NCBI GenBank assembly: GCA_017436675.1
Contig: JAFSCS010000029.1
Span: forward strand, 1 to 64,000
Reading direction: 5' to 3'
DNA from: Clostridia bacterium
GTDB taxonomy: Bacteria; Bacillota; Clostridia; Oscillospirales; CAG-382
Length of the DNA: 64,000 nucleotides
This document shows, piece after piece, positions 1 through 64,000 of this stretch; position 1 is the stretch's first letter; each line of letters starts with the position of its first letter. Both the position numbers and the translations under genes were made by a program. The notes beneath the pieces were generated by a model. That model saw only the letters and a program-made list of their open reading frames with translations. It ran no database searches and was not told the origin of the DNA.

Positions 1-141
1 GTCCGACACGGTCACGCTCACATCCTCACTCACGTCCGCCGAACTCTCTGCCTTGCTTTCCTCGTTGGGCGTGCAAGCAACAACGCCGAGAAACAGCGAC
101 ACAAGCAAGATAAATGTGATGATTAATTTTAATTTTTTCAT
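1..141 (-). CDS. Lipoprotein, N-terminal part only (runs off the window)
   Basis: The first 47 codons of a secreted lipoprotein are visible; the rest lies outside the window. Residues 1-22 form a positively charged start (MKKLKL) and a hydrophobic stretch. They end in a lipobox around Cys23 (GVVAC), so the mature protein should be acylated and anchored outside the membrane. The next residues are a Ser/Asp/Glu/Val-rich linker (SADVSEDVS). Very similar linkers follow the lipobox Cys of the GDSL and glycosidase-like lipoproteins near 18 kb and 23 kb, so this looks like a house style for surface proteins here. The ATG is preceded by AAAGGAGAG. Expression probably depends on the leader ORF and terminator just upstream. 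The function cannot be told from this fragment. Confidence 0.85.
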   Translation of the reverse strand, partial: MKKLKLIITFILLVSLFLGVVACTPNEESKAESSADVSEDVSVTVSD

Positions 142-172
142 AAAAATACTCTCCTTTTGATAAAATAAAAAA

Positions 173-206
173 CCGCAAGGGTGTTCTACCCCTGCGGTGA
201 TGCGCA
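173..206 (-). terminator. Leader terminator/attenuator hairpin
   Basis: On the minus strand CCGCAGGGG and CCCTTGCGG form a 9-bp stem with one G-U pair and a 7-nt loop, followed directly by six T residues. It lies between the promoter and the lipoprotein start, so it must be read through for expression. Its 5' arm is also perfectly complementary over 12 nt (CTACCCCTGCGG with CCGCAGGGGTAG) to codons 12-16 of the leader ORF, which gives a mutually exclusive antiterminator. Confidence 0.8.
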
Positions 207-216
207 AAAAAGTGGT

Positions 217-276
217 TTAAAAGGATACTCCCGCAGGGGTAGTCATATTTTCTTGTTCAAGTTCTAACTGTCCCAT
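217..276 (-). CDS. 19-codon leader peptide of an attenuator
   Basis: A short ORF encodes MGQLELEQENMTTPAGVSF and is preceded by TGAGG at a workable distance. It lies about 25 nt behind a near-consensus promoter and ends just before a terminator hairpin. The codons for Thr-Thr-Pro-Ala-Gly contain the sequence that can pair with the 5' arm of the terminator. A ribosome translating to the end would cover that segment and let the terminator form. A ribosome slowed over the Gln/Leu/Glu-rich first half would leave it free to form the antiterminator. The mechanism is inferred from complementarity; what stalls the ribosome is unknown. Confidence 0.65.
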   Translation of the reverse strand: MGQLELEQENMTTPAGVSF

Positions 277-308
277 TGGTGCATACCTCACTTTCTTATT
301 CTGTTTTC

Positions 309-337
309 ATTATATAGTACAAATATTTATTTGTCAA
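309..337 (-). promoter_or_regulatory. Sigma-A-type promoter of the leader/lipoprotein transcript
   Basis: The minus strand has TTGACA, a 17-bp spacer and TATAAT, a perfect match to the housekeeping consensus. Transcription would begin near 302, leaving a leader of about 160 nt that contains the 19-codon ORF and the terminator. Confidence 0.85.
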
Positions 338-413
338 GCATTATACGTGTATTTTTTCACGTTTACCCAAATAAACATATAACGTGTGATAATAATTCGT
401 GAAGGAGAACTTT

Positions 414-1934
414 ATGGTCGAAAAGAAACAAAAAGACCTTGCGCTCGGAGCGGTCATTCTGACTGCCTTCTCTTTTTTATCGAAATTTCTCGGGATGTGG
501 TTTCGGCTATATTTGACGTCACGCATCGGGAGCGAGGGGATCGGACTTTATCAGGTCATTATGTCGGTATACACTCTTTTTGCCACCTTTGCGACGGCAG
601 GGTTTTCGGTTTGTGTTTCGAGGCTTGCGGCGGAGCGGATGGAGGGTAATGCTATGACGGGGGACAGTCGGAATGCGCTTTTCAGATGCTTGAGCCTTTC
701 GTTGATCATTGCCGTTTTCTCGATGGTTATTCTGCTTTTCGCATCTGAGTATATTGCGGCGAGTATTTTGGCAGATGAAAGAGCAGGTGTTCCGATCAGT
801 ATTTTAGCGATCAGTATGGTTTTTATCGGGCCGTGCGCGTGCTTGAAGGGTTATTTTCTCGCTGAAGGAAAGGCTTGGAAAAATGCGACGGCGATGATAT
901 TCGAGCAGCTCGTCAAGATCTCTGTCAGCGTTTTTCTTTTCTCGAGGGTATTGACCGACGCGACCGATCCCGGAAGCCTTTGTCTTGGGATCGTTTGGGG
1001 GACTACTGTCGGCGAAGCGGCTTCGTTTTTTTATTGTCTTTTTATTTTTCTGTTCAGCCGCCGTCAAGCCTCGGTAAAAAAGCACGGGGCGACGAATTAT
1101 CGCTCGATCATCAGGCTCATTATCCCACTCGCGTTCGGTTCATACGTGACGACGCTGTTACACACGGGTGAAAGCGTTTTGATACCGCGGTGCTTCGAGC
1201 TTTTCGGCGGTGACAGAGCGGAGTCGCTTGCGGCTTTCGGAGTCATCAGAGGGATGACGATACCGCTTCTGTTCTTCCCTTTTTCGTTCGTTTCGTCATT
1301 TGTGTCGCTTCTTATTCCGCGAGTAACGAAATATCGTGCAGACGGCAACGAGGCAACGTTAAAAAAGGTGGTCGAAAAAACGCTATCGGCGACGTGGGTG
1401 TTCTCAATTGCGGTGAGCAGTATATTTTTCGTGTTTGCGAAAGAGATCGCCGTCTTATTTTATCACAGTGAGGAATGCGTCTCGTCGCTTCGACTGCTTG
1501 CGCTTATTAATCCGATGATGTACGTTGAGACGGTCTCGGGCGGGTTATTAAACGGAATCGGAGAGCAAAATTTCACTCTCCGATGTAACCTGTATAATTC
1601 CGTGCTTCGAATTACCGCGATCGCCACCTTGATACCTCGCTTGGGGGTTTGGGGGTATCTTATGATATTGATCGTTTCGAATGCTTTTACATTTATGCTT
1701 TGCTATGCACGGATCTTGAAAAAGACACGCGCGAGGGTGAGGCTTTTCCGCTCTGTCATTTTTCCGACCGCCGTCTCGCTTGGGGTGGGATGGTTGGTAT
1801 ACTTTTCCGCCCACTCGCTCGGAGATCTTTTGTCGTGTATCATCGGCTCGTGCTTGGTTTTGATACCGTCGATACTATATCTCGGGAAGGACGACTTCCC
1901 TTTCAAGCGAAAACGAATAGATAATGGCACGTGA
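414..1934 (+). CDS. SpoVB/MATE-type polysaccharide flippase family protein
   Basis: A polytopic inner-membrane protein of 506 residues, close to the roughly 520 of stage V sporulation protein B. The N-terminus (SFLSKFLGMWFRLYLTSRIG, then EGIGLYQ) matches the MOP-superfamily lipid-linked oligosaccharide flippases that act in cell wall or spore cortex synthesis. Hydrophobic segments run through the whole length with short charged loops. The ATG at 414 is chosen because AAGGAG lies 6 bp upstream; an in-frame GTG at 399 overlaps that site. The gene stands alone. Its last 60 bp overlap the end of addA on the other strand. Membership of the superfamily is clear, but the exact substrate is not. Confidence 0.85.
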   Translation: MVEKKQKDLALGAVILTAFSFLSKFLGMWFRLYLTSRIGSEGIGLYQVIMSVYTLFATFATAGFSVCVSRLAAERMEGNAMTGDSRNALFRCLSLSLIIAVFSMVILLFASEYIAASILADERAGVPISILAISMVFIGPCACLKGYFLAEGKAWKNATAMIFEQLVKISVSVFLFSRVLTDATDPGSLCLGIVWGTTVGEAASFFYCLFIFLFSRRQASVKKHGATNYRSIIRLIIPLAFGSYVTTLLHTGESVLIPRCFELFGGDRAESLAAFGVIRGMTIPLLFFPFSFVSSFVSLLIPRVTKYRADGNEATLKKVVEKTLSATWVFSIAVSSIFFVFAKEIAVLFYHSEECVSSLRLLALINPMMYVETVSGGLLNGIGEQNFTLRCNLYNSVLRITAIATLIPRLGVWGYLMILIVSNAFTFMLCYARILKKTRARVRLFRSVIFPTAVSLGVGWLVYFSAHSLGDLLSCIIGSCLVLIPSILYLGKDDFPFKRKRIDNGT

Positions 1935-4900
1935 GACCTTTTTTGCCGTCATCTTTTCGATGGCACGGGCATAATATCTCAGCTGTGAGCGGTGGTGCTC
2001 GATCAATACCGTTTCATCGTCGTTGCCAACGTAGTCGGTCTTATAATCAACGACAGTGAACGTGCCGTCGTCGTTTTCGAAGAACAGGTCGATGACACCT
2101 TGCACGAGCAGCTGCTCGTTCTCGTTGCCGCCGATCAAGTCGGCATTTTCGGATATTGAGAAGCGCTTTTCACGATACACACGAGGCGAGGCTTTGATCT
2201 CGGCGTAGACCTTCGAGGTGAAAAAGCCCTCGAGCTTTTTCAAATTGAGAAGCGGGAGCTGGTCGGACTCGAGCATTTTTGCGGCGCAGAGCCGCTTTGC
2301 CTCCTCAAGTGCGCCGTTTTGCTCGACGTTGAGAAAATCGCAAAACTGCATAAACTCGTGCATTGCCGTTCCCCGTTGCGCACCGCCCGTATGCGATCTG
2401 CTAAAGGAAGGTCGCTCCATTATTATCGAGCGGTTGACGGTCGGCTCATATTTCCCGTTTTCGTCGAGCTTCAGCTCGGACACGGATGCCTTTCGAAGTG
2501 TGCCTTTGTGTGAATACGTATATTCGAGGCGTGTTTTCAGCTCACCCGCTGACAGCTCGAGCAGCTTCTCTTCGTTGCCGTCGAGCTTTTGGACCGGATC
2601 CTCGTCCGCTTTATATTCGATGATCACGTTTTCGTCCGACGGGGTGACCGCTCCGATCAAGAGGCTGAACATCGAATCGTTAAAATTGTCGTTTCCGAGC
2701 ACGAAAAGACGTTTTTTTGCTCTTGTCAAGGCAACGTACAAAAGCCTCATTTCTTCGACAAAAAGCTCGTTTTTTTCATCGAATGCATCGAGTCGGCGCA
2801 AGAGTGTGTCCTCTTTCTTGCGCTCGTCGGCGTTGCGAAAGCGGAACGAAAGTCCGCCGAGTCGGCTTATCATATATTTTTTGTTCATATCCGTCGTGTT
2901 CATCCTTTTGCCGAGTCCACCGACGAAGACGGTCGGAAAATCGAGTCCTTTTGATTTGTGGACCGACATTATCCTAACGCCGTCACCGACGCTTCCCGCC
3001 GCCTCGCCGAGCTTGTGGGTGTCGGCTGAGACGTCGTTATAATACTCCACAAACGCGGAAAGCCCACGAAACGAGCTTCCCTCAAAGCGTCTTGCATACT
3101 CGTAGAGCAATATGAGGTTGCTTCTGCCGTCGGCGGAATCGACGCCGCTATACAATGGAGTTGCAGTATAAAGATACCACAAAAGCGATTCGGTAGAAAC
3201 GTTTTCGGACATCGTTCGCCAATATTTCAGACGTTCGAGCACGTTTTTGCACTTTTGCTTCAGCTCGAGCGGAGCGTTGGTCTCGCGCAAGATACGGAAG
3301 GCAACCTTTCGGAGATCGCTTTTTTTCGTTTTGCCCTTTATCGTATATTTTTTCGCTCTTGCTCGTTCGTAGGCACACGACCTGAAGCAACGGAAAAGCT
3401 CCTTTTTTCTGCCCAACTTCCGTATCTCATACAGCTCCTCGGCGGTGATATTGAAGATCGGGCTCATTGCCGTCGATGCGAGCGACACGTCATCCATCGG
3501 GTTGTCGATCGCACGAAGAAGCGACATCGCAAGAAGGACCTCGGGACGAGCCAAAAAGTCGCCGCTTTGCTCGATGATGAACGGGATACCGTATTTTTTG
3601 AAGGCTTCGATATATTCCTTCGAGGTGGTTTTTACCGAGCGCAAAAGCAGAGCCACGTCGTTGAAGGTATACTCATTCGCTTTGACGGCTCTTACGATCT
3701 CTCTCGCACAAAACTCCGCCTCGTCCTTTAAGGACTCGCATTTTACGGTAACAACGGGATATTTGCTCATTTCCGTTTCGCCGAATCGAAGCGCTTCCTC
3801 ATCTCCGTATCCGCTCGCTCCGTTTTCTGCGGTATACGTTTTTCGGAATATCTCGTTGACGTAATTTATTATATTTCTTGACGAACGGAAATTTTCGGAA
3901 AGATAGAGCTTTGCCTCATCTTCCGCGTCCTCAAGCTTCGGGAAGCTGTCGTTATAGCCCATAAATATCGACGGCTCGGCGTTGCGGAAGCGATAGATGC
4001 TCTGCTTTACGTCGCCGACCATAAAGCAATTATTCTTTTTTCTGATGCGGCGGAAGATCTCGTCCTGAAGCGGATTTATATCCTGATACTCGTCGATATA
4101 GATCTCGCGAAGACTTTCTCGGAGCGAAAGACATATTTCGCTGTCCGAGCCGTCCGCTTCTCGAAGCAGCTCAAGCGTATAGTGCTCAAGGTCACTGTAA
4201 TCCAAAACTCCGAGCTCTCGTTTTTTCTCTCGAAACGACCTATCGAGCTCAATTTCGAGCGATTGGATCAAGCGCATCGTTTTCACGGTCCGCTTCAATT
4301 CGTCGCGCACTGCTTCGCTGTCGTTTTCATAAAACGCGGCAAGCTTTTGGAGCTTATTGTCGCTGATCTCCGATTTCAAAAAGCGAAGGCGGGCGGCATC
4401 ATCCTCATCAAGCCCTCTCGTATAGAGGTTGGACGGCTTATAGCTGAATGCTTGGCGTGAGGCATCGTAGCTTTCGCTATTTCTCAACGTCTCACAAGCT
4501 GCCTCGTGATATGCAAAATGATTATAATATGCGGGGTTTGAGACAGTCTCGGCGATCTCCTTTGCCTCATCAAGCAGCTCGAAGATGCTTTCGAGGTATT
4601 TATTCTTAATCTTTTTGAGCCGTATTCCGAGCTTCGAATCGTAGAGCTCGTCAAAATCCGTCTCTTTCTCAAGATCAACGATCATTCTCTCGAGCCATTC
4701 GAACGGATCGGGGAACGAGCGAAGCTTGTTGTATATCTCAAGAAGCATCTCCTCGAGCGGAGCGTCGTTATTGAGAGAGGTGAAGGATTCGACGAACTCC
4801 AAAAAATCGGGATCCTCGGATTCATATCTGTCGTCGAGTATCTTTTTTTGGAGCTTCTTTTTAAGCTGAACGCCTTCGGTATCGTCAAGCACTCTTACCG

Positions 4901-5285
4901 ACGGGGAGACGTCGAGCTTTTGGAAGTTATCCTTTATCAGATCGAGGCAAAAGCTATGTATCGTCGAGATGTGCGCCGTACCGACACCCATCAGCTGAGC
5001 AAAAAGCCCACGGTCGTCGGGCGTTTCGGAGAGGCGTTTTGCGAGATTCTTATATAGCTTCTCCTTGATATCTGCAGCCGCCGCTTTTGTGAACGTCACG
5101 ACGAGGATATCGTTGATATCGTAGCCAAGCTCGACACCGTTTTCGTCATATTTACCTTTGGAGACGAGGCGACGTGCTATTCGCTCGGTGAGACAGGACG
5201 TTTTTCCCGCACCTGCACCCGCAGACACGAGAAGGGTGTGCCCTCTGTCTTCAATTGCTTTGGTTTGAGCCGTTGTCCATTCCAT
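1875..5285 (-). CDS. addA: ATP-dependent helicase/nuclease subunit A
   Basis: AddA is the UvrD-like helicase and nuclease subunit of AddAB, which processes double-strand breaks for recombination. The protein has 1136 residues, a little under the usual 1200. Walker A (SAGAGAGKTS) is at residues 21-30, the Walker B-like DEYQD motif near 397, and VGDVKQSIYRF shortly after. The C-terminal RecB-type nuclease is near 1080, with GVIDLFF followed by VVDYKTD supplying its Asp and Lys. It starts at an ATG behind AAAGGAAA and overlaps the addB end by 35 bp, so the two are translationally linked. It is the last gene of a long minus-strand run. Its final 60 bp overlap the convergent flippase gene. Confidence 0.97.
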   Translation of the reverse strand: MEWTTAQTKAIEDRGHTLLVSAGAGAGKTSCLTERIARRLVSKGKYDENGVELGYDINDILVVTFTKAAAADIKEKLYKNLAKRLSETPDDRGLFAQLMGVGTAHISTIHSFCLDLIKDNFQKLDVSPSVRVLDDTEGVQLKKKLQKKILDDRYESEDPDFLEFVESFTSLNNDAPLEEMLLEIYNKLRSFPDPFEWLERMIVDLEKETDFDELYDSKLGIRLKKIKNKYLESIFELLDEAKEIAETVSNPAYYNHFAYHEAACETLRNSESYDASRQAFSYKPSNLYTRGLDEDDAARLRFLKSEISDNKLQKLAAFYENDSEAVRDELKRTVKTMRLIQSLEIELDRSFREKKRELGVLDYSDLEHYTLELLREADGSDSEICLSLRESLREIYIDEYQDINPLQDEIFRRIRKKNNCFMVGDVKQSIYRFRNAEPSIFMGYNDSFPKLEDAEDEAKLYLSENFRSSRNIINYVNEIFRKTYTAENGASGYGDEEALRFGETEMSKYPVVTVKCESLKDEAEFCAREIVRAVKANEYTFNDVALLLRSVKTTSKEYIEAFKKYGIPFIIEQSGDFLARPEVLLAMSLLRAIDNPMDDVSLASTAMSPIFNITAEELYEIRKLGRKKELFRCFRSCAYERARAKKYTIKGKTKKSDLRKVAFRILRETNAPLELKQKCKNVLERLKYWRTMSENVSTESLLWYLYTATPLYSGVDSADGRSNLILLYEYARRFEGSSFRGLSAFVEYYNDVSADTHKLGEAAGSVGDGVRIMSVHKSKGLDFPTVFVGGLGKRMNTTDMNKKYMISRLGGLSFRFRNADERKKEDTLLRRLDAFDEKNELFVEEMRLLYVALTRAKKRLFVLGNDNFNDSMFSLLIGAVTPSDENVIIEYKADEDPVQKLDGNEEKLLELSAGELKTRLEYTYSHKGTLRKASVSELKLDENGKYEPTVNRSIIMERPSFSRSHTGGAQRGTAMHEFMQFCDFLNVEQNGALEEAKRLCAAKMLESDQLPLLNLKKLEGFFTSKVYAEIKASPRVYREKRFSISENADLIGGNENEQLLVQGVIDLFFENDDGTFTVVDYKTDYVGNDDETVLIEHHRSQLRYYARAIEKMTAKKVSRAIIYSFSLEREVVLPEI

Positions 5286-8200
5286 CGCTCGTTTCCTTTC
5301 TGATTTTTTCTGCCCACTGTGTCATACTCTCATCAAGCACGGGGCGTGTTATCGTCATATCGTCGGTCACTCGGCACAGCGGTCTCAATTTGCAATACTT
5401 ACAAGCATTGACTGCTCCGCTGACGACCGGTCGGACGGCAAGATAGCCGTTTCTTATTGACGATTCGGTCTTTTTTATGTATTCGTGGATATATTTTTCA
5501 AGCTCCGAAAAGCCTTTTTCGGACAAGACGGGTGAATTCTTATAGAACGAGCCGTCTTTTTTTATTTTCACCGGGATATACGTTCCCGCACATCCGTGCT
5601 CCATCTTCATCAGGATGCTGACGTCATCGATGAAGATGCCGCTGCGCTTCAAGCTTTTTTTGAGCTTTTCGGCAAAGTTCCCGCTTTTGTCGTCCTGCTC
5701 GTCGGGTGCGGCGGCATACATATACATCGCTCCGCACGGATACGAGTCGGTCTCCTTGCAATACGAGAACAGATAAAGAAGCATTTGGAGAGAGAGCCCG
5801 TCCAGCACGTCGTCAAGCCGAAGCTCCTTTTTTCCCGTTTTGTAGTCGACGATACGAACGAATCGTTTTCCATCCTGCTCGAGAACGTCGACTCGGTCGA
5901 TTATTCCCGAAAGTCTTGTGCTTTCACCATTGAAATCGATATCTGCGGTTATTCTGCGCTCAAACTCAGTCGGCTCAAAATCGCCGCCGATAAATTCATC
6001 GCGAAGATTTTTTATTATCTCGACAGCCATCACCGTCAAGCGCTTCAAGCGGTATTCGAACCGTTTCGTCAGCTCTTTATCGGGGACGAATATTTTCGCG
6101 AACTCCTCGGCGTTCCTTTTTACGCTTTGCTCGATCATCTCATCGGTGACCTCGCGTATATTTTCGGAATATTCGCTCATAAAGTCCTCGAGAAGCTTAT
6201 GGATAAACGTACCCGTTTCGGAGCTTTCGAATTTCGCTTTTTTCGTCTCGCGTAATGAGAGCATATATTTTCCGAAAAACGAGAACGGGCAAAGACCGTA
6301 TCTTTCAATTGAGGATGGTGAGAGATAGAGCTTATCGACGTTTACGTCAAAGCGTTTTTCACGTTGAGTTATTTCGCCGAATTGGCATTCTCCGCTCTCG
6401 AGGAGATATTTTTTCGTTTCATTTGGAAGCTTTTTGAAGCTTTCGAGTGCGGTGCTTCTCGTCTCAACGTAGAATTCCTCGCTCGGCTCGGTCGCGACCA
6501 AATCGTCAAAGAGTCGTTCGACGCTCATCACCGCAACGGACGGGCTCATCAAGTCGCCCGAGGTGCCGGATAGTGTATAGGATAGGATAAGCTTTTCGGA
6601 AGGTGAAGCTATTGTACGATAGAAAAGAAAATGCTCTCTCGTTTGCGCACGTTGGGAAGTGGTCGTTGCCGCAAAATCGTAGGTCTCGAGGGTTTTGCGC
6701 TCACGCTCGGTGAAAAGGTCTCCGCCGACGCTTTTCGACGGAAAGACGCCCTCGTTGATTCCCATCACGAACAAAACCTTTTTGTCGGTGAAGCGCATCA
6801 GCTGTGCCTCTCCGACGGTGACCTCGTCGGTCGAGGTCGGAATATTGCCGAGCTCATACTCGCCGATCATCATTTTCAAGGTCTCAAAAAATCCGCGAAG
6901 CTTCACTCCCGCATCGCCGCCGACCTCGTGAAGCTGGTCTAACAGCTTTATCATTATACTCCACACGGAAAGAAGTCCGACGCACTTATCCTCCTCGCCG
7001 AGTCTTCGATAGAGCTTCGCTTTTTCGAGCAGCTTCTCATCGGCGTTGATCGAGATCAAGTGGTCGTAGATAGCCTTTGCCGCCATAGAGTAGGTGAGCT
7101 CCTTGCTTTTCAAGGCTCTGACCGCCTTTACGGTGGAATTATAGAATTTTTGTTTTGCGATATTTACGAGGCGCAGGTCGATCGCATCGTCCTTTTTCAT
7201 TTCCTCTTGGTAGCCTCTCGGGTTCATCACCCAATTCTTTTTATACATACTCTCGCCGCGAAGCTCCCACATCGTTACGTAGGAATCGAGCACGTCGCGC
7301 TCCTCGAGAGTCAGCGTCGAAAAGGATGATTTTATGTAATTCTTAACGCTTTGGACCGAATAGTCGCTTGTCGCCAATTCGACGAGCGAGAGCGTTAACG
7401 CTATGATCGATTTCGAGGAAAGCTCCTCCTTCACCGACATAAAGCAAGGGATATCGTATTTTTTCAGTACGACGTCGAGTACACCGTTATATTCGCTCGA
7501 GTCGCGCATCGCTATTCCGATGTCCTTATAGCGATATCCGTTTCTGACGAGCTTTCGTATTTTTGAGGCTACGGCGGCAGACTCCTCGAAGACGTCCTTG
7601 CATTTATATATTATTACGTTATCCTCACAGGGTATCCGTTTTGCTCCATAGTTCCACATATTCGCCTCAAGATGACGAAGTTGGTTCGTTTTGTGGCGCA
7701 CGTTCGTTGTCAGCACAATATCCCTCGTTTTCACGTGGAGCGACGAGGCAAGTCTTGTTACCGCCTTATACGTTCGTACGTTTTCGGAGAACATCTCATC
7801 ATCGTCAAGGCAAAAGGTGATGAAAACGTCCTTTGCGCTCTTCAGCACCTCGCCGATGAGAGCCATTTCCTTTCCCGTATATGAATAATATCCGTCAATA
7901 TAGACGTTCATTCCGTCAAAATAATCCATTCCGTCGATCTTTTCGATGAGTCGCTCCATTGAATCGGACGGATCGAGCGATTCGGCAAATTTCGAATTGT
8001 ATGAAGCGAGGATCAGCGAAAGATCGGAGAGCTTTTTTGAAAGCTTCGCGTCGCTTAAAGCGAGCTTTTTCGACAATTCGGTCAAGGATTCGGGTGTCAT
8101 TCGATATCTTTTCAGCTGTTCAAGCTCGGAGAGTATCTTTTTTATATGGTCTGCGCTTCGATAGGTGTTTTTATATTGCTCAAGCGACTCGCTGAGCTCG

Positions 8201-8484
8201 GCAAGTACTCCGCCGAGGATGATATCCTTTCCCGCCGAGTCGATATATTTTTCCTTCACACCGCCAACGTCTCTGAATACTCGCTCGGGGAGGCGGTCGA
8301 AGTTGAGCACCTCGCAATACATATTATAGACGTCGCCGACGGTTGTCGAAAGCTGCTGCTCCATCTCAACAGACTGCTGCTCGGGGACTATTACAAAAGA
8401 GCGAGTGGATAACCGCTCGCCTATTACGTTCATCAAATATTCCGTTTTACCGTGGCCGCTTCTGCCAATTATGCAATATAACAT
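5251..8484 (-). CDS. addB: ATP-dependent helicase/nuclease subunit B
   Basis: AddB is the partner of AddA: an inactivated helicase with an active nuclease domain and an iron-sulfur cluster. Walker A (GRSGHGKTEYL) starts at residue 7, as in the family. Near residue 730 the motif GLCPFSFF carries the first cluster Cys, and CKYCKLRPLC near 1028 carries the other three. IVDYKTG supplies the nuclease Asp/Lys pair. The ATG at 8484 is preferred because GGAGAG sits 6 bp upstream; a TTG at 8502 would include that site. The protein of 1077 residues fits the family. It lies 14 bp behind spoIIR and overlaps addA. Confidence 0.97.
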   Translation of the reverse strand: MLYCIIGRSGHGKTEYLMNVIGERLSTRSFVIVPEQQSVEMEQQLSTTVGDVYNMYCEVLNFDRLPERVFRDVGGVKEKYIDSAGKDIILGGVLAELSESLEQYKNTYRSADHIKKILSELEQLKRYRMTPESLTELSKKLALSDAKLSKKLSDLSLILASYNSKFAESLDPSDSMERLIEKIDGMDYFDGMNVYIDGYYSYTGKEMALIGEVLKSAKDVFITFCLDDDEMFSENVRTYKAVTRLASSLHVKTRDIVLTTNVRHKTNQLRHLEANMWNYGAKRIPCEDNVIIYKCKDVFEESAAVASKIRKLVRNGYRYKDIGIAMRDSSEYNGVLDVVLKKYDIPCFMSVKEELSSKSIIALTLSLVELATSDYSVQSVKNYIKSSFSTLTLEERDVLDSYVTMWELRGESMYKKNWVMNPRGYQEEMKKDDAIDLRLVNIAKQKFYNSTVKAVRALKSKELTYSMAAKAIYDHLISINADEKLLEKAKLYRRLGEEDKCVGLLSVWSIMIKLLDQLHEVGGDAGVKLRGFFETLKMMIGEYELGNIPTSTDEVTVGEAQLMRFTDKKVLFVMGINEGVFPSKSVGGDLFTERERKTLETYDFAATTTSQRAQTREHFLFYRTIASPSEKLILSYTLSGTSGDLMSPSVAVMSVERLFDDLVATEPSEEFYVETRSTALESFKKLPNETKKYLLESGECQFGEITQREKRFDVNVDKLYLSPSSIERYGLCPFSFFGKYMLSLRETKKAKFESSETGTFIHKLLEDFMSEYSENIREVTDEMIEQSVKRNAEEFAKIFVPDKELTKRFEYRLKRLTVMAVEIIKNLRDEFIGGDFEPTEFERRITADIDFNGESTRLSGIIDRVDVLEQDGKRFVRIVDYKTGKKELRLDDVLDGLSLQMLLYLFSYCKETDSYPCGAMYMYAAAPDEQDDKSGNFAEKLKKSLKRSGIFIDDVSILMKMEHGCAGTYIPVKIKKDGSFYKNSPVLSEKGFSELEKYIHEYIKKTESSIRNGYLAVRPVVSGAVNACKYCKLRPLCRVTDDMTITRPVLDESMTQWAEKIRKETSDGMDNGSNQSN

Positions 8485-8498
8485 TCCATTCTCTCCGT

Positions 8499-9074
8499 TC
8501 AATCATAAAACGAAAACCATTCGAGTATTTTTAATCTGATGGTATATTTTTTGTTTTCTCCGATGGTGAAGGTCATTTTCGCCTCTTCGCCCAACGGTAT
8601 TTTTGCAACTCCGCTATCGGTACACAAGGGTGGGAACATCACGCACCACCAATTTTCACCGCTTCCCTCTCCGATCACGATGCGAAGCGATCTGTATCGT
8701 CCTGCAGGATAGACTGTGTCCTTATAATATCTTGTCGGATATCGTTCACATCCCCATTCGAGCGAAACGGTCTCGCCGTTTCCATATTTTTTTATGGCAT
8801 TTTCGGCACATTCGACCAATCTGTCAGCTCTCGTTTCGATCAATTTCTCCGCCTCGTTGAGCGTCGATGCTCCCTCGAGGATATGAGATTTCAATATTTC
8901 ATCTCTGACCTTCAGCTTCAGCGATTGGTCATATTCACTGTTTGAGTTGGCGATGATGTGAAGCCTGATCACGCTATCGTAGATGGCGTTCTCGTTATGT
9001 ATCGGCATAATCGTCGATAAGGCACAGATCAACAACAGACTCAGGCAAAATACAAATACTGTTTTAGCGTTCAT
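8499..9074 (-). CDS. spoIIR: Stage II sporulation protein R
   Basis: SpoIIR is the secreted forespore signal that triggers SpoIIGA to process pro-sigma-E in the mother cell. The protein has 191 residues. An N-terminal hydrophobic segment (VFVFCLSLLLICALS) acts as signal or anchor. The hallmark block VIRLHIIANSNSEYDQSLKL is followed by KVRDEIL, and a second conserved block YPAGRYRSLRIVIGEG lies in the C-terminal half. It sits between ispE and addB in the same orientation. This gene is the best single indication that the organism sporulates. A forespore-specific promoter was not identified, so transcription within the larger run is an inference. Confidence 0.95.
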   Translation of the reverse strand: MNAKTVFVFCLSLLLICALSTIMPIHNENAIYDSVIRLHIIANSNSEYDQSLKLKVRDEILKSHILEGASTLNEAEKLIETRADRLVECAENAIKKYGNGETVSLEWGCERYPTRYYKDTVYPAGRYRSLRIVIGEGSGENWWCVMFPPLCTDSGVAKIPLGEEAKMTFTIGENKKYTIRLKILEWFSFYD

Positions 9075-9131
9075 TTTTATATCCTTTCTTTTCGAACTGA
9101 TATCATTATGGACGCCAATTTCAAGTTTTAT

Positions 9132-9977
9132 TCACGTTGTTGTGCAATACCAAGCGAAACGATTGTTTTTTCGGATCGTCTCAACAGCGCGCTTCGCCAG
9201 ATACATATTGTTATACACTCCGAAAACAGAGCTACCGCTTCCGCTCATCATTGCCGCGATCGCGCCGCTCTCAAGAAGCAATCTTCTCGATTCGGCAACG
9301 CCGCTCTCGTCGTCGTAGCAAAGCTCAAAATCGTTTCTCATCGATCTTGCGGCTCGTCTGATATTACCGATGTTAAGATAGTGGAGAGCGTCGGTGTGGG
9401 ACCAATCCTCTCTGTTTTCTATTGAATCGATGATCTGATACATCAATTTCGTTGACGCGCCCTCGCTACCGATCGTTACAACGAGCGGGAGAGGACGGTA
9501 TATTCTTATCGGTGTCAATATCTCGCCGATGCCCTCGGCAAAGCAGGGGCGGTTATATATGCAGAACGGTACGTCCGCGCCGAGCTTTACACCGATCTCG
9601 CAAAGCTCATTTTCGCTGAGCCCTGCATCGTACATTTCGTTTAGTCCCTTCAACGTCGCCGCGGCATCGGTGCTTCCGCCACCCATACCTGCGCTGACGG
9701 GGATACGTTTTTTTATAAATATATCGACTCCGCCGTTGATACCTGTCGTTTCAAAAAAGAGCTTCGCCGCTTTATAGGCGATATTGTCGCTCTCCGTTGG
9801 GAGCGGGCGCGAGCATTTACAGCCAAGGTCGTCGCTCTTCGTCAAAGTGACTGTGTCGCAAAGCGTTATCGGAGCCATTATCGAACGAAGCGAATGGTAT
9901 CCGTCCTCTCTGACACCGCCGACTTGGAGAGTAATATTTATTTTTGCATTTGCATTGAGAATTAACGTATCCTTCAT
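9132..9977 (-). CDS. ispE: 4-diphosphocytidyl-2-C-methyl-D-erythritol kinase
   Basis: IspE is a cytoplasmic GHMP kinase that phosphorylates CDP-methylerythritol in the MEP route to isoprenoids. The 281-residue protein has the N-terminal AKINITL motif with its Lys at position 12, and the glycine-rich ATP loop PVSAGMGGGSTDAAATLKGL at about 93-112. GADVPFC contains the catalytic Asp, and the C-terminal MMSGSGSSVFG is typical. It follows the DUF362 gene by 10 bp and precedes spoIIR by 57 bp. Pairing of ispE with spoIIR is common in Firmicutes. Confidence 0.96.
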   Translation of the reverse strand: MKDTLILNANAKINITLQVGGVREDGYHSLRSIMAPITLCDTVTLTKSDDLGCKCSRPLPTESDNIAYKAAKLFFETTGINGGVDIFIKKRIPVSAGMGGGSTDAAATLKGLNEMYDAGLSENELCEIGVKLGADVPFCIYNRPCFAEGIGEILTPIRIYRPLPLVVTIGSEGASTKLMYQIIDSIENREDWSHTDALHYLNIGNIRRAARSMRNDFELCYDDESGVAESRRLLLESGAIAAMMSGSGSSVFGVYNNMYLAKRAVETIRKNNRFAWYCTTT

Positions 9978-9987
9978 TTTTAACTCC

Positions 9988-11130
9988 TTAGAGATCGAAT
10001 ATTCCGAATCTCTTGATACCCATCAAGCCGAACGGACAAAGCTCTTGACAGCAATAGCATTTTATACACGCTTCTCTGTCGATCTTTGCTTTTCCTTTTA
10101 CTATTTTTATGGCTTTTGCAGGGCAAAAATCGGCACATTTGCCACATCCCTTGCAATCCTTCATCGCCACGGGGCGCGACTCGAGAAACCTTCGAAATCT
10201 TCCGCCGAAGCCTTGGGTAAACGTCGTTATAAGGTTGAGCTTTTTTGTGTCGGGCATTTTGAGGTCCTTCAGCTTCCTCTTTTTATACTCCTCCAAATCA
10301 CCGACGAGCGTTATCTCACCGACGGTTTTCGGACAAAGTCCCATTTGGTTGGCGACGTCGAGCATCTCGACGCTGTTTTCGGGAAGTCCGAGGTAATCAC
10401 GGCACACGACGTCACATACGAACGGTGAGCGGCTTCCGAAAATTCCGCCGAAGAATCTTGCCGTACCGTTGTTGGGACCGTTGCCCTCCATTCCATAGAC
10501 GGCATCAACTATGTTGATCGCAGGAGCGAGCGTTTCGGTCAGCTCAAGCACCATTGACGAAAAGCGTTCTATTTCGGGAAAACGTGCGTGGAGCTCGAAT
10601 TTTTGAAGTCCGGGGATAGCACCGTACATATTTTTCGATGCGGCACTCATCGTTGTCAAGGTATGGGTTTTTAGCTTACATAGGTTGATTATAACGTCTG
10701 CACCCTCAAATTCACGCAACACGTTGAACTCACTGATAACGCCGTGCCGTTTTGACGGTATCGTGATCGATTCGACGTCAAAATTGAGCTCGCATCCGCT
10801 GTTTTTCGCGGCATCCTCGAAGCCCGTCGTTTTATAGAGTCCTTTCAGTATCGCCTCGTTGAAGAACCCACCCGGCGACTCGACGATGATCTTTCGAGCA
10901 TCATATTTTTCGAGCTGCTTCATCACTGCCGTCAGCATCATCGGATGTGTTGTTGAGCATGCATCGGGACCGCGTCTTATTACGAGGTTCGGCTTTATAA
11001 CTATTTTTTTTGCATTTTTGAGGATATCATCAGCAGATATATCATCAAATATTTTTCGAACGCACTCCGTTATCTCTTCCTCGAGATAGGAGTCGGCTTT
11101 ATAGTAGGAGACCTTATTTTCTGAGATCAT
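9988..11130 (-). CDS. DUF362 domain protein with two 4Fe-4S clusters
   Basis: A 380-residue protein with an N-terminal DUF362 domain (KIVIKPNLV near residue 45, VIINLCKLKTHTLTTMSAASK near 180). A C-terminal two-cluster ferredoxin module is built from CKGCGKCADFCP and CIKCYCCQELCP. The eight cysteines fit two [4Fe-4S] clusters, so an electron-transfer or redox role is likely, but no reaction has been assigned to this family. It overlaps the upstream aminotransferase gene by 17 bp and is followed 10 bp later by ispE, so it is surely co-transcribed. The family call is firm; the function is unknown. Confidence 0.9.
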   Translation of the reverse strand: MISENKVSYYKADSYLEEEITECVRKIFDDISADDILKNAKKIVIKPNLVIRRGPDACSTTHPMMLTAVMKQLEKYDARKIIVESPGGFFNEAILKGLYKTTGFEDAAKNSGCELNFDVESITIPSKRHGVISEFNVLREFEGADVIINLCKLKTHTLTTMSAASKNMYGAIPGLQKFELHARFPEIERFSSMVLELTETLAPAINIVDAVYGMEGNGPNNGTARFFGGIFGSRSPFVCDVVCRDYLGLPENSVEMLDVANQMGLCPKTVGEITLVGDLEEYKKRKLKDLKMPDTKKLNLITTFTQGFGGRFRRFLESRPVAMKDCKGCGKCADFCPAKAIKIVKGKAKIDREACIKCYCCQELCPFGLMGIKRFGIFDL

Positions 11131-12286
11131 TTACAAAATCCTCGATATTATTTAATGCTTTTTCGATATGGCGGACGGAATATGCATAGGATATTCTCGC
11201 AAATCCCTCGCCACATTCACCAAATGCGCTTCCCGGAACTATTGCAGTATTTCTTTCGTAGAGCAATCTTTCGCAAAACTGCTCGCTCGTCATACCGAAC
11301 TCGGAGACGTTCGGGAAAACGTAGAATGCGCCATAGGGCATAAAGCATCTTAGCCCTATCTCCTCGAGCCTTGAGGTGATCAAGCGACGGCGCTTGTCGT
11401 ATTCGGCTTTCATATATTCGATATCGTCATCGCCGTTCTTGAGCGCTTGGATCGCGGCATATTGGCTCGTTGTCGGAGCACACATTATTCCGTATTGATG
11501 AAGCTTCAGCATCTGTACGGTGAACTCCTTCGGTGCGAGTGTATAGCCGAGTCGCCAGCCCGTCATCGCGTATGCCTTCGAAAAGCCGCCGATGACTATC
11601 GTGCGCTCTCTCATATTTCCTATCGATGCGATCGACGTATGCTTCGTTCCGTAGGTGAGCTCGCCGTATATCTCGTCGCTGACGATTACGGCGTTCGTCT
11701 TTTCGATGACCTCGGAAACTGCCTCGAGATCCTCCTTCGTCATTATCGCGCCCGTCGGATTGTTCGGGAACGCAAGGACGATCGCCTTCGTTCGCGGCGA
11801 CAATACGCTTTTCAGCTTTTCGGGAGTCAATTTGAACTCGTCCTTTTCCTCGAGAGGAAGCGAAACGGGCTTTCCGCCACACATCGTTACAAGCGGTGCG
11901 TAGCAAACGAAGCACGGCTCGGGGATTATTACCTCGTCACCCGTGTTCAAGACGGCACGGAACGCGATATCGATCGCTTCGCTTCCGCCAACGGTGACGA
12001 TTATTTCTGTTTTCGGATCGTATTCAAGCCCGAAGCGGCGTTTTTGGTAGCTTGATATTTCGGTTCTGAAATCGAGAAGTCCTGCGTTACTCGTGTAATA
12101 GGTCCTTCCCTCCTCGAGACTCTTTATTCCTGCCTCGCGGATATGCCACGGGGTGACGAAGTCGGGCTGTCCGACGGTCAACGACACAACGCCCTTCATC
12201 TCGTCCAAAATATCGAAAAATTTTCTTATTCCCGAAGGCTTCAGCGAGGTCGCACGCTCCGAGAGTACACTATTTACGTCAAACAT
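11114..12286 (-). CDS. PLP-dependent aminotransferase, class I/II
   Basis: A fold-type I aminotransferase of 390 residues. The substrate-binding VGQPDFVTP motif is near residue 40, GSEAIDIAFRAV near 105, FPNNPTG near 175 and SDEIYGELTYG near 204. The PLP lysine lies in GGFSKAYAMTGWRLGY, about residue 234. The set fits the aromatic/branched-chain aminotransferases often called PatA-like. Its start overlaps the stop of the Lrp-type regulator as TAATG, which suggests that the regulator senses the amino acid handled by this enzyme. The substrate cannot be read from the sequence. Confidence 0.93.
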   Translation of the reverse strand: MFDVNSVLSERATSLKPSGIRKFFDILDEMKGVVSLTVGQPDFVTPWHIREAGIKSLEEGRTYYTSNAGLLDFRTEISSYQKRRFGLEYDPKTEIIVTVGGSEAIDIAFRAVLNTGDEVIIPEPCFVCYAPLVTMCGGKPVSLPLEEKDEFKLTPEKLKSVLSPRTKAIVLAFPNNPTGAIMTKEDLEAVSEVIEKTNAVIVSDEIYGELTYGTKHTSIASIGNMRERTIVIGGFSKAYAMTGWRLGYTLAPKEFTVQMLKLHQYGIMCAPTTSQYAAIQALKNGDDDIEYMKAEYDKRRRLITSRLEEIGLRCFMPYGAFYVFPNVSEFGMTSEQFCERLLYERNTAIVPGSAFGECGEGFARISYAYSVRHIEKALNNIEDFVNDLRK

Positions 12287-12765
12287 TATAATACGTTCGT
12301 CCTTGCATCTTCCTTAGACGGTGCGAAAAGGATACCTTCCTCTTTGTATTTGTGAAGAATGAAATGTGTTGCCGTCGAGGTCACAAATTCGAGCGGAGCG
12401 AGCTTTTCAACGACGAAATACGCCACCTCGCGCATCGTTTTACCCGCGATAAAGAGGGCGAGGTCAAAGCCGCCACTCATCAAATATACGCTTTTCACCT
12501 CATCATAATTGCAGATGCGTTCTGCAACGTGGTCAAAGCCTCTGTCCTTTTGGGGTGTTATCTTCAATTCGATGAGTGCGCTCACCGTCTCGTTGCCGAC
12601 CTTATCCCAATCTATTACGGCACGATATCCGAGTATCGTTCCTTCCTTTTCATATTCTTCGATCATTTTCTTTATATCGCCGACCTCTTTTCCGAGCATT
12701 ACGGCTATTTGTTTGTCGGTCAATCTCGCGTCTTGTTCAAGCAATTTCAAAAGGGATCTTTCCAT
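12286..12765 (-). CDS. Lrp/AsnC family transcriptional regulator
   Basis: A 159-residue feast/famine regulator. Residues about 5-55 form the AsnC-type helix-turn-helix (LLEQDARLTDKQIAVMLG). The remaining part is the RAM effector-binding domain with KSVYLMSGGFDLALFIAGKT. Such proteins form dimers and higher oligomers, bind an amino acid, and control nearby amino acid metabolism. Translational coupling to the aminotransferase (TAATG) makes that gene the obvious target or functional partner. The PHP gene ends 13 bp upstream. Confidence 0.93.
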   Translation of the reverse strand: MERSLLKLLEQDARLTDKQIAVMLGKEVGDIKKMIEEYEKEGTILGYRAVIDWDKVGNETVSALIELKITPQKDRGFDHVAERICNYDEVKSVYLMSGGFDLALFIAGKTMREVAYFVVEKLAPLEFVTSTATHFILHKYKEEGILFAPSKEDARTNVL

Positions 12766-12778
12766 TTTCGTTCTTCCT

Positions 12779-13615
12779 TTATATTTTTATTTGTATTGGT
12801 TCTCTGTTTTTATATACTGTAATATAACGAAATCCTATCGTTTTCAAAAGCTCGCAGGCATTATCGATATCCTTACCGACGTCGCTCGGTATATGGGCAT
12901 CGCTTCCGACGGTTATCAGCTCACCGCCGAGCTCTCTATAGCGGCGAAGCAACGTTTCGTTCGGCAAAAGCTCACCCATTTGCTGTCGAAGCCCCGAGGT
13001 ATTACATTCGAGCGCGATATTATTTCTTATACACGCCTTCATTATTTCCGAAAACTCCTCGCGGTAGTCCTTTTTCAGATCCATCAGATATCCTCTGCCG
13101 TTTTGCTTATAATATCTGTATGGATACGTGATATGTGCGACGGTATCGAATCGTCTTTCACCATTTTCGACCGCCCAGGCTATTTGGTTTAGCTGGTCCT
13201 CGAGGTATTCCTCGAAAACGGCGATCATCTCGGAATCGGTCTTATCGTATGTCATACTCAAAAAATCGAACTCGCGGCGTGGCGCGTGGATCGAGCCGAT
13301 CACGAAATCGAACGGCTCCGTCGTTACGAGGCGATATGACTCGTTCTTCTCCTTTATCGCATCACCGAGCTCCATTCCGTAGAGCACTTCTATTTTATCA
13401 CCATACCGATCCTTCGCCTCAAAGACGGCTTTTCGGTATCCGTCGAGGTCGAAGGTGCGAGTTTTCGAGGTCTTTATCATATCGACGTCATAATGCTCGG
13501 TGAAGGCTATATATTTCATTCCGAGCGATATTGCCGCTTCACAATTACCGTTTACACTTCCCTTTTTTGCATCGTGGGAGAAAGAGGAATGTGTATGCAT
13601 ATCTGCAAAGATCAA
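12779..13615 (-). CDS. PHP-domain phosphoesterase, histidinol-phosphatase HisJ-like
   Basis: A 278-residue member of the polymerase and histidinol phosphatase superfamily. The trinuclear metal site is recognisable: ADMHTHSSFSHD near the start, AFTEHYD near 40, GSIHAPRRE near 110, VAHITYP near 160 and VGSDAHIPSDVG near 240. This order fits HisJ/HisK histidinol-phosphatase, which removes phosphate from L-histidinol phosphate. No other histidine biosynthesis gene is nearby except the degenerate HisB-like gene 18 bp upstream, so the physiological substrate is open. It may be a general phosphoesterase. Confidence 0.85.
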   Translation of the reverse strand: MIFADMHTHSSFSHDAKKGSVNGNCEAAISLGMKYIAFTEHYDVDMIKTSKTRTFDLDGYRKAVFEAKDRYGDKIEVLYGMELGDAIKEKNESYRLVTTEPFDFVIGSIHAPRREFDFLSMTYDKTDSEMIAVFEEYLEDQLNQIAWAVENGERRFDTVAHITYPYRYYKQNGRGYLMDLKKDYREEFSEIMKACIRNNIALECNTSGLRQQMGELLPNETLLRRYRELGGELITVGSDAHIPSDVGKDIDNACELLKTIGFRYITVYKNREPIQIKI

Positions 13616-13633
13616 TTTTTTAACATCTCTTTT

Positions 13634-14152
13634 CTATTTCAAGCATTCAAAAAAGCATTTTCCGAGCGAACGGAACACCGCCTCGGCTTTATGGCGGTCA
13701 CCGCCGTTCCCGAAAACGTAGACGTGGAGCGTTTTCCCCATCGCATAGGCATAGGTCTTCAAAAAGTCGCTTATGTATTTTTTGTCGTCCGCAAGCTCAC
13801 AATCGAAAACGAACGCTGTCAAGGCATCTTCCGACAGATCGACAACGGATTTCGCAAGTGATTCTCCAAACGGCATCTCGCAAGAAGCGACCATTTCGTC
13901 ATCGATATCCTCGAGTGCGGCACGGGTGCAATTTCCCATCAACACAGCGACGGTATCGGCAGTATATTCGTTTGTTTCCTCAACCTCGACGTTGAGCTCG
14001 ATCTGTCCGTATCTGCAAAAGCTTCCCAAAAGGAGATCGAGCGTTTTGTTACCCGTTGTCCCGAAAAAACCGCTCTCCTCCGAATTAAAGGTCATTTCGA
14101 CGCTGACCGAGTATACGCCGTTTTCTCTCGTTGATTCTCCGTAGTAGATCAT
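13634..14152 (-). CDS. HisB-like protein with degraded metal sites (putative pseudoenzyme)
   Basis: A 172-residue protein with the overall pattern of imidazoleglycerol-phosphate dehydratase. It has STRENGVYSVSV for the RxTxET start, and TGNKTLDLLLGSFCRYGQIE for the TGxxFFDHMLxxxxxHG block. ADTVAVLMGNCTRAAL, PFGESLAKSVVDLS and GKTLHVYVFG follow in order. The catalytic HHxxED is replaced by EYTADT, and the final HHxxEA by RHKAEA, so most manganese ligands are gone. The ATG at 14152 is used because GGAGG lies 7 bp upstream; an upstream in-frame start would cross the promoter. It is the first gene of its run and is followed by the PHP gene. Homology is read by eye and needs a profile check. Confidence 0.7.
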   Translation of the reverse strand: MIYYGESTRENGVYSVSVEMTFNSEESGFFGTTGNKTLDLLLGSFCRYGQIELNVEVEETNEYTADTVAVLMGNCTRAALEDIDDEMVASCEMPFGESLAKSVVDLSEDALTAFVFDCELADDKKYISDFLKTYAYAMGKTLHVYVFGNGGDRHKAEAVFRSLGKCFFECLK

Positions 14153-14192
14153 ACCCTGCCTCCGAATTCGTATAATTATGCTATTATATTTT

Positions 14193-14221
14193 ATTATACA
14201 GCACTCGCTCTGAAAAATCAA
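14193..14221 (-). promoter_or_regulatory. Promoter of the HisB-like to addA gene run
   Basis: The minus strand carries TTGATT, a 17-bp spacer and TATAAT, about 40 bp before the HisB-like ATG. No terminator-like hairpin was seen between this point and the addA end, so nine genes may share this start. Confidence 0.75.
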
Positions 14222-14334
14222 GATTTTGGCTGTATTATTATCGTTCGGTGAAAGAAAATTCACAAAAAAACTATTGTATTTTCCTTCGTTATGTTATAAA
14301 ATAAGGGTGTAATATTTTCTTAAGGAGAAGAGTT

Positions 14335-14748
14335 ATGCCTCAATGTGATTATTGCGGATTCGTTCACGACGGTCAACAGCCGAAGTGTCCGAAATGCGGA
14401 AATAAAGTTAAAATGATGGACGTCAGCAACGTCAGCTCACTCGACGACGTTACGATGTTCCACGCAAAGCGCGCGAAGCTTCTCGCGGGGATCGCTTGTG
14501 CCGGAATGATATTTATGCCCGTTGGGTTCGTTTTCGGCATTCTCGCCATCAAGCACGCAAAGAAGGTCGAGAAAGGAATGTATTTGCAATATGCAAAGCA
14601 GGCTATTTGGATATCCATCGTTGCGATGATCATGAGCGTTGTGATGATGGTGATAAGGCTTATCCTTGCGCCCGATATGCTTTATAATGCGCTCCAAGGT
14701 ATCTATAAATTTATATCGGCACTCATCTCGCCCGAGAGACCGTATTAG
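14335..14748 (+). CDS. Zinc-ribbon membrane protein
   Basis: A 137-residue protein. The N-terminus is a zinc ribbon (CDYCGF and CPKCGN, residues 4-23). It is followed by a helical region and hydrophobic segments at about 55-75 (GIACAGMIFMPVGFVFGILA) and 85-105 (WISIVAMIMSVVMMVIRLIL). The middle part resembles DUF4190-type small membrane proteins. It starts at an ATG behind AAGGAGAAG. The next gene begins 11 bp after its stop, so the pair is probably an operon. The role is unknown. Confidence 0.8.
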   Translation: MPQCDYCGFVHDGQQPKCPKCGNKVKMMDVSNVSSLDDVTMFHAKRAKLLAGIACAGMIFMPVGFVFGILAIKHAKKVEKGMYLQYAKQAIWISIVAMIMSVVMMVIRLILAPDMLYNALQGIYKFISALISPERPY

Positions 14749-14759
14749 GAGCGTGGCGT

Positions 14760-15383
14760 ATGAGTAAAAAATTACAGATAACGATCGTCATCTCGACGAT
14801 AGCCGTTATACTGCTGCTCATCGGGTTGTTTTCACTCCGTCAGATGCACGGAACGGAGCTTCCGATGGACGAAGACGATTCCCTCGCGCTTCTTGAAAAG
14901 CTCGAGGGACAAGACATTTTCGATGCGGACAAATATATTTTTTCCGACACGGTAAAGGACGAAAGCTCAAAAAGGACGAGTGTTATCGTTCACTCGACCG
15001 ACTACTCTGACAAGACCGAGGGTGAGTTTGATGCCGAGGCGATAAAAGCGATGGTCGTCTCGTTCGGGAAAACGTTTCTTTCCGAGGTAGTCGAAAAGAA
15101 AACGTTCGAAAATCTCAACGCGACGGAAGTGTTCTCGTTCTCGGGCGGTGACAAGCGGATACAGTTCGACTTTAGCGAGCCGATACCGACAGATTTCGGA
15201 ATTGGGGATGCATATGGGTGCGCAAGCATCGTGTTCGACAAAAACGAAGTACTCCAAAGCGTTACGCTTTATTTTAACAAGGACGATGGTGACCGAGTTT
15301 TGACGGTCATTTTCGGAAACGCCCCGCTTGAAGCGGTCATCAGCACCGGCGGAGAGGTCGTTTTCGTGCCGATAGAAGAATAA
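14760..15383 (+). CDS. Membrane-anchored extracytoplasmic protein, unknown
   Basis: A 207-residue protein with a single N-terminal hydrophobic anchor (ITIVISTIAVILLLIGLFSL, residues 7-26) and no lipobox Cys. The rest is an acidic soluble domain expected outside the membrane. No family is recognised. The regular alternation of charged and hydrophobic residues in the C-terminal half (RIQFDFSEPI, SIVFDKNEVLQSVTLYF) suggests a mainly beta fold. It is paired with the zinc-ribbon membrane protein and closed by a strong bidirectional terminator. Confidence 0.75.
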   Translation: MSKKLQITIVISTIAVILLLIGLFSLRQMHGTELPMDEDDSLALLEKLEGQDIFDADKYIFSDTVKDESSKRTSVIVHSTDYSDKTEGEFDAEAIKAMVVSFGKTFLSEVVEKKTFENLNATEVFSFSGGDKRIQFDFSEPIPTDFGIGDAYGCASIVFDKNEVLQSVTLYFNKDDGDRVLTVIFGNAPLEAVISTGGEVVFVPIEE

Positions 15384-15391
15384 TAACACAA

Positions 15392-15428
15392 AAGCTATGC
15401 TTCAAAATAACGAAGCATAGCTTTTTTC
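15392..15428. terminator. Bidirectional intrinsic terminator
   Basis: AAGCTATGCTTC and GAAGCATAGCTT form a perfect 12-bp stem with an 8-nt loop, with a T-run after it on the plus strand and an A-rich stretch before it. It separates the convergent ends of the membrane-anchored protein gene and the histidine kinase gene. Confidence 0.85.
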
Positions 15429-15429
15429 T

Positions 15430-17304
15430 TTATATCAAAGGCAGCATTATTTTTATTTTAAAGAGGTCGGAATCTATTTTCAACTCCATATTTCCCTCGT
15501 GCAGCTCCACGAGGCTTCTTGCTATTGACAGTCCGAGACCGCTTCCTTCTGTATTTCTCGATGCGTCACCTCGGACAAATCTCTCGAAAAGCTCGTCTTC
15601 GTCGATGGTGCTTAATGGGTATTTCGAATAGTTCGTTATTGAGATCTCGCACATCTCGTCAATCTTTTTCATACCGATATACACGCGAGTGCCCTCAAGC
15701 GAATACTTGCAGACGTTCGAGAAGAGGTTATCAAGCACTCTCCACATCAATCTTCCGTCGGCGTTCAACGTCACACCGCCCGTATCGTCCTCGACTATCG
15801 GATTCAGATCCTTTTCCGAAAGGCGCTCGGAATACTCGCCAACGACCTGCTTCAGAAGCTCCGAGATATCGATCGGTGTGCGGTTTAGTGTCAGACAACC
15901 CGTTTGTGCTTTTGATGCTTCGACGAGGTCGTCGGTCAATTTTTTGAGCCTTTGCGATTGACGGTCGAGCACCTCGATATATTCCTTTGCGGTCTCGTTT
16001 TCGAGCTCTTCCTTTTTGAGCAGGTCAACGTAGTTTATTATCGACGTGAGCGGTGTTTTTATGTCGTGGGAGACGTTTGTTATCAGCTCCGTTTTCATCC
16101 GCTCGCTTTTCATTCTGCGAACGACCTCCGCTTGAACGCCGTCGCTGATGGAATTGATATCATCCACGCACCTCCTGAGCGAGCCGAACATATTGTCGCC
16201 GTCGAGCTTCTTTGTAAAATCGCCCTTTGAGAAGCTTTGAAGTTTCTTTTTTATTGCGCCCAAGCATAGCAAGAAATAGAGAAGCACCAAAAGGAATATC
16301 ACGTGGATAAGGAACACGAACAGCGTTATCTCTCCGTCGGATGCGATCGCCAACAAGATATCGCCGAGGACGAGAAGCACCACCAAAGCTATGCTTTTCA
16401 GCACGCCGGAGACGTTTTCCGTTAATTTCACTCCGAGGTTAAAAAGATTTCTCAGAAAAGTGAAAACATAGTAAAGCAGTGTCGTTTTCAAGAGCATTTT
16501 CAGCTTTGCGCGTCTTGAGATCGACGTGAAGTACAGCATCAACAATGCTGACACTATTACCGAGGTCAAGATGACGGCACCAAGAATGTATAGCGGGGCT
16601 TTCGCGTCCATAGTTCTGTATGATAACTCAACGCACAGCACTTGGCAAATATATATAATGATCCCGATACTGCCGACAAATACCCCGCTTGTGATCAAAA
16701 AAGGGATTCTGTCGAACAGGCTCAATCTTCCCTTTCCGCCCGCCAATTTACAAAGCTTACAGAAGCCGTATATCATAGCTGCGAGGGAAACGACGAGCGC
16801 TGTTATCACGAGGAAAGAATAGTCGTGAAGGAAGCTCCACAATTTATAGTAGGTATATATCATATCGCCCGGATGGACTTCGGGAGCTATTCGCATTACT
16901 ATCGTTACTCTCGGATAGGTGGAATATGACAGATATTTACTTTCATAGGAATATTTTTCAAGCTCGAAATTGGAAAATATAACCTCGTCGGCACGCATCA
17001 GCGATATCGAGACGTTACAATTTTCTTTCGAAAACATTTTTTCATAACGCTTCAAGCGTACTTCTGCAGACTCTCCCGAAATATTATTATCATAGCCTGT
17101 TATCAAGTTATAATAATCCAGGAAATCCTCCTCATACGTATCCGCAACACCTTCACACAACAAGCTGCCAAAGAAGGTCTTATTGCTTTTAAACATATCG
17201 TCATACACGCCGTATATCAGCCCCGTGGCTGATGCGGCGAACAAGATCGTGCTTACAATTACAAGCAGGATCAGCCCAAGCTTTTTCATCCAAAGCTTTT
17301 TCAT
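15430..17304 (-). CDS. Sensor histidine kinase
   Basis: A 624-residue membrane sensor kinase, partner of the response regulator encoded 13 bp upstream. After a first membrane helix (residues 10-30) comes an extracytoplasmic region of about 120 residues. Several further helices follow between roughly 155 and 345, more than in simple two-helix kinases. The dimerisation/phosphoacceptor motif NVSHDIKTPLTSI places the phospho-His near 412. The ATPase domain shows VLDNLFSNVCKYS (N box) and EGSGLGLSIARSL (G box). The signal is unknown. The divergent GDSL lipoprotein gene is a likely target. Confidence 0.94.
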   Translation of the reverse strand: MKKLWMKKLGLILLVIVSTILFAASATGLIYGVYDDMFKSNKTFFGSLLCEGVADTYEEDFLDYYNLITGYDNNISGESAEVRLKRYEKMFSKENCNVSISLMRADEVIFSNFELEKYSYESKYLSYSTYPRVTIVMRIAPEVHPGDMIYTYYKLWSFLHDYSFLVITALVVSLAAMIYGFCKLCKLAGGKGRLSLFDRIPFLITSGVFVGSIGIIIYICQVLCVELSYRTMDAKAPLYILGAVILTSVIVSALLMLYFTSISRRAKLKMLLKTTLLYYVFTFLRNLFNLGVKLTENVSGVLKSIALVVLLVLGDILLAIASDGEITLFVFLIHVIFLLVLLYFLLCLGAIKKKLQSFSKGDFTKKLDGDNMFGSLRRCVDDINSISDGVQAEVVRRMKSERMKTELITNVSHDIKTPLTSIINYVDLLKKEELENETAKEYIEVLDRQSQRLKKLTDDLVEASKAQTGCLTLNRTPIDISELLKQVVGEYSERLSEKDLNPIVEDDTGGVTLNADGRLMWRVLDNLFSNVCKYSLEGTRVYIGMKKIDEMCEISITNYSKYPLSTIDEDELFERFVRGDASRNTEGSGLGLSIARSLVELHEGNMELKIDSDLFKIKIMLPLI

Positions 17305-17317
17305 TTTATTTCCTCCT

Positions 17318-18004
17318 TTACACTATCTTATATCCTTGCCCCCAGATGACCTTGATATAGGTCGGGTTGGCAGGATCGATCTCTATCTTCTCACGGAGGT
17401 GACGGATATGGACGGCGACGGTGTTATCCGCACCATAGACGCTTTCGTTCCAGACTCGTGAGTATATCTCCTTCGTCGAGAAAAGCTTTCCGCGATTTTC
17501 GGCAAGAAGAAGCAATATTTCATATTCGGTCGGCGTCAGCCGAATGTCGTTACCGTCGACTGTGACGGTATGCTGTGCTTTATCTATCGTCAAGCCCATT
17601 ATCTCGATAACACTCGGCTTTTTCTCACCGTTGCCGCCGAGCGACATATACCTTCTGAGATGTGACCTGACTCGTGCGAGAAGCTCGACGGGGTTGAATG
17701 GCTTTGTGATATAATCGTCGGCGCCGAGGTTCAGCCCGAGCACCTTATCGGTGTCCTCGCTTTTTGCAGAAAGAAAGATCACGGGGACGTTTCTTGTCTC
17801 ACGCAGCTTTGTTAATGCCGTTATCCCGTCCATTTTCGGCATCATTATATCAAGCAAAACGAGGTGCACCTCGTTTTCCTCAAGAAGGCGAAGCGCTTCA
17901 CGTCCGTCTTGTGCTAACAGGACGTCATGACCTTCCGAGGTTAAGTATATTTTCAAGGCGGACCCGATGTCTAATTCATCGTCGCAGACAAGTATCGTTG
18001 CCAT
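17318..18004 (-). CDS. OmpR/PhoB-family response regulator
   Basis: A 228-residue regulator with a receiver domain (DDE acidic pocket near residue 9, phospho-Asp in LVLLDIMMPKMDG near 52, Lys in PFNPVELLAR context near 102). A C-terminal winged helix is shown by RLTPTEYEILLLLAENRGK and NTVAVHIRHLREKIE. It is co-transcribed with the histidine kinase. A 12-bp direct repeat lies in the divergent promoter region just upstream of its own start and is a good candidate for its binding site. Confidence 0.95.
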   Translation of the reverse strand: MATILVCDDELDIGSALKIYLTSEGHDVLLAQDGREALRLLEENEVHLVLLDIMMPKMDGITALTKLRETRNVPVIFLSAKSEDTDKVLGLNLGADDYITKPFNPVELLARVRSHLRRYMSLGGNGEKKPSVIEIMGLTIDKAQHTVTVDGNDIRLTPTEYEILLLLAENRGKLFSTKEIYSRVWNESVYGADNTVAVHIRHLREKIEIDPANPTYIKVIWGQGYKIV

Positions 18005-18046
18005 TTTATTTCCTCCGTTTCATCTATGGCTATATTTTAGCACAGC

Positions 18047-18080
18047 AATTATTAATTTCATAGGGGGTAATTATTAATTT
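18047..18080. promoter_or_regulatory. Direct-repeat operator candidate
   Basis: Two identical 12-bp copies of AATTATTAATTT (18047-18058 and 18069-18080) are 22 bp apart, two turns of the helix. The second copy ends 10 bp before the -35 box of the GDSL gene, and the pair overlaps the probable promoter of the response regulator. This is where an OmpR-type activator would bind; the link to this regulator is an inference. Confidence 0.6.
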
Positions 18081-18090
18081 TTTCTTAATA

Positions 18091-18118
18091 TTGACTTTTC
18101 CGAACGAAAGATTATAAT
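18091..18118 (+). promoter_or_regulatory. Promoter of the GDSL lipoprotein gene
   Basis: TTGACT and TATAAT are separated by 16 bp, ending about 33 bp before the ATG. Confidence 0.7.
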
Positions 18119-18151
18119 TAAAAGCAGTGGATCTTTTGAAAGGAGATCGAT

Positions 18152-19435
18152 ATGAAGAAATCTGCTTTATTTTTGATAATTTGTATTTTTATTACTTTAT
18201 TTGCATCGTGCGGTCCTAATGGTGACGTCTCCGAGGCGTTCAGCGGCGTTTTGAGCGAGGACGTGAGCGAGGACGTGAGCGAGGAGGAAAGCGAAATTAT
18301 TGAGGAAAAGATACTCGACGGCTCGAAGCTCGTTGTGTTCGGAGACTCGATAACGGCACTCGGAAGTTGGGGCAAGAGCGTTGCGATGGACTGCAATATG
18401 GAATACTTCAACGGTGCGCGGGGCGGTATTACGAGCGCGGAGGGGCTTTTGAGGTTCAACACGTTCGTCAAGGCGAGAGATCCCGATTTTGTGACGCTTT
18501 GCTTCGGGATGAACGACCTTTTGATGACGGCGAAGGACACGCCGAAATGCGCTCCTGCGGCGTTCAAACGCAATATGAAGAAGCTCGTCGAGAAGGTGCG
18601 TGATATTGGTGCTATTCCGCTTATCGTTACGACGAATCCGCTCGACGTTGACGTGTTTTTTCAAAGTCAGGGACAATCGCCCGAGCTCTATGGCGGACGC
18701 GACATACTCGAATGGCTCGACACGTACAACGAGGCGGCACGTGAGTTGGCGAGCGAGCTGGAGTGTGATCTCATCGACGTTCGTGCGGCTTGTGACGAAT
18801 ACGCAATAAAGCAGGTCGTCAAGCCCGACGGGATACACCTAAGCGAGACCGGAAACAAGGTTTTCTTCGAGACGATCTCGGCGTATTTGAAGGAACACTA
18901 CAAGAGTGACCCGAACGCAGAAAGAGTGAACTACGACAACTTTATTGACGTTACGGAGAACACGGAGATACTTCCGTTTGACAAGGACAGCTGGTACGTT
19001 GAGCAAGGCACGATGACCGTCAAGGGTGGCGACACCTTGAAGATGACCAACTCGAACGGGCTCTGGCCCGATGCACAATGCACGTTCGACAAGGGGTATC
19101 GAGTTGACGTTGCGACCTCAAAGCTCAAGATCAAGCTCACGACGGCAAACGTCAACACAAGTGTTATCATCTTTTTCGACGGCGCATCGCCGAACGCTTA
19201 TGCCGACGGACAATATTTGACGCTTAACCCGTATTTCAAGTGCAACACCGACGGCTACACGGGTGACGTTACCGCGAACCAGACGATCGACGTTACTATT
19301 CCTATTTCGTCGCTTCCTATTGCGGCAGGCAACGTTCACGACGGCAAGGTCGCCATCAGCGGTGCGAAGATATACGTTGCGGGTACTGCTTATCAGCCGG
19401 TTGAGATACTGAGCTTCGAGCTTATTGTTGAATAG
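18152..19435 (+). CDS. GDSL/SGNH-family esterase lipoprotein
   Basis: A 427-residue secreted lipoprotein with signal peptide and lipobox (FASC, residue 19 region) behind AAAGGAGA. A tandem-repeat acidic linker (SEDVSEDVSEEESE) leads to an SGNH hydrolase domain with VVFGDSIT (nucleophile Ser), a Gly in NGARGG, CFGMNDL (block III Asn) and DGIHLSETGN (Asp and His). Such enzymes remove acyl groups from glycans or lipids. From about residue 285 a separate beta-rich domain follows, possibly carbohydrate-binding. It is divergent from the two-component system and probably controlled by it. Confidence 0.88.
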   Translation: MKKSALFLIICIFITLFASCGPNGDVSEAFSGVLSEDVSEDVSEEESEIIEEKILDGSKLVVFGDSITALGSWGKSVAMDCNMEYFNGARGGITSAEGLLRFNTFVKARDPDFVTLCFGMNDLLMTAKDTPKCAPAAFKRNMKKLVEKVRDIGAIPLIVTTNPLDVDVFFQSQGQSPELYGGRDILEWLDTYNEAARELASELECDLIDVRAACDEYAIKQVVKPDGIHLSETGNKVFFETISAYLKEHYKSDPNAERVNYDNFIDVTENTEILPFDKDSWYVEQGTMTVKGGDTLKMTNSNGLWPDAQCTFDKGYRVDVATSKLKIKLTTANVNTSVIIFFDGASPNAYADGQYLTLNPYFKCNTDGYTGDVTANQTIDVTIPISSLPIAAGNVHDGKVAISGAKIYVAGTAYQPVEILSFELIVE

Positions 19436-19436
19436 A

Positions 19437-19474
19437 ATTATATTTTATAGCTTAGGATTATATTTTATAGCTTA
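19437..19474 (+). repeat. 20-bp tandem direct repeat
   Basis: ATTATATTTTATAGCTTA occurs twice (19437-19454 and 19457-19474) with a 20-bp period, directly after the GDSL stop codon and leading into the palindromic repeat element. Confidence 0.8.
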
Positions 19475-19663
19475 AGGGGGACTTTCTATAGAAAGTCCCC
19501 CTTAAGAATCCCCTCAAAGATTTTATATTGCTTTTTTCGTCGAGGTATATGTAACTATATCTCAAAAATTCTATTTTCACACAAAAAAAATACCTCGACG
19601 AAAAAAAGATAGAAAGTCGCCGAGGCACTCTAAAGGGAAACTCTAAAAAAGCCCCTTTAAGCT
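19471..19663. repeat. Structured dispersed repeat, copy A
   Basis: The element opens with a perfect 36-bp palindrome (half CTTAAGGGGGACTTTCTA, 19471-19506). The centre is a 16-bp inverted repeat, TTTTTTCGTCGAGGTA (19532-19547) and its complement (19591-19606). It closes with a TAAAGGG/CCCCTTTA hairpin near 19631-19660. The same order of parts, with matching connecting words (tcaaagatttt, ttttttcg, aggcact, aaagg), is seen at 59941-60140. It has no coding potential. It may be a non-autonomous mobile element or a structured RNA. Confidence 0.8.
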
Positions 19664-19680
19664 ATATAGTATAGCACTAT

Positions 19681-20223
19681 TTAAGGATTAAAGATCGAAC
19701 CATCAAGTGTTTTCCAGATGAAGCACTCGTTTTCATAGATCATATACGAATTCTCGCTTCCGCCCTTTGGGATCGAGACCGAGCCCGGATTGACACAGCG
19801 GACGCCCTCGACCGTTACGTCGGTGGGAACGTGGGTATGCCCAAACAGCACGATATCGCAAACGCCTATCGGCGGGAGGTTTTGCGGTCCGTATTTATGA
19901 CCGTGTGTCAAAAAAAGCTTTTTGCCGTCGACAAACACGGTCGAGGTCTCCGACATTATCGGAAAGTCGAGCACCATTTGGTCGACCTCGGTATCACAGT
20001 TTCCGCGGACACAGATGACGTCCTTTTTTCGTTCGTTGAGCATTGCGATGACCCTCGGTGCATCATACTCCATCGGAAGCGCGTTACGAGGTCCGTGGTA
20101 CAATACGTCGCCCAGTATTATCAATGCATCAGCGCGTTCACGATCGAATGCATCGAGCATTGACGAGCAGAAACGCGCTGACCCATGGATATCCGAGCAG
20201 ATAAACAGCTTCGGACTTTTCAT
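19681..20223 (-). CDS. YfcE-type metallophosphodiesterase
   Basis: A 180-residue calcineurin-like phosphoesterase. The metal motifs are in order: FICSDIHGS, ILGDVLYHGPRN, VRGNCDTEVD, LTHGHKYG and FGHTHVPTDV. This is the YfcE/MJ0936 group, which hydrolyses phosphodiesters with manganese and has no firm physiological substrate. The ATG at 20223 is chosen because the motif begins right after it and the previous stop overlaps it as TAATG. It is coupled to the small membrane protein gene upstream. Confidence 0.93.
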   Translation of the reverse strand: MKSPKLFICSDIHGSARFCSSMLDAFDRERADALIILGDVLYHGPRNALPMEYDAPRVIAMLNERKKDVICVRGNCDTEVDQMVLDFPIMSETSTVFVDGKKLFLTHGHKYGPQNLPPIGVCDIVLFGHTHVPTDVTVEGVRCVNPGSVSIPKGGSENSYMIYENECFIWKTLDGSIFNP

Positions 20224-20525
20224 TATTTGATGATAGCTTCGGAAATTTTGCTGATAAGCGGAACTTTCCAAGCAAAGTCGCCTTGGAAGCGTTTTACAGC
20301 GGCGATGATGCCGAATACCATAAGTACAAATCCAACACATACAACTGAAAGAAGTCCGCCAAGCACTTGAATTGCAATAACGTCCACGCACATACGCTTC
20401 TCATCAACCGTAAGTTCTTTATCCGTCGCAAGAAGAAGGATCGGAATAAGAATTACAATGAAGAAAGGAAGATATGCAAGACCGAAGCACACGTTCTTAT
20501 CCATACCAAGATATTTTCTTTCCAT
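20223..20525 (-). CDS. Small membrane protein, DUF4870-like
   Basis: A 100-residue protein with two hydrophobic segments (LAYLPFFIVILIPILLLA near 16-33 and a second near 55-77) and the closing motif FAWKVPLISKISEAI typical of DUF4870-type proteins. It starts behind AGGAGG, and its stop overlaps the phosphodiesterase start by one base. The function is unknown. Confidence 0.8.
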   Translation of the reverse strand: MERKYLGMDKNVCFGLAYLPFFIVILIPILLLATDKELTVDEKRMCVDVIAIQVLGGLLSVVCVGFVLMVFGIIAAVKRFQGDFAWKVPLISKISEAIIK

Positions 20526-20572
20526 TAGTTAATTCCTCCTGAATTATTTTATGTATATCGAGTCGGGGCTTA

Positions 20573-23083
20573 TTAAGCTTCACCGATCATGATACTTACG
20601 TAATAGTTGAACTCGGGGAGAGTTACGGTCACAAACTCATCATCAAGCTCAAAATCGATCTTCTTCGGGCGGTTGATGGTGACCGTCGTATCGCCGTTGA
20701 AGAGCTGTATCTCAAGCTCCTTGCCCCAAAGTCTCGAGGGGAGTCTCAAGGTGACCTCAACGCCTTCCTCAACAGGTGTCAAGGAGTCGGTATCCTTCGT
20801 GTATTGCATATTGACGATATCACAGAAGTAGAGGTTTTGCGTTACGTTATAGTTGAGCGTTGTCGCCACGCTTTCGGGAAGGTTCTCGTAGCTTGAAAGC
20901 GGGAGAAGTGTTCCGTCCTTCAAAAGCTCGTCATAAAGCTCACTCACTTGGTCAAGATAGTCTGTCTTGAGCTTATCGACAGCGGCTTGGGTGTTGCTTG
21001 TTGCCACCTTTTCCATATATGCGGTCAAGAAATTGTTCTCATAGTATATTATCTCACCGTCGCCGTTATAGCTTTCGGCAAGTGTGGCGAGGAGTGCGCT
21101 CTCATTGAGCTGAAGTCCGTTTTTCATCGAGCTGTATGAGCCTGAGTCGCTGCCCGTGATAATGATCGTTCCGCCGTTATCGAGATAGGGCTTCAAAACG
21201 TCATCGATATAGCTTTGGTCGATCGCGCGGATCTGCGGAAGCACGAGCACGCTGAACATATCGATCTCGCTTTCGAGATTTTGCATTTGTACGCTTCTGT
21301 AGGGGATATTGAGCTCGTCAAATGCGTGGCACCAGCTCATATACGCCGCGGCGGTATTTTTGTTATCTATTCCGCCGGGTGTGAAGTAGGTGGTCTCACT
21401 CTCTGCGCAGAATACTACGCCGATCTCTGCATATATTTGTCTTCCGGAGAAGTATTTTTTAGTTTTACCGATGGCTCTGTTCACAAGCCCAATAGACTCG
21501 GTCGTTTGACCACCGCCATAGAGCGTACAGTTATTCGCAAGTGCTTCATATCCATACATTTTGCCCATTTCGGGGAGCGAGTCGTGGTAATACCACAAAA
21601 CTGCATTTTTCGAACGTGTTGTGTTCGAGCAGAGGTTGAAGGTATGACCCGAATACGAATAGGGTGCGTCGCCCGAGGCTATCGAGCCCGTCGATGCGTT
21701 ATAGTGGTTCATATACTCGGTATGAACGAGGTCCATCTTCTTTGTATCATAGCCGTTGATGGTGAGATACGGGAAGTCGTTCGAGCCGATGATGATCTCT
21801 TTTTGTGCCTTGTCGCTCGCCGCCTTTACCGCATCGTAGATGCCTGTATTATATGCTTTATTGGACTCGGATTTGAAGCTCATATATGCAAGCCAGATCT
21901 CGTTTTCCGTCCATTTTTGATTTTTCCAAGTGCCGTCGTTGAGATTGTTCGCATTTGCATTTGCGTTATATTCCTTGAGCTGTGCTTTGAGGTAGTCGGT
22001 GATACTGAACTCATCGACGTTTTCGACCTCATATTCCGGATGAGCCTTCAGATATTCTCTGAATTTAGCCTCACTCCAATCGCCGAATGCTTTTTCGACA
22101 GGCTTTGCACCGAAGTTATCCCAGCTATTCCAGTTGTCGCACCAGAACCAGTCTGTTCCAAGCTCGGCAAAAAAGTTGATCGCATCAGTATTATACGAAA
22201 GCCAGAACGGTGATGCGGTATCCTTCGCGATAGCACCGTCGGTGATCTTTTTCGTTGCACCGTAGGGATCGACGTAGCTCGTTGCAAAGCTGTTCGCTCC
22301 ATTAGCCACTGTTCCGGGGACAGCAGTCCATTTTCCGTTGATATCCTTCGCCGCACAAGCGTCATAGAGGAGCGCGGAATAGGGCTTCGTTTCGTCCTCG
22401 AGGTATCCGATCGCTTCTCTTCCGTCGGGATAGGTCGGCGTCAAGATATTTTTAAAGTTTTCGAGAATATATTCACCTTGCCATTTATCACCGTTTACGA
22501 ACGATTGGACACCCATCCATTTCGTTTCGTTCGCACCACCGAAGGAAGACAGATCTCCGCTCGTCCAATTATACCAATGGTTAGCAAGCAACGAGGTCAT
22601 ACCGTTGGAAGCCTTTTGATATGTACCGTCGTCATTCTTTTTAACGGCAACGATAGAGATACGGCTATCTCCTTGGCCTTCTATCCACGCGCCGATCTTC
22701 AGGCCTGCGTTATGCCACGCATCGATGGTCGTTTTATTGGACTGTTTTGAATAATATCTCCAATAAAGTCCTCTTCCCTCGTCGGACATATAGCTTCCGC
22801 CTGCCTCAGAGCCCAAGGTCTGCGCCTCGCTGATGGAGAGGTTTTCATAGTTGAATTTTGCAAAATTGTCCCACCAGCCGAGAGTAACGTGCTCTTTCAT
22901 ATTATCGGCTGAGGATACGGGTACGTCGAACGGCAGCGGTTCGCTAACGTCCGTGCTCGTTTCCAAGGACACATCGTTGCTGACTGTACTTTCCGCTTGA
23001 CTGCTTTCATTACTGTTATCGCAGGAGAAAAGTCCCAAAACAAGCGGCAACAGAAGAAGAAGCGAAACAATTCTTCTTTTCAT
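20573..23083 (-). CDS. Large secreted glycosidase-like lipoprotein
   Basis: An 836-residue lipoprotein with signal peptide and lipobox (GLFSC), then a Ser/Thr/Asp linker. The body has the aromatic-rich, acid-bearing segments of a TIM-barrel glycosidase ([50 protein letters not shown]). From about 575, [19 protein letters not shown] and [10 protein letters not shown] resemble the trimerisation/GATase-like domain of GH42-type enzymes. A beta-sandwich tail ([19 protein letters not shown]) follows. No exact family is claimed. The start could also be the ATG at 23086; both fit AAAGG. A promoter lies at 23125-23153. Confidence 0.75.
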
Positions 23084-23124
23084 CATTCTCACCTTTCTTA
23101 TACTGATCAGGTTTTATAGTATAT

Positions 23125-23153
23125 ATTATATTATGATAGCAAAAATAAATCAA
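23125..23153 (-). promoter_or_regulatory. Promoter of the glycosidase-like gene
   Basis: The minus strand has TTGATT, a 17-bp spacer and TATAAT, about 40 bp before the start codon. Confidence 0.65.
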
Positions 23154-23277
23154 GGCTTTTTTCAAAATTCGTCAGTTTTTAACTGTATCAAAGGTATTGT
23201 AAAATTGACAAAAAGGAAGAAAAAACGAGGCATTTTTAGATTTTCGATTATTTTTGAAAATTTTTTTCAAAAACCTA

Positions 23278-23306
23278 TTGCAATCGGGGAAGAAATATGG
23301 TATAGT
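23278..23306 (+). promoter_or_regulatory. Promoter of rpmE
   Basis: TTGCAA, a 17-bp spacer and TATAGT, ending about 43 bp before the rpmE ATG. Confidence 0.7.
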
Positions 23307-23348
23307 ATCATTTGCGAATTAAAAGTAAACGAGAGGAGTAATGTGACA

Positions 23349-23549
23349 ATGAAGACAGGAATACATCCCAATTTTAAAGAAACAACAGTAAAATGTGCCT
23401 GTGGCGAGGTTTTCACAACTAAATCGACAAAAGATAACATTAAGGTTGATATATGCTCTAAGTGCCACCCGTTCTTTACCGGTAAACAAAAATTCGTTGA
23501 CGCCGGCGGACGTGTTGACAAATTCAAGAAAAAGTTCAATCTTAAATAA
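23349..23549 (+). CDS. rpmE: 50S ribosomal protein L31, zinc-binding type
   Basis: A 66-residue L31 beginning MKTGIHPNF. It keeps all four cysteines of the C+ form: Cys16 and Cys18 (KCACGEVF), Cys36 and Cys39 (CSKCHPF). It should therefore carry a structural zinc and need a zinc-replete cell. GAGGAG lies 11 bp before the ATG, rather far, and an in-frame GTG at 23343 would be better spaced, adding Met-Thr. It is monocistronic between its own promoter and a terminator. Confidence 0.97.
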
Positions 23550-23581
23550 GTTGCTCGAAGCTTTTTTGAATAACCTAACAG

Positions 23582-23606
23582 ACGGCACCAAGTGTGCCGT
23601 TTTTTA
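23582..23606 (+). terminator. rpmE terminator
   Basis: ACGGCAC and GTGCCGT form a 7-bp stem with a 5-nt loop, followed by a run of T. Confidence 0.85.
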
Positions 23607-23642
23607 TTTCGCCACCTTTTCTAACGTGAAAGGATGATATTT

Positions 23643-24722
23643 ATGCGATACGAAACGAAAATCGAAAAGAAAAATCTCGCCGTGCTCGTTGCACTCGGAA
23701 GCGAGGCAGAGACAGAGGCGTCTCTTGACGAGCTTGAGCGTCTTTTGGAGACGAGCGGCGGTGAATGCGCGGCGAAGATCACGCAAGCTCGTGAGAAGCC
23801 CGATCCGAAGACGTTCATCGGAAAGGGAAAGTGCGAGGAGATAAAGGAATTTATCAAGACTTATGACGATGATATCGAGCTGGTCGTTTTTGACGACGAG
23901 CTTTCGCCGTCACAGATAGCTAATCTTGAAGACGCCATCGACTGCCGTGTTATCGACAGAACGATGCTCATTCTCGACATATTTGCGCTTCACGCCGTTA
24001 CAGCGGAGGGTAAGCTGCAGGTTGAGATCGCCTGCTTGAAATACAGTGCGCCGCGTCTTGTCGGAAAGGGTACTCAGCTCTCCCGTCTCGGCGGTGGTAT
24101 CGGAACGAGAGGCCCCGGAGAAACGAAGCTTGAGACTGACCGCCGTCACCTCCAAAGACGTATATCATCGCTTGAGGCTAAGCTTCGCGAGGTCGAAAAG
24201 CAACGCTCGACGATGCGCTCAAGACGGCTCAAATCGACAACTAAGACGGTCGCTATCGTCGGATATACCAATGCGGGTAAATCGACGCTTCTCAACAAGC
24301 TGACCGATGCGGGTATTCTCGAGGAGGACAAGCTTTTTGCGACGCTCGACCCGACTACGAGAAGGCTCAATCTCCCTTCGGGCAAGACGTTGATGCTGAC
24401 CGACACGGTTGGGTTCATCAACAGGCTTCCCCACCATCTCGTCAAGGCGTTCAAGAGCACGCTCGACGAGGTTAGGTTTTCGGACATCATCATCCACCTT
24501 TGCGATGCGTCGGACGACGCGGACACAAGGATGATGAAAAACGAGGTCACGGCGAAGCTTCTCGAGGAGCTTGATGCCGCCGCAAAGCCGACGCTTGAGG
24601 TATACAACAAATGCGACAAGCTTGTTGACGGCGACCTCATTGGTTCTGACTGCATTATGATCTCGGCAAGGACGGGCAAAGGGATAACCAAGCTCGTCGA
24701 AAGATTGGAGGAGCTTGCTTAA
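23643..24722 (+). CDS. hflX: Ribosome-associated GTPase HflX
   Basis: HflX splits stalled 70S ribosomes. The protein has 359 residues. The N-terminal HflX domain is marked by DPKTFIGKGK and VVFDDELSPSQ, then the glycine-rich linker SRLGGGIGTRGPGE. The G domain has GYTNAGKSTLLNKL (G1), DTVGFI (G3) and YNKCD (G4). The ATG at 23643 has GAAAGGA 8 bp upstream; an ATG at 23634 overlaps that site. galM follows by one base, so the two genes are coupled. Confidence 0.96.
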   Translation: MRYETKIEKKNLAVLVALGSEAETEASLDELERLLETSGGECAAKITQAREKPDPKTFIGKGKCEEIKEFIKTYDDDIELVVFDDELSPSQIANLEDAIDCRVIDRTMLILDIFALHAVTAEGKLQVEIACLKYSAPRLVGKGTQLSRLGGGIGTRGPGETKLETDRRHLQRRISSLEAKLREVEKQRSTMRSRRLKSTTKTVAIVGYTNAGKSTLLNKLTDAGILEEDKLFATLDPTTRRLNLPSGKTLMLTDTVGFINRLPHHLVKAFKSTLDEVRFSDIIIHLCDASDDADTRMMKNEVTAKLLEELDAAAKPTLEVYNKCDKLVDGDLIGSDCIMISARTGKGITKLVERLEELA

Positions 24723-24723
24723 T

Positions 24724-25779
24724 ATGGCTATCACTATATATGACACACTTGAGCCACATCCTGATTTTGAGGCCAAGGCATTTATTTTTGACAAGAACAT
24801 TCCCGCATACAATTTGAAATACGGAAGGATCGAGGCGACGATACTTTCGCTCGGCGGTATTATACAATCGCTTAAGGTGGACGGTATTGACGTTGTTTGC
24901 GGATACGACGACGTTGACTCATACCTCAATTCCGACGGCTATCTCGGTGCGCTCATCGGAAGATATGCGAACAGAATACGCGGCGGGGTTATTGACGTTG
25001 GCGGAAAGAAATATGACCTTTTCATCAACGACAAGGGCTCAAACTCACTTCACGGCGGCAAGATCGGGTTCGACAAGCGTATTTGGAACGGCAGGATAGA
25101 GGACACGAGCCTTATTCTCGAGCTGTTCTCGCCCGACGGGGACGAAAATTATCCGTCGAATCTTTACGTTACGGTCACCTACACACTCACCCCCGAGGTG
25201 CTCGCGATCAAATATGAGGCTGTAAGCGACGGTGACACACCGCTTTGCTTGACTAACCACGCATATTTCAACCTTGACGGGTTTGAGAGCGGAAGCGTTC
25301 TTTCGCAAAGGCTCACGCTCAACTGCGACAGATACACGCTCGTTGATGAGAAGCTCATCCCTATTTACAGAGATAACGTTGACGGCACTCCGTTCGATTT
25401 CAGAGGCGGAAAGACTATCGGCGAGGACATTGATGCTGACGACGAGCAGATCAGACTCGGCGGTGGATTCGACCACAATTTCTTCATTAACACCGATGCG
25501 CCGAAGGGACTTTTCGACGACAAGTCGCTGACGCTTTGCGCAAGTGCAGAGGGCAAGGTGAAGATGGAGGTATACACCGATATGCCTTGCGTTCAGCTTT
25601 ACACGGGCAACTTTATGGGTGGCGACGTTCCGCTCAAAAACGGTGCGCCCAAGAAAAACAACGGCGGTTTTTGTCTCGAAACACAGATCGAGCCGAATTC
25701 CCCCGAAAACGGCGAGGGCATTCTCAGAAAAGGCGAAAAATACGACTCGACGACAGTTTTCAGATTTCCGAAGCAATAA
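24724..25779 (+). CDS. galM: Aldose 1-epimerase (galactose mutarotase)
   Basis: A 351-residue mutarotase that interconverts alpha and beta anomers of galactose or related sugars. Recognised motifs are GRYANRIRGG near 80, SLHGGKIGFDKRIW near 105, the general acid His in LTNHAYFNLDG near 180, GGFDHNFFIN near 258 and the catalytic Glu in FCLETQIEP near 318. It begins one base after the hflX stop. The association with hflX is probably only transcriptional. Confidence 0.95.
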   Translation: MAITIYDTLEPHPDFEAKAFIFDKNIPAYNLKYGRIEATILSLGGIIQSLKVDGIDVVCGYDDVDSYLNSDGYLGALIGRYANRIRGGVIDVGGKKYDLFINDKGSNSLHGGKIGFDKRIWNGRIEDTSLILELFSPDGDENYPSNLYVTVTYTLTPEVLAIKYEAVSDGDTPLCLTNHAYFNLDGFESGSVLSQRLTLNCDRYTLVDEKLIPIYRDNVDGTPFDFRGGKTIGEDIDADDEQIRLGGGFDHNFFINTDAPKGLFDDKSLTLCASAEGKVKMEVYTDMPCVQLYTGNFMGGDVPLKNGAPKKNNGGFCLETQIEPNSPENGEGILRKGEKYDSTTVFRFPKQ

Positions 25780-25787
25780 TAGAAAAA

Positions 25788-25824
25788 GATCGTTGCACTT
25801 TATTGGGTGCAACGATCGTTTTTT
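25788..25824 (+). terminator. hflX-galM terminator
   Basis: GATCGTTGCAC and GTGCAACGATC form a perfect 11-bp stem with an 8-nt loop and a T-run. It also covers the end of the convergent membrane protein gene. Confidence 0.85.
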
Positions 25825-26530
25825 ATTTTCTTTTGAATCTTTCGGGAAGAAGGCTTATTGACAACAGTGCTTGCGACGGTATATAGCACGCCCAAGCGAG
25901 ATCGAAGCCCGGATGCATCAGGATATCGAGAAGCGTTCGGCTTCTTATACGCACGTAGCTATCAAACATAATATCAAGCCCTATGAGTGTATCGCAGCAC
26001 AAGAACAACACGAGTCCGATCGCAAGCAGGGGAAGCTTTTTGAACTGTGCGAACGAAAAGATGATATTCGTCAACAGATTTGCATAGTAGAACACGGAGA
26101 TGACGGAAAGAAGGTCGGCGTTTTCGCCGAGCACTATAAAGGGCACAGCGATCGCTACGGCTGACAATACCGTTCGGACGATCAGGTGGGAGCGTCGTCT
26201 TTTTTTATTCTCGTCACCGAGAAATACTCTCAAAAAATAGCAGATCTGTGTTCCCGAGAAGAATATCATTGCCGGCACCTGTTGTCTCGGCTCGATCAGG
26301 ACGAGGTAATAGTCGGCAGCTACGGTCAGTAAAAGCGCCGCTTGGGTTAGGAGATACTCCTTCGTTTTATCGACGAACAAGACACAAAACAAGCAAGCAA
26401 ACACGATAATAAAAAACGAAAACTCGTTGAAGTGTTCGATTTCCCTCGTTTCTCTGACAACGCCGAGTAAAAGCTCGAAAATTACGAACAAACAGCTCAA
26501 TATCAACAACATTTTTTTGTTTTTAACCAT
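25823..26530 (-). CDS. Polytopic membrane protein, possibly YhhN-like
   Basis: A 235-residue integral membrane protein with about seven to eight hydrophobic segments and short loops. Acidic residues inside or beside helices (AADYYLVL near 83, FLCCDTLIGLD near 186) and the overall size recall the YhhN/TMEM86 lysoplasmalogenase family, but the match is weak and made by eye. It stands alone between two terminators. Confidence 0.55.
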   Translation of the reverse strand: MVKNKKMLLILSCLFVIFELLLGVVRETREIEHFNEFSFFIIVFACLFCVLFVDKTKEYLLTQAALLLTVAADYYLVLIEPRQQVPAMIFFSGTQICYFLRVFLGDENKKRRRSHLIVRTVLSAVAIAVPFIVLGENADLLSVISVFYYANLLTNIIFSFAQFKKLPLLAIGLVLFLCCDTLIGLDIMFDSYVRIRSRTLLDILMHPGFDLAWACYIPSQALLSISLLPERFKRK

Positions 26531-26625
26531 AATTCACGTTTCCTTTTTCAAACGACGATCATAATTCTTGTTCATTATAACACATTATTGCCGATTTGTA
26601 TATAGCGTTTTTTAAACCAAAACCG

Positions 26626-26647
26626 AAGCCTCCCGTTTGGGAGGCTT
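26626..26647. terminator. Terminator of the ruvC to DUF1858 operon
   Basis: AAGCCTCCC and GGGAGGCTT form a 9-bp stem with a 4-nt loop, about 15 bp after the DUF1858 stop codon. The T-rich tract on the minus side is interrupted. Confidence 0.75.
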
Positions 26648-26661
26648 TGAGTTAACGTTAT

Positions 26662-26859
26662 TTAGCCTTCGAGGTGAGCATTGATCTTTTCGATGAGCTC
26701 TTCGACGTCTACGCCGTGGACCTCACAAGCCATTTCAAGTGATTCGCTTCTTGCTGCGGGACAACCGAGGCAATGCATTCCGATCTCAAAGAGGAACTCT
26801 GCGCATTCGGGTGCATAGTCGAGAAGCTCTCCGATTATTGTATCTTTCGTTACTGTCAT
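26662..26859 (-). CDS. DUF1858 redox-disulfide domain protein
   Basis: A 65-residue protein made up of one DUF1858 domain (TIIGELLDYAPECAEFLFEIG, then MHCLGCPAA with a CxxC pair). The domain is often fused to or found beside hybrid-cluster and other redox proteins. The ATG at 26859 follows AAAGGAAAAAAGAA; a longer frame would begin inside the preceding gene. It is the last gene of the long operon, 16 bp after the degenerate ATPase gene. Confidence 0.88.
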   Translation of the reverse strand: MTVTKDTIIGELLDYAPECAEFLFEIGMHCLGCPAARSESLEMACEVHGVDVEELIEKINAHLEG

Positions 26860-26875
26860 TTCTTTTTTCCTTTCT

Positions 26876-29605
26876 TTATTCAAACATATTCAAACGCTCG
26901 AGGCGTTTTTCTTCTTTTTTATTTTTTTGGAGCGTGAATATCATCTTCACTGCTTCACAAAGCAAAAGCATTGTTAACGGCATCATCAACGCCATCACCA
27001 CACTTTTCGCATCAAGCATCGCATATCCGAAGCTTTTTGTATACACCAACACGAACACGCCTATCATCACGAGCGGGATCGCACGATGCATCGTTTTGTT
27101 GGAGGTTATCAGCCTCAAGCTTTTGACATCGGTATCGATCAAGCAATACAGCATCAAAACGAACGATATTGCAAAAAACGACATCGTGTATGCGATATTT
27201 TCGCCGCCACGAAGTCCGACGTTATAGTTCAAAAAGACGACGATCCCACCGACAAATCCGAACAAGCTCGGGAAAACGTAGCTATCGAGCTTCGGCTGCT
27301 CACCGTCCACCCTCTCGCCGAGGTTTTTTCCGTTGTCGCTGTAGAGTGCATTACAGATGAGCATTATCAGATTTATCACAAATCCGCCAAGAAACAGCTC
27401 TTCTATTCTGAAGGGGATACCTTTTTTTGTGAGAAGTCCCAGCATCATAGCGGTGCAAAGCATTACGTGTGGAACGACGGAATATTTCATCACGGCAAAG
27501 ATACGTTTATATATCATTTTCGCTTTTTCGATCATATTCGTCAAAACCGAAAATCCGCTTTCCGCCATAATAACGTCTGCACATTGCAGCAACGTATCGT
27601 CAGTTGTATCGGCGGAAACGAGAGACAGTCTCGCCGATGCCATATTCTCGAGATCGTCAAGTCCACGGGCGCAATATGCAACGTTTCTTCCGTTTTGCTT
27701 TCTCAGCTCGAGCACCTCTGACCACTGATCATCGGTTATACCGATAAACAGATGGTAATTCATATTATCGGCGACATATAGTCCGTGCTCCGTTTCATAG
27801 ATGCTATCCATCGTCATCGCCTCTGCCTCGCTCTTTATTATTCCCGAATCCTTCGCGAGTGATACTGCGGTATGATACGGTGAGCGTGAAAACACGACTG
27901 TGTCGATATTTGCGGCATTACAACGATATACGGCACTTGCGGCGTTAAGCTCGATCGAGGTATGCAATCCGACAAGTCCGACGAACGTCCATCCGTCCTT
28001 TGTGTCGAGTGCGGAGAGTGTGTCGCTTTCAACGTATTTTATTGCGACAGCGAACACGTGCTGACTTCTGTCAGCCATATCGCCCGCCTCATCGAGAAAA
28101 CGGTTTCGCGAGTTTTCGGCGAACGGGAAATTTTGTCCGGATTGGACGTAATCGTCGCATCTGCGCAAGACGTATTCGGGTGCGCCCTTGACGATCACGA
28201 AGCTTTTTCCCTCGTTGAGAACGAGAACTCGCTCGAGCTCTCCCGCGGGATTATATTCACCCTCGATGCGAAACAGCTTTTCCGTCACCGCATCAAGCGA
28301 GATATCAAGCTCACGACACGCTCTTGCCAAAGCGACGTCGACCTTGTTTCCGATAAATCGAAGCTTTCGCTTTTTCTTTTCCTTTTCGGTCGCATACTCC
28401 TTTTTTACGTCACTGCAAGCAAGTGCGTAGACGAGCAGCTTTCCGATCCTATCCTTATTTTCTCTTGTTACGCTATATCTGTGAAAGCCTGTAAACGCGC
28501 TTTCGACTCGCATTCCCTTCACGGGGAACGCCTCGTCGTTATTACACATTATCGAGTCACAAGCACATATATCGCCTATCGAATCGAAGCGGCGAACTAC
28601 TGCGCCCTTTTTCAGCATATTTTCGAGTCCGTCGGCAAGTATCCAGCCTGCCGCGGCGTTTACTGAATCGAAAAGAGCACAAAATCCGACACCGAGTGTC
28701 AGCAAAAACGTTGTTGGGAGGTCGTTTTTTGTCAAGACGGACACAAGCGAGATCAAAAAGCAAAATGCTATCGACAAAAGCGAGCCGACGCGAGTCAGCG
28801 ACCTTGTATATCTCAACAAGCTTGGAAGCTCCTCGGAGTTATGCTTTTGTTTTTTTCTTATCAAAAGCTTTTCTCCGACCTCGCAAACGATCGCAATGCC
28901 CGTTCCGCCCGTTACGAGCGTTCCGCCGTAGACCATATTTTTGCATACGCCGTCCGACTTCCCTTTTCTGATGAAAAGGCTGTTTTTAAACACCTCGTTC
29001 TCCTCGCCCGAAATGGGTGTTTCGAGAACGGTCAATTTGTTCGACTCCAAAAGTCTGCAATCCGCGGGCACGATACTTCCGCGTTCGAGCAACACTATGT
29101 CGCCGTGAACGAGCGAACGAGAATCGATCACTCGCTTTTTTCCGTCGCGAAGCACTGTAGTCCGCAACGATGATTGCTTTTTGACGTCTTCGAGCTTTTT
29201 GCCTGCATTATGCTCAACGATGCCGTTGGCTATCGTCATCGAGACGACCGTTGCCGCAAAAACGATATACATCGGATGCGGTGTGAAGAAATACACGACG
29301 ATACACATTGCGGCGAAAAGCAAGCTCATTATTCCCATAAGCTGAGTTCTCACGCTGTCTTTGAAGCCAAGCTTCAGATAGGGATAGAGCTCGTTGGGGC
29401 CGGACTCGTGTCTGCGCTTCTTCACGGTCTTTTCGTTGAGCCCGACGTTCATATCGGTTGCAAAATGCTCCAAGACCTCATACGGACGCATCCGTGGTGG
29501 ATCAAAGACGTTCTCGTTGTTATTACCGCCACCGATGATCGTTCGTATTCTGAAATTATCCTCCGAATCAAGCGGAGCGTTATTATTCAATTCATCTCTC
29601 CGCAT
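26876..29605 (-). CDS. Degenerate P2-type cation ATPase homologue (putative pseudo-pump)
   Basis: A 909-residue protein with the full layout of a P2-type ATPase: two helices near 85-125, an actuator domain, two helices near 270-320, P and N domains, and six C-terminal helices. The actuator keeps a TGES-like SGEE (199-202), and the N domain keeps KGAPE (473-477). The phosphorylation loop DKTGTLT reads DSIMCNN (350-356), with only the Asp kept. The ion-site PEGL reads LFDSV (near 311), MTGD reads VFSR, and GDGVND reads ARGLDD. The frame is open throughout. It is co-transcribed between clpE-like and DUF1858 genes. Transport by a normal E1-E2 cycle seems unlikely. Confidence 0.85.
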   Translation of the reverse strand: MRRDELNNNAPLDSEDNFRIRTIIGGGNNNENVFDPPRMRPYEVLEHFATDMNVGLNEKTVKKRRHESGPNELYPYLKLGFKDSVRTQLMGIMSLLFAAMCIVVYFFTPHPMYIVFAATVVSMTIANGIVEHNAGKKLEDVKKQSSLRTTVLRDGKKRVIDSRSLVHGDIVLLERGSIVPADCRLLESNKLTVLETPISGEENEVFKNSLFIRKGKSDGVCKNMVYGGTLVTGGTGIAIVCEVGEKLLIRKKQKHNSEELPSLLRYTRSLTRVGSLLSIAFCFLISLVSVLTKNDLPTTFLLTLGVGFCALFDSVNAAAGWILADGLENMLKKGAVVRRFDSIGDICACDSIMCNNDEAFPVKGMRVESAFTGFHRYSVTRENKDRIGKLLVYALACSDVKKEYATEKEKKKRKLRFIGNKVDVALARACRELDISLDAVTEKLFRIEGEYNPAGELERVLVLNEGKSFVIVKGAPEYVLRRCDDYVQSGQNFPFAENSRNRFLDEAGDMADRSQHVFAVAIKYVESDTLSALDTKDGWTFVGLVGLHTSIELNAASAVYRCNAANIDTVVFSRSPYHTAVSLAKDSGIIKSEAEAMTMDSIYETEHGLYVADNMNYHLFIGITDDQWSEVLELRKQNGRNVAYCARGLDDLENMASARLSLVSADTTDDTLLQCADVIMAESGFSVLTNMIEKAKMIYKRIFAVMKYSVVPHVMLCTAMMLGLLTKKGIPFRIEELFLGGFVINLIMLICNALYSDNGKNLGERVDGEQPKLDSYVFPSLFGFVGGIVVFLNYNVGLRGGENIAYTMSFFAISFVLMLYCLIDTDVKSLRLITSNKTMHRAIPLVMIGVFVLVYTKSFGYAMLDAKSVVMALMMPLTMLLLCEAVKMIFTLQKNKKEEKRLERLNMFE

Positions 29606-29620
29606 AGATTCGTTCCTTTC

Positions 29621-31897
29621 TTAAAGTGCGGTCACCTTTATCGCTCCGTTTTCTACGTCGACCGCGATCGCGCTGATCGATGAGCCGAAGCTGTTGATGA
29701 TATTCGATGCGATCTCGTCCTCGATATCCGTTTGGATCAAGCGGCGGAGGTTACGAGCGCCGTATTTTTGGCTATATCCTTTTTCTGCGAGATAATCGAC
29801 GACCTTGTCGGTATATCTGAAGGTGATATCCTTTTCCTTCAACACGCCCTCGAGATCTCCCAGCATAATTTTGCATATCTCTTTGATATTATCCTCGGTG
29901 AGTCGGTTGAAGACGACGATATCATCAACTCTGTTCAAAAATTCGGGACGAAGGAACTCCTCGAGTGCTTTCATCACCTTATCCTTGTCGCTCTCAACTG
30001 CCGTTCTGCCAAAGCCTGCCATCATTCCGCCGATGCTGCTGCCGGCGTTGGTAGTCATTACGATTACGGTATTTTCGAAGTTGACCTCTTTTCCGTGAGA
30101 GTCGGTTATTCTTCCGTCGTCAAGGATCTGAAGAAGGATATTCATCACGTCGGGGTGTGCCTTTTCTATCTCGTCGAAGAGGACGACGGAATAGGGCTTT
30201 CTTCTGATCTTTTCGGTGAGTTGACCTGCATCGTCATATCCGATATATCCGGGAGGTGAGCCGATGATACGGCTTACCGCATATTTTTCCATAAACTCCG
30301 ACATATCGAGGCGAATGAGTGCCTCAGGACTATCGAAGAGGTAGTTTGCAAGTACTTTTACAAGCTCGGTCTTACCGACGCCCGTGCTGCCCGCAAAGAT
30401 GAACGACACGGGCTTCTTTTTGTAGCTTATTCCCGCGCGCGAGCGTTTTATCGCTTTTGCGATCTTTTCGACCGCCTCGTCTTGACCGATTATTCGCTCC
30501 TTCAACGCATCTTGAAGTCGATCGATGCGCCTGAATTCGTTTTCGGAGATGTTTGAGGCGGGGATACCCGTCCACACCTCGATAACCTTTGCAACGTCCT
30601 CGAGCGACAGAGTGAGCTTATCACGTTCCTTCGACAGCTCGTTGAATTTGTTTTTCAGTTGCATCTCCTCGGTCGTTTTCTCGGCGAGCTCCTTATAGGT
30701 CTCCTCGGTCTTATCGACGACTGCCTCCAGATTTTCGCGAAGGAGCTTCACCTCGGTGAGCTTTTTCGCTGTCGTTTCGATCTCCTCAACGATCGGAGAG
30801 TGCATTGAAACGTGGGCTGATGCCTCGTCCATCAAGTCGATCGCCTTGTCGGGAAGATAACGGTCGGTGATATATCGCTCCGAGAGCGTTACCATTTTTT
30901 TCGCAACGTCGTCGGGGATCCTTATTCCGTGGAATTTTTCGTAATATCCTTTTATTCCGAGAAGTATCTCGATCGAAGCCGCAACGGACGGCTCGTTTAT
31001 CATTACGGGTTGGAATCTGCGCTCAAGAGCACTGTCCTTTTCGATATGCTTTCTGTATTCAACGAGAGTCGTTGCACCGATAAGCTGTATCTCACCGCGA
31101 GAGAGTGCGGGTTTAAGGATGTTTGCGGCGTTCATTCCGCCCTCTGCATCACCCGCTCCGACTATCGAATGGACCTCGTCGATGACAAGGATCACGTTTC
31201 CGTGCTTCTTTGCATCCTCGATGAGCCCTTTCATACGGCTTTCAAACTGTCCTCTGAACTGTGTTCCTGCGACGATACCCGTCATATCGACGAGCATCAC
31301 CTCTTTATTTTTCAGCTTATAGGGCACCTCGCCCTTCGCTATCTTTGAAGCCAACGCTTCCGCGACGGCGGTCTTGCCGACGCCCGGCTCACCGATGAGG
31401 CACGGGTTATTCTTTTGTCGGCGGCAAAGGATCTGCATCACTCGTTCGAGCTCGCTGTCTCTGCCGACGATGTTGTCGAGCTTTCCGTTTCTCGCGCGTT
31501 CGGTGAGATTTATGCAATATGCGTCGAGAAATTTATATTTATCCTGTTTTTTCTCTTGTTTTTTCGAGCCTGTCTCGCCCTTTTCACTATCGACGTTGGG
31601 CTGAGGCATTCCGCGAAAGAGGTTTCTGATATCTATTGCAGGTGCTCTTCCCTCGTCGTCATCGCCATCCTTTTGGTCGACCATATCGGGAAGACCGCCG
31701 CTGAGCTCTCCTGCCATCGCTTCGAGCTCATCCTCGGAAACACCCATTTTTTCGATTATATCGGAGATCGGTTTTATTCCCAACTCCTTGGCACAGGTGA
31801 TGCAAAGTCCTTCATTGAAGCTCTTGTCGCCCTCGATCCTTGTGACGAAAACGACGGCAACTCTTTTTTTGCATCTACTGCAAAGCTTAAGATCCAT
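29621..31897 (-). CDS. Clp protease ATP-binding subunit, ClpE-like
   Basis: A 758-residue Hsp100 unfoldase that would feed substrates to ClpP. A four-cysteine zinc finger (LCSRCKKR, LCITCAKELG) occupies residues 5-40, as in ClpE, and there is no ClpC-type repeat domain. AAA1 has GEPGVGKTA and VILVIDEVHSI. A middle UVR/coiled-coil segment spans about 380-430. AAA2 has GSTGVGKTE and VVLFDEIEKAHP. It overlaps pgsA by 11 bp and precedes the degenerate ATPase gene by 15 bp. Whether it is ClpE or a ClpC variant is not certain; the zinc finger favours ClpE. Confidence 0.92.
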   Translation of the reverse strand: MDLKLCSRCKKRVAVVFVTRIEGDKSFNEGLCITCAKELGIKPISDIIEKMGVSEDELEAMAGELSGGLPDMVDQKDGDDDEGRAPAIDIRNLFRGMPQPNVDSEKGETGSKKQEKKQDKYKFLDAYCINLTERARNGKLDNIVGRDSELERVMQILCRRQKNNPCLIGEPGVGKTAVAEALASKIAKGEVPYKLKNKEVMLVDMTGIVAGTQFRGQFESRMKGLIEDAKKHGNVILVIDEVHSIVGAGDAEGGMNAANILKPALSRGEIQLIGATTLVEYRKHIEKDSALERRFQPVMINEPSVAASIEILLGIKGYYEKFHGIRIPDDVAKKMVTLSERYITDRYLPDKAIDLMDEASAHVSMHSPIVEEIETTAKKLTEVKLLRENLEAVVDKTEETYKELAEKTTEEMQLKNKFNELSKERDKLTLSLEDVAKVIEVWTGIPASNISENEFRRIDRLQDALKERIIGQDEAVEKIAKAIKRSRAGISYKKKPVSFIFAGSTGVGKTELVKVLANYLFDSPEALIRLDMSEFMEKYAVSRIIGSPPGYIGYDDAGQLTEKIRRKPYSVVLFDEIEKAHPDVMNILLQILDDGRITDSHGKEVNFENTVIVMTTNAGSSIGGMMAGFGRTAVESDKDKVMKALEEFLRPEFLNRVDDIVVFNRLTEDNIKEICKIMLGDLEGVLKEKDITFRYTDKVVDYLAEKGYSQKYGARNLRRLIQTDIEDEIASNIINSFGSSISAIAVDVENGAIKVTAL

Positions 31898-32447
31898 AAT
31901 TATTGTCCTTTTTCTCTAAATATATATATATAAACTTGATCGCATACATCGAAAGCGCGAACACCTCGGATGCGATTATCAGAATATTCATTATCATCAT
32001 AACACTGCTGCTCGGTGACGGCATTACTATCAAAGCTGACACAGCAACGAAAAGCACGAACGTTGCGAGCTTTCCGAACCAATTGGACGGAGCAACTGCT
32101 TTTTTCTTTCTCGCAACGAGCGTTGCGCCGATGAGCATCAGAAGCTCCTTGAAAAACACCACCAAGATCACGGGATATGACAGTCTGTCAGTTACAACAA
32201 GGCAGATCACCGCAACGAATTGCATAAGCTTGTCGGCGACGGGATCGAGTATCTTTCCGAGCTCTGTTATCCAATTGTTCTTTCTTACAAGATATCCGTC
32301 CAGCACGTCGGTAAACCACGCCAAAGCATATATTCCGAGCGAGAGATAGCCTTTGTGCTCCGCCTCGGACATATACACGAATACGAATATCGGTATCATC
32401 AGCAAACGTATTATCGATAATACGTTTGGAATATTACGCTTCCACAT
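31887..32447 (-). CDS. pgsA: CDP-diacylglycerol-glycerol-3-phosphate 3-phosphatidyltransferase
   Basis: A 186-residue integral membrane enzyme making phosphatidylglycerol phosphate. It starts with NIPNVLSIIRLLMIPIFV as usual. The CDP-alcohol phosphotransferase signature is DGYLVRKNNWITELGKILDP with VADK following. The usual DGxxAR Ala is Val here, but the Asp, Gly and Arg ligands are in place. An ATG at 32447 is used, with GGAGG 11 bp upstream. A TTG further upstream would swallow that site. Confidence 0.93.
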   Translation of the reverse strand: MWKRNIPNVLSIIRLLMIPIFVFVYMSEAEHKGYLSLGIYALAWFTDVLDGYLVRKNNWITELGKILDPVADKLMQFVAVICLVVTDRLSYPVILVVFFKELLMLIGATLVARKKKAVAPSNWFGKLATFVLFVAVSALIVMPSPSSSVMMIMNILIIASEVFALSMYAIKFIYIYLEKKDNNYGS

Positions 32448-32486
32448 ATTTTGAAATTCCTCCAAAGCAATTATACGTCGATATGA

Positions 32487-33203
32487 TTATTTTCCGGTGA
32501 TAAAATTCAAAACGATATTCGTTTCGTCAGCGAAGAGCTTGAACACAAACGATGATGCGGGATCGATCTCGATCCCCTTCGTTTTAAGATACGGTATCAA
32601 GAGCACGACTGCCGCACTCAAGATATATACGAGGACAAGTCCGTTTATTGCACCCATAACGAAGCCGAGCGCCTTGTTTGCTTGCTTCAAAAGCGGGAGC
32701 TTACATATCTTGTCGAGCAGATAGGTTGCAAGCTTTATTGCGAAATAGCATACCAAAAACAGCACGAGCAACGTTATTCCCGAGGCGAGAAGATCAACGA
32801 TCGGATTAATTATTGCCGCGATCATCTTTTCGCGAACGTTTTCCGACGAATCGCTCAGCCAGCCCTCATATTGCAGCTTCAATTCGTTATAATCTATTCC
32901 AAAGCTTTCAAGCAGCTCCAAAAATTCCTCCGGTCTATTCTCCATCAAGCTGTCGATATCGAAGTTTCCTTCGCTGTCGACCTCGATGCTTTCGAGCTTT
33001 TCTGCGATCACTACCTTCAAATCATCCGTTATTCCGCTCTCAAGCATTTTATCCTTTACGGGTTGATAGAAGACGAACGTCAAGATCAACGCCAACAAAA
33101 GACTGACTGTACCCATAACGGTCTTCACAAAGCCTTTTTTTGTTGCGTTTGCGATACAAAGCACAAAAACCGCTACTATTATGATATCCAACACGTATCC
33201 CAT
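32487..33203 (-). CDS. CvpA family membrane protein
   Basis: A 238-residue protein with the CvpA pattern. It opens with helix-loop-helix DIIIVAVFVLCIANATKKGF and continues VKTVMGTVSLLLALILTF. A roughly 80-residue loop follows, then two more helices and LLKQANKALGFVMGAINGL. CvpA-like proteins are linked with colicin V secretion and envelope integrity, with no settled mechanism. It lies between the DUF5711 gene and pgsA in the long operon. Confidence 0.88.
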   Translation of the reverse strand: MGYVLDIIIVAVFVLCIANATKKGFVKTVMGTVSLLLALILTFVFYQPVKDKMLESGITDDLKVVIAEKLESIEVDSEGNFDIDSLMENRPEEFLELLESFGIDYNELKLQYEGWLSDSSENVREKMIAAIINPIVDLLASGITLLVLFLVCYFAIKLATYLLDKICKLPLLKQANKALGFVMGAINGLVLVYILSAAVVLLIPYLKTKGIEIDPASSFVFKLFADETNIVLNFITGK

Positions 33204-33226
33204 TATTTATCTCTCTTTCTTTAATT

Positions 33227-34471
33227 TTATTTTGCCGCAGAATTAATATTATAAAAATCGATATACTGTGCGCCGCTCTGACTTATAAACACTATTCCGC
33301 CCGAGACGAACGCGAAGTCGCTGTATCTCGGCTCAAGTGTCATCGTTTTTCTTTGGGCGGTCTTCATATCGTATATCACGAGCTTTCCCTTTATCATTAT
33401 GTAGAGCTTTCCTTCGTTTACTCTTGCACGAAGGATGTCGCCGTCGAAATACTCGTCAACGAGGATATTTCCGCCGACGTCAAACAGCTTCAATCTCGCT
33501 GAGTTTCCGACTATTTGTGTTCCATAGGTTATTATAGCGTGATCGTCTTCAAAAAAGAACCGTTTCATCGACTCATTTTCAAGATCGATCTCTTTTTTCA
33601 GCTCGAAGCTCTCACTGTAGAAGCGCAACGCCTTGTCGGTGAGGACGAGGATATCGCCGCTCGGCTGACGCTCGACCTTCAACGGATACTCTCCGAGATA
33701 CTTCAGGATGTGTTGCTCCTTTTCGCCCGACATATTATAGTGGGCGACCTCAGCAACGAAATCTCCATCGGACGCGCTGACGAGCAATGCATAGAAATCC
33801 TTTCCTTCGTCGGAGATATCAACTGATACGACGTGACGGCTTCCGTATGATTTTCGGTAGATCAATCTGTTTGCCGAGTCGTATGCTATAAAGCCCGAGG
33901 TATATCCTCTTTCGGCTGTGATGACACAATACGCGCCGTTGGGATTGACCGCAACACCGTAGATCGGATAATCATAGGTATAGCTTTTTATTTCCGAATA
34001 GACGTTGAATATCTTCAAAGTATTGCTACCCATTCCGAGATCGTATGCAAACAAGAATTTATCGCTCACCGCTATTGCGGGATATGCAAAATTGAACGAG
34101 GTCTTCAACGAGCGTTGACCGTTGAGGTCATAAATATTGACTCCCGAGCCGTCAACGGCGACGAGGTTGTCACGCATTACCCCTATCTCCGCTTTTCCGT
34201 CTTGGTCGAAGATGATCTCTTTTCCGCTGACAACTGCGTTCGAGGATGAAAAATCGAGGTATTTCATCATATATCGGAAATTCTCGAGGTTGAGCTCACT
34301 TCCGTTTGACCATACTCCGTATACGATATACAAGATGAGCACCAACGCGACGGTATATTTCACAAATTTAATTTTGTCAGCGCATTTATTGTAATAGGAT
34401 GCCGGTGTCAGCACCTCGGAGGATATACTTTTTTTCTTTTTTCCGCTTGAAAATACCGAAAATGCCTTCAC
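33227..34471 (-). CDS. DUF5711 family membrane-anchored beta-propeller-like protein
   Basis: A 414-residue protein with a cytoplasmic N-terminus, one membrane helix (YTVALVLILYIVYGVW, near 38-54) and a long extracytoplasmic part. This part consists of repeating beta blades (LVAVDGSGVNIYDLNGQ, IAVSDKFLFAYDLG, VYEIVR-like returns), matching DUF5711. It starts at a GTG behind AAGGATGTG. A scaffold or surface-assembly role is plausible but unproven. It is followed by the CvpA-like gene. Confidence 0.8.
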   Translation of the reverse strand: MKAFSVFSSGKKKKSISSEVLTPASYYNKCADKIKFVKYTVALVLILYIVYGVWSNGSELNLENFRYMMKYLDFSSSNAVVSGKEIIFDQDGKAEIGVMRDNLVAVDGSGVNIYDLNGQRSLKTSFNFAYPAIAVSDKFLFAYDLGMGSNTLKIFNVYSEIKSYTYDYPIYGVAVNPNGAYCVITAERGYTSGFIAYDSANRLIYRKSYGSRHVVSVDISDEGKDFYALLVSASDGDFVAEVAHYNMSGEKEQHILKYLGEYPLKVERQPSGDILVLTDKALRFYSESFELKKEIDLENESMKRFFFEDDHAIITYGTQIVGNSARLKLFDVGGNILVDEYFDGDILRARVNEGKLYIMIKGKLVIYDMKTAQRKTMTLEPRYSDFAFVSGGIVFISQSGAQYIDFYNINSAAK

Positions 34472-34491
34472 TCTGTCACATCCTTTCTTTT

Positions 34492-35226
34492 TTAATAGAA
34501 CACTTTATTGAGGTATAATCCGTGAGCGGGGGCGGTGAATCCCGCGTTCGCTCTGTTTTTGCTTTCGATTATTTCGTCGATATCCATCTTCAAGCTTCCC
34601 GCCGAATGATAGATCATCGTTCCGACCATTATTCGCACCATATTATAGAGAAATCCGTCCGCTTTCACGCGGAAGATATAACGGTCGTCGCCTTCCTTTA
34701 TCAGCTCACATTCGCTGACCGTTCTCACGGCATCCTCTATTTTCGAGTGAGATGCCATAAACGAAGAGAAGTCCTTTTTCCCGATATAATGCTCGCAAGC
34801 CTCTCTTGCTCGGTCGGGATCGAATTTTTTCGGGTAGAAGAATTCTCTTCCGTCAAAAAACGGATCTCTTATTTTTGAGTTTCTGATAACGTAGATATAT
34901 TCCTTTCCGAGCGAGCTGTATCTCGCGTGGAAGCCGTCCTCACGCCAAAACGCATCGGTCACGGCGATATCGTCCGGCAAAACTCCGTTAAGCGCGATCG
35001 GAAGGCGCGAGATATCGGCAAACTCGAAATCACTTCCGAGATGCGCATAATACTCGTTTGCGTGTACTCCGCTGTCTGTCCGACTGCATCCGCTGACGCT
35101 GTAACGCTTTCCAAGCAGCTTCTCGAGTCCGTCCTGGAGAGTTTCTTGGACGGATCGTGCATTTTTTTGGACTTGCCATCCGCTATAATTTGTTCCGACA
35201 AATCTGATCTTTACAACCGGTACCAT
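34492..35226 (-). CDS. truA: tRNA pseudouridine synthase A
   Basis: TruA modifies U38-U40 in the tRNA anticodon arm. The 244-residue protein begins with the typical VKIRFVGTNYSGWQVQKNA. It has the catalytic Asp in SGCSRTDSGVHA, YHARYSSLGKEYIY in the middle, and FLYNMVRIMVGTM near the C-terminus. The ATG at 35226 is preferred over an upstream in-frame start that would lie inside ecfT. In Firmicutes truA often follows ecfA-ecfT, as it does here. Confidence 0.96.
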   Translation of the reverse strand: MVPVVKIRFVGTNYSGWQVQKNARSVQETLQDGLEKLLGKRYSVSGCSRTDSGVHANEYYAHLGSDFEFADISRLPIALNGVLPDDIAVTDAFWREDGFHARYSSLGKEYIYVIRNSKIRDPFFDGREFFYPKKFDPDRAREACEHYIGKKDFSSFMASHSKIEDAVRTVSECELIKEGDDRYIFRVKADGFLYNMVRIMVGTMIYHSAGSLKMDIDEIIESKNRANAGFTAPAHGLYLNKVFY

Positions 35227-35240
35227 AATTTCGCTCCGAT

Positions 35241-36059
35241 CTATAGCACGAAGCTGATGTTGTTTGCAAGTAATGCCAACACGCACACTGCGGCAAAGCC
35301 AAGCAAGAACACGAAATCACCGGGCTTGAATTTCAGCTGCTTCATTCTCGTTCTTCCCTCGCCACCCGTATAGCAACGGCATTCCATCGCTTTTGCAAGC
35401 TCCTCGGCACGTTTGAATGCCGAAACGAAGAGAGGTATCAGGATCGGTATCAATGCTTTTACTCTGTCGGTCAGCTTGCCGTTTTCAAAATCGGCACCCC
35501 TTGCCTTTTGGGCACATATTATTCGATCGGTCTCCTCGACGAGCGGCGTGATGAATCGAAGTGCGATCGTCATCATCATCGCAAAATCGTGGACGGGGAC
35601 CTTCAGATATTTTAATGGCATCAAAAGACGCTCGATCGCATCGGTGAGATCCATCGGCGACGTTGTGTAGGTCAAGATCACGAACGATCCGCTGACGATA
35701 CAAACGAGGCGCAAGACCATAAAGACCGCTTGGCGAACGCCCTCAAGATATATATTTATAAATCTCCACGAAATAAGGGGATCTCCCTCGCCCTTCGTCC
35801 AAAAAATACTGATAACTGAAGTGAAGCATATTACGAACAAAAGCGGCTTCAAGCTTTTCAGGATCGTTTTCATCGAGATCCCCGAAAAAAGTATCAACGC
35901 CGTCGTCACGATGAGCATTGCCAAAAATGCCGCATCCGTTCGACAAAAGAATACGCTCACAAGAAAGATCAACGAAATGAGTATTTTCATTCTTGCATCA
36001 GTTTTATGGATGAAGGAATTTCCCGGAAAATATTGACCGAGTGTTATATCCTTAATCAT
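35241..36059 (-). CDS. ecfT: ECF transporter transmembrane subunit EcfT
   Basis: A 272-residue T component linking EcfA ATPases with vitamin-specific S components. The N-terminus GQYFPGNSFIHKTDARMKIL is the usual opening, followed by four to five membrane helices. The C-terminal coupling helix carries AKAMECRCYTGGEGRTR, the region with the ATPase-contacting Ala-Arg-type motif. It starts 9 bp after the fused ecfA gene. Confidence 0.95.
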   Translation of the reverse strand: MIKDITLGQYFPGNSFIHKTDARMKILISLIFLVSVFFCRTDAAFLAMLIVTTALILFSGISMKTILKSLKPLLFVICFTSVISIFWTKGEGDPLISWRFINIYLEGVRQAVFMVLRLVCIVSGSFVILTYTTSPMDLTDAIERLLMPLKYLKVPVHDFAMMMTIALRFITPLVEETDRIICAQKARGADFENGKLTDRVKALIPILIPLFVSAFKRAEELAKAMECRCYTGGEGRTRMKQLKFKPGDFVFLLGFAAVCVLALLANNISFVL

Positions 36060-36068
36060 TTTTCTAAA

Positions 36069-37805
36069 TTACTTCCTTTTCGGCAAGATCGGTTCAAGAA
36101 GCTCTGCCGCTTTTTTTATCGTATAGATATCGCTTCTTTTCACGAGTCCGCGCTTTTGCAGCTCGACGAACAGCTTCGTGATCTGCGGTACGTCGAGTCC
36201 CGTTTCAAAGAGCATATTCCAATTTTTAAAGATCTGACTGACGTCGCCGAACGCCTTTACTCTGCCGTCCTTCATCACGAGGATCTGATCGGCGTATTTT
36301 GCGATGTCTTCCATACTGTGTGAGATCATAAGCATCGTCGAACCGTTTTTACGGTGGTAATCGATGAGTCCGCCGAGAACGTTGTCACGTCCCTCGGGAT
36401 CGAGTCCCGCCGCAGGCTCGTCGAGAACGAGTATCGACGGGCGCATTGCGATAACTCCCGCCATCGCAACTCTGCGCTTTTGTCCGCCTGATATCTCAAA
36501 CGGTGAGCTGTCGAGTATCGAGTCATCTATCCCGCAAAATCTCGCCGCATCCTTGACGCATTTATCGAGCTCGTCGCCCTTTATTCCCATATTTTTCGGT
36601 CCGAAGGCGATATCCTTATATATCGTTTCCTCAAAGAGCTGGTATTCGGGGTATTGGAAAACAAGTCCTACCTTCGATCTTATCTTTCCCATCTCCTTCG
36701 GCTTTTCCCAAATATCAACGCCGTCGATATACACTTTACCTGCGTCCGGCTTCAAGAGTCCGTTGAGAAGTCGCGCGAACGTGGATTTTCCGCTTCCGGT
36801 ATGACCGATGAGTCCGATTATCTTGCCCTTTTGCAATCTTATCGAAAGGTTATCGATCGCTACTCTGTGAAAGGGAGTACCCTTTCCGTATTCGACGGTG
36901 ACGTTTTCAAGCTCTATTGCCGCATCTCCGCTCAAAGAAGCCGTACTCGACGACTTCGATTCATCGTCGGAGATCGATCCGTGTATTTCTTCGATATGAT
37001 CAGCCGCTTCAAGAGTGTGCAATATTCCGCGTTTTACGTCGCATCCGAGCTTTTCAAGCTCATACATCAGCTCTGTTATTTGCGGAACCGTGAGTCCGTA
37101 TTCGACCATTTTTTCGACCTCGCCGAAAAGCTCACGAGGGCTTCCGTCCATCGCGACAGTACCCTTGTTCATAAGTATCATTCTATCGGCAAGTGCGGCT
37201 TCGTTCATATAGTGCGTTATCGTGATAACCGTTATCCCCTGCTCACGATTGAGCTTTGCGAGGGTATCCATAACGTCTTTTCTGCCCTTTGGGTCGAGCA
37301 TCGCCGTCGCTTCGTCGAAGATTATACACTTCGGGCTCATTGCGAGTATTCCCGCAACGGCGACCTTCTGCTTTTGACCGCCCGAGAGCTTCGAGGTGGA
37401 ATGCATCTTATATTCGCTCATTCCGACGATCTCGAGGCATTCATCAACTATCTCACGTATCCTTTTTGGCTCTACGCCGAGGTTTTCGGGTGCGAACGCG
37501 ACATCCTCCTCAACGATGGAGGCTACTATTTGGTTGTCGGGGTTTTGGAAAACCATTCCGCAGGTACGTCTCAGCTGCTCAAACGTATCGTCGTTCGATG
37601 TATCGAGTCCGTCAACCGTCACCTTTCCGCTATTCGGGAGAAGTATTCCGCAGATGAGGTTCGCGAGAGTCGATTTTCCGCTTCCGTTATGACCGACTAT
37701 TACGGTAAACGTACCCTGTTCAATTTTTATGGACACGTTCTTTATCGTCGGTCCGTCGCTTTCCGGATAGGAAAAGCTTATATTATCCAATTCTATAAAT
37801 GACAT
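36069..37805 (-). CDS. ecfA: Fused ECF transporter ATPase EcfA1-EcfA2
   Basis: A single 578-residue protein contains both ATP-binding subunits that are normally separate genes of about 280 residues. The N-terminal half has GHNGSGKSTL, FQNPDNQIVASIVEEDVAF, LSGGQKQKVAVAG and IIFDEATAML. The C-terminal half, from about 310, has GHTGSGKSTFA, FQYPEYQLFEETIYKDIAF, ISGGQKRRVAMAG and LVLDEPAAGLDPEG. A Ser-rich linker lies between them. Both halves keep Walker A, signature and Walker B. The ATG at 37805 overlaps the methyltransferase stop as TAATG. Confidence 0.93.
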   Translation of the reverse strand: MSFIELDNISFSYPESDGPTIKNVSIKIEQGTFTVIVGHNGSGKSTLANLICGILLPNSGKVTVDGLDTSNDDTFEQLRRTCGMVFQNPDNQIVASIVEEDVAFAPENLGVEPKRIREIVDECLEIVGMSEYKMHSTSKLSGGQKQKVAVAGILAMSPKCIIFDEATAMLDPKGRKDVMDTLAKLNREQGITVITITHYMNEAALADRMILMNKGTVAMDGSPRELFGEVEKMVEYGLTVPQITELMYELEKLGCDVKRGILHTLEAADHIEEIHGSISDDESKSSSTASLSGDAAIELENVTVEYGKGTPFHRVAIDNLSIRLQKGKIIGLIGHTGSGKSTFARLLNGLLKPDAGKVYIDGVDIWEKPKEMGKIRSKVGLVFQYPEYQLFEETIYKDIAFGPKNMGIKGDELDKCVKDAARFCGIDDSILDSSPFEISGGQKRRVAMAGVIAMRPSILVLDEPAAGLDPEGRDNVLGGLIDYHRKNGSTMLMISHSMEDIAKYADQILVMKDGRVKAFGDVSQIFKNWNMLFETGLDVPQITKLFVELQKRGLVKRSDIYTIKKAAELLEPILPKRK

Positions 37806-38668
37806 TATTCTCTCGTCCAACGGCTTGCCGCTCCGCAAGGAAGCGCCATGCCTTTATCGGTAATCATTAATCCAAGCTCGTCGTTCTCGACCTTGCCGCC
37901 AAATCTGTTTTTCACGTAGAGGTCGAGCAGACATCCGCAGCTTGAGGCGGAAAGTCCCGTTGTATATGAGTTGAGCAGGAAGAAAAGCGGCTCGTCGCTG
38001 AGAAGCATTGCCGTTCTTTTCACGAGCTCGTCAGCCATCTGCTCCATTTGCCACACCTCTCCGTTTGAGCCTCTGCCGTAGGAGGGCGGATCCATTATTA
38101 TTCCGTCGTATTTCTTTCCGCGGCGGATCTCACGCTCGACGAATTTCAGACAATCGTCGACGATATATCTGATCCTGTCTTGCGGTACGCCCGACAGATT
38201 TGCGTTCTCCTTCGCACGAGCGACCATTCCCTTTGATGCATCGCAATGGCAAACGAATGCGCCTGCCTTTGCCGCCGCGACGGTGGCACCGCCCGTATAT
38301 GCGAACAAGTTGAGTACCCTTATCTCGCGGTCTTCTTTTTTTATCAGCTCGGAGAACCATTCCCAATTCGCCGCCTGCTCGGGAAACACGCCCGTATGCT
38401 TGAAGCCCATTGGGGACACGATCATCTTTACGTCGCCGTAGGAGATATTCCATCTTTCAGGAGTATCGTTCTTCACCCACGAGCCGCCGCCCTTCTCGGA
38501 GCGTTTATAATAGCCGTGACATTTTTTCCACAAAATATTCTTTTTTTCCGTTTTCCAAATTACTTGTGGGTCGGGACGAACGAGGATATATTTTCCCCAA
38601 CGCTCGAGACGTTCGCCGTCCGTCGCATCGATGAGCTCATAATCCGTCCATGATCGTGGTGTTATCAT
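37805..38668 (-). CDS. Class I SAM-dependent methyltransferase, RlmI/RlmK-like
   Basis: A 287-residue Rossmann methyltransferase. Motif I (VLNLFAYTGGATVAAAKAGA, near 118-137) and motif IV (GIIMDPPSYGRG, near 193) match the rRNA large-subunit cytosine methyltransferase group. The protein lacks the N-terminal PUA domain of RlmI, having instead a short beta domain (ERLERWGKYILVRPDPQVIW). The target base is unknown. It lies between ruvB and ecfA. Confidence 0.88.
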   Translation of the reverse strand: MITPRSWTDYELIDATDGERLERWGKYILVRPDPQVIWKTEKKNILWKKCHGYYKRSEKGGGSWVKNDTPERWNISYGDVKMIVSPMGFKHTGVFPEQAANWEWFSELIKKEDREIRVLNLFAYTGGATVAAAKAGAFVCHCDASKGMVARAKENANLSGVPQDRIRYIVDDCLKFVEREIRRGKKYDGIIMDPPSYGRGSNGEVWQMEQMADELVKRTAMLLSDEPLFFLLNSYTTGLSASSCGCLLDLYVKNRFGGKVENDELGLMITDKGMALPCGAASRWTRE

Positions 38669-38683
38669 TCTCTTTTTCCTTTT

Positions 38684-39775
38684 CTATTTATCGTTATCGC
38701 CAAACAGCGTTGTCTGTGCCGTTTGCTTTTGCTGCAGCTGTGGCATTTCGAGTCCGAGGTGCTCGTATGCACCCTTCGTTGCCATTCTTCCGCGAGGCGT
38801 TCTGTTGATAAAGCCTATCTGCAACAGATACGGCTCATATACGTCCTCAAGCGTTACAGCCTCCTCGCCAATTACTGCGGCGAGTGTTTCAAGTCCGACG
38901 GGGCCGCCGCCGAATTTCGTTATTATCGCATCGAGAAGTCTTCTGTCGACAGAATCGAGTCCCAATTCGTCAACGTCGAGGCTGCGAAGCGCCATATCTG
39001 CGGTAGTCTTATCGATGATACCGTTGCCGAGCACCTGCGCAAAGTCACGCACACGCTTCAAGAACCTATTGGCGATACGCGGAGTACCTCTTGAGCGCGA
39101 GGCTATTTCAAGTGCGCCGTCGGGCGTTATCGGTGTTTCGAGTATCGATGCGCTTCGAGTTACTATTTTCGCAAGCTCCTCGGGTGAATACAGCTCGAGG
39201 CGGAAGATTATTCCGAATCTGTCACGAAGCGGTGACGTGAGCTGACCTGCGCGAGTCGTTGCGCCGATGAGTGTGAACGGCTCAAGAGGGATACGAATGC
39301 TTCTCGCGGACGGACCTTTTCCGACCATAAAGTCAAGCCTAAAATCCTCCATTGCAGGATAGAGTATCTCCTCAACTGTTCGAGGAAGACGGTGTATCTC
39401 GTCGATAAACAATATATCGTTCTTTTCAAGTGACGTCAGCATCGAGGCGAGGTCTCCCGCTTTTTCGATGGTGGGTCCCGAGGTTATTTTTATATTCGCA
39501 CCAAGCTCCGATGCGATGATGGTAGACAGAGTCGTCTTACCGAGTCCGGGAGGTCCGTGGAGCAAAACGTGGTCAAGTGATTCGCCACGCTGAAGTGCGG
39601 CGGAGATATAGACGGAAAGGTTTTCCTTTACCTTCTCCTGACCGACGTATTCGTCCATCGATCTCGGGCGAAGGCTTATTTCACCGTCGTGGTCCTCTTC
39701 TATTTGCTCGGCGGAGGCTATTCGTGCTTCAAAATCATATTCATAATCTTCCATTTGGTTGACGTTTCTCGGCAT
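38684..39775 (-). CDS. ruvB: Holliday junction branch migration helicase RuvB
   Basis: A 363-residue AAA+ motor of the RuvABC resolvasome. It shows [18 protein letters not shown], Walker A in [14 protein letters not shown], Walker B in [10 protein letters not shown], the sensor GATTRAG and the C-terminal winged helix ([13 protein letters not shown]). The start is an ATG behind GGAGG. Order ruvC-ruvA-ruvB is the usual one. Confidence 0.98.
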
Positions 39776-39792
39776 TTTTCTTCCTCCTTCCG

Positions 39793-40395
39793 TTATTTAT
39801 CCTTTGATAATTTTTTCAATGCCACCTTGATTATATCTTCAAGTGAAAGCGACGGATCACAGCCTTTAACTGCGTTTACCGCTTCGCTTCTCGTATATCC
39901 GAGCACCAAGAGTGTATCGACCGCCTCGGAGAACGATGCCTTCGAGCTTGATGCGGTAGGCGCGATATCCTCGACACCCTCAAGCTGTTCGATCTTCATT
40001 TTATCCTTGAGGTCAAGGATTATTTTTTGCGCTGTCTTTAGTCCGACACCGGGTGACATCGAGATCGCCTTCGGGTCGTTGTTTGCTATTGCGGAGATAA
40101 GGCGGTCAACGGAGAGCGTTGACAATATCGAAATTGCCGCCTTCGGTCCGACGCCCGAAACGGTGATGAGCTTCGTAAACGCACTATGCTCATCCTCGCT
40201 ATAGAACCCGAAAAGCTCCATCGCATCCTCGCGGACACTGAGATAGGTATATAGCTTCGCGGTCTTACCGAGATGCTTCGCAAGTGCGGAATAGGTATTG
40301 TTGCTGACGGTCAGCTTATAGCAGACGCCGCCGCAATCTATCGCGGCATATCCGCCAAAGAGAGTTACGAGCGTTCCGTTGAGGTAATAGTACAT
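39793..40395 (-). CDS. ruvA: Holliday junction DNA-binding protein RuvA
   Basis: A 200-residue RuvA with an N-terminal OB fold ([20 protein letters not shown]), central helix-hairpin-helix motifs ([16 protein letters not shown] and [19 protein letters not shown]) and the C-terminal domain III ([18 protein letters not shown]) that contacts RuvB. Confidence 0.97.
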
Positions 40396-40406
40396 CTTTT
40401 CTCCTC

Positions 40407-40898
40407 CTATCGACCGAAAGTTATCGGTCTTCTGTATGCGCTCGCGTGGGTTATCGCAACGGCGAGTGCATCGGCGGTATCGTCGGGCTTCGGCACGCTT
40501 TCGAGACGAAGGAGCGTTTTCGTCATATACATGACCTGCTGCTTCTCGGCTCTGCCATATCCGACGACGGCTTGTTTTATTTGAAGCGGGGTATATTCAT
40601 AGATCGGCACACCGTTTTTTTGGGCGGCGAGCAAAATTACTCCTCTCGCTTGGCAAACGTCAACGGCGGTCTTCACGTTTTTGTTGAAAAACAGCTCCTC
40701 GATCGCCATCATATCGATGCTGTGGCGCGAGAATATCGCGTTCATATCGTTGTATATCTGCTCGAGCCGTTCCTCCAAGAGCGTGTGCGCAGGAGTCAGG
40801 ATCGCACCGTATTCGATTGCAGTATGCTTACCGCCGAGCGACGATATAACGCCGTATCCGACGGTCGCAAGACCGGGGTCTATTCCAAGAATGGTCAC
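40407..40898 (-). CDS. ruvC: Holliday junction resolvase RuvC
   Basis: A 163-residue endonuclease that cuts Holliday junctions. Catalytic acids are Asp7 (LGIDPGLATVGYG), Glu in AIEELFFNKN near 67 and the C-terminal DTADALAVAITHA. It begins at a GTG, 5 bp behind GGAGGGA, and is first in the 13-gene minus-strand operon. Confidence 0.97.
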   Translation of the reverse strand: MTILGIDPGLATVGYGVISSLGGKHTAIEYGAILTPAHTLLEERLEQIYNDMNAIFSRHSIDMMAIEELFFNKNVKTAVDVCQARGVILLAAQKNGVPIYEYTPLQIKQAVVGYGRAEKQQVMYMTKTLLRLESVPKPDDTADALAVAITHASAYRRPITFGR

Positions 40899-40983
40899 GA
40901 TATTCCCTCCTGTTTTTTCGGGAAAATTGGGGATATTTTTCGCTTTTGGCTACACTGACCCCATTTTTCCTTATGAATAATTA

Positions 40984-41012
40984 TTGTATCATATTTTATT
41001 ATAATAGTCAAG
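40984..41012 (-). promoter_or_regulatory. Promoter of the ruvC operon
   Basis: The minus strand has TTGACT, a 17-bp spacer and TACAAT, about 85 bp upstream of the ruvC GTG. No internal terminator was recognised down to 26647. Confidence 0.75.
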
Positions 41013-41062
41013 GCGATGGTGGCACTTTTTGGTGTTTAATTGATGAAATTTAGAGACGTTTA

Positions 41063-41091
41063 TTGACGGTATTCTTTTATCGTGGTATAAT
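41063..41091 (+). promoter_or_regulatory. Promoter of the metallophosphoesterase gene
   Basis: TTGACG, a 17-bp spacer and TATAAT, ending about 33 bp before the ATG at 41125. Confidence 0.75.
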
Positions 41092-41124
41092 ATTTATATA
41101 ATTTGTTTTGGGGGAGTGGGACAG

Positions 41125-41862
41125 ATGGCGACATACGTTATTTCGGACGTGCACGGCTGCTTTGATGAATTCAAGAGGCTTCTTGAAAGGATAGATTTTT
41201 CCGAAAGCGACGAGCTGTATATACTCGGCGACGTGCTCGACAGGGGGCCGAAGCCGATCTCGATCATCAGGGATATTATGGAGCGAGAGAACGTATTTTT
41301 AATAAAAGGCAACCACGAGGTGATGGCGCTCGATGCGTTCGACAGCTTTCTCGGGCTGGAGATAACCGACGGCAATATCGATTCGTTGACAAGCGATGCG
41401 CTCTATCCGTATTTCGCTTGGATAGAAAACGGCGGTGACACGACGATGAAGGAGCTTCACGGGTTGGCGAGGTCAGAGCGCGAGGACGTTTTGGAGTATA
41501 TTCGCGATTCTTTAGATTACGACGCGATCGAGGTGAACGGAAAATTGTATATTCTCGTTCACGCGGGGCTCGAGAATTTTTCGCCCGACAAGGAGCTCGA
41601 CGAATACGCGCTCGAGGACATTATTTGGGACCGTCCCGACTACGACAAGCGATATTTTCCGAGCGAGAGGATATTTCTCGTCACGGGGCACACACCGACG
41701 CCGCTCTTTCGCGAGGACAGGCAACCGCTTGTGTACGAAAAAAACGGGCACATCGCGATCGATTGCGGATGTCATTTCGGCGGACGGTTGGCGGCATACT
41801 GTTTTGAGACGGGTGAGGTGACCTACGTCGATTCGGACAGCTTCAGAGAAGATGCTTTTGAG
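41125..41862 (+). CDS. Metallophosphoesterase, PPP serine/threonine phosphatase or ApaH-like
   Basis: A roughly 246-residue cytoplasmic enzyme with the PPP-type motif set: ISDVHGCFDEF, ILGDVLDRGP, LIKGNHEVM, ILVHAG and VTGHTPTP. These are typical of bacterial PrpA/PrpB and ApaH-like phosphatases, which act on phosphoproteins or dinucleoside polyphosphates. The ATG at 41125 has GGGGAG 9 bp upstream; the frame continues back to a GTG at 41116 that overlaps it. The stop is at the TAA around 41863-41865. It is monocistronic with its own promoter. Confidence 0.9.
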
Positions 41863-41885
41863 TAATCTTAATTTTGACAAAAATG

Positions 41886-41957
41886 CGCTATTTTGCCGAT
41901 ATCGGCAAAATAGCGTTATATTTTCGTTAAAATTCTTGTTGATATTTTGCCGATATC
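41886..41957. repeat. 30-bp perfect palindrome with a repeated core
   Basis: Positions 41886-41915 form a perfect palindrome, CGCTATTTTGCCGAT followed by its complement, with no loop. The core TATTTTGCCGATATCG recurs at about 41942-41957. No T-run follows, so it does not look like a simple terminator. It lies in a 240-bp stretch (41866-42105) with no credible gene. Confidence 0.75.
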
Positions 41958-42070
41958 GTGGGCTGGCGCAGTGGACTCAAGAACGCGGTTATTTAATGGG
42001 CACTTGTCTTTCCTCACAAGACAAATTCAAAAAATATCTTGATTATTATAAGATTCCATATTAAAAACAA

Positions 42071-42099
42071 AACGCTTTCGGAGATGATCCGAAAGCGTT
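42071..42099 (-). terminator. Terminator after the two lipoprotein genes
   Basis: AACGCTTTCGGA and TCCGAAAGCGTT form a 12-bp stem with a 5-nt loop. On the minus strand it is followed by TTTTGTTTTT, just after the stop of the lipoprotein gene. Confidence 0.85.
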
Positions 42100-42105
42100 A
42101 TTTTA

Positions 42106-42720
42106 TCAAGTTTTATTTGTCAAATATTCTCGTCTGGCTTCGATATGCGCTTCCAACTCCTCGGTAGTTGAAAAATCATCATAACCGTTGGATAGCCAAA
42201 CATTAACATTTTTGTCGAAATGAGGATGCCCAAAATCCCGATGCAGCCTATATTCAAAATAATAATAGAGCTCTTGCTCCTCTTTCAAAACCTTCAGTAC
42301 GACATAGAGATTTTCTTCATCGAGGATCCCGATATGTTCACACGGTATATCATAAAAAGGCAAAGCACACAGTTCATGTAGGCAAAACGTTATATTTCTT
42401 TCATCCTTTGTTGTATCTGTTTGTAGGTCTGAAGAGTAATATGAAGATACTATACTCCCAAAGCCTATGTTTTGATCACCGTCCACAACAGTCAATTCGG
42501 AAAAAGGCAACGATCTCCAATCTTTGAAATAGTAGGAGCTATATTTTTCACCGCCGAAAGTATATGACATATTAGTAAAGGAGAATATATTATCATTTAG
42601 ACTTTTTTGAGTGTCGGCTTTTGTCTCATCGAGCGATTGCTCGTTTCCATCACCGACAAATGCGCAGGAGCACATTGATAAAATTAATACTAAAACAAGA
42701 AAAATTATTGTTTTTTTCAT
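42106..42720 (-). CDS. Lipoprotein of unknown function (second of a pair)
   Basis: A 204-residue secreted lipoprotein. The N-terminus is MKKTIIFLVLVLILSMCSC with the lipobox Cys at about 19, then an Asp/Glu/Ser-rich linker. The mature domain is acidic and aromatic-rich (KYSSYYFKDWRSLPFSEL, YYYFEYRLHRD). No family is recognised. AAAAGGAGAA lies upstream. It follows a lipoprotein of similar size and layout, and both are closed by the terminator at 42071-42099. Codon use looks more A/T-rich than in the neighbouring housekeeping genes, which may point to acquisition. Confidence 0.8.
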   Translation of the reverse strand: MKKTIIFLVLVLILSMCSCAFVGDGNEQSLDETKADTQKSLNDNIFSFTNMSYTFGGEKYSSYYFKDWRSLPFSELTVVDGDQNIGFGSIVSSYYSSDLQTDTTKDERNITFCLHELCALPFYDIPCEHIGILDEENLYVVLKVLKEEQELYYYFEYRLHRDFGHPHFDKNVNVWLSNGYDDFSTTEELEAHIEARREYLTNKT

Positions 42721-42754
42721 TTAATAACATTCTCCTTTTTAATCCTATGTTTTT

Positions 42755-43336
42755 TCATTTAACATAACTATTTATATAGTTTTCCGCCTCTTCAGCTGAT
42801 TTGAAGACTTTGTAATTGTTTCCGCAACTCCAAGCAAATTCGGGAGACGATGACTTTTCATATATATAAACATTCCATTCAAGCTCATCTCCATTCTTGC
42901 TGCAAAACGAAAATGCGACACGATCTTCATCTATCACATTAGCGCATTCAAAAGGATATTTTGACACACCGTAATCCATACCCCATTTACTTCCGGTTCT
43001 TTTTTGAACGGTACCGTTGCACGTTATATAATCCCACGTGACAAAACCGGACGAGGAATTATATTCTATATCGATATCATCGTCTTTGAAATTTTGAGGA
43101 TCAGTGGGCAAAAGCTTTTTTATATCGTTCACTTTATAATCTGAAAAATAATTTGCACTTAGGGTATCATACCCCTCTTTTTCACCTTTTTCGAGAAAAA
43201 GCTTTATATTCGTTGTCAATGGTAGCTTGTTGTCTGCAACGAATGTATCGTTTGGCTGAGTCACAACACAACTCGACAAAACAAGACCGACAAGTAACAT
43301 AAGCAACATTATTATTGCACAATTATATCTTTTCAT
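42755..43336 (-). CDS. Lipoprotein of unknown function (first of a pair)
   Basis: A 193-residue secreted lipoprotein with signal peptide IIMLLMLLVGLVLSSCVV (lipobox Cys near 22). The mature part carries an ESAW-like C-terminal strand pattern (WNVYIYEKSSSPEFAWSCG, then FKSAEEAENYINSYV). The ending resembles that of the next lipoprotein (STTEELEAHIEARREYL), so the two may be distant paralogues. It is preceded by AAGGAG. Upstream lie a terminator and a 26-codon ORF, which suggests conditional expression. No known family was recognised. Confidence 0.8.
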   Translation of the reverse strand: MKRYNCAIIMLLMLLVGLVLSSCVVTQPNDTFVADNKLPLTTNIKLFLEKGEKEGYDTLSANYFSDYKVNDIKKLLPTDPQNFKDDDIDIEYNSSSGFVTWDYITCNGTVQKRTGSKWGMDYGVSKYPFECANVIDEDRVAFSFCSKNGDELEWNVYIYEKSSSPEFAWSCGNNYKVFKSAEEAENYINSYVK

Positions 43337-43358
43337 TTCGTAACTCCTTCCTATGTTA

Positions 43359-43379
43359 TTAGTCTGTTTGTTTTTTCAT
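43359..43379 (-). other. Possible hexapeptide ORF (MKKQTD)
   Basis: An ATG with a perfect GGAGG at 9 bp opens a six-codon frame ending in TAA, between the terminator at 43420-43459 and the lipoprotein start. It may be a second leader element, or chance. Confidence 0.35.
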
Positions 43380-43419
43380 CTAAAGTTCCTCCAATATGAT
43401 AATTCTTTCTTTTTCGCAC

Positions 43420-43459
43420 AAAAAAGCGCACAGCTTCGCCGTCGGGCGTTACTGTGCGT
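43420..43459 (-). terminator. Terminator/attenuator between leader ORF and lipoprotein genes
   Basis: ACGCACAG and CTGTGCGC, with an inner CGCC/GGCG stem around CGAC, form a hairpin followed by six T on the minus strand. It begins about 5 nt after the stop codon of the 26-codon ORF, so a ribosome paused at that stop would cover its 5' arm. Confidence 0.75.
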
Positions 43460-43463
43460 GTTC

Positions 43464-43544
43464 TCAAATGAAGATCAGATGATACTTTTTATTTCTTTTT
43501 CGCATTAACAACACCCCTCGGACGAGATAAGACGTGGGTTTCAT
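43464..43544 (-). CDS. 26-codon ORF, probable leader peptide
   Basis: A short ORF begins MKPTSYLVRGVLLM and continues with a strongly basic stretch RKRNKKYHLIFI. GGAGGAATAAGCG places an ideal ribosome binding site before the ATG. It has its own promoter (43579-43608) and ends just before a terminator hairpin, with the lipoprotein pair beyond. The layout is that of a translated leader whose ribosome can decide termination. It could instead be a free-standing small basic protein with its own terminator. No family is recognised. Confidence 0.6.
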   Translation of the reverse strand: MKPTSYLVRGVLLMRKRNKKYHLIFI

Positions 43545-43578
43545 CGCTTATTCCTCCGTATTATTAATCTCTACGTTA

Positions 43579-43608
43579 AGTTTATCACATGGGGGTATTA
43601 TTTGTCAA
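43579..43608 (-). promoter_or_regulatory. Promoter of the leader ORF and lipoprotein pair
   Basis: The minus strand has TTGACA, an 18-bp spacer and TAAACT. The -35 box overlaps the stop codon of the upstream phosphoesterase gene. Confidence 0.7.
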
Positions 43609-44306
43609 GAATATTTTGAAACGAGCAATGGGACGAACGAAAGGAAGTCGGACGAAACGAGCTTCGTTCTGATACCGTCCACCTCATCGGTCACGAACGA
43701 CGGGCTGATGCCGTGGAGGTGTCCGAAATAGACCTGCTTCACTCCGTACGTTTTCAACACATCGACTATCGGCTCGCAGGTGACGTTATTATGCTTTGGC
43801 GGATAGTGGAGGAAAACTATCGTTTCCTTTTCGCTATCGAGCTTTTTCGCCTCGTTCAGCGAAAGGCGTAGGCGCATTGCTTCGCGGTTGATTATCTTTT
43901 TATCGTGCTCACAGCCGACCTCGAGCATCCAGCCTCTTGCGCCCGCCACGGTGACGTCGCCGCAGAGGTATGCGTTATTATGGAGGAGCGAGACACTTTT
44001 AATATCGTTTTTTTCGAAAAACTGCGTTATTTTCGAGCTTGTGGACCACCAATAATCGTGGTTGCCCTTCGAGATGAGCTTTTTGCCGTTGAGCGAGTCG
44101 AGAAATTTGAAGTCATCCAAGGCTTCCTCGAGCGTCATTCCCCACGAAAAGTCGCCGTTTATTACTACTGTATCGTCGTCGGTGACTATCTTTTGCCAAT
44201 TATCGCGCAATCTGTCGGTATAGCTCGTCCACTTTGGACCGAAAACGTCCATCGGTTTATCGCATCCGAACGAAAGATGGAGATCGGAGATCGCAAAAAG
44301 TGACAT
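43605..44306 (-). CDS. Metallophosphoesterase (calcineurin-like)
   Basis: A 233-residue cytoplasmic phosphoesterase with AISDLHLSFG, VINGDFSWGM, LISKGNHDYWW, VFLHYPPKH and YFGHLHGIS. The set is complete for a two-metal active site. It resembles uncharacterised Firmicutes enzymes of the YkuE/YpbG type but lacks any membrane segment. The ATG at 44306 places the first motif at residue 5. It is divergent from the DUF1540 gene. Confidence 0.9.
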   Translation of the reverse strand: MSLFAISDLHLSFGCDKPMDVFGPKWTSYTDRLRDNWQKIVTDDDTVVINGDFSWGMTLEEALDDFKFLDSLNGKKLISKGNHDYWWSTSSKITQFFEKNDIKSVSLLHNNAYLCGDVTVAGARGWMLEVGCEHDKKIINREAMRLRLSLNEAKKLDSEKETIVFLHYPPKHNNVTCEPIVDVLKTYGVKQVYFGHLHGISPSFVTDEVDGIRTKLVSSDFLSFVPLLVSKYS

Positions 44307-44385
44307 TATTCGGGTTTTCCTTTTGTTTATTTTTTTCGTTTTTGGAGATAATACTATTATCTTTACGAAAGGAGATAACAGCATT

Positions 44386-44586
44386 ATGAGAGGGATCTAT
44401 CTTGACGACGTGCCCGATCACATCAAAGGGATCAGCTGCTCGGCTAAAAACTGCGTTTATCACGACGGCGACAACTACTGCACCGCAGAGCGCATCTCAG
44501 TTGGTACTGCGAACGCTTGTTGCTGCGCTGACACCGTATGTGCGACGTTCAAGCCGAAGAGCGACGTCTGTGAAAAAGACCACTAA
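44386..44586 (+). CDS. DUF1540 domain protein
   Basis: A 66-residue cysteine-rich protein with one DUF1540 domain: GISCSAKNCVYHDGDNYCTA, then ISVGTANACC and CATF. Eight cysteines suggest metal binding. Such small proteins are frequent in spore-formers, and their role is unknown. The ATG at 44386 follows AAAGGAGATAAC. The last 4 bp overlap the convergent end of thrC. Confidence 0.88.
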   Translation: MRGIYLDDVPDHIKGISCSAKNCVYHDGDNYCTAERISVGTANACCCADTVCATFKPKSDVCEKDH

Positions 44587-46055
44587 CGGTCGCCGAAAAT
44601 AACGACCTCGTCCTTCATTTTTGAAGGCTCTACTGTTTTCCCGAATCTTACTGTTGCGTTTTTGAGCTTCTTCAGTGGTTCGGGAATTTCTGTTTTTGTA
44701 TAGTCGGAGACCTTATCGAGCATTTCGAAGTCGTCTGCGCACTCGCTTACGCCGAGCGCTTCCGCTACTGCATAGGGGAATTTATAGGGAGATGCGGTCG
44801 AAACTATGAGCATTTTTCCAGAGTCGGTCTTTTTATATTCATCTGCCACATACGCCGCGACAGCGGTATGCGGATCGACAGTATAGCCGTATTTCTCGAA
44901 CACCTCTTTTATTTTCGCGAAGGTATTTTCCTCGCTGCAGGTACCGCCGACGAAGTCGGGGAAGATTCCTTTTTCGGTCTCATAGCAATTATTTTCGGAG
45001 AATTCGCTCATTTTCGCTTTTGTGAACTCACTGCCCTCGGTGAACCAGAGGAGGCGCTCGAGGTTGCTTGAGATCAATATATCCATCGACGGTGACACGG
45101 TCGTATAGAACGGACGGCGTTTGTCGTATTTTCCGCTTTCGAAGAAATCGGCGAGGATATTATTTTTATTCGTTGCGCAGACGAGTGTTCCTATCGGAAG
45201 TCCCATTTTCTTCGCGATATAGCCTGCGAGGATATTGCCGAAGTTACCCGTCGGAACGGTCACGTTGAGGATATCACCGTATTCGAGCTCGCCCTCGTTG
45301 ATAAGGTCGCAATATGCGGAGAAATAGTAGACGATCTGAGGTGCGAGTCTGCCCCAGTTGATCGAGTTTGCGCTCGAGAGGAAATAGCCGTTCTCGGAGA
45401 GCTTTTCGATCGTTTCCTTATCGACGAATATTTTCTTCACGCCCGATTGTGCGTCGTCAAAGTTGCCGTTTATCGCAACGACGGAGACGTTCTCGCCCTT
45501 TTGCGTTGCCATTTGCTTTTTCTGCATATTGCTCACGCCGTCGTTCGGGTAGAACACCATTATCTTTACACGGTCTACGTCACAATATCCCTCCAAAGCG
45601 GCTTTACCCGTATCTCCCGACGTTGCGACGAGAATGAGTGCATCACCCTTTTCACCCGTTTTATCGAGCGAGAGCGACAAAAGTCGAGGAAGAAGTTGCA
45701 AAGCGAGGTCCTTGAATGCGCAGGTCGGTCCGTGCCAAAGCTCGAGAAAATAGTTTTCTCCAACCTTGCTGATCGGTGCTGCACCGCCGACGAAGCTGTT
45801 TTCGTTATACGCCTCGCCGCATACCTTCAAGAGCTCGTCATAGGTATAATCGGTCAAAAACAGCGAGAGTATTTTCGCCGCTCTTTCGTGGTATTCGCAT
45901 TTCGCGAGCTCGCGAACGAAAGCTTCATCGATCGTCGGAAGCTCGGTCGGTACGAAAAGTCCGCCGTCAGCCGCTATTCCCTGCTTTATTGCCATTGCCG
46001 AGGATACGCATTCCTTTTTTGACGTATCACGTGTACTGATATAGTTCATTGCCAT
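44583..46055 (-). CDS. thrC: Threonine synthase
   Basis: A 490-residue PLP enzyme converting O-phosphohomoserine to threonine. It has the N-terminal NYISTRD and FVPTELP motifs of the longer fungal/enteric type. The PLP lysine is in CAFKDLALQLLPRL near 117, the phosphate loop in VATSGDTGKAAL near 145, and NSINWGRLAPQIVYYFSAY lies near 230. It overlaps yraN by 10 bp and is last in the rplS-lepB-ylqF-rnhB-yraN-thrC series. Confidence 0.96.
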   Translation of the reverse strand: MAMNYISTRDTSKKECVSSAMAIKQGIAADGGLFVPTELPTIDEAFVRELAKCEYHERAAKILSLFLTDYTYDELLKVCGEAYNENSFVGGAAPISKVGENYFLELWHGPTCAFKDLALQLLPRLLSLSLDKTGEKGDALILVATSGDTGKAALEGYCDVDRVKIMVFYPNDGVSNMQKKQMATQKGENVSVVAINGNFDDAQSGVKKIFVDKETIEKLSENGYFLSSANSINWGRLAPQIVYYFSAYCDLINEGELEYGDILNVTVPTGNFGNILAGYIAKKMGLPIGTLVCATNKNNILADFFESGKYDKRRPFYTTVSPSMDILISSNLERLLWFTEGSEFTKAKMSEFSENNCYETEKGIFPDFVGGTCSEENTFAKIKEVFEKYGYTVDPHTAVAAYVADEYKKTDSGKMLIVSTASPYKFPYAVAEALGVSECADDFEMLDKVSDYTKTEIPEPLKKLKNATVRFGKTVEPSKMKDEVVIFGDR

Positions 46056-46495
46056 TTATCCTTCCATCCGCCGAACGCGGATTCGATATGATTGATATTG
46101 ATGAGCTCCGACTCCCTTGTCATATAGACCTCGGCGACGTCGAAGCGTATTTTTTTCACGCTCAGGTGTCTGTCCACGTTGAACAGCCATATCTTTTGGG
46201 TATATTCGAGGATACCGTTTTTTACGAATTTTCGCAAAAACAGCTCCGTCGTCCTTATTAGCTTTCGCTGTTTATCATAGGTGACCGCCTCGGACGGCTT
46301 TCCGTAGGTATCACTTGAGCGGCTCTTCACCTCGACTATCACGAGGGTATCGCCCTTGTGGGCGACGATATCGATCTCGCCGACGTGGTATTCGCTGTAA
46401 TTTCGTGTCAGGATCTTATATCCCTTTCGGCGAAGATACTCTGCCGCGGCTGTCTCACCAGCCTGTCCAGAAATCCGTTTCTTCAATTGCATCAC
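46046..46495 (-). CDS. UPF0102 (YraN) family nuclease-like protein
   Basis: A 149-residue endonuclease-fold protein with GQAGETAAAEYLRRKGYKIL and the core GEIDIVAHKGDTLVIVEVKS (Asp, Glu and Lys of the PD-(D/E)xK site). It is commonly found beside rnhB, as here, where the two overlap by 41 bp. Its biological role is not settled. Confidence 0.92.
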   Translation of the reverse strand: MMQLKKRISGQAGETAAAEYLRRKGYKILTRNYSEYHVGEIDIVAHKGDTLVIVEVKSRSSDTYGKPSEAVTYDKQRKLIRTTELFLRKFVKNGILEYTQKIWLFNVDRHLSVKKIRFDVAEVYMTRESELININHIESAFGGWKDKWQ

Positions 46496-47102
46496 CCAAC
46501 GTTTTCTTCAAAAAGCTTTTACGGTGCAACGGTGACGGTCCGTTTTTCAGGATCGCTTCCTTATGCTGCTTCGTTCCGTAGCCTTTATTTTTCGAAAAAT
46601 TATATCCGGGATAGAATTTATCCATCTCGACGCACCATCTGTCCCTCTCGACCTTTGCGAGTATCGATGCCGCCGCTATCGACGGACTTTTGCCGTCGCC
46701 CTTTACAACGGGGACTGCGGGGATATCGAAGCCGCGGACGATGTTTCCGTCGATGAGCGCGAGCTCGGGCTTCTTTTTCAGCATAGATATCGCTCTGTTC
46801 ATCGCGAGCATCGATGCGTTAAGGATATTTATCGCCTCGATCTCATAGACCTCCGCGTGTGCGACAGCCCAATCGATAGCGACCTTTTTTATTTCATCAT
46901 AAAGCTCGTCGCGTCGCTTTGCCGTGAGCTTTTTCGAATCGTTCAATCCTTCGATAACGATACCCTTCGGCAAAATCACCGCCGCGGCGAAGACAGGTCC
47001 CGCAAGCGGACCTCTTCCTGCCTCATCCGCACCGCAGATGAGTTCTATGCCTTGATCAAAATAGCTGTTTTCAATGCTCCAATCCATTTCGGTTCCTGTC
47101 AC
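46455..47102 (-). CDS. rnhB: Ribonuclease HII
   Basis: A 215-residue RNase HII that removes RNA and single ribonucleotides from RNA/DNA hybrids. Catalytic acids are in CGADEAGRGPLAGP (Asp and Glu, near 24) and LIDGN near 117. SIAAASILAKVERD and NKGYGTKQHKEAI follow. The gene overlaps yraN and lies 20 bp after ylqF, the usual Firmicutes order. Confidence 0.97.
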   Translation of the reverse strand: MTGTEMDWSIENSYFDQGIELICGADEAGRGPLAGPVFAAAVILPKGIVIEGLNDSKKLTAKRRDELYDEIKKVAIDWAVAHAEVYEIEAINILNASMLAMNRAISMLKKKPELALIDGNIVRGFDIPAVPVVKGDGKSPSIAAASILAKVERDRWCVEMDKFYPGYNFSKNKGYGTKQHKEAILKNGPSPLHRKSFLKKTLGDAIEETDFWTGW

Positions 47103-47122
47103 CTTTCATTTTATTCGTTTTT

Positions 47123-48013
47123 TTACGGACGCTCAAGCGAGATGCGTCCGATCTTTCCTTTTCTGAACTCATCGAGGAGGCACGCTGCCGTTCTTTCCTC
47201 GTCGATGACTCCGCCCGAAAGCAAAAATCCGCGTTTTCTTCCGATGCGCTCGAATATCTCGTTGCCCTCGCCCTCGATATTATCGAGCTTGAATCTCGTT
47301 TTCAAAAGCTCGGGGTAGTTTTCGGCAAGCTTTTTACAAAGCATCCAGCTGACCTCGATGGTGTTGAACACCTCGTCGCGTATCGCTCCCGTAACGGCAA
47401 GCTTGAACGCGGTCTCCTTGCTGTCGATCTTTTCCCAAAGAAGTCCGGGGGTATCGAGCAGGTCGAGGTTATAGGGAGTTTTGACCCATTGTGTCGTTCT
47501 CGTAACGCCCGGGCGGTTCTCCACCTTCGCCTTTTTCGTTCTTGAAAGCGAGTTGAAGAACGTTGATTTTCCGACGTTCGTCACGCCGAGCACCATCGCT
47601 CTTATCGGCTTATTCATTCCCTTACGCTTATAGAATTCGAGTCGTTCCGCCATTACGTTCGGGACACATTTTATGAAATTATCGAGTCCCATCAACGTTT
47701 TACAGTCGATGGCGATGCATTCCGAGCCCTGAGACCTGAAATAGTTTATCCAAGCATCTGTGACTCGCATATCCGCAAGAGTCGATTTGCTCAAAAGAAC
47801 GACGTGCTTTTTGTCGCCGATGAGCTTCTTTATATTGGGGTTGGCACTCGAGAGCGGGATCCTTGCGTCTCTTATTTCGACGACCATATCGACGAGGCTC
47901 ATATTAGCGGCGATGAAGCGTTTCGCCTTCGCCATATGGCCCGGATACCACCCGATATTATCCAACGAATCGAACTCATTGGTGAGCATTTCGTTTTCTT
48001 GATATTCTACCAT
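47123..48013 (-). CDS. ylqF: Ribosome biogenesis GTPase YlqF/RbgA
   Basis: A 296-residue circularly permuted GTPase needed for late 50S assembly. It opens with IGWYPGHMAKAKR. The permuted order puts the G4-like VVLLSKSTLAD near 75 before G1 (GVTNVGKSTFFNSLS, near 133) and G3 (LDTPGLLW). The C-terminal helical domain binds rRNA. It stands between lepB and rnhB. Confidence 0.96.
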   Translation of the reverse strand: MVEYQENEMLTNEFDSLDNIGWYPGHMAKAKRFIAANMSLVDMVVEIRDARIPLSSANPNIKKLIGDKKHVVLLSKSTLADMRVTDAWINYFRSQGSECIAIDCKTLMGLDNFIKCVPNVMAERLEFYKRKGMNKPIRAMVLGVTNVGKSTFFNSLSRTKKAKVENRPGVTRTTQWVKTPYNLDLLDTPGLLWEKIDSKETAFKLAVTGAIRDEVFNTIEVSWMLCKKLAENYPELLKTRFKLDNIEGEGNEIFERIGRKRGFLLSGGVIDEERTAACLLDEFRKGKIGRISLERP

Positions 48014-48026
48014 TTATTTTTTCCTA

Positions 48027-48683
48027 TCATTCGTTAACTGTTCCGATCTTTTCGAGCGGCAACACTCTGAAAAGAACTCGTCCGACGATATCCTCGACCT
48101 TCATTGCGCCGAGATTTCGGCTATCGTCGCTTCTGTTTCTGTTATCGCCCATTACGAACACGCAGCCCTCGGGCACGGTGTACGGGTATTGGACAACTCC
48201 GTTTTCCATATCCTCGCCCGTTCTGTTGATGAGCGAATCGTATGCGCTTTCGTCAAGCTCGTGCTTCGTTCCGTCCTTTTCGGTTATAAACACCTTCCAA
48301 TTGACTGTATCGAGCTCGATCGTTTGTCCCTCGGTCGCTATGATCCTTTTGATGAGCGGTGTATTAGCATATTTTCCGCTATCCATCACGACAACGACGA
48401 TGTCACCCGCTTTGGGGGTATAGAACGCATTGGAGATTATCAAACGGTCCTTATGATGCAGAGTGTTATTCATTGAATGACCGTCGACCTCTACCATTCT
48501 GAACACAAACATAAAGATGACAAGCATCAATGCTACCGCAACGCAGATTATCTCGAGCCATTCATAAACGCTTTTGAGCGTGTTCTTTTGCGTTGCCGCA
48601 CCGTCCTGCACGTTGGCAGGCTGTTCGCCGTTCGTTTCGGGCAGCTCTTCTAAGCTTGTTTCGGGGACTTTGTTCTCGTCCAT
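48027..48683 (-). CDS. lepB: Signal peptidase I
   Basis: A 218-residue membrane protease that cleaves Sec and Tat signal peptides outside the membrane. An acidic cytoplasmic tail of about 40 residues precedes one membrane helix (WLEIICVAVALMLVIFMFVF). The catalytic Ser is in VDGHSMNNTL and the Lys in LIKRIIATEGQT. GDNRNRSDDSRNLG is box E. The ATG at 48683 has GGAGGAG 8 bp upstream. A hairpin with T-run lies between rplS and this gene. Confidence 0.96.
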   Translation of the reverse strand: MDENKVPETSLEELPETNGEQPANVQDGAATQKNTLKSVYEWLEIICVAVALMLVIFMFVFRMVEVDGHSMNNTLHHKDRLIISNAFYTPKAGDIVVVVMDSGKYANTPLIKRIIATEGQTIELDTVNWKVFITEKDGTKHELDESAYDSLINRTGEDMENGVVQYPYTVPEGCVFVMGDNRNRSDDSRNLGAMKVEDIVGRVLFRVLPLEKIGTVNE

Positions 48684-48710
48684 AATTATCTCCTCCATTT
48701 TGCAAAAAAA

Positions 48711-48792
48711 GAAAAAAGTCTGAAAAGCGGGCAAGATGAAAGTACGCCAAACGAAAACGCGTACCGTACCTCCATCTGACGGCATTTCAGAC
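48711..48792 (-). terminator. Possible attenuator between rplS and lepB
   Basis: On the minus strand GTCTGAAA (48785-48792) pairs with TTTCAGAC (48718-48725). A nested GTACGC/GCGTAC stem lies inside (48742-48764), and TTTTTTC follows. This fits a partial terminator that lowers transcription of lepB and the genes behind it relative to rplS. Confidence 0.5.
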
Positions 48793-48811
48793 AATTTACA
48801 TTTCGAAGCTA

Positions 48812-49153
48812 TTACTTCAATTCCTTAACTTTAGCAGCCTTACCAACTCTATCACGGAGATAGTAGAGTTTAGCTCTTCTGACCTTACCTTTTCTCACTA
48901 CCTCAACCTTTTGTACGTTGGGAGAGTGGAGCGGGAATGTCTTTTCTGTACCTACGCCGTAGGAAACACGACGTACTGTAAAGCTTTCGGAAATACCGCC
49001 GTTTTTCTTCGCGATAACGGTTCCTTCGAAGATCTGAGTTCTAACTCTTGTACCCTCAACGATTCTTACGTGTACTTTAACTGTATCACCGATATTGAAT
49101 TGGGGTACTTCTGTTTTAAGTTGCTCGCTTGTAAAAGCCTTGATGGTATCCAT
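48812..49153 (-). CDS. rplS: 50S ribosomal protein L19
   Basis: A 113-residue L19 at the 30S-50S interface. It has [40 protein letters not shown] and [20 protein letters not shown], and ends [17 protein letters not shown]. It starts behind AAGGAGGAAG and is controlled by a structured leader. Confidence 0.98.
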
Positions 49154-49159
49154 TGTGGC

Positions 49160-49235
49160 TTCCTCCTTAATTAATATAAGTTTTTCGGGGTGTTCATGAA
49201 TCGAGCCCAGAGGACTACCCCACCTGATTTTTTAA
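49160..49235 (-). promoter_or_regulatory. L19-type ribosomal protein leader
   Basis: The minus-strand leader contains GGTGGGGTAGTCCTCTGGGC, then TCGATTCATGAACACCCCGAAAA. The GGGGT and ACACCCC arms can pair around the TCCTCTGGGC core, as in the L19 leader of Firmicutes used for autoregulation. It lies between the promoter and rplS. Confidence 0.65.
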
Positions 49236-49242
49236 CCTCGCT

Positions 49243-49272
49243 ATTATACCACGTTTCTTTCCCTTTTGTCAA
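49243..49272 (-). promoter_or_regulatory. Promoter of the rplS operon
   Basis: The minus strand has TTGACA, an 18-bp spacer and TATAAT. Confidence 0.85.
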
Positions 49273-49439
49273 GGGGTTTTTCCTCTTTTTATTATTTTAT
49301 TTTTTCTCGTGTTTTATTGATCTTTTTATCTTTTTTTCAACACATTTTTTATTTTTTATGTTATTATAAATATGATAAAATATTTTAAAAAAATTTTTCG
49401 GTCATATGCAATAAAAAGGAAAGGTGGTGCATTATTAAA

Positions 49440-50033
49440 GTGAAAGGACAAAAGAAGCCTATGGACAACATACTGACACACGATCTTCACATCTCCGCTC
49501 AGACGTCGGCGAGAAACGAGGATCTGATCGACAGGATAGCCTTTGGAGATATGGACGCACTGCATGAGCTTTATTTACAAACGTCCGCTTCAGTTTACGG
49601 CTTCGCACTTTCGATCACAAAAAACACACACGACGCGGAAGACGTATTGCAAGACACTTTTATTATCGTGCACCGCAAGGCGAAGGACTACTCAAGCAGT
49701 GGGAAGGCTCTCGCGTGGATCTTGACGATCGCGAAAAACCTTTCGTTGATGAAGCTTCGCGAAAAAGGGCGAACGACGGATATCGACGAGCTCTCAAACG
49801 ACGCAAGATTCTCCGTTTCGGACGGAACGGACGAGATGCTTATATTAAGGTCGGCGCTTTCGATACTCGACGAAGAGGAAAGAAACGTCGTTATGCTTCA
49901 CTCGATAACGGGTTTGAGGTTCAAGGAGATATCGGGACTTCTCGAGCTGCCGCTCGGAACGGTATTATCGAAATATCATCGCGCCATTAAAAAGATGAGA
50001 GAGTTTTTGAAGGAGAAGAACAATGAAAAATAA
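49440..50033 (+). CDS. ECF-type RNA polymerase sigma factor
   Basis: A sigma-70 family factor of up to 197 residues. Region 2 is marked by DAEDVLQDTFIIVHRKAKDY and the helix WILTIAKNLSLMKLR. Region 4 is marked by LHSITGLRFKEISGLLELP and TVLSKYHRAIKKMR. The GTG at 49440 lies 10 bp after AGGTGGTG; the ATG at 49461 (MDNILTHD) is an alternative start. It overlaps its membrane partner gene by 11 bp, the usual sigma/anti-sigma arrangement. Confidence 0.92.
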   Translation: MKGQKKPMDNILTHDLHISAQTSARNEDLIDRIAFGDMDALHELYLQTSASVYGFALSITKNTHDAEDVLQDTFIIVHRKAKDYSSSGKALAWILTIAKNLSLMKLREKGRTTDIDELSNDARFSVSDGTDEMLILRSALSILDEEERNVVMLHSITGLRFKEISGLLELPLGTVLSKYHRAIKKMREFLKEKNNEK

Positions 50034-51606
50034 TGATATTGAAAAAGCTCTATCCTCCGCTGTTACTCGCTTAGTACCTGAAGACACCTTTGATAAGGTC
50101 ACGAAAAGCATTGCTTCCGCAGAAGGAAGGAGCTTATATATGGAAAACACAACGAGAAAAAATAGAAGATCACACAATTGGCTGAAGGCTGCTGCCGCCG
50201 TTATCGTTATCGTGACGCTGGCATTTATCGGGGCGGGGTATTACAACAACAACCTCTCCGTCGACTCAATCGTCGATATTGACGTTAACCCATCAATAGA
50301 GATAAAAACCAACAAAAAGGACGTCGTGCTTGACGTCAAGGCACTCAACGAGGAGGCTTTGGTAATACTTGATGGGATGGATCTCAAAAAGCTCGACGTT
50401 AACGTTGCCGTAAATGCAATTATCGGTTCGATGGTTCGAAACGGATATCTGATCGACGGAAAAAACGGCATTCTCGTTTCAGTCCGCAACGAAGACGAGA
50501 CGAAGGCACACACCTTGAGAAATATGATCCTTTCCGACATCAACGACACGTTGAAGCAGGGCGGTGTTTCCGCTTCGGTCATCAACCAGACCGTATCGAG
50601 CGACAAGGAAACGGAAGAGCTTGCAAGCAAGCAAGGTATTTCCTACGGCAAGGCGGCGTTCATTTTGAAGCTGCTTGACAAGGGTGTTGAGCTTAGTGCC
50701 GAGGAGCTTGCGAAAATGTCATTGCGTGATATTGCGGCTTTGATATTGAAGAACGACATCACCATCAAGGATATAATCGATTACGACGAGGACGACAGCG
50801 TGCTTGAGAACATCAAGGACGACATCGACGACAAAAACGAGGAAAACGCACACAAGCCCGAGAACGCCATCACGCTTGACGAGGCGAAGGCGATCGCACT
50901 TGCTGATGCAGGCGTTAGCGGTGTGACCTTCGTTGAGGCGAAATTCGAGCACGACGACGGAAAAAATTTCTATGAGCTCGAATTCCGCAAGGGCGGAGTG
51001 AAGTATGAATACGAGATCGATGCGATAAGCGGCAGTATTCTCGAAAAGGATATTGAGGGCAAGCGTGAGGAAAGCTCATCAGCCCCCGAGGTCAGCGAGG
51101 CACCGAAGGAGGAATCGAAGGTTCCCGAGACAAAGCTCATCACGCTTGACGAGGCGAAGGCTATTGCACTCGCAGATGCGAAATTCAGCGCTGACGAGGT
51201 AGTATTCACAAAAGAGAGGCTTTTCGACGGAGCAAGAAAGATATATGACATTGAGTTTACTGCCGGCGGCAAGGAATGGGACTATGAGATCAACGCAAAG
51301 AACGGACAGATAATGTCGTTTGACAGCGAGCTTGAGGATGACGACGAGGTCATATTCGACACGAGCAAGGATAACGACAACACGTCCAAAGCCGACAGGA
51401 TCAGTGCCTCCGAGGCGAAAAAGATCGCGCTTGACCACGCGGGATTTTCCGAAAGCGACGTTATATTTGCGAAGGTCGAGCTTGACAACGACGACGGAAG
51501 ATACGTTTATGAGGTCGAGTTCATCAAAGGAAGATTTGAATATGACTATGAGATAGATGCAACAAGCGGTAATATCATCGAGCACGAAAAAGACGATTTC
51601 GATTGA
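50023..51606 (+). CDS. RsgI-like anti-sigma factor with three PepSY-like repeats
   Basis: A 527-residue single-pass membrane protein. Residues 1-48 are cytoplasmic and probably hold the sigma factor. A helix follows at about 52-72 (LKAAAAVIVIVTLAFIGAGYY). Outside comes an RsgI-type domain (SIVDIDVNPSIEIKTNKKD, VKALNEEALVIL). Three PepSY-like repeats follow, starting ITLDEAKAIALADAGVS near 285, ITLDEAKAIALADAKFS near 373 and ISASEAKKIALDHAGFS near 463. Each ends in a YEYEIDAxSG-like strand. The first two are joined by an acidic Ser/Glu linker. The repeats probably sense an extracellular state. Confidence 0.85.
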   Translation: MKNNDIEKALSSAVTRLVPEDTFDKVTKSIASAEGRSLYMENTTRKNRRSHNWLKAAAAVIVIVTLAFIGAGYYNNNLSVDSIVDIDVNPSIEIKTNKKDVVLDVKALNEEALVILDGMDLKKLDVNVAVNAIIGSMVRNGYLIDGKNGILVSVRNEDETKAHTLRNMILSDINDTLKQGGVSASVINQTVSSDKETEELASKQGISYGKAAFILKLLDKGVELSAEELAKMSLRDIAALILKNDITIKDIIDYDEDDSVLENIKDDIDDKNEENAHKPENAITLDEAKAIALADAGVSGVTFVEAKFEHDDGKNFYELEFRKGGVKYEYEIDAISGSILEKDIEGKREESSSAPEVSEAPKEESKVPETKLITLDEAKAIALADAKFSADEVVFTKERLFDGARKIYDIEFTAGGKEWDYEINAKNGQIMSFDSELEDDDEVIFDTSKDNDNTSKADRISASEAKKIALDHAGFSESDVIFAKVELDNDDGRYVYEVEFIKGRFEYDYEIDATSGNIIEHEKDDFD

Positions 51607-51634
51607 TATGATCTATATTTCTCCTTACAGAAAA

Positions 51635-51670
51635 AACGAAGGACAGAATCAAGTGTTCTGTCCTTCGTTA
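51635..51670. terminator. Terminator between sigma/anti-sigma and DUF512 genes
   Basis: AACGAAGGACAGAA and TTCTGTCCTTCGTT form a perfect 14-bp stem with a 7-nt loop; it can serve both convergent transcripts. Confidence 0.85.
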
Positions 51671-51672
51671 TT

Positions 51673-52968
51673 TTAATCAATGATCGAATATAAAAGCTCG
51701 TCGCCGTATTCACCGACCGCTACGAGAGGGACACCAAGCTCTTTTTCAACGTCATCGACCGAAACGTCATCCAAAAACAGATCTCCGTCGCTTCGAAGCA
51801 TATTTTTCGGGATGAGCAATCTTTCGCCGAGCTCTCTTCCCTTTAACGCGTCGATGAGGTCGCGTCCGACGACAAGTCCCGAGACGGTGATATTCTCGCC
51901 GAAAAATCTGTTCTCAACGGTGACGACGTTGACCTTCAAGGGCGCGAATCTCTTCTCTGCCGCCAAGCAAAGCTCAGATATATGGGCTGATGCGGCTTTG
52001 CCGGTTGCGACGGTCACAGTGCGATGGCACTCAAACGGAGCTTCGTTTTCAAGTGCGGAAAGGAATTCCTCTCGGTGACTTCTAAGCGAACCGACGCCGT
52101 TGTCGAGCTGCATATAGCCCTCGTAATAGTCCTCGTCCGGTAGCGGCAGTTCTGCACCGAGGTAGAATTCGTCGGAGGCGAAGAATATTCGGTGTCCGAG
52201 TGTTTTCAAGTTCTCGTCTCCGAGCGAATTGATCAGCTCAAGCGTTTCGCGGCAGCTCTCCTTGTCGAACGGGATGAGCTTCTCGAGTCCGTCGCGGTGA
52301 TTTGTTATTCCGCTCGGAACGACCGCAACGCTTTGAACCTGTGGGAAAAGCTCGCCGAGGTCAAGAAGTGTTTTTTTGAGTGCATCACCGTCGTTATATC
52401 CGCGGCACAGCACGATCTGCGCATTCATCAAAACACCGCCGCCTTGCAGCTTTTTCATCAGCTCAAGCACCTTACCCGCATTTTTGTTCTTCATCATTCT
52501 GACGCGAAGCTCGGGATCGGTCGTATGCACGGATACGTTTATCGGTGAGATATGCATTTTTATTATTCTGTCGAGGTCTCGCTCCTCGAGGTTAGTCAGC
52601 GTTATATAGTTGCCCTGCAAGAACGATAATCTTTCGTCATCGTCCTTGAAATATATCGTCTCGCGCATCCCTTTTGGGTTTTGGTCGATGAAGCAGAAGA
52701 TGCATCCGTTTTTGCATCTTCTTTTTTTGTCCATCAGATAAGTTTCAAACTCCAAGCCGAGATCGTCATACATCGGTTTTTCGCATTCTACGGAAAACGT
52801 CTCGCCTTCTCTTCTCAACAACAACGAAAGATGCTCCTCGGTCGCATAGAATTGATAGTCGAGGACGTCATATATCTCGTTATCGTTGATGCTAAGCAGC
52901 TCGTCTCCGCTCTGCACACCGACTTTATATGCAGGTGTATTTTTTCCAACGTTTTTTATTAATACCAT
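51673..52968 (-). CDS. DUF512 family protein with PDZ and radical SAM-like domains
   Basis: A 431-residue protein. An N-terminal PDZ-like domain (IKNVGKNTPAYKVGVQSGDE) is followed by a cluster motif CKNGCIFCFIDQNPKGMR of the CxxxCxxC type. A TIM-barrel part has NVSVHTTDPELRVRMM and QIVLCRGYNDGD. The C-terminal DUF512 domain has TVATGKAAS and VVGRDLIDALKG. The family is widespread in Clostridia, often near the der GTPase gene, and its reaction is unknown. The gene follows a small lipoprotein gene by 12 bp. Confidence 0.92.
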   Translation of the reverse strand: MVLIKNVGKNTPAYKVGVQSGDELLSINDNEIYDVLDYQFYATEEHLSLLLRREGETFSVECEKPMYDDLGLEFETYLMDKKRRCKNGCIFCFIDQNPKGMRETIYFKDDDERLSFLQGNYITLTNLEERDLDRIIKMHISPINVSVHTTDPELRVRMMKNKNAGKVLELMKKLQGGGVLMNAQIVLCRGYNDGDALKKTLLDLGELFPQVQSVAVVPSGITNHRDGLEKLIPFDKESCRETLELINSLGDENLKTLGHRIFFASDEFYLGAELPLPDEDYYEGYMQLDNGVGSLRSHREEFLSALENEAPFECHRTVTVATGKAASAHISELCLAAEKRFAPLKVNVVTVENRFFGENITVSGLVVGRDLIDALKGRELGERLLIPKNMLRSDGDLFLDDVSVDDVEKELGVPLVAVGEYGDELLYSIID

Positions 52969-52980
52969 AGCGTTCCTTCT

Positions 52981-53544
52981 TTAATAGGTGATAGTCACCG
53001 TTTGCAATATTTTGAAATTCTCTCTGTCGACCGCCTTCGAATAGGTCACGCTGACGGCTCGTCCCTCCTCGTCAAGCTCATAATACACACAAAACACCTC
53101 GTCCTCGACGAGCGACTCGCTCGGAAAAGCATTTTTCACCGTTTCATCGATGAACAGGTAGACGACCGCCTCACCCGTTCCGTCGTCGAGGAGATTCGTC
53201 TCAAGCTGAAGCGAGGTATCCTTTTCGAACACCTTCGGCAAAAGAGCGGAAAAAAGTGTTTTCGCGTCATCACCGACATACGTTTTTTCATCATCGGTGA
53301 TCACCATACCATCGTCGCCGTCGACCACCTCGTATTCCACGCCTTCACATTTCAAGGCGAAGCTGACGTGCTCGTCCAGAAGCCTGTCGGCATCGATGGC
53401 ACTAAGCAGATATTCGTTGTCAACGCTGAGCATCGGCTTCTCGTGGAACGGATCGCTCAGCTCGATGGTATCTCCTCCGTCCGAGCAAGAGCAGAGCGCA
53501 AATGCTGTGACGGCTATTATCAAAAGCAAAAATAATCGTTTCAT
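52981..53544 (-). CDS. Lipoprotein of unknown function
   Basis: A 187-residue secreted lipoprotein with signal peptide FLLLIIAVTAFALCSC and lipobox Cys near 20. The mature domain is acidic, with no family recognised. Its ATG overlaps the stop of the glycosidase-like gene as ATGA, so the two are translationally coupled and probably act together or are at least co-regulated. Confidence 0.82.
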   Translation of the reverse strand: MKRLFLLLIIAVTAFALCSCSDGGDTIELSDPFHEKPMLSVDNEYLLSAIDADRLLDEHVSFALKCEGVEYEVVDGDDGMVITDDEKTYVGDDAKTLFSALLPKVFEKDTSLQLETNLLDDGTGEAVVYLFIDETVKNAFPSESLVEDEVFCVYYELDEEGRAVSVTYSKAVDRENFKILQTVTITY

Positions 53545-55661
53545 TCGTCGTATTTCTCCAAAACAAACATTCCGAGCTTTGTTTTCGGCATCTCGATGAC
53601 AGTATTGTCATAGTTCACGCTCGAATGGATCGCGCCGTCGGTCAACACGTTTTTGTCGATGATGCGCTTTGCGTTGATGCAGCTGTATCTGCCCGACACG
53701 GTGACCTTGTCGCAATCACTTGCAAAAAGCACCAATCCGTAGTCATATTCGAAAAGAGTTGCTCTTGCGCCGTCGATCTCGACGATGCCGTTGGTATCGA
53801 CAAAACGCTTTTCGCCCTCGAGCTTTTGGAAGCTCTTTCTGATATTCAAGGCACCGCAAAGGTATTCGAGCGTTTTCGGATCTCTGAAGAAGGTATTATC
53901 ATACTCAAGATCGTACGCCCAGATATAGAGGCCCGTCAATATTGCGGTATCTATCATCTGCTTCGACTTATTTGCAACGAAGACGGGACGCATTGCAAGG
54001 TTATGCTTCGGATATACCATATCAACGAGCGTTTGATCGGGATAAGTATATCGATAAAGCTCGGGGAACGCCACGTCGATATATGCAAAGGTCGAGATGA
54101 GCTGACCGCCGACCATATCGCCGTACAGATCGCTGCAGCCCTCGATGATCACGTTAAGTCCGATATTGCGAGCGTTCTCGATGAGTCTTCTGCAGCCTGC
54201 GATCCATTCGTCGATGCGATGGTCGTGCTCCTTCGAATAGCAAAGAAGCGGAGGTGCCATTCCTATCTGATCAAAGTATATTCCGTCTGCGCCTGCCTTT
54301 TTCACGTATTCGAACGCACCCTTGAGATGCGTTTGCCAATCCTTCGATGCGGCGCACATCGTCGCGAAGGTTATTGTTTCGTCACCGTATTGCTCGATAT
54401 AAAGCGAGCCGTCCTTTCGTCTTATACAGCCTTTTTCGATGAGCTCTTTGTTAGCCTCGTATTTGGTGTTTGCAAGTCGGGAATTTATATAGAACGAAAC
54501 CTTTACGCCGTGCTCTTTGGCATATTTCAGTCCTTCGGAAAGCTCGTCGAAGGTTCCGACCTCCTCGTCGCAATAATATTGCGGAAATCCGTTATCGAAC
54601 CCATCCTTGTGCCAGCCTGAGATGAGAAGATGGTCAAGCCCAACGGAAAGTGCATCGTCGACGAGACGGGGGATGTCGGTAAATCTATGTACGACACCGC
54701 CGTTTTGGTATTTGAAGTCATAATGTGCCGCAAGTCCCGAGCTTTCGTCGAACCATTTCGGACAGCTTCTTTTTCCGCTGTGCGACAGTGCTCTGTGGTG
54801 ATCGGCTGCGATATGCCAATCGCCCTTGTGGAGCATTATTTGACCGCGGAAAAAAAGCTGCGGCATCGTTTCGGTTATCGTATGGCGCACGGCGAGGTTC
54901 ATTCCTGCACACACCTCTCCCTTCGTTTGAGCGAGGAGTGATATCGTATGGTCGGGCTCGTCGGGATGACCGAGATATATTCCGCCGTTTTCATCGTACA
55001 TATCGAGATACGCCATCGACAGAGGCCCGGAATATTTATTATCAAGGTTATAATATCCGTTTCCGTCCGCCCAAAGTCCGAGCCCCGTCAGGTTATAGAC
55101 GTAGCGGTATTCCTGCCAACGCCAATTGATCCTATTGGGCGGTGCGGACATTGACCTTATCGGGCAATCCATTTTTATTCCGCCGTGCATCGGGTAGACG
55201 AGCACGTCGTCGTCGTAACTCTCGCCGAGCCATATTCCCGCGATATAGGGATAGAGCACGGAGGAGAGCGGAAGGATATTGTTTTCGAGTGACATATCCA
55301 TCTCGAGCACACTGCTTCCGTTTGTCAGCTTTATGGTATATGAAAGAGTCTCGTCGTATTTTCGTCCGATGCTGTCGATGAGTCGGTCATAGGTCACTTG
55401 GATGAGCTTCACTCCATCGTGCTCGACGCAGACGATATCAGCCGCAAGAGAGGTGTCTGCCATACAGTCCTTTCGTCTCGGTGCGGTAACGGTGGCACCG
55501 TCCTCAAGGCAAAGGCAGAACGGAGGCGGGCAGGAATATTCGTGGGATTTTATGAGGTTGTCGCCCGTTACCTTATTTATAAGTTCCAAAAGCTCCCCGC
55601 TCTTCGAATCGAGCGAGAGGGAGATCATATCGTTTTCAAAATGATAGCGTGAGATATACAT
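53541..55661 (-). CDS. DUF6259-like intracellular glycosidase homologue
   Basis: A 706-residue protein without signal peptide. The N-terminal half is a beta-sandwich (LSLDSKSGELLELINKVTGD). The C-terminal half is a TIM barrel with HLLISGWHKDGFDNGFPQYY, GVKVSFYINSRLANTKYE, GADGIYFDQIGMAPPLLCY and NVIIEGCSDLYGD. This layout fits DUF6259 and the wider GH36/GH-D-like group. The Asp and Glu in these strands are candidate catalytic residues. The ATG at 55661 has GGAGG 6 bp upstream. Confidence 0.75.
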   Translation of the reverse strand: MYISRYHFENDMISLSLDSKSGELLELINKVTGDNLIKSHEYSCPPPFCLCLEDGATVTAPRRKDCMADTSLAADIVCVEHDGVKLIQVTYDRLIDSIGRKYDETLSYTIKLTNGSSVLEMDMSLENNILPLSSVLYPYIAGIWLGESYDDDVLVYPMHGGIKMDCPIRSMSAPPNRINWRWQEYRYVYNLTGLGLWADGNGYYNLDNKYSGPLSMAYLDMYDENGGIYLGHPDEPDHTISLLAQTKGEVCAGMNLAVRHTITETMPQLFFRGQIMLHKGDWHIAADHHRALSHSGKRSCPKWFDESSGLAAHYDFKYQNGGVVHRFTDIPRLVDDALSVGLDHLLISGWHKDGFDNGFPQYYCDEEVGTFDELSEGLKYAKEHGVKVSFYINSRLANTKYEANKELIEKGCIRRKDGSLYIEQYGDETITFATMCAASKDWQTHLKGAFEYVKKAGADGIYFDQIGMAPPLLCYSKEHDHRIDEWIAGCRRLIENARNIGLNVIIEGCSDLYGDMVGGQLISTFAYIDVAFPELYRYTYPDQTLVDMVYPKHNLAMRPVFVANKSKQMIDTAILTGLYIWAYDLEYDNTFFRDPKTLEYLCGALNIRKSFQKLEGEKRFVDTNGIVEIDGARATLFEYDYGLVLFASDCDKVTVSGRYSCINAKRIIDKNVLTDGAIHSSVNYDNTVIEMPKTKLGMFVLEKYDE

Positions 55662-55689
55662 ATCGCACCTCCGATCCTTATTCATTATA

Positions 55690-55718
55690 ATTTTAACACC
55701 GAGAGGTGATATTGTCAA
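55690..55718 (-). promoter_or_regulatory. Promoter of the DUF6259-like gene
   Basis: The minus strand has TTGACA, a 17-bp spacer and TAAAAT, beginning directly after the terminator of the upstream gene. Confidence 0.75.
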
Positions 55719-55724
55719 TAAAAA

Positions 55725-55753
55725 ATTAGGACGAAGCGTATGTTCGTCCTAAT
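55725..55753 (-). terminator. Terminator of the cobalamin-riboswitch operon
   Basis: ATTAGGACGAA and TTCGTCCTAAT form an 11-bp stem with a 7-nt loop. On the minus strand TTTTTTA follows. Confidence 0.85.
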
Positions 55754-55757
55754 AAAA

Positions 55758-56306
55758 TCACGTCTTATTTTTTAATGTTGGGTCAAGCTTTCGTATCAAT
55801 TGCAAAAGAGGCACAACGAGAAATCCCGTTGCAAAGTTCCCTATTCCATGTATAAGGTCAAAATATAAGCCGGAGATTATCCACGCTATAGTTTGTTCGA
55901 ATGTCAAATGCCACATTAACATTTGTGCCGGAGCATATAGTGTTCCAAATGCAAAACCGTGTAACGCACAAATTATCGGACATATTATCGCCAAAGCCTT
56001 ATATGAGATATTTTTTGGCAACAACATCGTAACTCCCCAAAGCAACGTCCAAATATAGAGGTACGGATACCACCAAGCATCAAATCCACACAGCAACCCA
56101 TTTAAAAACACATATACGTAAATTGGAAACAGTGCTTTTCGACGATACGCCAGCGTGAAGCACACCGTAAACATTCCGAGCAGGTGGATATTCGGCAATA
56201 CTTCCATAAATAATTTAGAACAATACATCAACACCCCTAAAAAGGCGAAGATGATTATTTGATAGATAATAAGAGCTTTTTTGTTACTTTGTGTACGTGA
56301 ACTCAT
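55758..56306 (-). CDS. ECF transporter S component, probably for cobalamin compounds
   Basis: A 182-residue membrane protein with six hydrophobic segments and the S-component look: LPNIHLLGMFTVCFTLAYRR near 37, then WWYPYLYIWTLLWGV. It binds a vitamin in the membrane and relies on a shared EcfA-EcfT module. The cobalamin riboswitch and the DUF4430 partner point to a corrinoid or precursor as substrate. It overlaps the DUF4430 gene by 23 bp and has GGAGAG 4 bp before its ATG. Confidence 0.85.
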   Translation of the reverse strand: MSSRTQSNKKALIIYQIIIFAFLGVLMYCSKLFMEVLPNIHLLGMFTVCFTLAYRRKALFPIYVYVFLNGLLCGFDAWWYPYLYIWTLLWGVTMLLPKNISYKALAIICPIICALHGFAFGTLYAPAQMLMWHLTFEQTIAWIISGLYFDLIHGIGNFATGFLVVPLLQLIRKLDPTLKNKT

Positions 56307-56712
56307 AATGCTCTCCGTCAGCTATTATAGTTGAGGAAGCACCGGTGTTAAGCATCTCGCCGTTTTTCGTTAAGCCCCAATACGATTGATCAACATCATA
56401 ATCAGCTTGAATACCGTTGACATATTTAATATAAAGACCAAACTCACTTTCGTCTCCACTTACAAGGCTATGCTCCAAGAGTGCATCACAAAGGTTTTCT
56501 TTATCGGTTTTGATGGTGAAAGTAATTGATTGTTCACCCGCTTTAACTTCTACCTGTACTGTTTTCGCACCGTTTCCGAATTCTTTATCGGTCGTATAGG
56601 TCGCATTTTCCCAAAGTCCTTCCTTCGGCACACCGCCGCCGCAGGACACCAATACTACAGCCAAAAGTGACAACGTCAAAAGGCAGAGTAACGCTTTGTT
56701 TGTTTTTTTCAT
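56284..56712 (-). CDS. DUF4430 domain lipoprotein
   Basis: A 142-residue lipoprotein with signal peptide LLCLLTLSLLAVVLVSCGGG. The DUF4430 domain has FTIKTDKENLCDALLEHSLV, FGLYIKYVNGIQADYD and YWGLTKNGEMLNTGAS. The fold is shared with the beta domain of intrinsic factor and transcobalamin, and such proteins sit beside ECF S components. Here it probably captures a corrinoid at the surface for the S component encoded next. The ATG at 56712 lies behind AAACGGAGAAAAAAG. Confidence 0.9.
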   Translation of the reverse strand: MKKTNKALLCLLTLSLLAVVLVSCGGGVPKEGLWENATYTTDKEFGNGAKTVQVEVKAGEQSITFTIKTDKENLCDALLEHSLVSGDESEFGLYIKYVNGIQADYDVDQSYWGLTKNGEMLNTGASSTIIADGEHYEFTYTK

Positions 56713-56759
56713 TTCTTTTTTCTCCGTTTCTTTGTGTAAATATTTTTTGCACAGAAAGG

Positions 56760-56940
56760 ATAAGCGTTCGTTATCTCCGTCGAATAGGCGCACTTCTGCC
56801 TGCTCATTTTCCGTTCGTCTCTCCGTTGCCCGAGATACTCCCGCATTTACGCTGCCGACGAGCATTCCGACTTAAAGGCTTTCCTCATACGGTAATGGCT
56901 GTTGTCACGGATTCACACCGTGTTTCCTCGTCCCCGAACA
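56760..56940 (-). promoter_or_regulatory. Cobalamin riboswitch
   Basis: On the minus strand the core reads GGAAACACGGTGTGAATCCG, then TGACAACAGCC, ATTACCGT and AAGTCGGAATGCTCG. This matches the B12-box order of the cobalamin aptamer. GGACGAG (near 56927-56933) closes with CTCGTC (56857-56862) as the outer stem. A further structured region down to about 56760 would be the expression platform before the DUF4430 gene. High corrinoid should repress. Confidence 0.88.
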
Positions 56941-57009
56941 ATACTGTCTCGCAATATTTCCGACAATGGTTTTCCAATGGCTCGCGTTATATTCTTTTTG
57001 TACGCTCGT

Positions 57010-57038
57010 ATTATAACACCCAAGTGCACTTTTGTCAA
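57010..57038 (-). promoter_or_regulatory. Promoter of the cobalamin-riboswitch transcript
   Basis: The minus strand has TTGACA, a 17-bp spacer and TATAAT; transcription would start near 57003 and run through the riboswitch. Confidence 0.85.
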
Positions 57039-57102
57039 TCAAAGATTATACAACTCCAACAAATTTTTTTCGTTTTATTTTTAAAATTATACAGTTTCAC
57101 TA

Positions 57103-57131
57103 TTGACTTTTTTGTATAAAGGCTGTATAAT
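57103..57131 (+). promoter_or_regulatory. Upstream promoter of argGH
   Basis: TTGACT, a 17-bp spacer and TATAAT. Confidence 0.8.
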
Positions 57132-57161
57132 ATGCACGTTCGTTTGAATATTATACACCTA

Positions 57162-57190
57162 TTGACTTATTTGAGTGATGGTGATATAAT
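57162..57190 (+). promoter_or_regulatory. Downstream promoter of argGH
   Basis: TTGACT, a 17-bp spacer and TATAAT, 59 bp after the first promoter and 44 bp before the argG ATG. Confidence 0.8.
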
Positions 57191-57233
57191 AATCGAGTTA
57201 TTTATTTTGAGTATTATTGAAAGGGTTTATATA

Positions 57234-58460
57234 ATGAGTAAACAAGATATCAAAAAAGTCGTGCTCGCGTATTCCGGCGGACTCGACACATCTATTATAA
57301 TTCCGTGGTTGAAGGAAAACTACAACAACTGTGAGGTCATCGCCGTTTCCGGTAACGTCGGTCAGGCTGACGAGCTCGAGGGACTCGAAGAAAAGGCACT
57401 CAAGACGGGTGCATCGAAGCTCTACATCGAGGATCTCACCGATGAATTCGTTGAAGACTACATCTTCCCGACGCTCAAGGCGGGCGCACTCTACGAGAGC
57501 TATATGCTCGGCACGTCGTTTGCACGTCCTATCATCGCGAAGCGTATCTGTGAGATCGCTATTGCAGAGGGTGCTGATGCGATCTGTCACGGATGCACGG
57601 GCAAGGGTAACGACCAAGTTCGTTTTGAGCTTGCGATAAAGGCGTTCGCGCCCGATATGAAGATCATCGCACCGTGGCGTGAGTGGTCGATCAAATCGCG
57701 CGAGGAGGAGATCGAATACGCCGAGGCGCACAACATCCCGCTCAAGATCAGCCGTGAGACAAACTATTCGAAGGACAAGAACCTTTGGCATCTTTCTCAC
57801 GAGGGACTCGACCTCGAGGATCCCGGCAACGAGCCTACTTATGAAAAGGAAGGATTCCTTGAACTCGGTGTTTCGCCGCTCAAGGCTCCCGATGAGCCCA
57901 CATACATCACGCTTGAGTTCGAAAGCGGTGTTCCCGTCGCGCTCAACGGCGAAAAGATGAGCGGTAAGGAGATCGTTCTTGCGCTCAACGAGATCGGCGG
58001 CAAAAACGGTATTGGACTACTCGACATCGTTGAAAACCGTCTCGTTGGTATGAAGTGTCGCGGAGTATATGAAACTCCCGGCGGAGCGATACTCTACAAG
58101 GCACTCAACGTACTTGAAACGCTTTGTCTTGACAAATACGTTGCGCACAAGAAGGCGGAGCTTGCGATCACTTTCGCTGACCTCGTTTACAACGGTCAAT
58201 GGTTTACTCCGCTTCGTGAGGCGCTTTCCGCGTTCGTTGACAAGGCTATGGAGAACGTTACGGGCAAGGTACGCTTGAAGCTTTACAAGGGCAATATGAT
58301 CAACGCAGGTGTTTGGAGCGAATACTCACTCTACGATCCCGAGATCGCTACGTTCGACGAGGACAACGTTTACAACCAAGCTGATGCGGCAGGATTCATC
58401 AACCTCTTCGGACTTCCCGTTAAGGTTCAAGCTAAGCTCAAGGAAAAGCTCGGCAAATAA
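57234..58460 (+). CDS. argG: Argininosuccinate synthase
   Basis: A 408-residue ATP-dependent ligase joining citrulline and aspartate. It has the PP-loop [15 protein letters not shown] near 12, [14 protein letters not shown] near 118 and [16 protein letters not shown] near 147. The start at 57234 follows AAAGGG. Two tandem promoters lie upstream, and argH begins 82 bp after the stop. Confidence 0.97.
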
Positions 58461-58542
58461 TCGGTTTTTCAATTTTCCTCAAGGCGAGCTCGCTTTGGGG
58501 AAAATTTCAATATATTAGAATTATGTATTAAGGTGAAAAGAT

Positions 58543-59907
58543 ATGGGAAAACTTTGGACAGGACGGTTCCACAAGGCACTCGACGCGGCGGCAGACGATT
58601 TCAACTCCTCGATCTCGTTTGATTCGAAGATGTATCGTCAGGATATTCTCGGCTCGATCGCACACGCGACTATGCTCGGTGAAAAGAATATCATTGATAA
58701 AAGCGAGGCTGAAAAGATAACGAAGACGCTTTCCGAGATACTTGAGGACATCGAGCTCGGAAAATTGGAGATAGATATGACGGCGGAAGACATCCACTCG
58801 TTCGTGGAGGGTGAGCTGACCGCGCGTATTGGTGACACGGGAAAGAGGCTTCACACCTCGCGAAGCCGCAACGATCAGGTCGCGACCGATCTTCGCCTTT
58901 ATCTTCGCGACGAGGCAAACGAGGTAGTGACGCTTCTGAATACGCTCATCAAGACGATAACGGTGATCGCCGAAAACAACAAGGACACTATAATGAGCGG
59001 ATACACGCATCTTCAACGTGCGCAGCCTATCACGTTCGCTCACTACATACTCGCATACGGGATGATGTTCAAGCGCGACGTTTCACGCGTGCTCGATGCG
59101 GCGGCAAGAATGAACTACTCGCCGCTCGGCTCTTGCGCACTTGCGGGAACGACCTACGACATCGACCGCGATCTTACGGCAAGCCTGCTCGGCTTCGACG
59201 GGATATGCGAGAACAGTCTCGACGGCGTATCCGACCGCGATTTCTGTTTGGAGCTGATGAGTGCGATATCGATCATTATGATGCATTTGTCAAGGCTTTC
59301 CGAAGAAATTATTCTCTTTTGCAGTGGTGAATTCTCGTTTATTGAGCTTGACGATTCACACACGACGGGCTCGTCGATAATGCCGCAAAAGAAGAACCCC
59401 GACCTTGCGGAGCTTATCCGCGGAAAGACGGGGCGTGTTTACGGCGATCTATTCACTTTACTTACAGTTATGAAAGGCATTCCGCTTGCGTACAACAAGG
59501 ATATGCAAGAGGACAAGGAGGCTGTATTCGACAGCGTTGAGACGGTCAAAAAGTGTCTTGAGCAGATGAACGCGATGCTTTCCTCGATGACGGTGAAAAA
59601 GGACAGGCTCTATGCTGCCGCAGGACACGGTTACATCAACGCGACCGACCTCGCTGACTATTTGACGAAGAAGGGTATCCCGTTCCGCACGTCCTACAAG
59701 CTCGTCGGCGAGATCGTTGCATACGCTATCAGCAAAAACGCGACGCTTGAGGAGCTGACGCTCGATGAATACAAAAAATTCTCGAGTGATTTTGACGAGA
59801 AGCTATTTGAAGCGATCGATCTTCGCGAATGTGTGCTCAGACGCACGTCCGTCGGCGGTCCTACAGCCCGGTCCGTCGATCGCCAGATCGCATTCTTGCT
59901 TTGCTGA
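58543..59907 (+). CDS. argH: Argininosuccinate lyase
   Basis: A 454-residue fumarase-superfamily enzyme releasing arginine and fumarate. The N-terminus KLWTGRFHKALD, the LHTSRSRNDQVATDLRL block near 105, the catalytic His in GYTHLQRAQP near 155 and the signature GSSIMPQKKNPD near 278 are all present. It pairs with argG for the last two steps of arginine synthesis. Confidence 0.97.
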   Translation: MGKLWTGRFHKALDAAADDFNSSISFDSKMYRQDILGSIAHATMLGEKNIIDKSEAEKITKTLSEILEDIELGKLEIDMTAEDIHSFVEGELTARIGDTGKRLHTSRSRNDQVATDLRLYLRDEANEVVTLLNTLIKTITVIAENNKDTIMSGYTHLQRAQPITFAHYILAYGMMFKRDVSRVLDAAARMNYSPLGSCALAGTTYDIDRDLTASLLGFDGICENSLDGVSDRDFCLELMSAISIIMMHLSRLSEEIILFCSGEFSFIELDDSHTTGSSIMPQKKNPDLAELIRGKTGRVYGDLFTLLTVMKGIPLAYNKDMQEDKEAVFDSVETVKKCLEQMNAMLSSMTVKKDRLYAAAGHGYINATDLADYLTKKGIPFRTSYKLVGEIVAYAISKNATLEELTLDEYKKFSSDFDEKLFEAIDLRECVLRRTSVGGPTARSVDRQIAFLLC

Positions 59908-59940
59908 TCCTCGTCGGCTGGTTTATTATGTCTCCGACGG

Positions 59941-60140
59941 CTTAGGGGAAACTTTCTATAGAAAGCTTTCCCCTAAGAACCCTTTCAAAGATTTTTTAAT
60001 GATTTTTTCGAGGAGACACCCTTGTTGCTTATAACAAGGGTGTTATTTTTTGCGCTTTAGGGCATCTCCTCGAAAAAATGGTTAGAAAAGAACCTTGAGA
60101 GGCACTAAAGGAATACTTCTATAAGAAGGTTTATCCTAAA
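59941..60140. repeat. Structured dispersed repeat, copy B
   Basis: Same architecture as 19471-19663. A near-perfect 37-bp palindrome centred on CTATAG comes first (59941-59977). A 15-bp inverted repeat ATTTTTTCGAGGAGA (60002-60016) pairs with 60065-60079. This copy has a nested 11-bp hairpin ACACCCTTGTT (60016-60026, 60033-60043). A final imperfect palindrome around 60105-60137 carries TTCTATAAGAAGG. It follows argH by 33 bp and has no coding potential. Confidence 0.8.
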
Positions 60141-60287
60141 CCGCAGAAAATATATAAACAGCTATCGGAGTACATATACAAGCAACAATGGTTTGTCATT
60201 TTATATTGCTTTTATTATATTCCTTATATATATTCCTACGACTACTAAAGGAGACCTTTGAAGAGTTTCTTTAGAGGCTTTAGAGCT

Positions 60288-60356
60288 TTTCCCGATGGGT
60301 ACATTTTTGCAAAATAAAAAATTCCCGAAAGGGTAGCGCGTACCCATCGGGAAAAA
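60288..60356. terminator. Overlapping terminator hairpins after the HEAT-repeat gene
   Basis: On the minus strand TTCCCGATGGGTA pairs with TACCCTTTCGGGAA and is followed by TTTTTT, a good terminator for the HEAT-repeat gene. An alternative longer pairing joins TTTTCCCGATGGGTAC (60288-60303) with its exact complement at 60341-60356. Between 60141 and 60287 the DNA is AT-rich with no gene seen. Confidence 0.7.
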
Positions 60357-60381
60357 AGACAATTAAAAAGTTTTGGGGTTT

Positions 60382-61047
60382 TCAAGTTGGTGGATTCGAC
60401 AGAGCACTTGCTTTATTTAGCAACACAAAGGCGCTTTCACGAACAATATCCACAGTTTCCTTTTCTAAAATTTTATTCACGGCAGAAAAGATATAATGAG
60501 CATTATTATCATCGAGGATTTCAGTTAGGGTGTTGATTACTGCACATCTTGTTTGATAAATTTCACTTTGAAGACACTGCGTTATTTTATTCAAATATTT
60601 TTCATTCGGATATTTTTTATACAGTTCACCGTAACAAATTGTACGCACCAAGTAATTCTTTTGTTTTGAAAGAAAGTCTTCAAGCGCCAAAATACAATCT
60701 TTCTTGAAATGAGAATTATTGATAAAAGCACAACCTGCATACGCTCTAACAATTGCCGATTTATCATTATAGAAGGTACTTTTCAATAAATCGTATGCTT
60801 TTTTGTTCGATGAATTATCTAAACCGATTGCGGCACTTGATCTGACATCGGGATTTTTATCTTTCAGCAAGTTTAACGAAATCATGATAGCAAAATCCTC
60901 CGGATAATAGCAGAGAATTTTTGCTACTAAACTTCTTATTAGCGTAGATCTGCTTTTTGAAGCCGCAAGTATTTCGTTTTCATCTAAAAGTTGTTGACCG
61001 GAAAATTCGATTTCAATAAGTATATTGACCAATTTATCGCTGTTCAT
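60382..61047 (-). CDS. HEAT-repeat protein, unknown
   Basis: A 221-residue all-helical cytoplasmic protein. Repeating pairs of helices of about 30-35 residues are visible (SRSTLIRSLVAKILCYYP, NPDVRSSAAIGLDNSSNK, KSAIVRAYAGCAFINNS, NYLVRTICYGELYKKYP, IYQTRCAVINTLTEIL, VDIVRESAFVLLNKA), six or so HEAT units. Such solenoids bind proteins or nucleic acids. Composition is AT-rich compared with the neighbours, which may mean later acquisition. It has its own promoter and terminator. Confidence 0.8.
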   Translation of the reverse strand: MNSDKLVNILIEIEFSGQQLLDENEILAASKSRSTLIRSLVAKILCYYPEDFAIMISLNLLKDKNPDVRSSAAIGLDNSSNKKAYDLLKSTFYNDKSAIVRAYAGCAFINNSHFKKDCILALEDFLSKQKNYLVRTICYGELYKKYPNEKYLNKITQCLQSEIYQTRCAVINTLTEILDDNNAHYIFSAVNKILEKETVDIVRESAFVLLNKASALSNPPT

Positions 61048-61124
61048 TTATTCGATAGTCCTCCTTTTTTCACATCAGTCATTTTGAAACATACAAAAGT
61101 GCATAAAACCCTTTTTATAATATC

Positions 61125-61153
61125 ATTATACATATTTTTATCAAACGTGTCAA
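61125..61153 (-). promoter_or_regulatory. Promoter of the HEAT-repeat gene
   Basis: The minus strand has TTGACA, a 17-bp spacer and TATAAT. Confidence 0.85.
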
Positions 61154-61205
61154 TTTTTTTGAACACAAGGTATAAGAAACAACAAAAAAATGAGGTTATA
61201 TTAAG

Positions 61206-61919
61206 CTATTGAGGGAAAATCTCGATCATAACCAATTCCGTTTTATTATTCAGGCGCGGGACAGGATGCGGGTTGCCGAGTCCGCGGCTGATTATCAAGC
61301 GATCCTCGTGGACACCTGCGGTATATTTCGGGAAAAAGCCTTGACCGGGTGCAAAGATGCCCTGACCGAAAAAGCGCCACTGACCGCCGTGGGCGTGGCC
61401 CGACACGGTGAGGTCGATCTTCGTTGCTTTTATATATTGTGCGTAATACTCGGGATGATGCGACATCAAGATCTTCGTTCCGCTTTCCGCCGCGAAGCTA
61501 TTGAGCCACTCGACGTCAGGCTTTGGTGTATTAAAGCGAGTGCCGTCGTTGCATCCGTACATAAATCCCGAGCTGAGTCCGCCGAGCTTTACACCGCGAA
61601 ACTCCGAAAAGCTGCTTTCAAGCAAAACTGCACCGCTATCTCTCACCATCTGCCGTATATCGCCATCAAAAAGCGTTTCGTGGTTGCCGAGCGAGCAAAA
61701 GGTCGGCCTTTGTTTTGAGAGCTTTTCGAGAAGGCTTATTCCGTTTTGGAAGCGATGCGAGTTATGGATAAAGTCGCCGCACACCAAAAAAGCGTCGGCG
61801 TTTTCGTTCTCCAACATCCGAATCACTTCCCCACACTCGCCGTCGTGAAAATCAGTCAAAAGCGCAAAGCGAAGCGGTGAATGGATATTCTTTTTTAGTT
61901 TATATTTCGTTACGACCAT
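61206..61919 (-). CDS. YkuE-like metallophosphoesterase
   Basis: A 237-residue calcineurin-fold enzyme. The motif set is FALLTDFHDGE, LVCGDFIHN, SLGNHETLFDG, ILMSHHPEYY and VSGHAHGGQWRF, with the final GQGFFPKYTAGVH typical of the YkuE/UDP-diacylglucosamine hydrolase-like group. Unlike YkuE there is no membrane or Tat segment at the N-terminus. It begins behind AAAAGGGGACTAT. Confidence 0.92.
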   Translation of the reverse strand: MVVTKYKLKKNIHSPLRFALLTDFHDGECGEVIRMLENENADAFLVCGDFIHNSHRFQNGISLLEKLSKQRPTFCSLGNHETLFDGDIRQMVRDSGAVLLESSFSEFRGVKLGGLSSGFMYGCNDGTRFNTPKPDVEWLNSFAAESGTKILMSHHPEYYAQYIKATKIDLTVSGHAHGGQWRFFGQGIFAPGQGFFPKYTAGVHEDRLIISRGLGNPHPVPRLNNKTELVMIEIFPQ

Positions 61920-61980
61920 ATAGTCCCCTTTTTTGTTTTATTATTATATATTATACCACAAAAAAGAATGAATGTCAGTA

Positions 61981-62009
61981 TTGACTTTTTTGATTTGTGG
62001 TGTTATAAT
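61981..62009 (+). promoter_or_regulatory. Promoter of scfA
   Basis: TTGACT, a 17-bp spacer and TATAAT, 37 bp before the scfA ATG. Confidence 0.85.
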
Positions 62010-62046
62010 ATCCCTATATGTTATATTTCACTTGGGAGGTTCTTTT

Positions 62047-62208
62047 ATGAAGAAACACATCAAAACCCTTGAAACTCGCAATTTGTGCGACAGCGCTAAA
62101 AACGGTGGATGCGGCGAATGCCAAACTTCTTGCCAATCTGCTTGCAAGACCAGCTGTGGTATCGCTAACCAGCAGTGCGAAAACAAGAGCAAAAAAGAAA
62201 GCAAGTAA
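62047..62208 (+). CDS. scfA: SCIFF ranthipeptide precursor, seven cysteines
   Basis: A 53-residue precursor of the six-cysteines-in-forty-five-residues family, which the next gene product modifies by forming thioether links. The leader is MKKHIKTLETRNL. The core has GGCGECQTSCQSACKTSCGI and then a last Cys at 44. Counting gives Cys14, 22, 25, 29, 33, 37 and 44; Cys14 is extra to the usual six. GGAGG lies 8 bp before the ATG. The peptide family is nearly universal in Clostridia and is linked with regulation rather than antibiosis. Confidence 0.95.
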   Translation: MKKHIKTLETRNLCDSAKNGGCGECQTSCQSACKTSCGIANQQCENKSKKESK

Positions 62209-62215
62209 TTTCTGA

Positions 62216-62243
62216 AATGTCGCCTGCACGGCGGCATTTTTAT
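62216..62243 (+). terminator. Attenuating terminator between scfA and scfB
   Basis: AATGTCGCC and GGCGGCATT form a 9-bp stem (one wobble) with a 5-nt loop, followed by TTTTTATTT. Read-through would set a high peptide-to-maturase ratio. Confidence 0.8.
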
Positions 62244-62266
62244 TTATGATATTCGGGAGAATTTTT

Positions 62267-63652
62267 ATGATACATCAATACAAGCTCGGCGGCTACAACA
62301 TCGTGCTCGACATCTGCTCGGGATCGGTCCACGTTGTTGACGATATCGCGTACGATATTATCGCGTTATACGAATCGAAAGCAAAGGACGAGATACTTTC
62401 CGAGATGGAGGAAAAATACCTTTCGCTCGACGGAGTTACCCGCGAGGACATTCTCGACTGCTTCGAGCAGGTCGAGGAGCTCAAGGAGAGCGGAAAGCTG
62501 TTTACACCTGATACTTTCGAGCCGATGGCACCGAAGCTCAAGGCGAAGACGTCGGGCGTTATCAAGGCACTTTGTATGCACATCGCTCACACCTGCAACC
62601 TCAACTGTGAATACTGCTTCGCAAGTCAAGGCAAATATCACGGCGAGCGTGCCGTTATGAGCTTTGAGGTCGGAAAGCGTGCGCTTGATTTTCTCGTTGA
62701 GAACTCGGGAACGCGCCACAACCTCGAGGTCGATTTCTTCGGCGGTGAGCCGCTTATGAATTTCGACGTTGTAAAACGGCTCGTTGAATACGCGCGCTCC
62801 ATTGAAAAGGAAAAGAAAAAGAATTTTCGCTTCACGCTGACGACGAACGGTATTCTTATTGACGACGACGTTATCGAATTTTGCAACAAGGAGATGAGCA
62901 ACGTCGTGCTCAGCCTTGACGGAAGAAAAGAGATCCACGACAGATACCGCGTTGACTATGCGGGTAACGGAAGCTGGGAGCGTATCGTTCCGAAGTTTCA
63001 AAAGCTCGTCGAGGCACGCGGTGGCAAGAATTATTATATGCGCGGTACGTTTACTCACGCGAACCCCGACTTTTTGGAGGATATCAAGGTGATGCTCGAC
63101 CTCGGCTTTAACGAGCTGAGCATGGAGCCTGTTGTTTGCGCGCCCGACGACCCTTCTGCGCTGACAGAAGAGGACAAGGCTATCGTATTCGAGCAATATG
63201 AAAAATTGGCGGAGCTGATGATCGAGCGCGACAAGGCAGGAAAGCCGTTTACGTTCTATCACTATATGATCGACCTCAGCGGTGGCCCTTGCATCTACAA
63301 GAGGATCTCGGGCTGTGGCTCGGGAACGGAATATATGGCGGTTACTCCTTGGGGCGACCTTTATCCGTGTCACCAATTCGTCGGTGACGAGAAATTCTTG
63401 CTCGGAAACATTTATGACGGAGTGACCAACACAGAGATACAAAACGATTTTGAAAGCTGTAACGTTTATGCACGTCCCGACTGCAAGGATTGTTGGGCGA
63501 AGCTATATTGCTCGGGCGGTTGTGCGGCTAACGCATATCACGCGACGGGAAGCGTTCGCGGAATATACAAATACGGCTGTGACCTTTTCAAAAAGAGGAT
63601 GGAGTGCGCCATTATGGTCGCCGTTGCCCGTGCTTTTGGGTATGAAAGCTGA
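62267..63652 (+). CDS. scfB: SCIFF maturase, radical SAM/SPASM protein
   Basis: A 461-residue radical SAM enzyme that cross-links ScfA. The N-terminal peptide-binding (RRE-like) region covers about 1-85. The cluster motif CNLNCEYCFAS is near 110, followed by EVDFFGGEPLMNFD, LTTNGILID and NVVLSLDGRKEIHDRYR. The C-terminal SPASM region has GPCIYKRISGCGSG, GDLYPCHQFVGDE, CDCW-type CKDCWAKLYCSGGCAAN and YGCDLFKKRMEC. The ATG at 62267 has GGGAGA 6 bp upstream. Confidence 0.96.
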   Translation: MIHQYKLGGYNIVLDICSGSVHVVDDIAYDIIALYESKAKDEILSEMEEKYLSLDGVTREDILDCFEQVEELKESGKLFTPDTFEPMAPKLKAKTSGVIKALCMHIAHTCNLNCEYCFASQGKYHGERAVMSFEVGKRALDFLVENSGTRHNLEVDFFGGEPLMNFDVVKRLVEYARSIEKEKKKNFRFTLTTNGILIDDDVIEFCNKEMSNVVLSLDGRKEIHDRYRVDYAGNGSWERIVPKFQKLVEARGGKNYYMRGTFTHANPDFLEDIKVMLDLGFNELSMEPVVCAPDDPSALTEEDKAIVFEQYEKLAELMIERDKAGKPFTFYHYMIDLSGGPCIYKRISGCGSGTEYMAVTPWGDLYPCHQFVGDEKFLLGNIYDGVTNTEIQNDFESCNVYARPDCKDCWAKLYCSGGCAANAYHATGSVRGIYKYGCDLFKKRMECAIMVAVARAFGYES

Positions 63653-64000
63653 TGGATACACCGATCTTTGATTTTGTCAGAGCATACGCGAACTCACAGA
63701 CCTCAAGACTGCATATGCCCGGTCACAAGGGAAAGAGCTTCGTTGGCTGCGAAAGTCTTGATATTACGGAAATAAAGGGTGCTGACAGCCTTTTTGAATG
63801 CGACGGGATAATCAAAAAAAGCGAACAAAACGCATCGGCGCTTTTCGGTTCGCACACGTTTTATTCGACAGAGGGCTCATCGCTTTGTATTCGTGCGATG
63901 GTCTATCTCGCGATGCTTCACGCGAAGGAATGCAAAAAAGCACCTCGCATTTTGGCGGCACGGAACGTTCACAAGACGTTTTTGTCTGCCGCCGCACTTC
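63652..64000 (+). CDS. Orn/Lys/Arg decarboxylase family protein, N-terminal part
   Basis: The first 116 codons are in the window. SRLHMPGHKGKSFVG, DITEIKGADSLFECDG and TFYSTEGSSLCIRAMV match the start of the fold-type I basic amino acid decarboxylases. These decarboxylate lysine, ornithine or arginine with PLP. The start overlaps the scfB stop as TGATG, so translation is coupled. The PLP lysine lies beyond the window end, so activity and substrate cannot be judged. Confidence 0.88.
   Translation, partial: MDTPIFDFVRAYANSQTSRLHMPGHKGKSFVGCESLDITEIKGADSLFECDGIIKKSEQNASALFGSHTFYSTEGSSLCIRAMVYLAMLHAKECKKAPRILAARNVHKTFLSAAAL

Follow-up and report, generated by a model that had tools for sequence, protein, structure and literature searches.

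How does a gene that still reads as a homologue of imidazoleglycerol-phosphate dehydratase (IGPD, HisB), and in which most of the metal-binding residues are gone, come to stand at the head of a tightly packed gene run beside a HisJ-like phosphatase, and is its protein still selected? The locus lies in the first 64,000 nucleotides of contig JAFSCS010000029.1 of a gut-type Clostridia bacterium (assembly GCA_017436675.1), which were analysed as a whole and are called the window here; the source genome (G000) is a MAG of 1.54 Mb, estimated to be 54% complete. The gene, which we call hisB', leads nine same-strand genes that overlap or are separated by gaps of no more than 57 nt, in agreement with the nine-gene operon described in the initial annotation. 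The features of this region, read in the direction of the run, are as follows.

14193 to 14221, minus strand: promoter-like site TTGATT-17-TATAAT, ending about 40 nt before the hisB' start codon (10 of 12 consensus bases; a consensus match only).
14152 to 14166, minus strand: Shine-Dalgarno sequence GGAGG shortly 5' of the hisB' ATG (direct sequence reading).
13634 to 14152, minus strand: hisB', a degenerate IGPD/HisB homologue of 172 amino acids (PF00475, ligand loss, codon usage and fold conservation).
12779 to 13615, minus strand: PHP-family HisJ-like phosphatase with all metal ligands kept (TIGR01856; alignment with syntenic orthologues).
12286 to 12765, minus strand: Lrp/AsnC-family regulator, a synteny anchor (PF01037; 69% identity to the orthologues in the relatives G012 and G022).
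11114 to 12286, minus strand: class I/II PLP aminotransferase, a synteny anchor (PF00155, PRK07682-like; 72% identity to the G022 orthologue).
9988 to 11130, minus strand: protein with DUF362 and 2[4Fe-4S] ferredoxin parts (PF04015 and Fer4 domains).
9132 to 9977, minus strand: ispE-like gene (sequence reading; syntenic matches in G022, G007 and G004).
8499 to 9074, minus strand: spoIIR-like gene (sequence reading; syntenic matches in G022 and G004).
1875 to 8502, minus strand: addB-addA-like genes at the end of the nine-gene run (sequence reading; syntenic matches in G022 and G004).

For RNA regulators such as a T-box, Rfam gave no match in the window.

The family assignment of hisB' is clear. 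Its product matches the Pfam IGPD profile PF00475 over residues 33–166 with 61.1 bits (E 1.7e-16; cut-off 27 bits), and the alignment spans profile positions 1–143 of 144; hisB' is thus homologous to HisB (EC 4.2.1.19) over nearly the whole domain and shares structural motifs with it, which bears out the earlier identification of a HisB-fold protein at this position. The ORF lies on the minus strand. Its matches in the PDB are solved IGPDs only, the best being 6fwh (E 2e-9). Twelve HisB models in NCBIfam also match the product, each far below its equivalog cut-off (best 51.4 bits against cut-offs of 189–443), so that the protein does not group with functional IGP dehydratases by this measure. 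Identity to the HisBs compared is 20–28%, against 43–97% among the canonical HisBs of relatives themselves. AlphaFold2 with three sequences as input returned a pLDDT of 34 for hisB' and of 35 for a canonical HisB control.

The residues that distinguish hisB' from HisB were mapped by alignment with 27 canonical HisBs of relatives, with the profile alignment in support. The ligand positions were taken from published structures (PMC10978614, PMC4509728) and are given in Arabidopsis numbering, the Medicago numbering of PMC10978614 having been converted by a constant shift of 68: Mn1 is held by H73, E77, H145 and H170 (from the neighbouring subunit), and Mn2 by H47, H74, H169 and E173. Only H145, H170 and E173 of these eight remain in hisB'. 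At the Mn1 positions it has Glu, Asp, His and His (His73 replaced by Glu, Glu77 by Asp), and at the Mn2 positions Leu, Tyr, Arg and Glu. The reading of EYTADT in place of HHTVED and of RHKAEA in place of HHxxEA was therefore correct, as the profile alignment also indicates, but the loss goes further than had been listed. The catalytic glutamate E21 is Val, H55 is Tyr, R99 is Met, R121 is Asp and K177 is Arg; nothing remains of the C-loop, which holds S199 and K201, and the C-terminal PSTKGxL is absent; and FDHML has become LDLLL, xHGG has become RYGQ, the Arg of IxRxG has become Met and SGRP has become SEDA. Deletion of the C-loop abolishes activity in the IGPD of P. furiosus (PMC4509728). Because five of the eight metal ligands, the catalytic Glu, the phosphate-holding residues and the C-loop have been lost, dehydration of IGP by the hisB' product is very unlikely. 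Preferential loss of functional columns was not significant: 3 of 15 of these and 14 of 43 other invariant columns are kept (Fisher p 0.51). In having lost its catalytic residues while its fold is apparently kept under selection, hisB' resembles pseudoenzymes in general (reviewed in PMC5106787); no report of an IGPD pseudoenzyme was found in the open-access literature.

All four Mn1 positions of hisB' carry residues that could bind a metal, whereas the Mn2 positions are Leu, Tyr, Arg and Glu. This pattern would fit an enzyme with one metal, in which an altered Mn1 site of two histidines and two carboxylates survives the destruction of Mn2 and catalyses something other than IGP dehydration. We regard such an enzyme as improbable, as the set Glu73/Asp77/His145/His170 is seen in a single sequence, the substrate pocket and the C-loop are gone, and a pattern over so few positions may arise by chance. 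Slightly less probable again is the more specific proposal that hisB' has become a single-metal protein with a new Mn1-type site and a function outside histidine synthesis, beside the Lrp regulator, the aminotransferase and an active PHP protein.

The neighbouring PHP gene presents a different picture. Its product scores 147.7 bits against TIGR01856 (cut-off 90.2), which places it in the HisJ family of histidinol phosphatases, and the HxH, ExH, H, H and DxH metal motifs are conserved in it, as they are in its syntenic orthologues. The lrp-adjacent PHP gene of G012, G007 and G009 encodes the sole HisJ-family protein above the cut-off in each of them and is, for that reason, probably the histidinol phosphatase of these organisms. 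The window PHP gene is the positional orthologue of these genes; it looks like the ancestral histidinol phosphatase, and we see no sign in its sequence that it has been repurposed.

The gene order in relatives suggests how hisB' came to adjoin it. In the nearest relatives, G022, G012 and G007, about 4 kb separate a canonical hisB from the counterpart of the window lrp downstream of it; the order is hisB-H-A-F-I/E-PHP-Lrp-aminotransferase, and matches to ispE, spoIIR and addBA come after the aminotransferase in G022 and partly in G007. Upstream of hisB, hisZ-G-D-C are present in G007, and no further his gene was found in G022 and G012 within the stretch read. The window has the order hisB'-PHP-Lrp-aminotransferase, without hisH-A-F-I/E between hisB' and the PHP gene, so that hisB' occupies the position of the ancestral hisB; the loss of hisH-A-F-I/E from between the two would be the simplest change. 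Among 80 named loci found via the Lrp protein, hisB stands beside the PHP gene only in the contigs of GWF2_38_85 (G022) and STF2_5 (G012). In the locus of the nearest Lrp relative (L079, 74%), an unrelated ORF precedes the PHP gene, and the genome record has no IGPD match. The Lrp regulator is followed by the aminotransferase in all 80 of the loci fetched in this way (compare window positions 9988–12765), and in some of them a DUF362-ferredoxin gene comes next.

In a phylogenetic tree the hisB' branch carries about 10 changes per column and is saturated, leaving the gene unplaced; its descent therefore rests on synteny and on subtype profiles. Against profiles built from subsets of HisBs, hisB' scores 65.9 bits with the three syntenic HisBs, 67.9 with type A and 71.8 with G019, G022, G012 and G007 combined, and only 36.8–41.6 bits with type B profiles, which include the intact HisB of its own genome. 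Judged by these two lines of evidence and by a second his operon in the genome, hisB' is the superseded native hisB rather than a member of some new gene pair.

The superseding genes are found on another contig of the same genome, C39, where a canonical HisB (C39:33209, 213 bits) is encoded within hisZ-G-D-C-B-H-A-F-IE-J. This HisB and hisB' are the two IGPD matches of the genome. The statement that the two histidine-pathway folds stand side by side without the pathway thus holds for the surroundings of hisB' but not for the genome, in which the proposed check for a second, normal hisB and hisJ finds both. Because the C39 operon holds another HisJ-family gene, the window PHP gene is redundant in this genome, in which respect it differs from its counterparts in G012, G007 and G009. 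The tetranucleotide profile of C39 correlates with that of the window at r 0.964–0.969, the same as within the window, and a binning error was rejected on this agreement in composition.

Some further observations concern this operon and its family. The HisJ-family PHP gene lies at its 3' end (L071:10483-11283, locus L071 being part of C39), giving the genome two HisJ candidates above the cut-off. The hisD gene contains a frame break (L071:5650-5670) that divides it into 302 and 122 residues, the second part being in another frame; the break could be genuine or could stem from the assembly, and the function of the C39 histidine pathway is not certain because of it. In the family of this organism (L001, L004-L032), HisB occurs as two sequence types, the GTSGIGFFDHML and NTGxGFLDHML forms; each family genome that was read has one type or the other, and G000 holds an intact copy of one type and a relict of the second.

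hisB' was seen in this one genome only. No orthologue was found in 63 genomes of the family, in 391 genomes of the class or, with peptide patterns, in genome contigs, and no HisB was found in viral contigs. One extra match among the 391 class genomes (L159) proved on reading to be a canonical HisB and not an orthologue of hisB'. The HisB loci read among relatives encode canonical HisBs. Of the genomes listed for a sample of 394 from the order, only G000 has two IGPD matches; in a phylum sample of 299 genomes there is one other, G866 (a weak best score, E 2.3e-34), whose double match is possibly one gene split between contigs.

These results bear on the proposal, made in the initial annotation, that hisB' and the PHP gene form a repurposed pair whose products act jointly on a new phosphorylated ligand. 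The two genes are adjacent, only 18 nt apart and probably cotranscribed, and the PHP protein looks active from its sequence. However, the adjacency appears to be left over from the ancestral his operon. The PHP protein keeps every metal ligand, while the residues with which HisB holds phosphate, and the C-loop, are mostly gone from hisB'. The suggested search for co-occurrence found the pair in G000 alone in every set searched. The repurposed pair is thus not supported, and we consider joint action on a new ligand highly improbable.

Is hisB' instead a plain decaying relic, on its way to becoming a pseudogene since the operon was replaced, with an open frame and a profile match that persist from its past and with an idle protein? 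Its native position and the superseding operon would fit such a history, as would its extreme divergence (20–28% identity to the HisBs compared), the disappearance of its catalytic sites and the lack of an orthologue in the genomes searched. Neutral decay should, however, have left other traces. Drift to the identity of hisB' would on average have met about 12–18 stop-creating mutations, and hisB' contains none; its internal insertions and deletions are all in frame. Drift would also have left AT-rich third positions like those of intergenic DNA. The GC content at third positions is 0.60 in hisB', against 0.52–0.66 in other genes of the window and a GC content of 0.32 between genes, and its synonymous-codon log-ratio of +0.212 lies near the value for genome-like codons (0.230 ± 0.048) and far from the neutral expectation (−0.250 ± 0.055).

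Finally, drift would have placed the profile score far under the 58 bits that hisB' reaches against the IGPD family profile. When consensus ancestors were drifted neutrally in 3,000 runs, with stops disallowed and the deletions of hisB' allowed for, mean scores were 2–7 bits and no run exceeded 36.9. When real HisBs were the starting point, mean scores in 1,200 runs were 8–22 bits and the highest was 57.0; this version of the test is the weaker one because the G019 runs come closest to the score of hisB'. Under a simple substitution model, with the divergence placed after the loss of catalysis and one genome as the sample, hisB' exceeds what drift would leave in frame, codon usage and profile similarity alike, and we consider a decaying relic unlikely.

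The same simulations bear on the idea of a leader ORF, kept open with suitable codons only so that transcription and ribosome entry at hisB' feed the downstream genes without polarity, its amino acid sequence being free. hisB' heads nine closely spaced genes and lies just downstream of a promoter-like site and a Shine-Dalgarno sequence, which would suit a leader. A leader would account for the open frame and the codon usage but not for the match to the fold profile, as simulations from consensus ancestors that forbid stops reach no more than 37 bits. We consider a leader ORF improbable, slightly more so than a decaying relic. Taken together, the start signals, the codon usage, the frame and the fold tests argue for purifying selection on the hisB' protein.

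We therefore favour the reading, to which we give a probability of about 0.7, that hisB' is the native hisB left at its old site and now encodes a protein of the HisB fold that has no catalytic function but is maintained by purifying selection. The common ancestor with G022, G012 and G007 would have had the cluster hisB-H-A-F-I/E-hisJ(PHP)-lrp-aminotransferase. The pathway would be supplied, now or earlier, by the other his operon, that of C39, which has its own hisJ and whose HisB belongs to another sequence type. Loss of hisH-A-F-I/E from the old site would have brought hisB' to abut the PHP gene, and hisB', freed from catalysis, would have been stripped of the Mn2 site, if not of both Mn sites, and of its C-loop, the catalytic glutamate and the residues that bind phosphate, while it retained the match to the IGPD fold, the start signals and the reading frame. 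We infer this order of operon supply, gene loss and residue loss from the present state of the locus.

Because the fold match, the start signals and the frame are kept, expression of hisB' is most likely, as a HisB-fold protein devoid of catalysis, and we infer that its product adopts the fold of an IGPD subunit. The functional enzyme is a 24-mer. In some species IGPD breaks up into inactive trimers when Mn is withdrawn (PMC10978614); by analogy, we would expect a hisB' product with incomplete metal sites to form trimers. Our first suggestion for its role, put forward tentatively, is that of a non-enzymatic partner that binds or stabilizes a co-produced protein, either the PHP protein or, by mixed assembly, the C39 HisB.

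In summary, hisB' appears from these analyses to be a real and unusual pseudoenzyme-like gene, the neighbourhood of which is explained by operon loss. For annotation, it carries the warning that a score above the Pfam cut-off for IGPD does not guarantee that a protein is an enzyme. HisB is normally a single, highly conserved copy per genome, as the order and phylum samples indicate, and hisB' provides a clear case of a possible aftermath of the replacement of a biosynthetic operon, in which one old gene survives and perhaps takes another role.

Follow-up and report, generated by a model that had tools for sequence, protein, structure and literature searches.

P-type ATPases are an enzyme superfamily defined by a phosphorylated aspartate. 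What, then, is a gene that encodes the complete P-type domain order, lacks this aspartate, and is kept in an intact reading frame? The question is raised by a 64,000-nucleotide stretch of DNA from a Clostridia bacterium (contig JAFSCS010000029.1, positions 1 to 64,000), referred to as the window in the following. At 26876..29605 on the minus strand it carries a gene for a P2-type ATPase homologue of 909 amino acids without catalytic and ion-site motifs (the pseudo-pump), as judged from its open reading frame, Pfam, NCBIfam, motif alignment and an AF2 model. The reading frame starts with ATG at 29605, ends with a stop at 26876 and is intact over 909 codons; the plus-strand frame of the same interval contains many stops. 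A preliminary description, made from the sequence alone, had proposed a homologue of P2 cation pumps in a 909-codon frame free of stops, and both the homology and the frame (29605 to 26876, minus strand) were borne out.

Pfam recognizes the A domain (E1-E2_ATPase, E 2e-22), the N domain (Cation_ATPase) and an N-terminal cytosolic domain, together with a weak match to the C-terminal membrane domain. The HAD hydrolase (P) domain has no Pfam match in the pseudo-pump, whereas it is clear in the active pump of the same genome. The nearest NCBIfam model is that of PMR1-type Ca2+ pumps (TIGR01522; E 2e-48, 165 bits against a cut-off of 798), and no NCBIfam cut-off is reached. The best PDB match by sequence is the Listeria Ca2+-ATPase (E 9e-32). 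Going by these matches, the P-type homology is far above chance. The protein displays ten hydropathy peaks, and the A, P and N domains stand in order between ten membrane segments, as is characteristic of the P2-type (IIA) fold family. Structure modelling by AF2 returned a confident and complete P-type fold (mean pLDDT 84.4, pTM 0.79), the input alignment containing active pumps, which may bias the model in favour of the canonical fold. Its closest structures are SPCA1, LMCA1 and SERCA in E1-type states, with Z 34 over about 820 residues. Residues 1-31 are modelled with low confidence and are probably disordered.

Motif replacements were read from an alignment with active pumps, and SERCA residue numbers were assigned to the positions by motif, following the established numbering. 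At the phosphorylation site, MCNNDEAFP of the pseudo-pump aligns to CSDKTGTLT, with Asn (N355) at the position of the phosphorylated Asp; the former DKTGTLT loop reads CNNDEAFPV (codons 354-362, 28520..28546, this and all following motifs on the minus strand) and now carries the family signature C....AFP. The former GDGVND loop is ARGLDD (codons 646-651, 27653..27670), its first acid being replaced by Arg, and the position of the P-domain Lys684 is occupied by Trp (codon 628, 27722..27724), as in 29 of 30 sequences of the window's own family, designated f1. VFSRS stands for ITGD (codons 571-575, 27881..27895), LFDSV for PEGL in M4 (codons 311-315, 28661..28675), and SGEE for TGES, the dephosphorylation loop of the A domain (codons 199-202, 29000..29011), a position that is diverse in the other homologues. 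The N-domain turn KGAPE is retained (codons 473-477, 28175..28189). The alignment thus agrees with the preliminary description, which had named SGEE for TGES, DSIMCNN at DKTGTLT, VFSR for MTGD, ARGLDD for GDGVND, LFDSV for PEGL, and an intact KGAPE. Of the marks of a P2 enzyme, DKTGT, GDGxND together with Lys684, and TGES are missing.

The ion and nucleotide sites are altered as well. The cation-site positions N768, E771, N796 and D800, which a cation pump would require, are H, L, G and N in the window protein; across the family, the carboxylate ligands E771 and D800 are gone and the E309 position is mostly Asp. The N-domain ATP-contact positions F487, R489, K492 and K515 are Y, G, E and K, only K515 being kept of these four. 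As far as sequence can tell, pumping is ruled out: most members have lost the phosphorylation site (the Asp in 25 of the 30 f1 sequences), the Mg2+ site is not intact, and both TGES and the M5-M6 carboxylates are missing. Since the carboxylates of the cation site have disappeared along with most ATP contacts, the protein is not a pump and is unlikely to sense ATP. The suggestion of a nucleotide-binding regulator was not upheld either: the F487, R489 and K492 contacts are replaced and only the KGxPE turn is left, so that a role as ATP or nucleotide sensor appears unlikely, and this reading was rejected.

The carriers of the pseudo-pump form a group of gut and sediment Clostridia comprising three families of one order (f1, f17 and f20). 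A search of 60 related genomes yielded more than 20 strong relatives in f1, and profile searching across the order (394 genomes) brought in further f1 members and the second family, f17; in the contig scan, an alignment query retrieved homologues and a single-protein query retrieved none. The alignment comprises 52 sequences: the main f1 set contributes 30, while f17, the f1 genus g3 and f20 together contribute 22. Identity is 29-41% for homologues in the window's family and about 20% outside it. The named carriers are metagenome-assembled genomes, that of the window being 54% complete. The homologues share the lost motifs: DKTGT and GDGxND are absent in all 52. In an independent collection, all 23 members of the pseudo-pump family lack DKTGT and GDGxND, whereas all 31 other P2 pumps have both, and ordinary P2 pumps elsewhere in the carrier genomes retain the motifs. 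In a class-wide search, the profile of a broad pseudo-pump alignment did not discriminate between pseudo-pumps and active pumps; both motifs are intact in each of the 29 best hits outside the window.

Neither motif-complete close homologues nor many broken frames were found among these sequences; an in-frame stop (TGA), which may reflect an error, recoding or a recent break, occurs in one of the 52, L013 (G013:C5:18324-20993). Close pairs of pseudo-pumps display a low dN/dS of 0.06-0.21 (Nei-Gojobori), about twice that of the neighbouring ClpE (0.03-0.10), and the gene is under clear purifying selection. Homologues, frames and dN/dS strongly support the earlier proposal that the protein is kept intact though catalytically dead: an enzyme fold with its catalytic motifs gone, conserved under selection, is a pseudoenzyme. 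In f1, 101 positions are conserved to at least 85%, and 38 of them are unlike active pumps. Examples are W628 at the Lys684 site, F360-P361 along with C....AFP in the former DKTGTLT loop, R701, and, in the membrane part, N745 at Asp800 and G741 at Asn796. Pairwise identity is highest in the A domain (0.48) and among the lowest in the membrane segments (0.21-0.32; 0.21 in the last ones). To judge by these residues, such a signature of its own fits a repurposed protein and not a relaxed one.

Two features of the termini may be mentioned separately. A short conserved motif like IRTIT..S is present in the probably disordered N-terminus of the pseudo-pump in many f1 members (window 29486..29605, minus strand, codons 1-40) and is a candidate docking peptide. 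Members from the genus g10, namely L012 (1447-4617), L016 and L019, have long, highly acidic extensions at the C-terminus that most others lack; the one in L012 measures roughly 150 residues.

Upstream of the pseudo-pump, on the same strand and at a gap of 15 nt in the window, lies a gene for a ClpE-like AAA+ unfoldase (29621..31897, minus strand) with an N-terminal CxxC/CxxC zinc-finger-like region, two AAA domains and an xGF loop of the ClpP-docking type, as seen from Pfam and architecture. This is the architecture of ClpE in the ClpE-ClpP protease of Firmicutes, and it is the basis of the name, no NCBIfam equivalog cut-off being reached by the protein. Downstream, a gene for a redox-disulfide-like small protein of 73 amino acids (DUF1858/TIGR03980; 26662..26883, minus strand) overlaps the 3′ end of the pseudo-pump by 8 nt and is directly followed by a terminator-like hairpin with a 9-bp stem (26626..26647, minus strand; a consensus match only), which is likely the end of the operon. 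Further upstream, at 31887..40395 on the minus strand, conserved genes encode RuvA, RuvB, a methyltransferase, ECF ATPases, EcfT/CbiQ, TruA, DUF5711, CvpA and a PgsA-like protein. The tight operon noticed at the outset is thereby confirmed. The DUF5711 protein (33227..34471, minus strand) is near-constant in the CvpA-ClpE operon across the loci examined.

In f1 loci with flanks, the order is ECF ATPases, EcfT, TruA, DUF5711, CvpA, often PgsA-like, ClpE and pseudo-pump, with a neighbour missing or uncalled in the automatic gene calls at a few loci. The pseudo-pump follows clpE on the same strand at a median gap of 35 nt (loci with both genes called, mostly f1). The same clpE orthologue also immediately precedes it in one f20 genome, in f17 and in genus g3, so that homologues lie beside clpE in three families; in f17, g3 and f20 the adjacency is kept though identity is only about 20% and the genes further downstream differ. 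The sole exception among loci with flanks is G131, where the pair of pseudo-pump and DUF1858 gene is found away from clpE (L181, L182) and clpE, located on another contig, is followed by no P-type gene. In sister genera and in other families, clpE occurs without the pseudo-pump. Of about 49 usable loci, 43 have the DUF1858 gene as the next one downstream of the pseudo-pump, G131 among them. The gene is near-universal in the order, non-carriers and some carriers having it at other places, so its linkage to the pseudo-pump need not mean function, and it was rejected as an obligatory partner. Its product has a CLGCP motif, and the gene takes this next position in both f1 and f17.

In a tree of pseudo-pumps and active pumps the two sets are fully apart, and f1, f17 and g3 form one group each, on long branches that call for caution. 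A ClpE tree places all carriers in one clade, starred in that tree, together with the related genera g4, g7 and g9, which have no pseudo-pump gene; the fewest changes on it are two. We infer a single ancient gain followed by losses, which the ClpE tree fits and which is favoured because it also explains the shared position. In an ancestor of several families of this clostridial order, acquisition or duplication would have placed a P2-type (Ca2+-ATPase-like) pump gene immediately behind clpE, and the pump would then have lost catalysis and ion transport and been retained as a pseudoenzyme.

Taken together, we consider it probable that a dead pump is kept here for a non-catalytic role. The pseudoenzyme would span the membrane with ten helices and have its A, N and P domains folded, but would form no aspartyl phosphate and transport no cation. 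It would still possess a large cytosolic head anchored in the membrane, in which the A domain and a new P-domain pocket are conserved, and by means of these surfaces the protein may act as a membrane scaffold or regulatory partner. The likeliest single partner would be the neighbouring ClpE, probably co-transcribed, with membrane tethering, localisation or substrate presentation as conceivable tasks. ClpE is the most natural candidate, its gene being adjacent to that of the pseudo-pump in three families; as it is gene order that points to ClpE, we name it as partner tentatively. The more specific idea of a dedicated membrane receptor or tether for ClpE(-ClpP), which would be the first membrane adaptor of ClpE and the first described bacterial P2 pseudo-pump, appears rather doubtful.

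The earlier interpretation holds in part, and a scaffold or regulator of ClpE is one conceivable form of it. The conserved gene order speaks for it, whereas co-varying ClpE residues do not: four columns of ClpE split carriers from non-carriers as against two in a control split, which is no signal, and co-evolution with ClpE was rejected. The conserved adjacency may also be plain vertical inheritance in a rarely rearranging region. ClpE of E. faecalis works without adaptors in vitro, and adaptors for localisation or special substrates have been left open (PMC13125188). While clpE is typically monocistronic (PMC13125188), it is here part of a long operon with the pseudo-pump.

A different use of the same protein would be that of a passive membrane device, such as a channel or a lipid-handling or lipid-sensing protein, in which the ten-helix core is reused without ATP, a function that has been advocated for human TMEM94. 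All ten segments are retained, N745, G741 and R701 are specific to the family, and human TMEM94 combines a P-type-like fold with bound lipid and no detectable ATPase activity (PMC12134183). However, it is the A domain and not the membrane that is best conserved, the segments being among the least conserved parts (0.21-0.32 against 0.48), and the carboxylates E771 and D800 are gone with E309 mostly Asp; we regard such a device as improbable.

It is somewhat less probable still that the protein, as a non-catalytic partner, forms a heteromer with or puts a brake on an active P2 pump whose gene lies elsewhere in the genome. The preliminary description had named regulation of a real pump as an option, and in f1 an active P2 pump is indeed found in 35 of 37 carriers but only in 1 of 12 non-carriers (raw Fisher p 3e-8). 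This co-distribution stems from only about two independent evolutionary events and fails correction for relatedness. Furthermore, G002 and G143 (91% and 94% complete) have the pseudo-pump and no detected P2 pump, the less complete G336, G290 and G262 likewise, and the pump occurs without the pseudo-pump in many further families of the order. With only two independent pairs, and with carriers in which no P2 pump was detected, the active P2 pump was rejected as partner, and the option remains a weak one. P2-type cation pumps were also undetected in f1 genera without pseudo-pump (G003, G006, G008, G015, G018, G019, G027, G034 and G035), G024 being excepted.

Alternatively, the protein could still be an enzyme with displaced catalytic residues, as one group claims for ERMA/TMEM94 (DKQGI, GSSANL), which is reported to be active despite GSSANL and a missing TGES (PMC13322241). 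Members of genus g2 retain aligned D and K at the phosphorylation motif, most f1 members retain Asp at the former TGD position, and many f17 members have Lys684 and Asp707. Since a minority of the family thus keeps single catalytic residues, such as D and K in g2, unusual chemistry retains a slight chance; the alignment displays no single catalytic acid or Lys common to the whole family, the phosphorylation Asp is lost from most of f1 and is Asn in the window protein, and Trp replaces Lys684 almost throughout f1, which makes this explanation very unlikely. A decaying pseudogene or a sequencing artefact, in favour of which the TGA in L013 and the lack of the gene in g4, g7 and g9 could be quoted, is hardly credible, and recent decay was rejected, in view of intact frames across many species and families and in independent assemblies, a uniform motif loss shared by 52 homologues, and the low dN/dS.

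The best sequence and fold matches of the pseudo-pump are bacterial P2A Ca2+-ATPases (Listeria LMCA1/lmo0841; PMR1/SPCA, TIGR01522), with which it shares domain order, ten segments and the A/N/P fold; unlike them, it is devoid of DKTGT, TGES, PEGL, GDGVND, the cation carboxylates and most ATP contacts. The nearest precedents for its condition are eukaryotic, namely TMEM94/ERMA, GC-beta and CATP-1. In human TMEM94/ERMA, GDGVND is GSSANL, TGES is missing, the nearest structure is SPCA, and enzyme activity is disputed (PMC12134183, PMC13322241). As described, it resembles the pseudo-pump in its P-type-like architecture and the missing GDGVND and TGES, but it is a eukaryotic ER protein that keeps DK in DKQGI, whereas the pseudo-pump is bacterial, has lost the Asp in most members and is encoded in an operon with clpE. 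Plasmodium GC-beta retains a degenerate P4-ATPase domain whose signature residues are largely lost (PMC6592433); it differs in that the domain is of the P4 type and belongs to a protist protein in which it is joined to a cyclase. C. elegans CATP-1 is reported, in work cited in PMC11631496, to act apart from pumping; it differs as an animal protein of the Na+/K+-ATPase type, and it is described as a cation pump that works. Among the open-access papers searched, which do not cover the whole literature, none described a bacterial P-type pseudo-pump. Going by its sequence, a member of the P-type fold that lacks the marks of a P-type enzyme constitutes a new pseudoenzyme branch of a known superfamily.

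For this lineage, it would be an error to treat these genes as cation pumps in annotation and metabolic models. The family also offers a simpler system for the dispute on TMEM94/ERMA. In an old bacterial family, selection has preserved the whole machine but none of its chemistry, which shows that the P-type fold has a second use. If the pseudo-pump does bind ClpE, bacteria would gain a membrane-anchored branch of Clp proteolysis, and, if it is a tether for ClpE, a transporter fold would have been recruited to membrane proteostasis.
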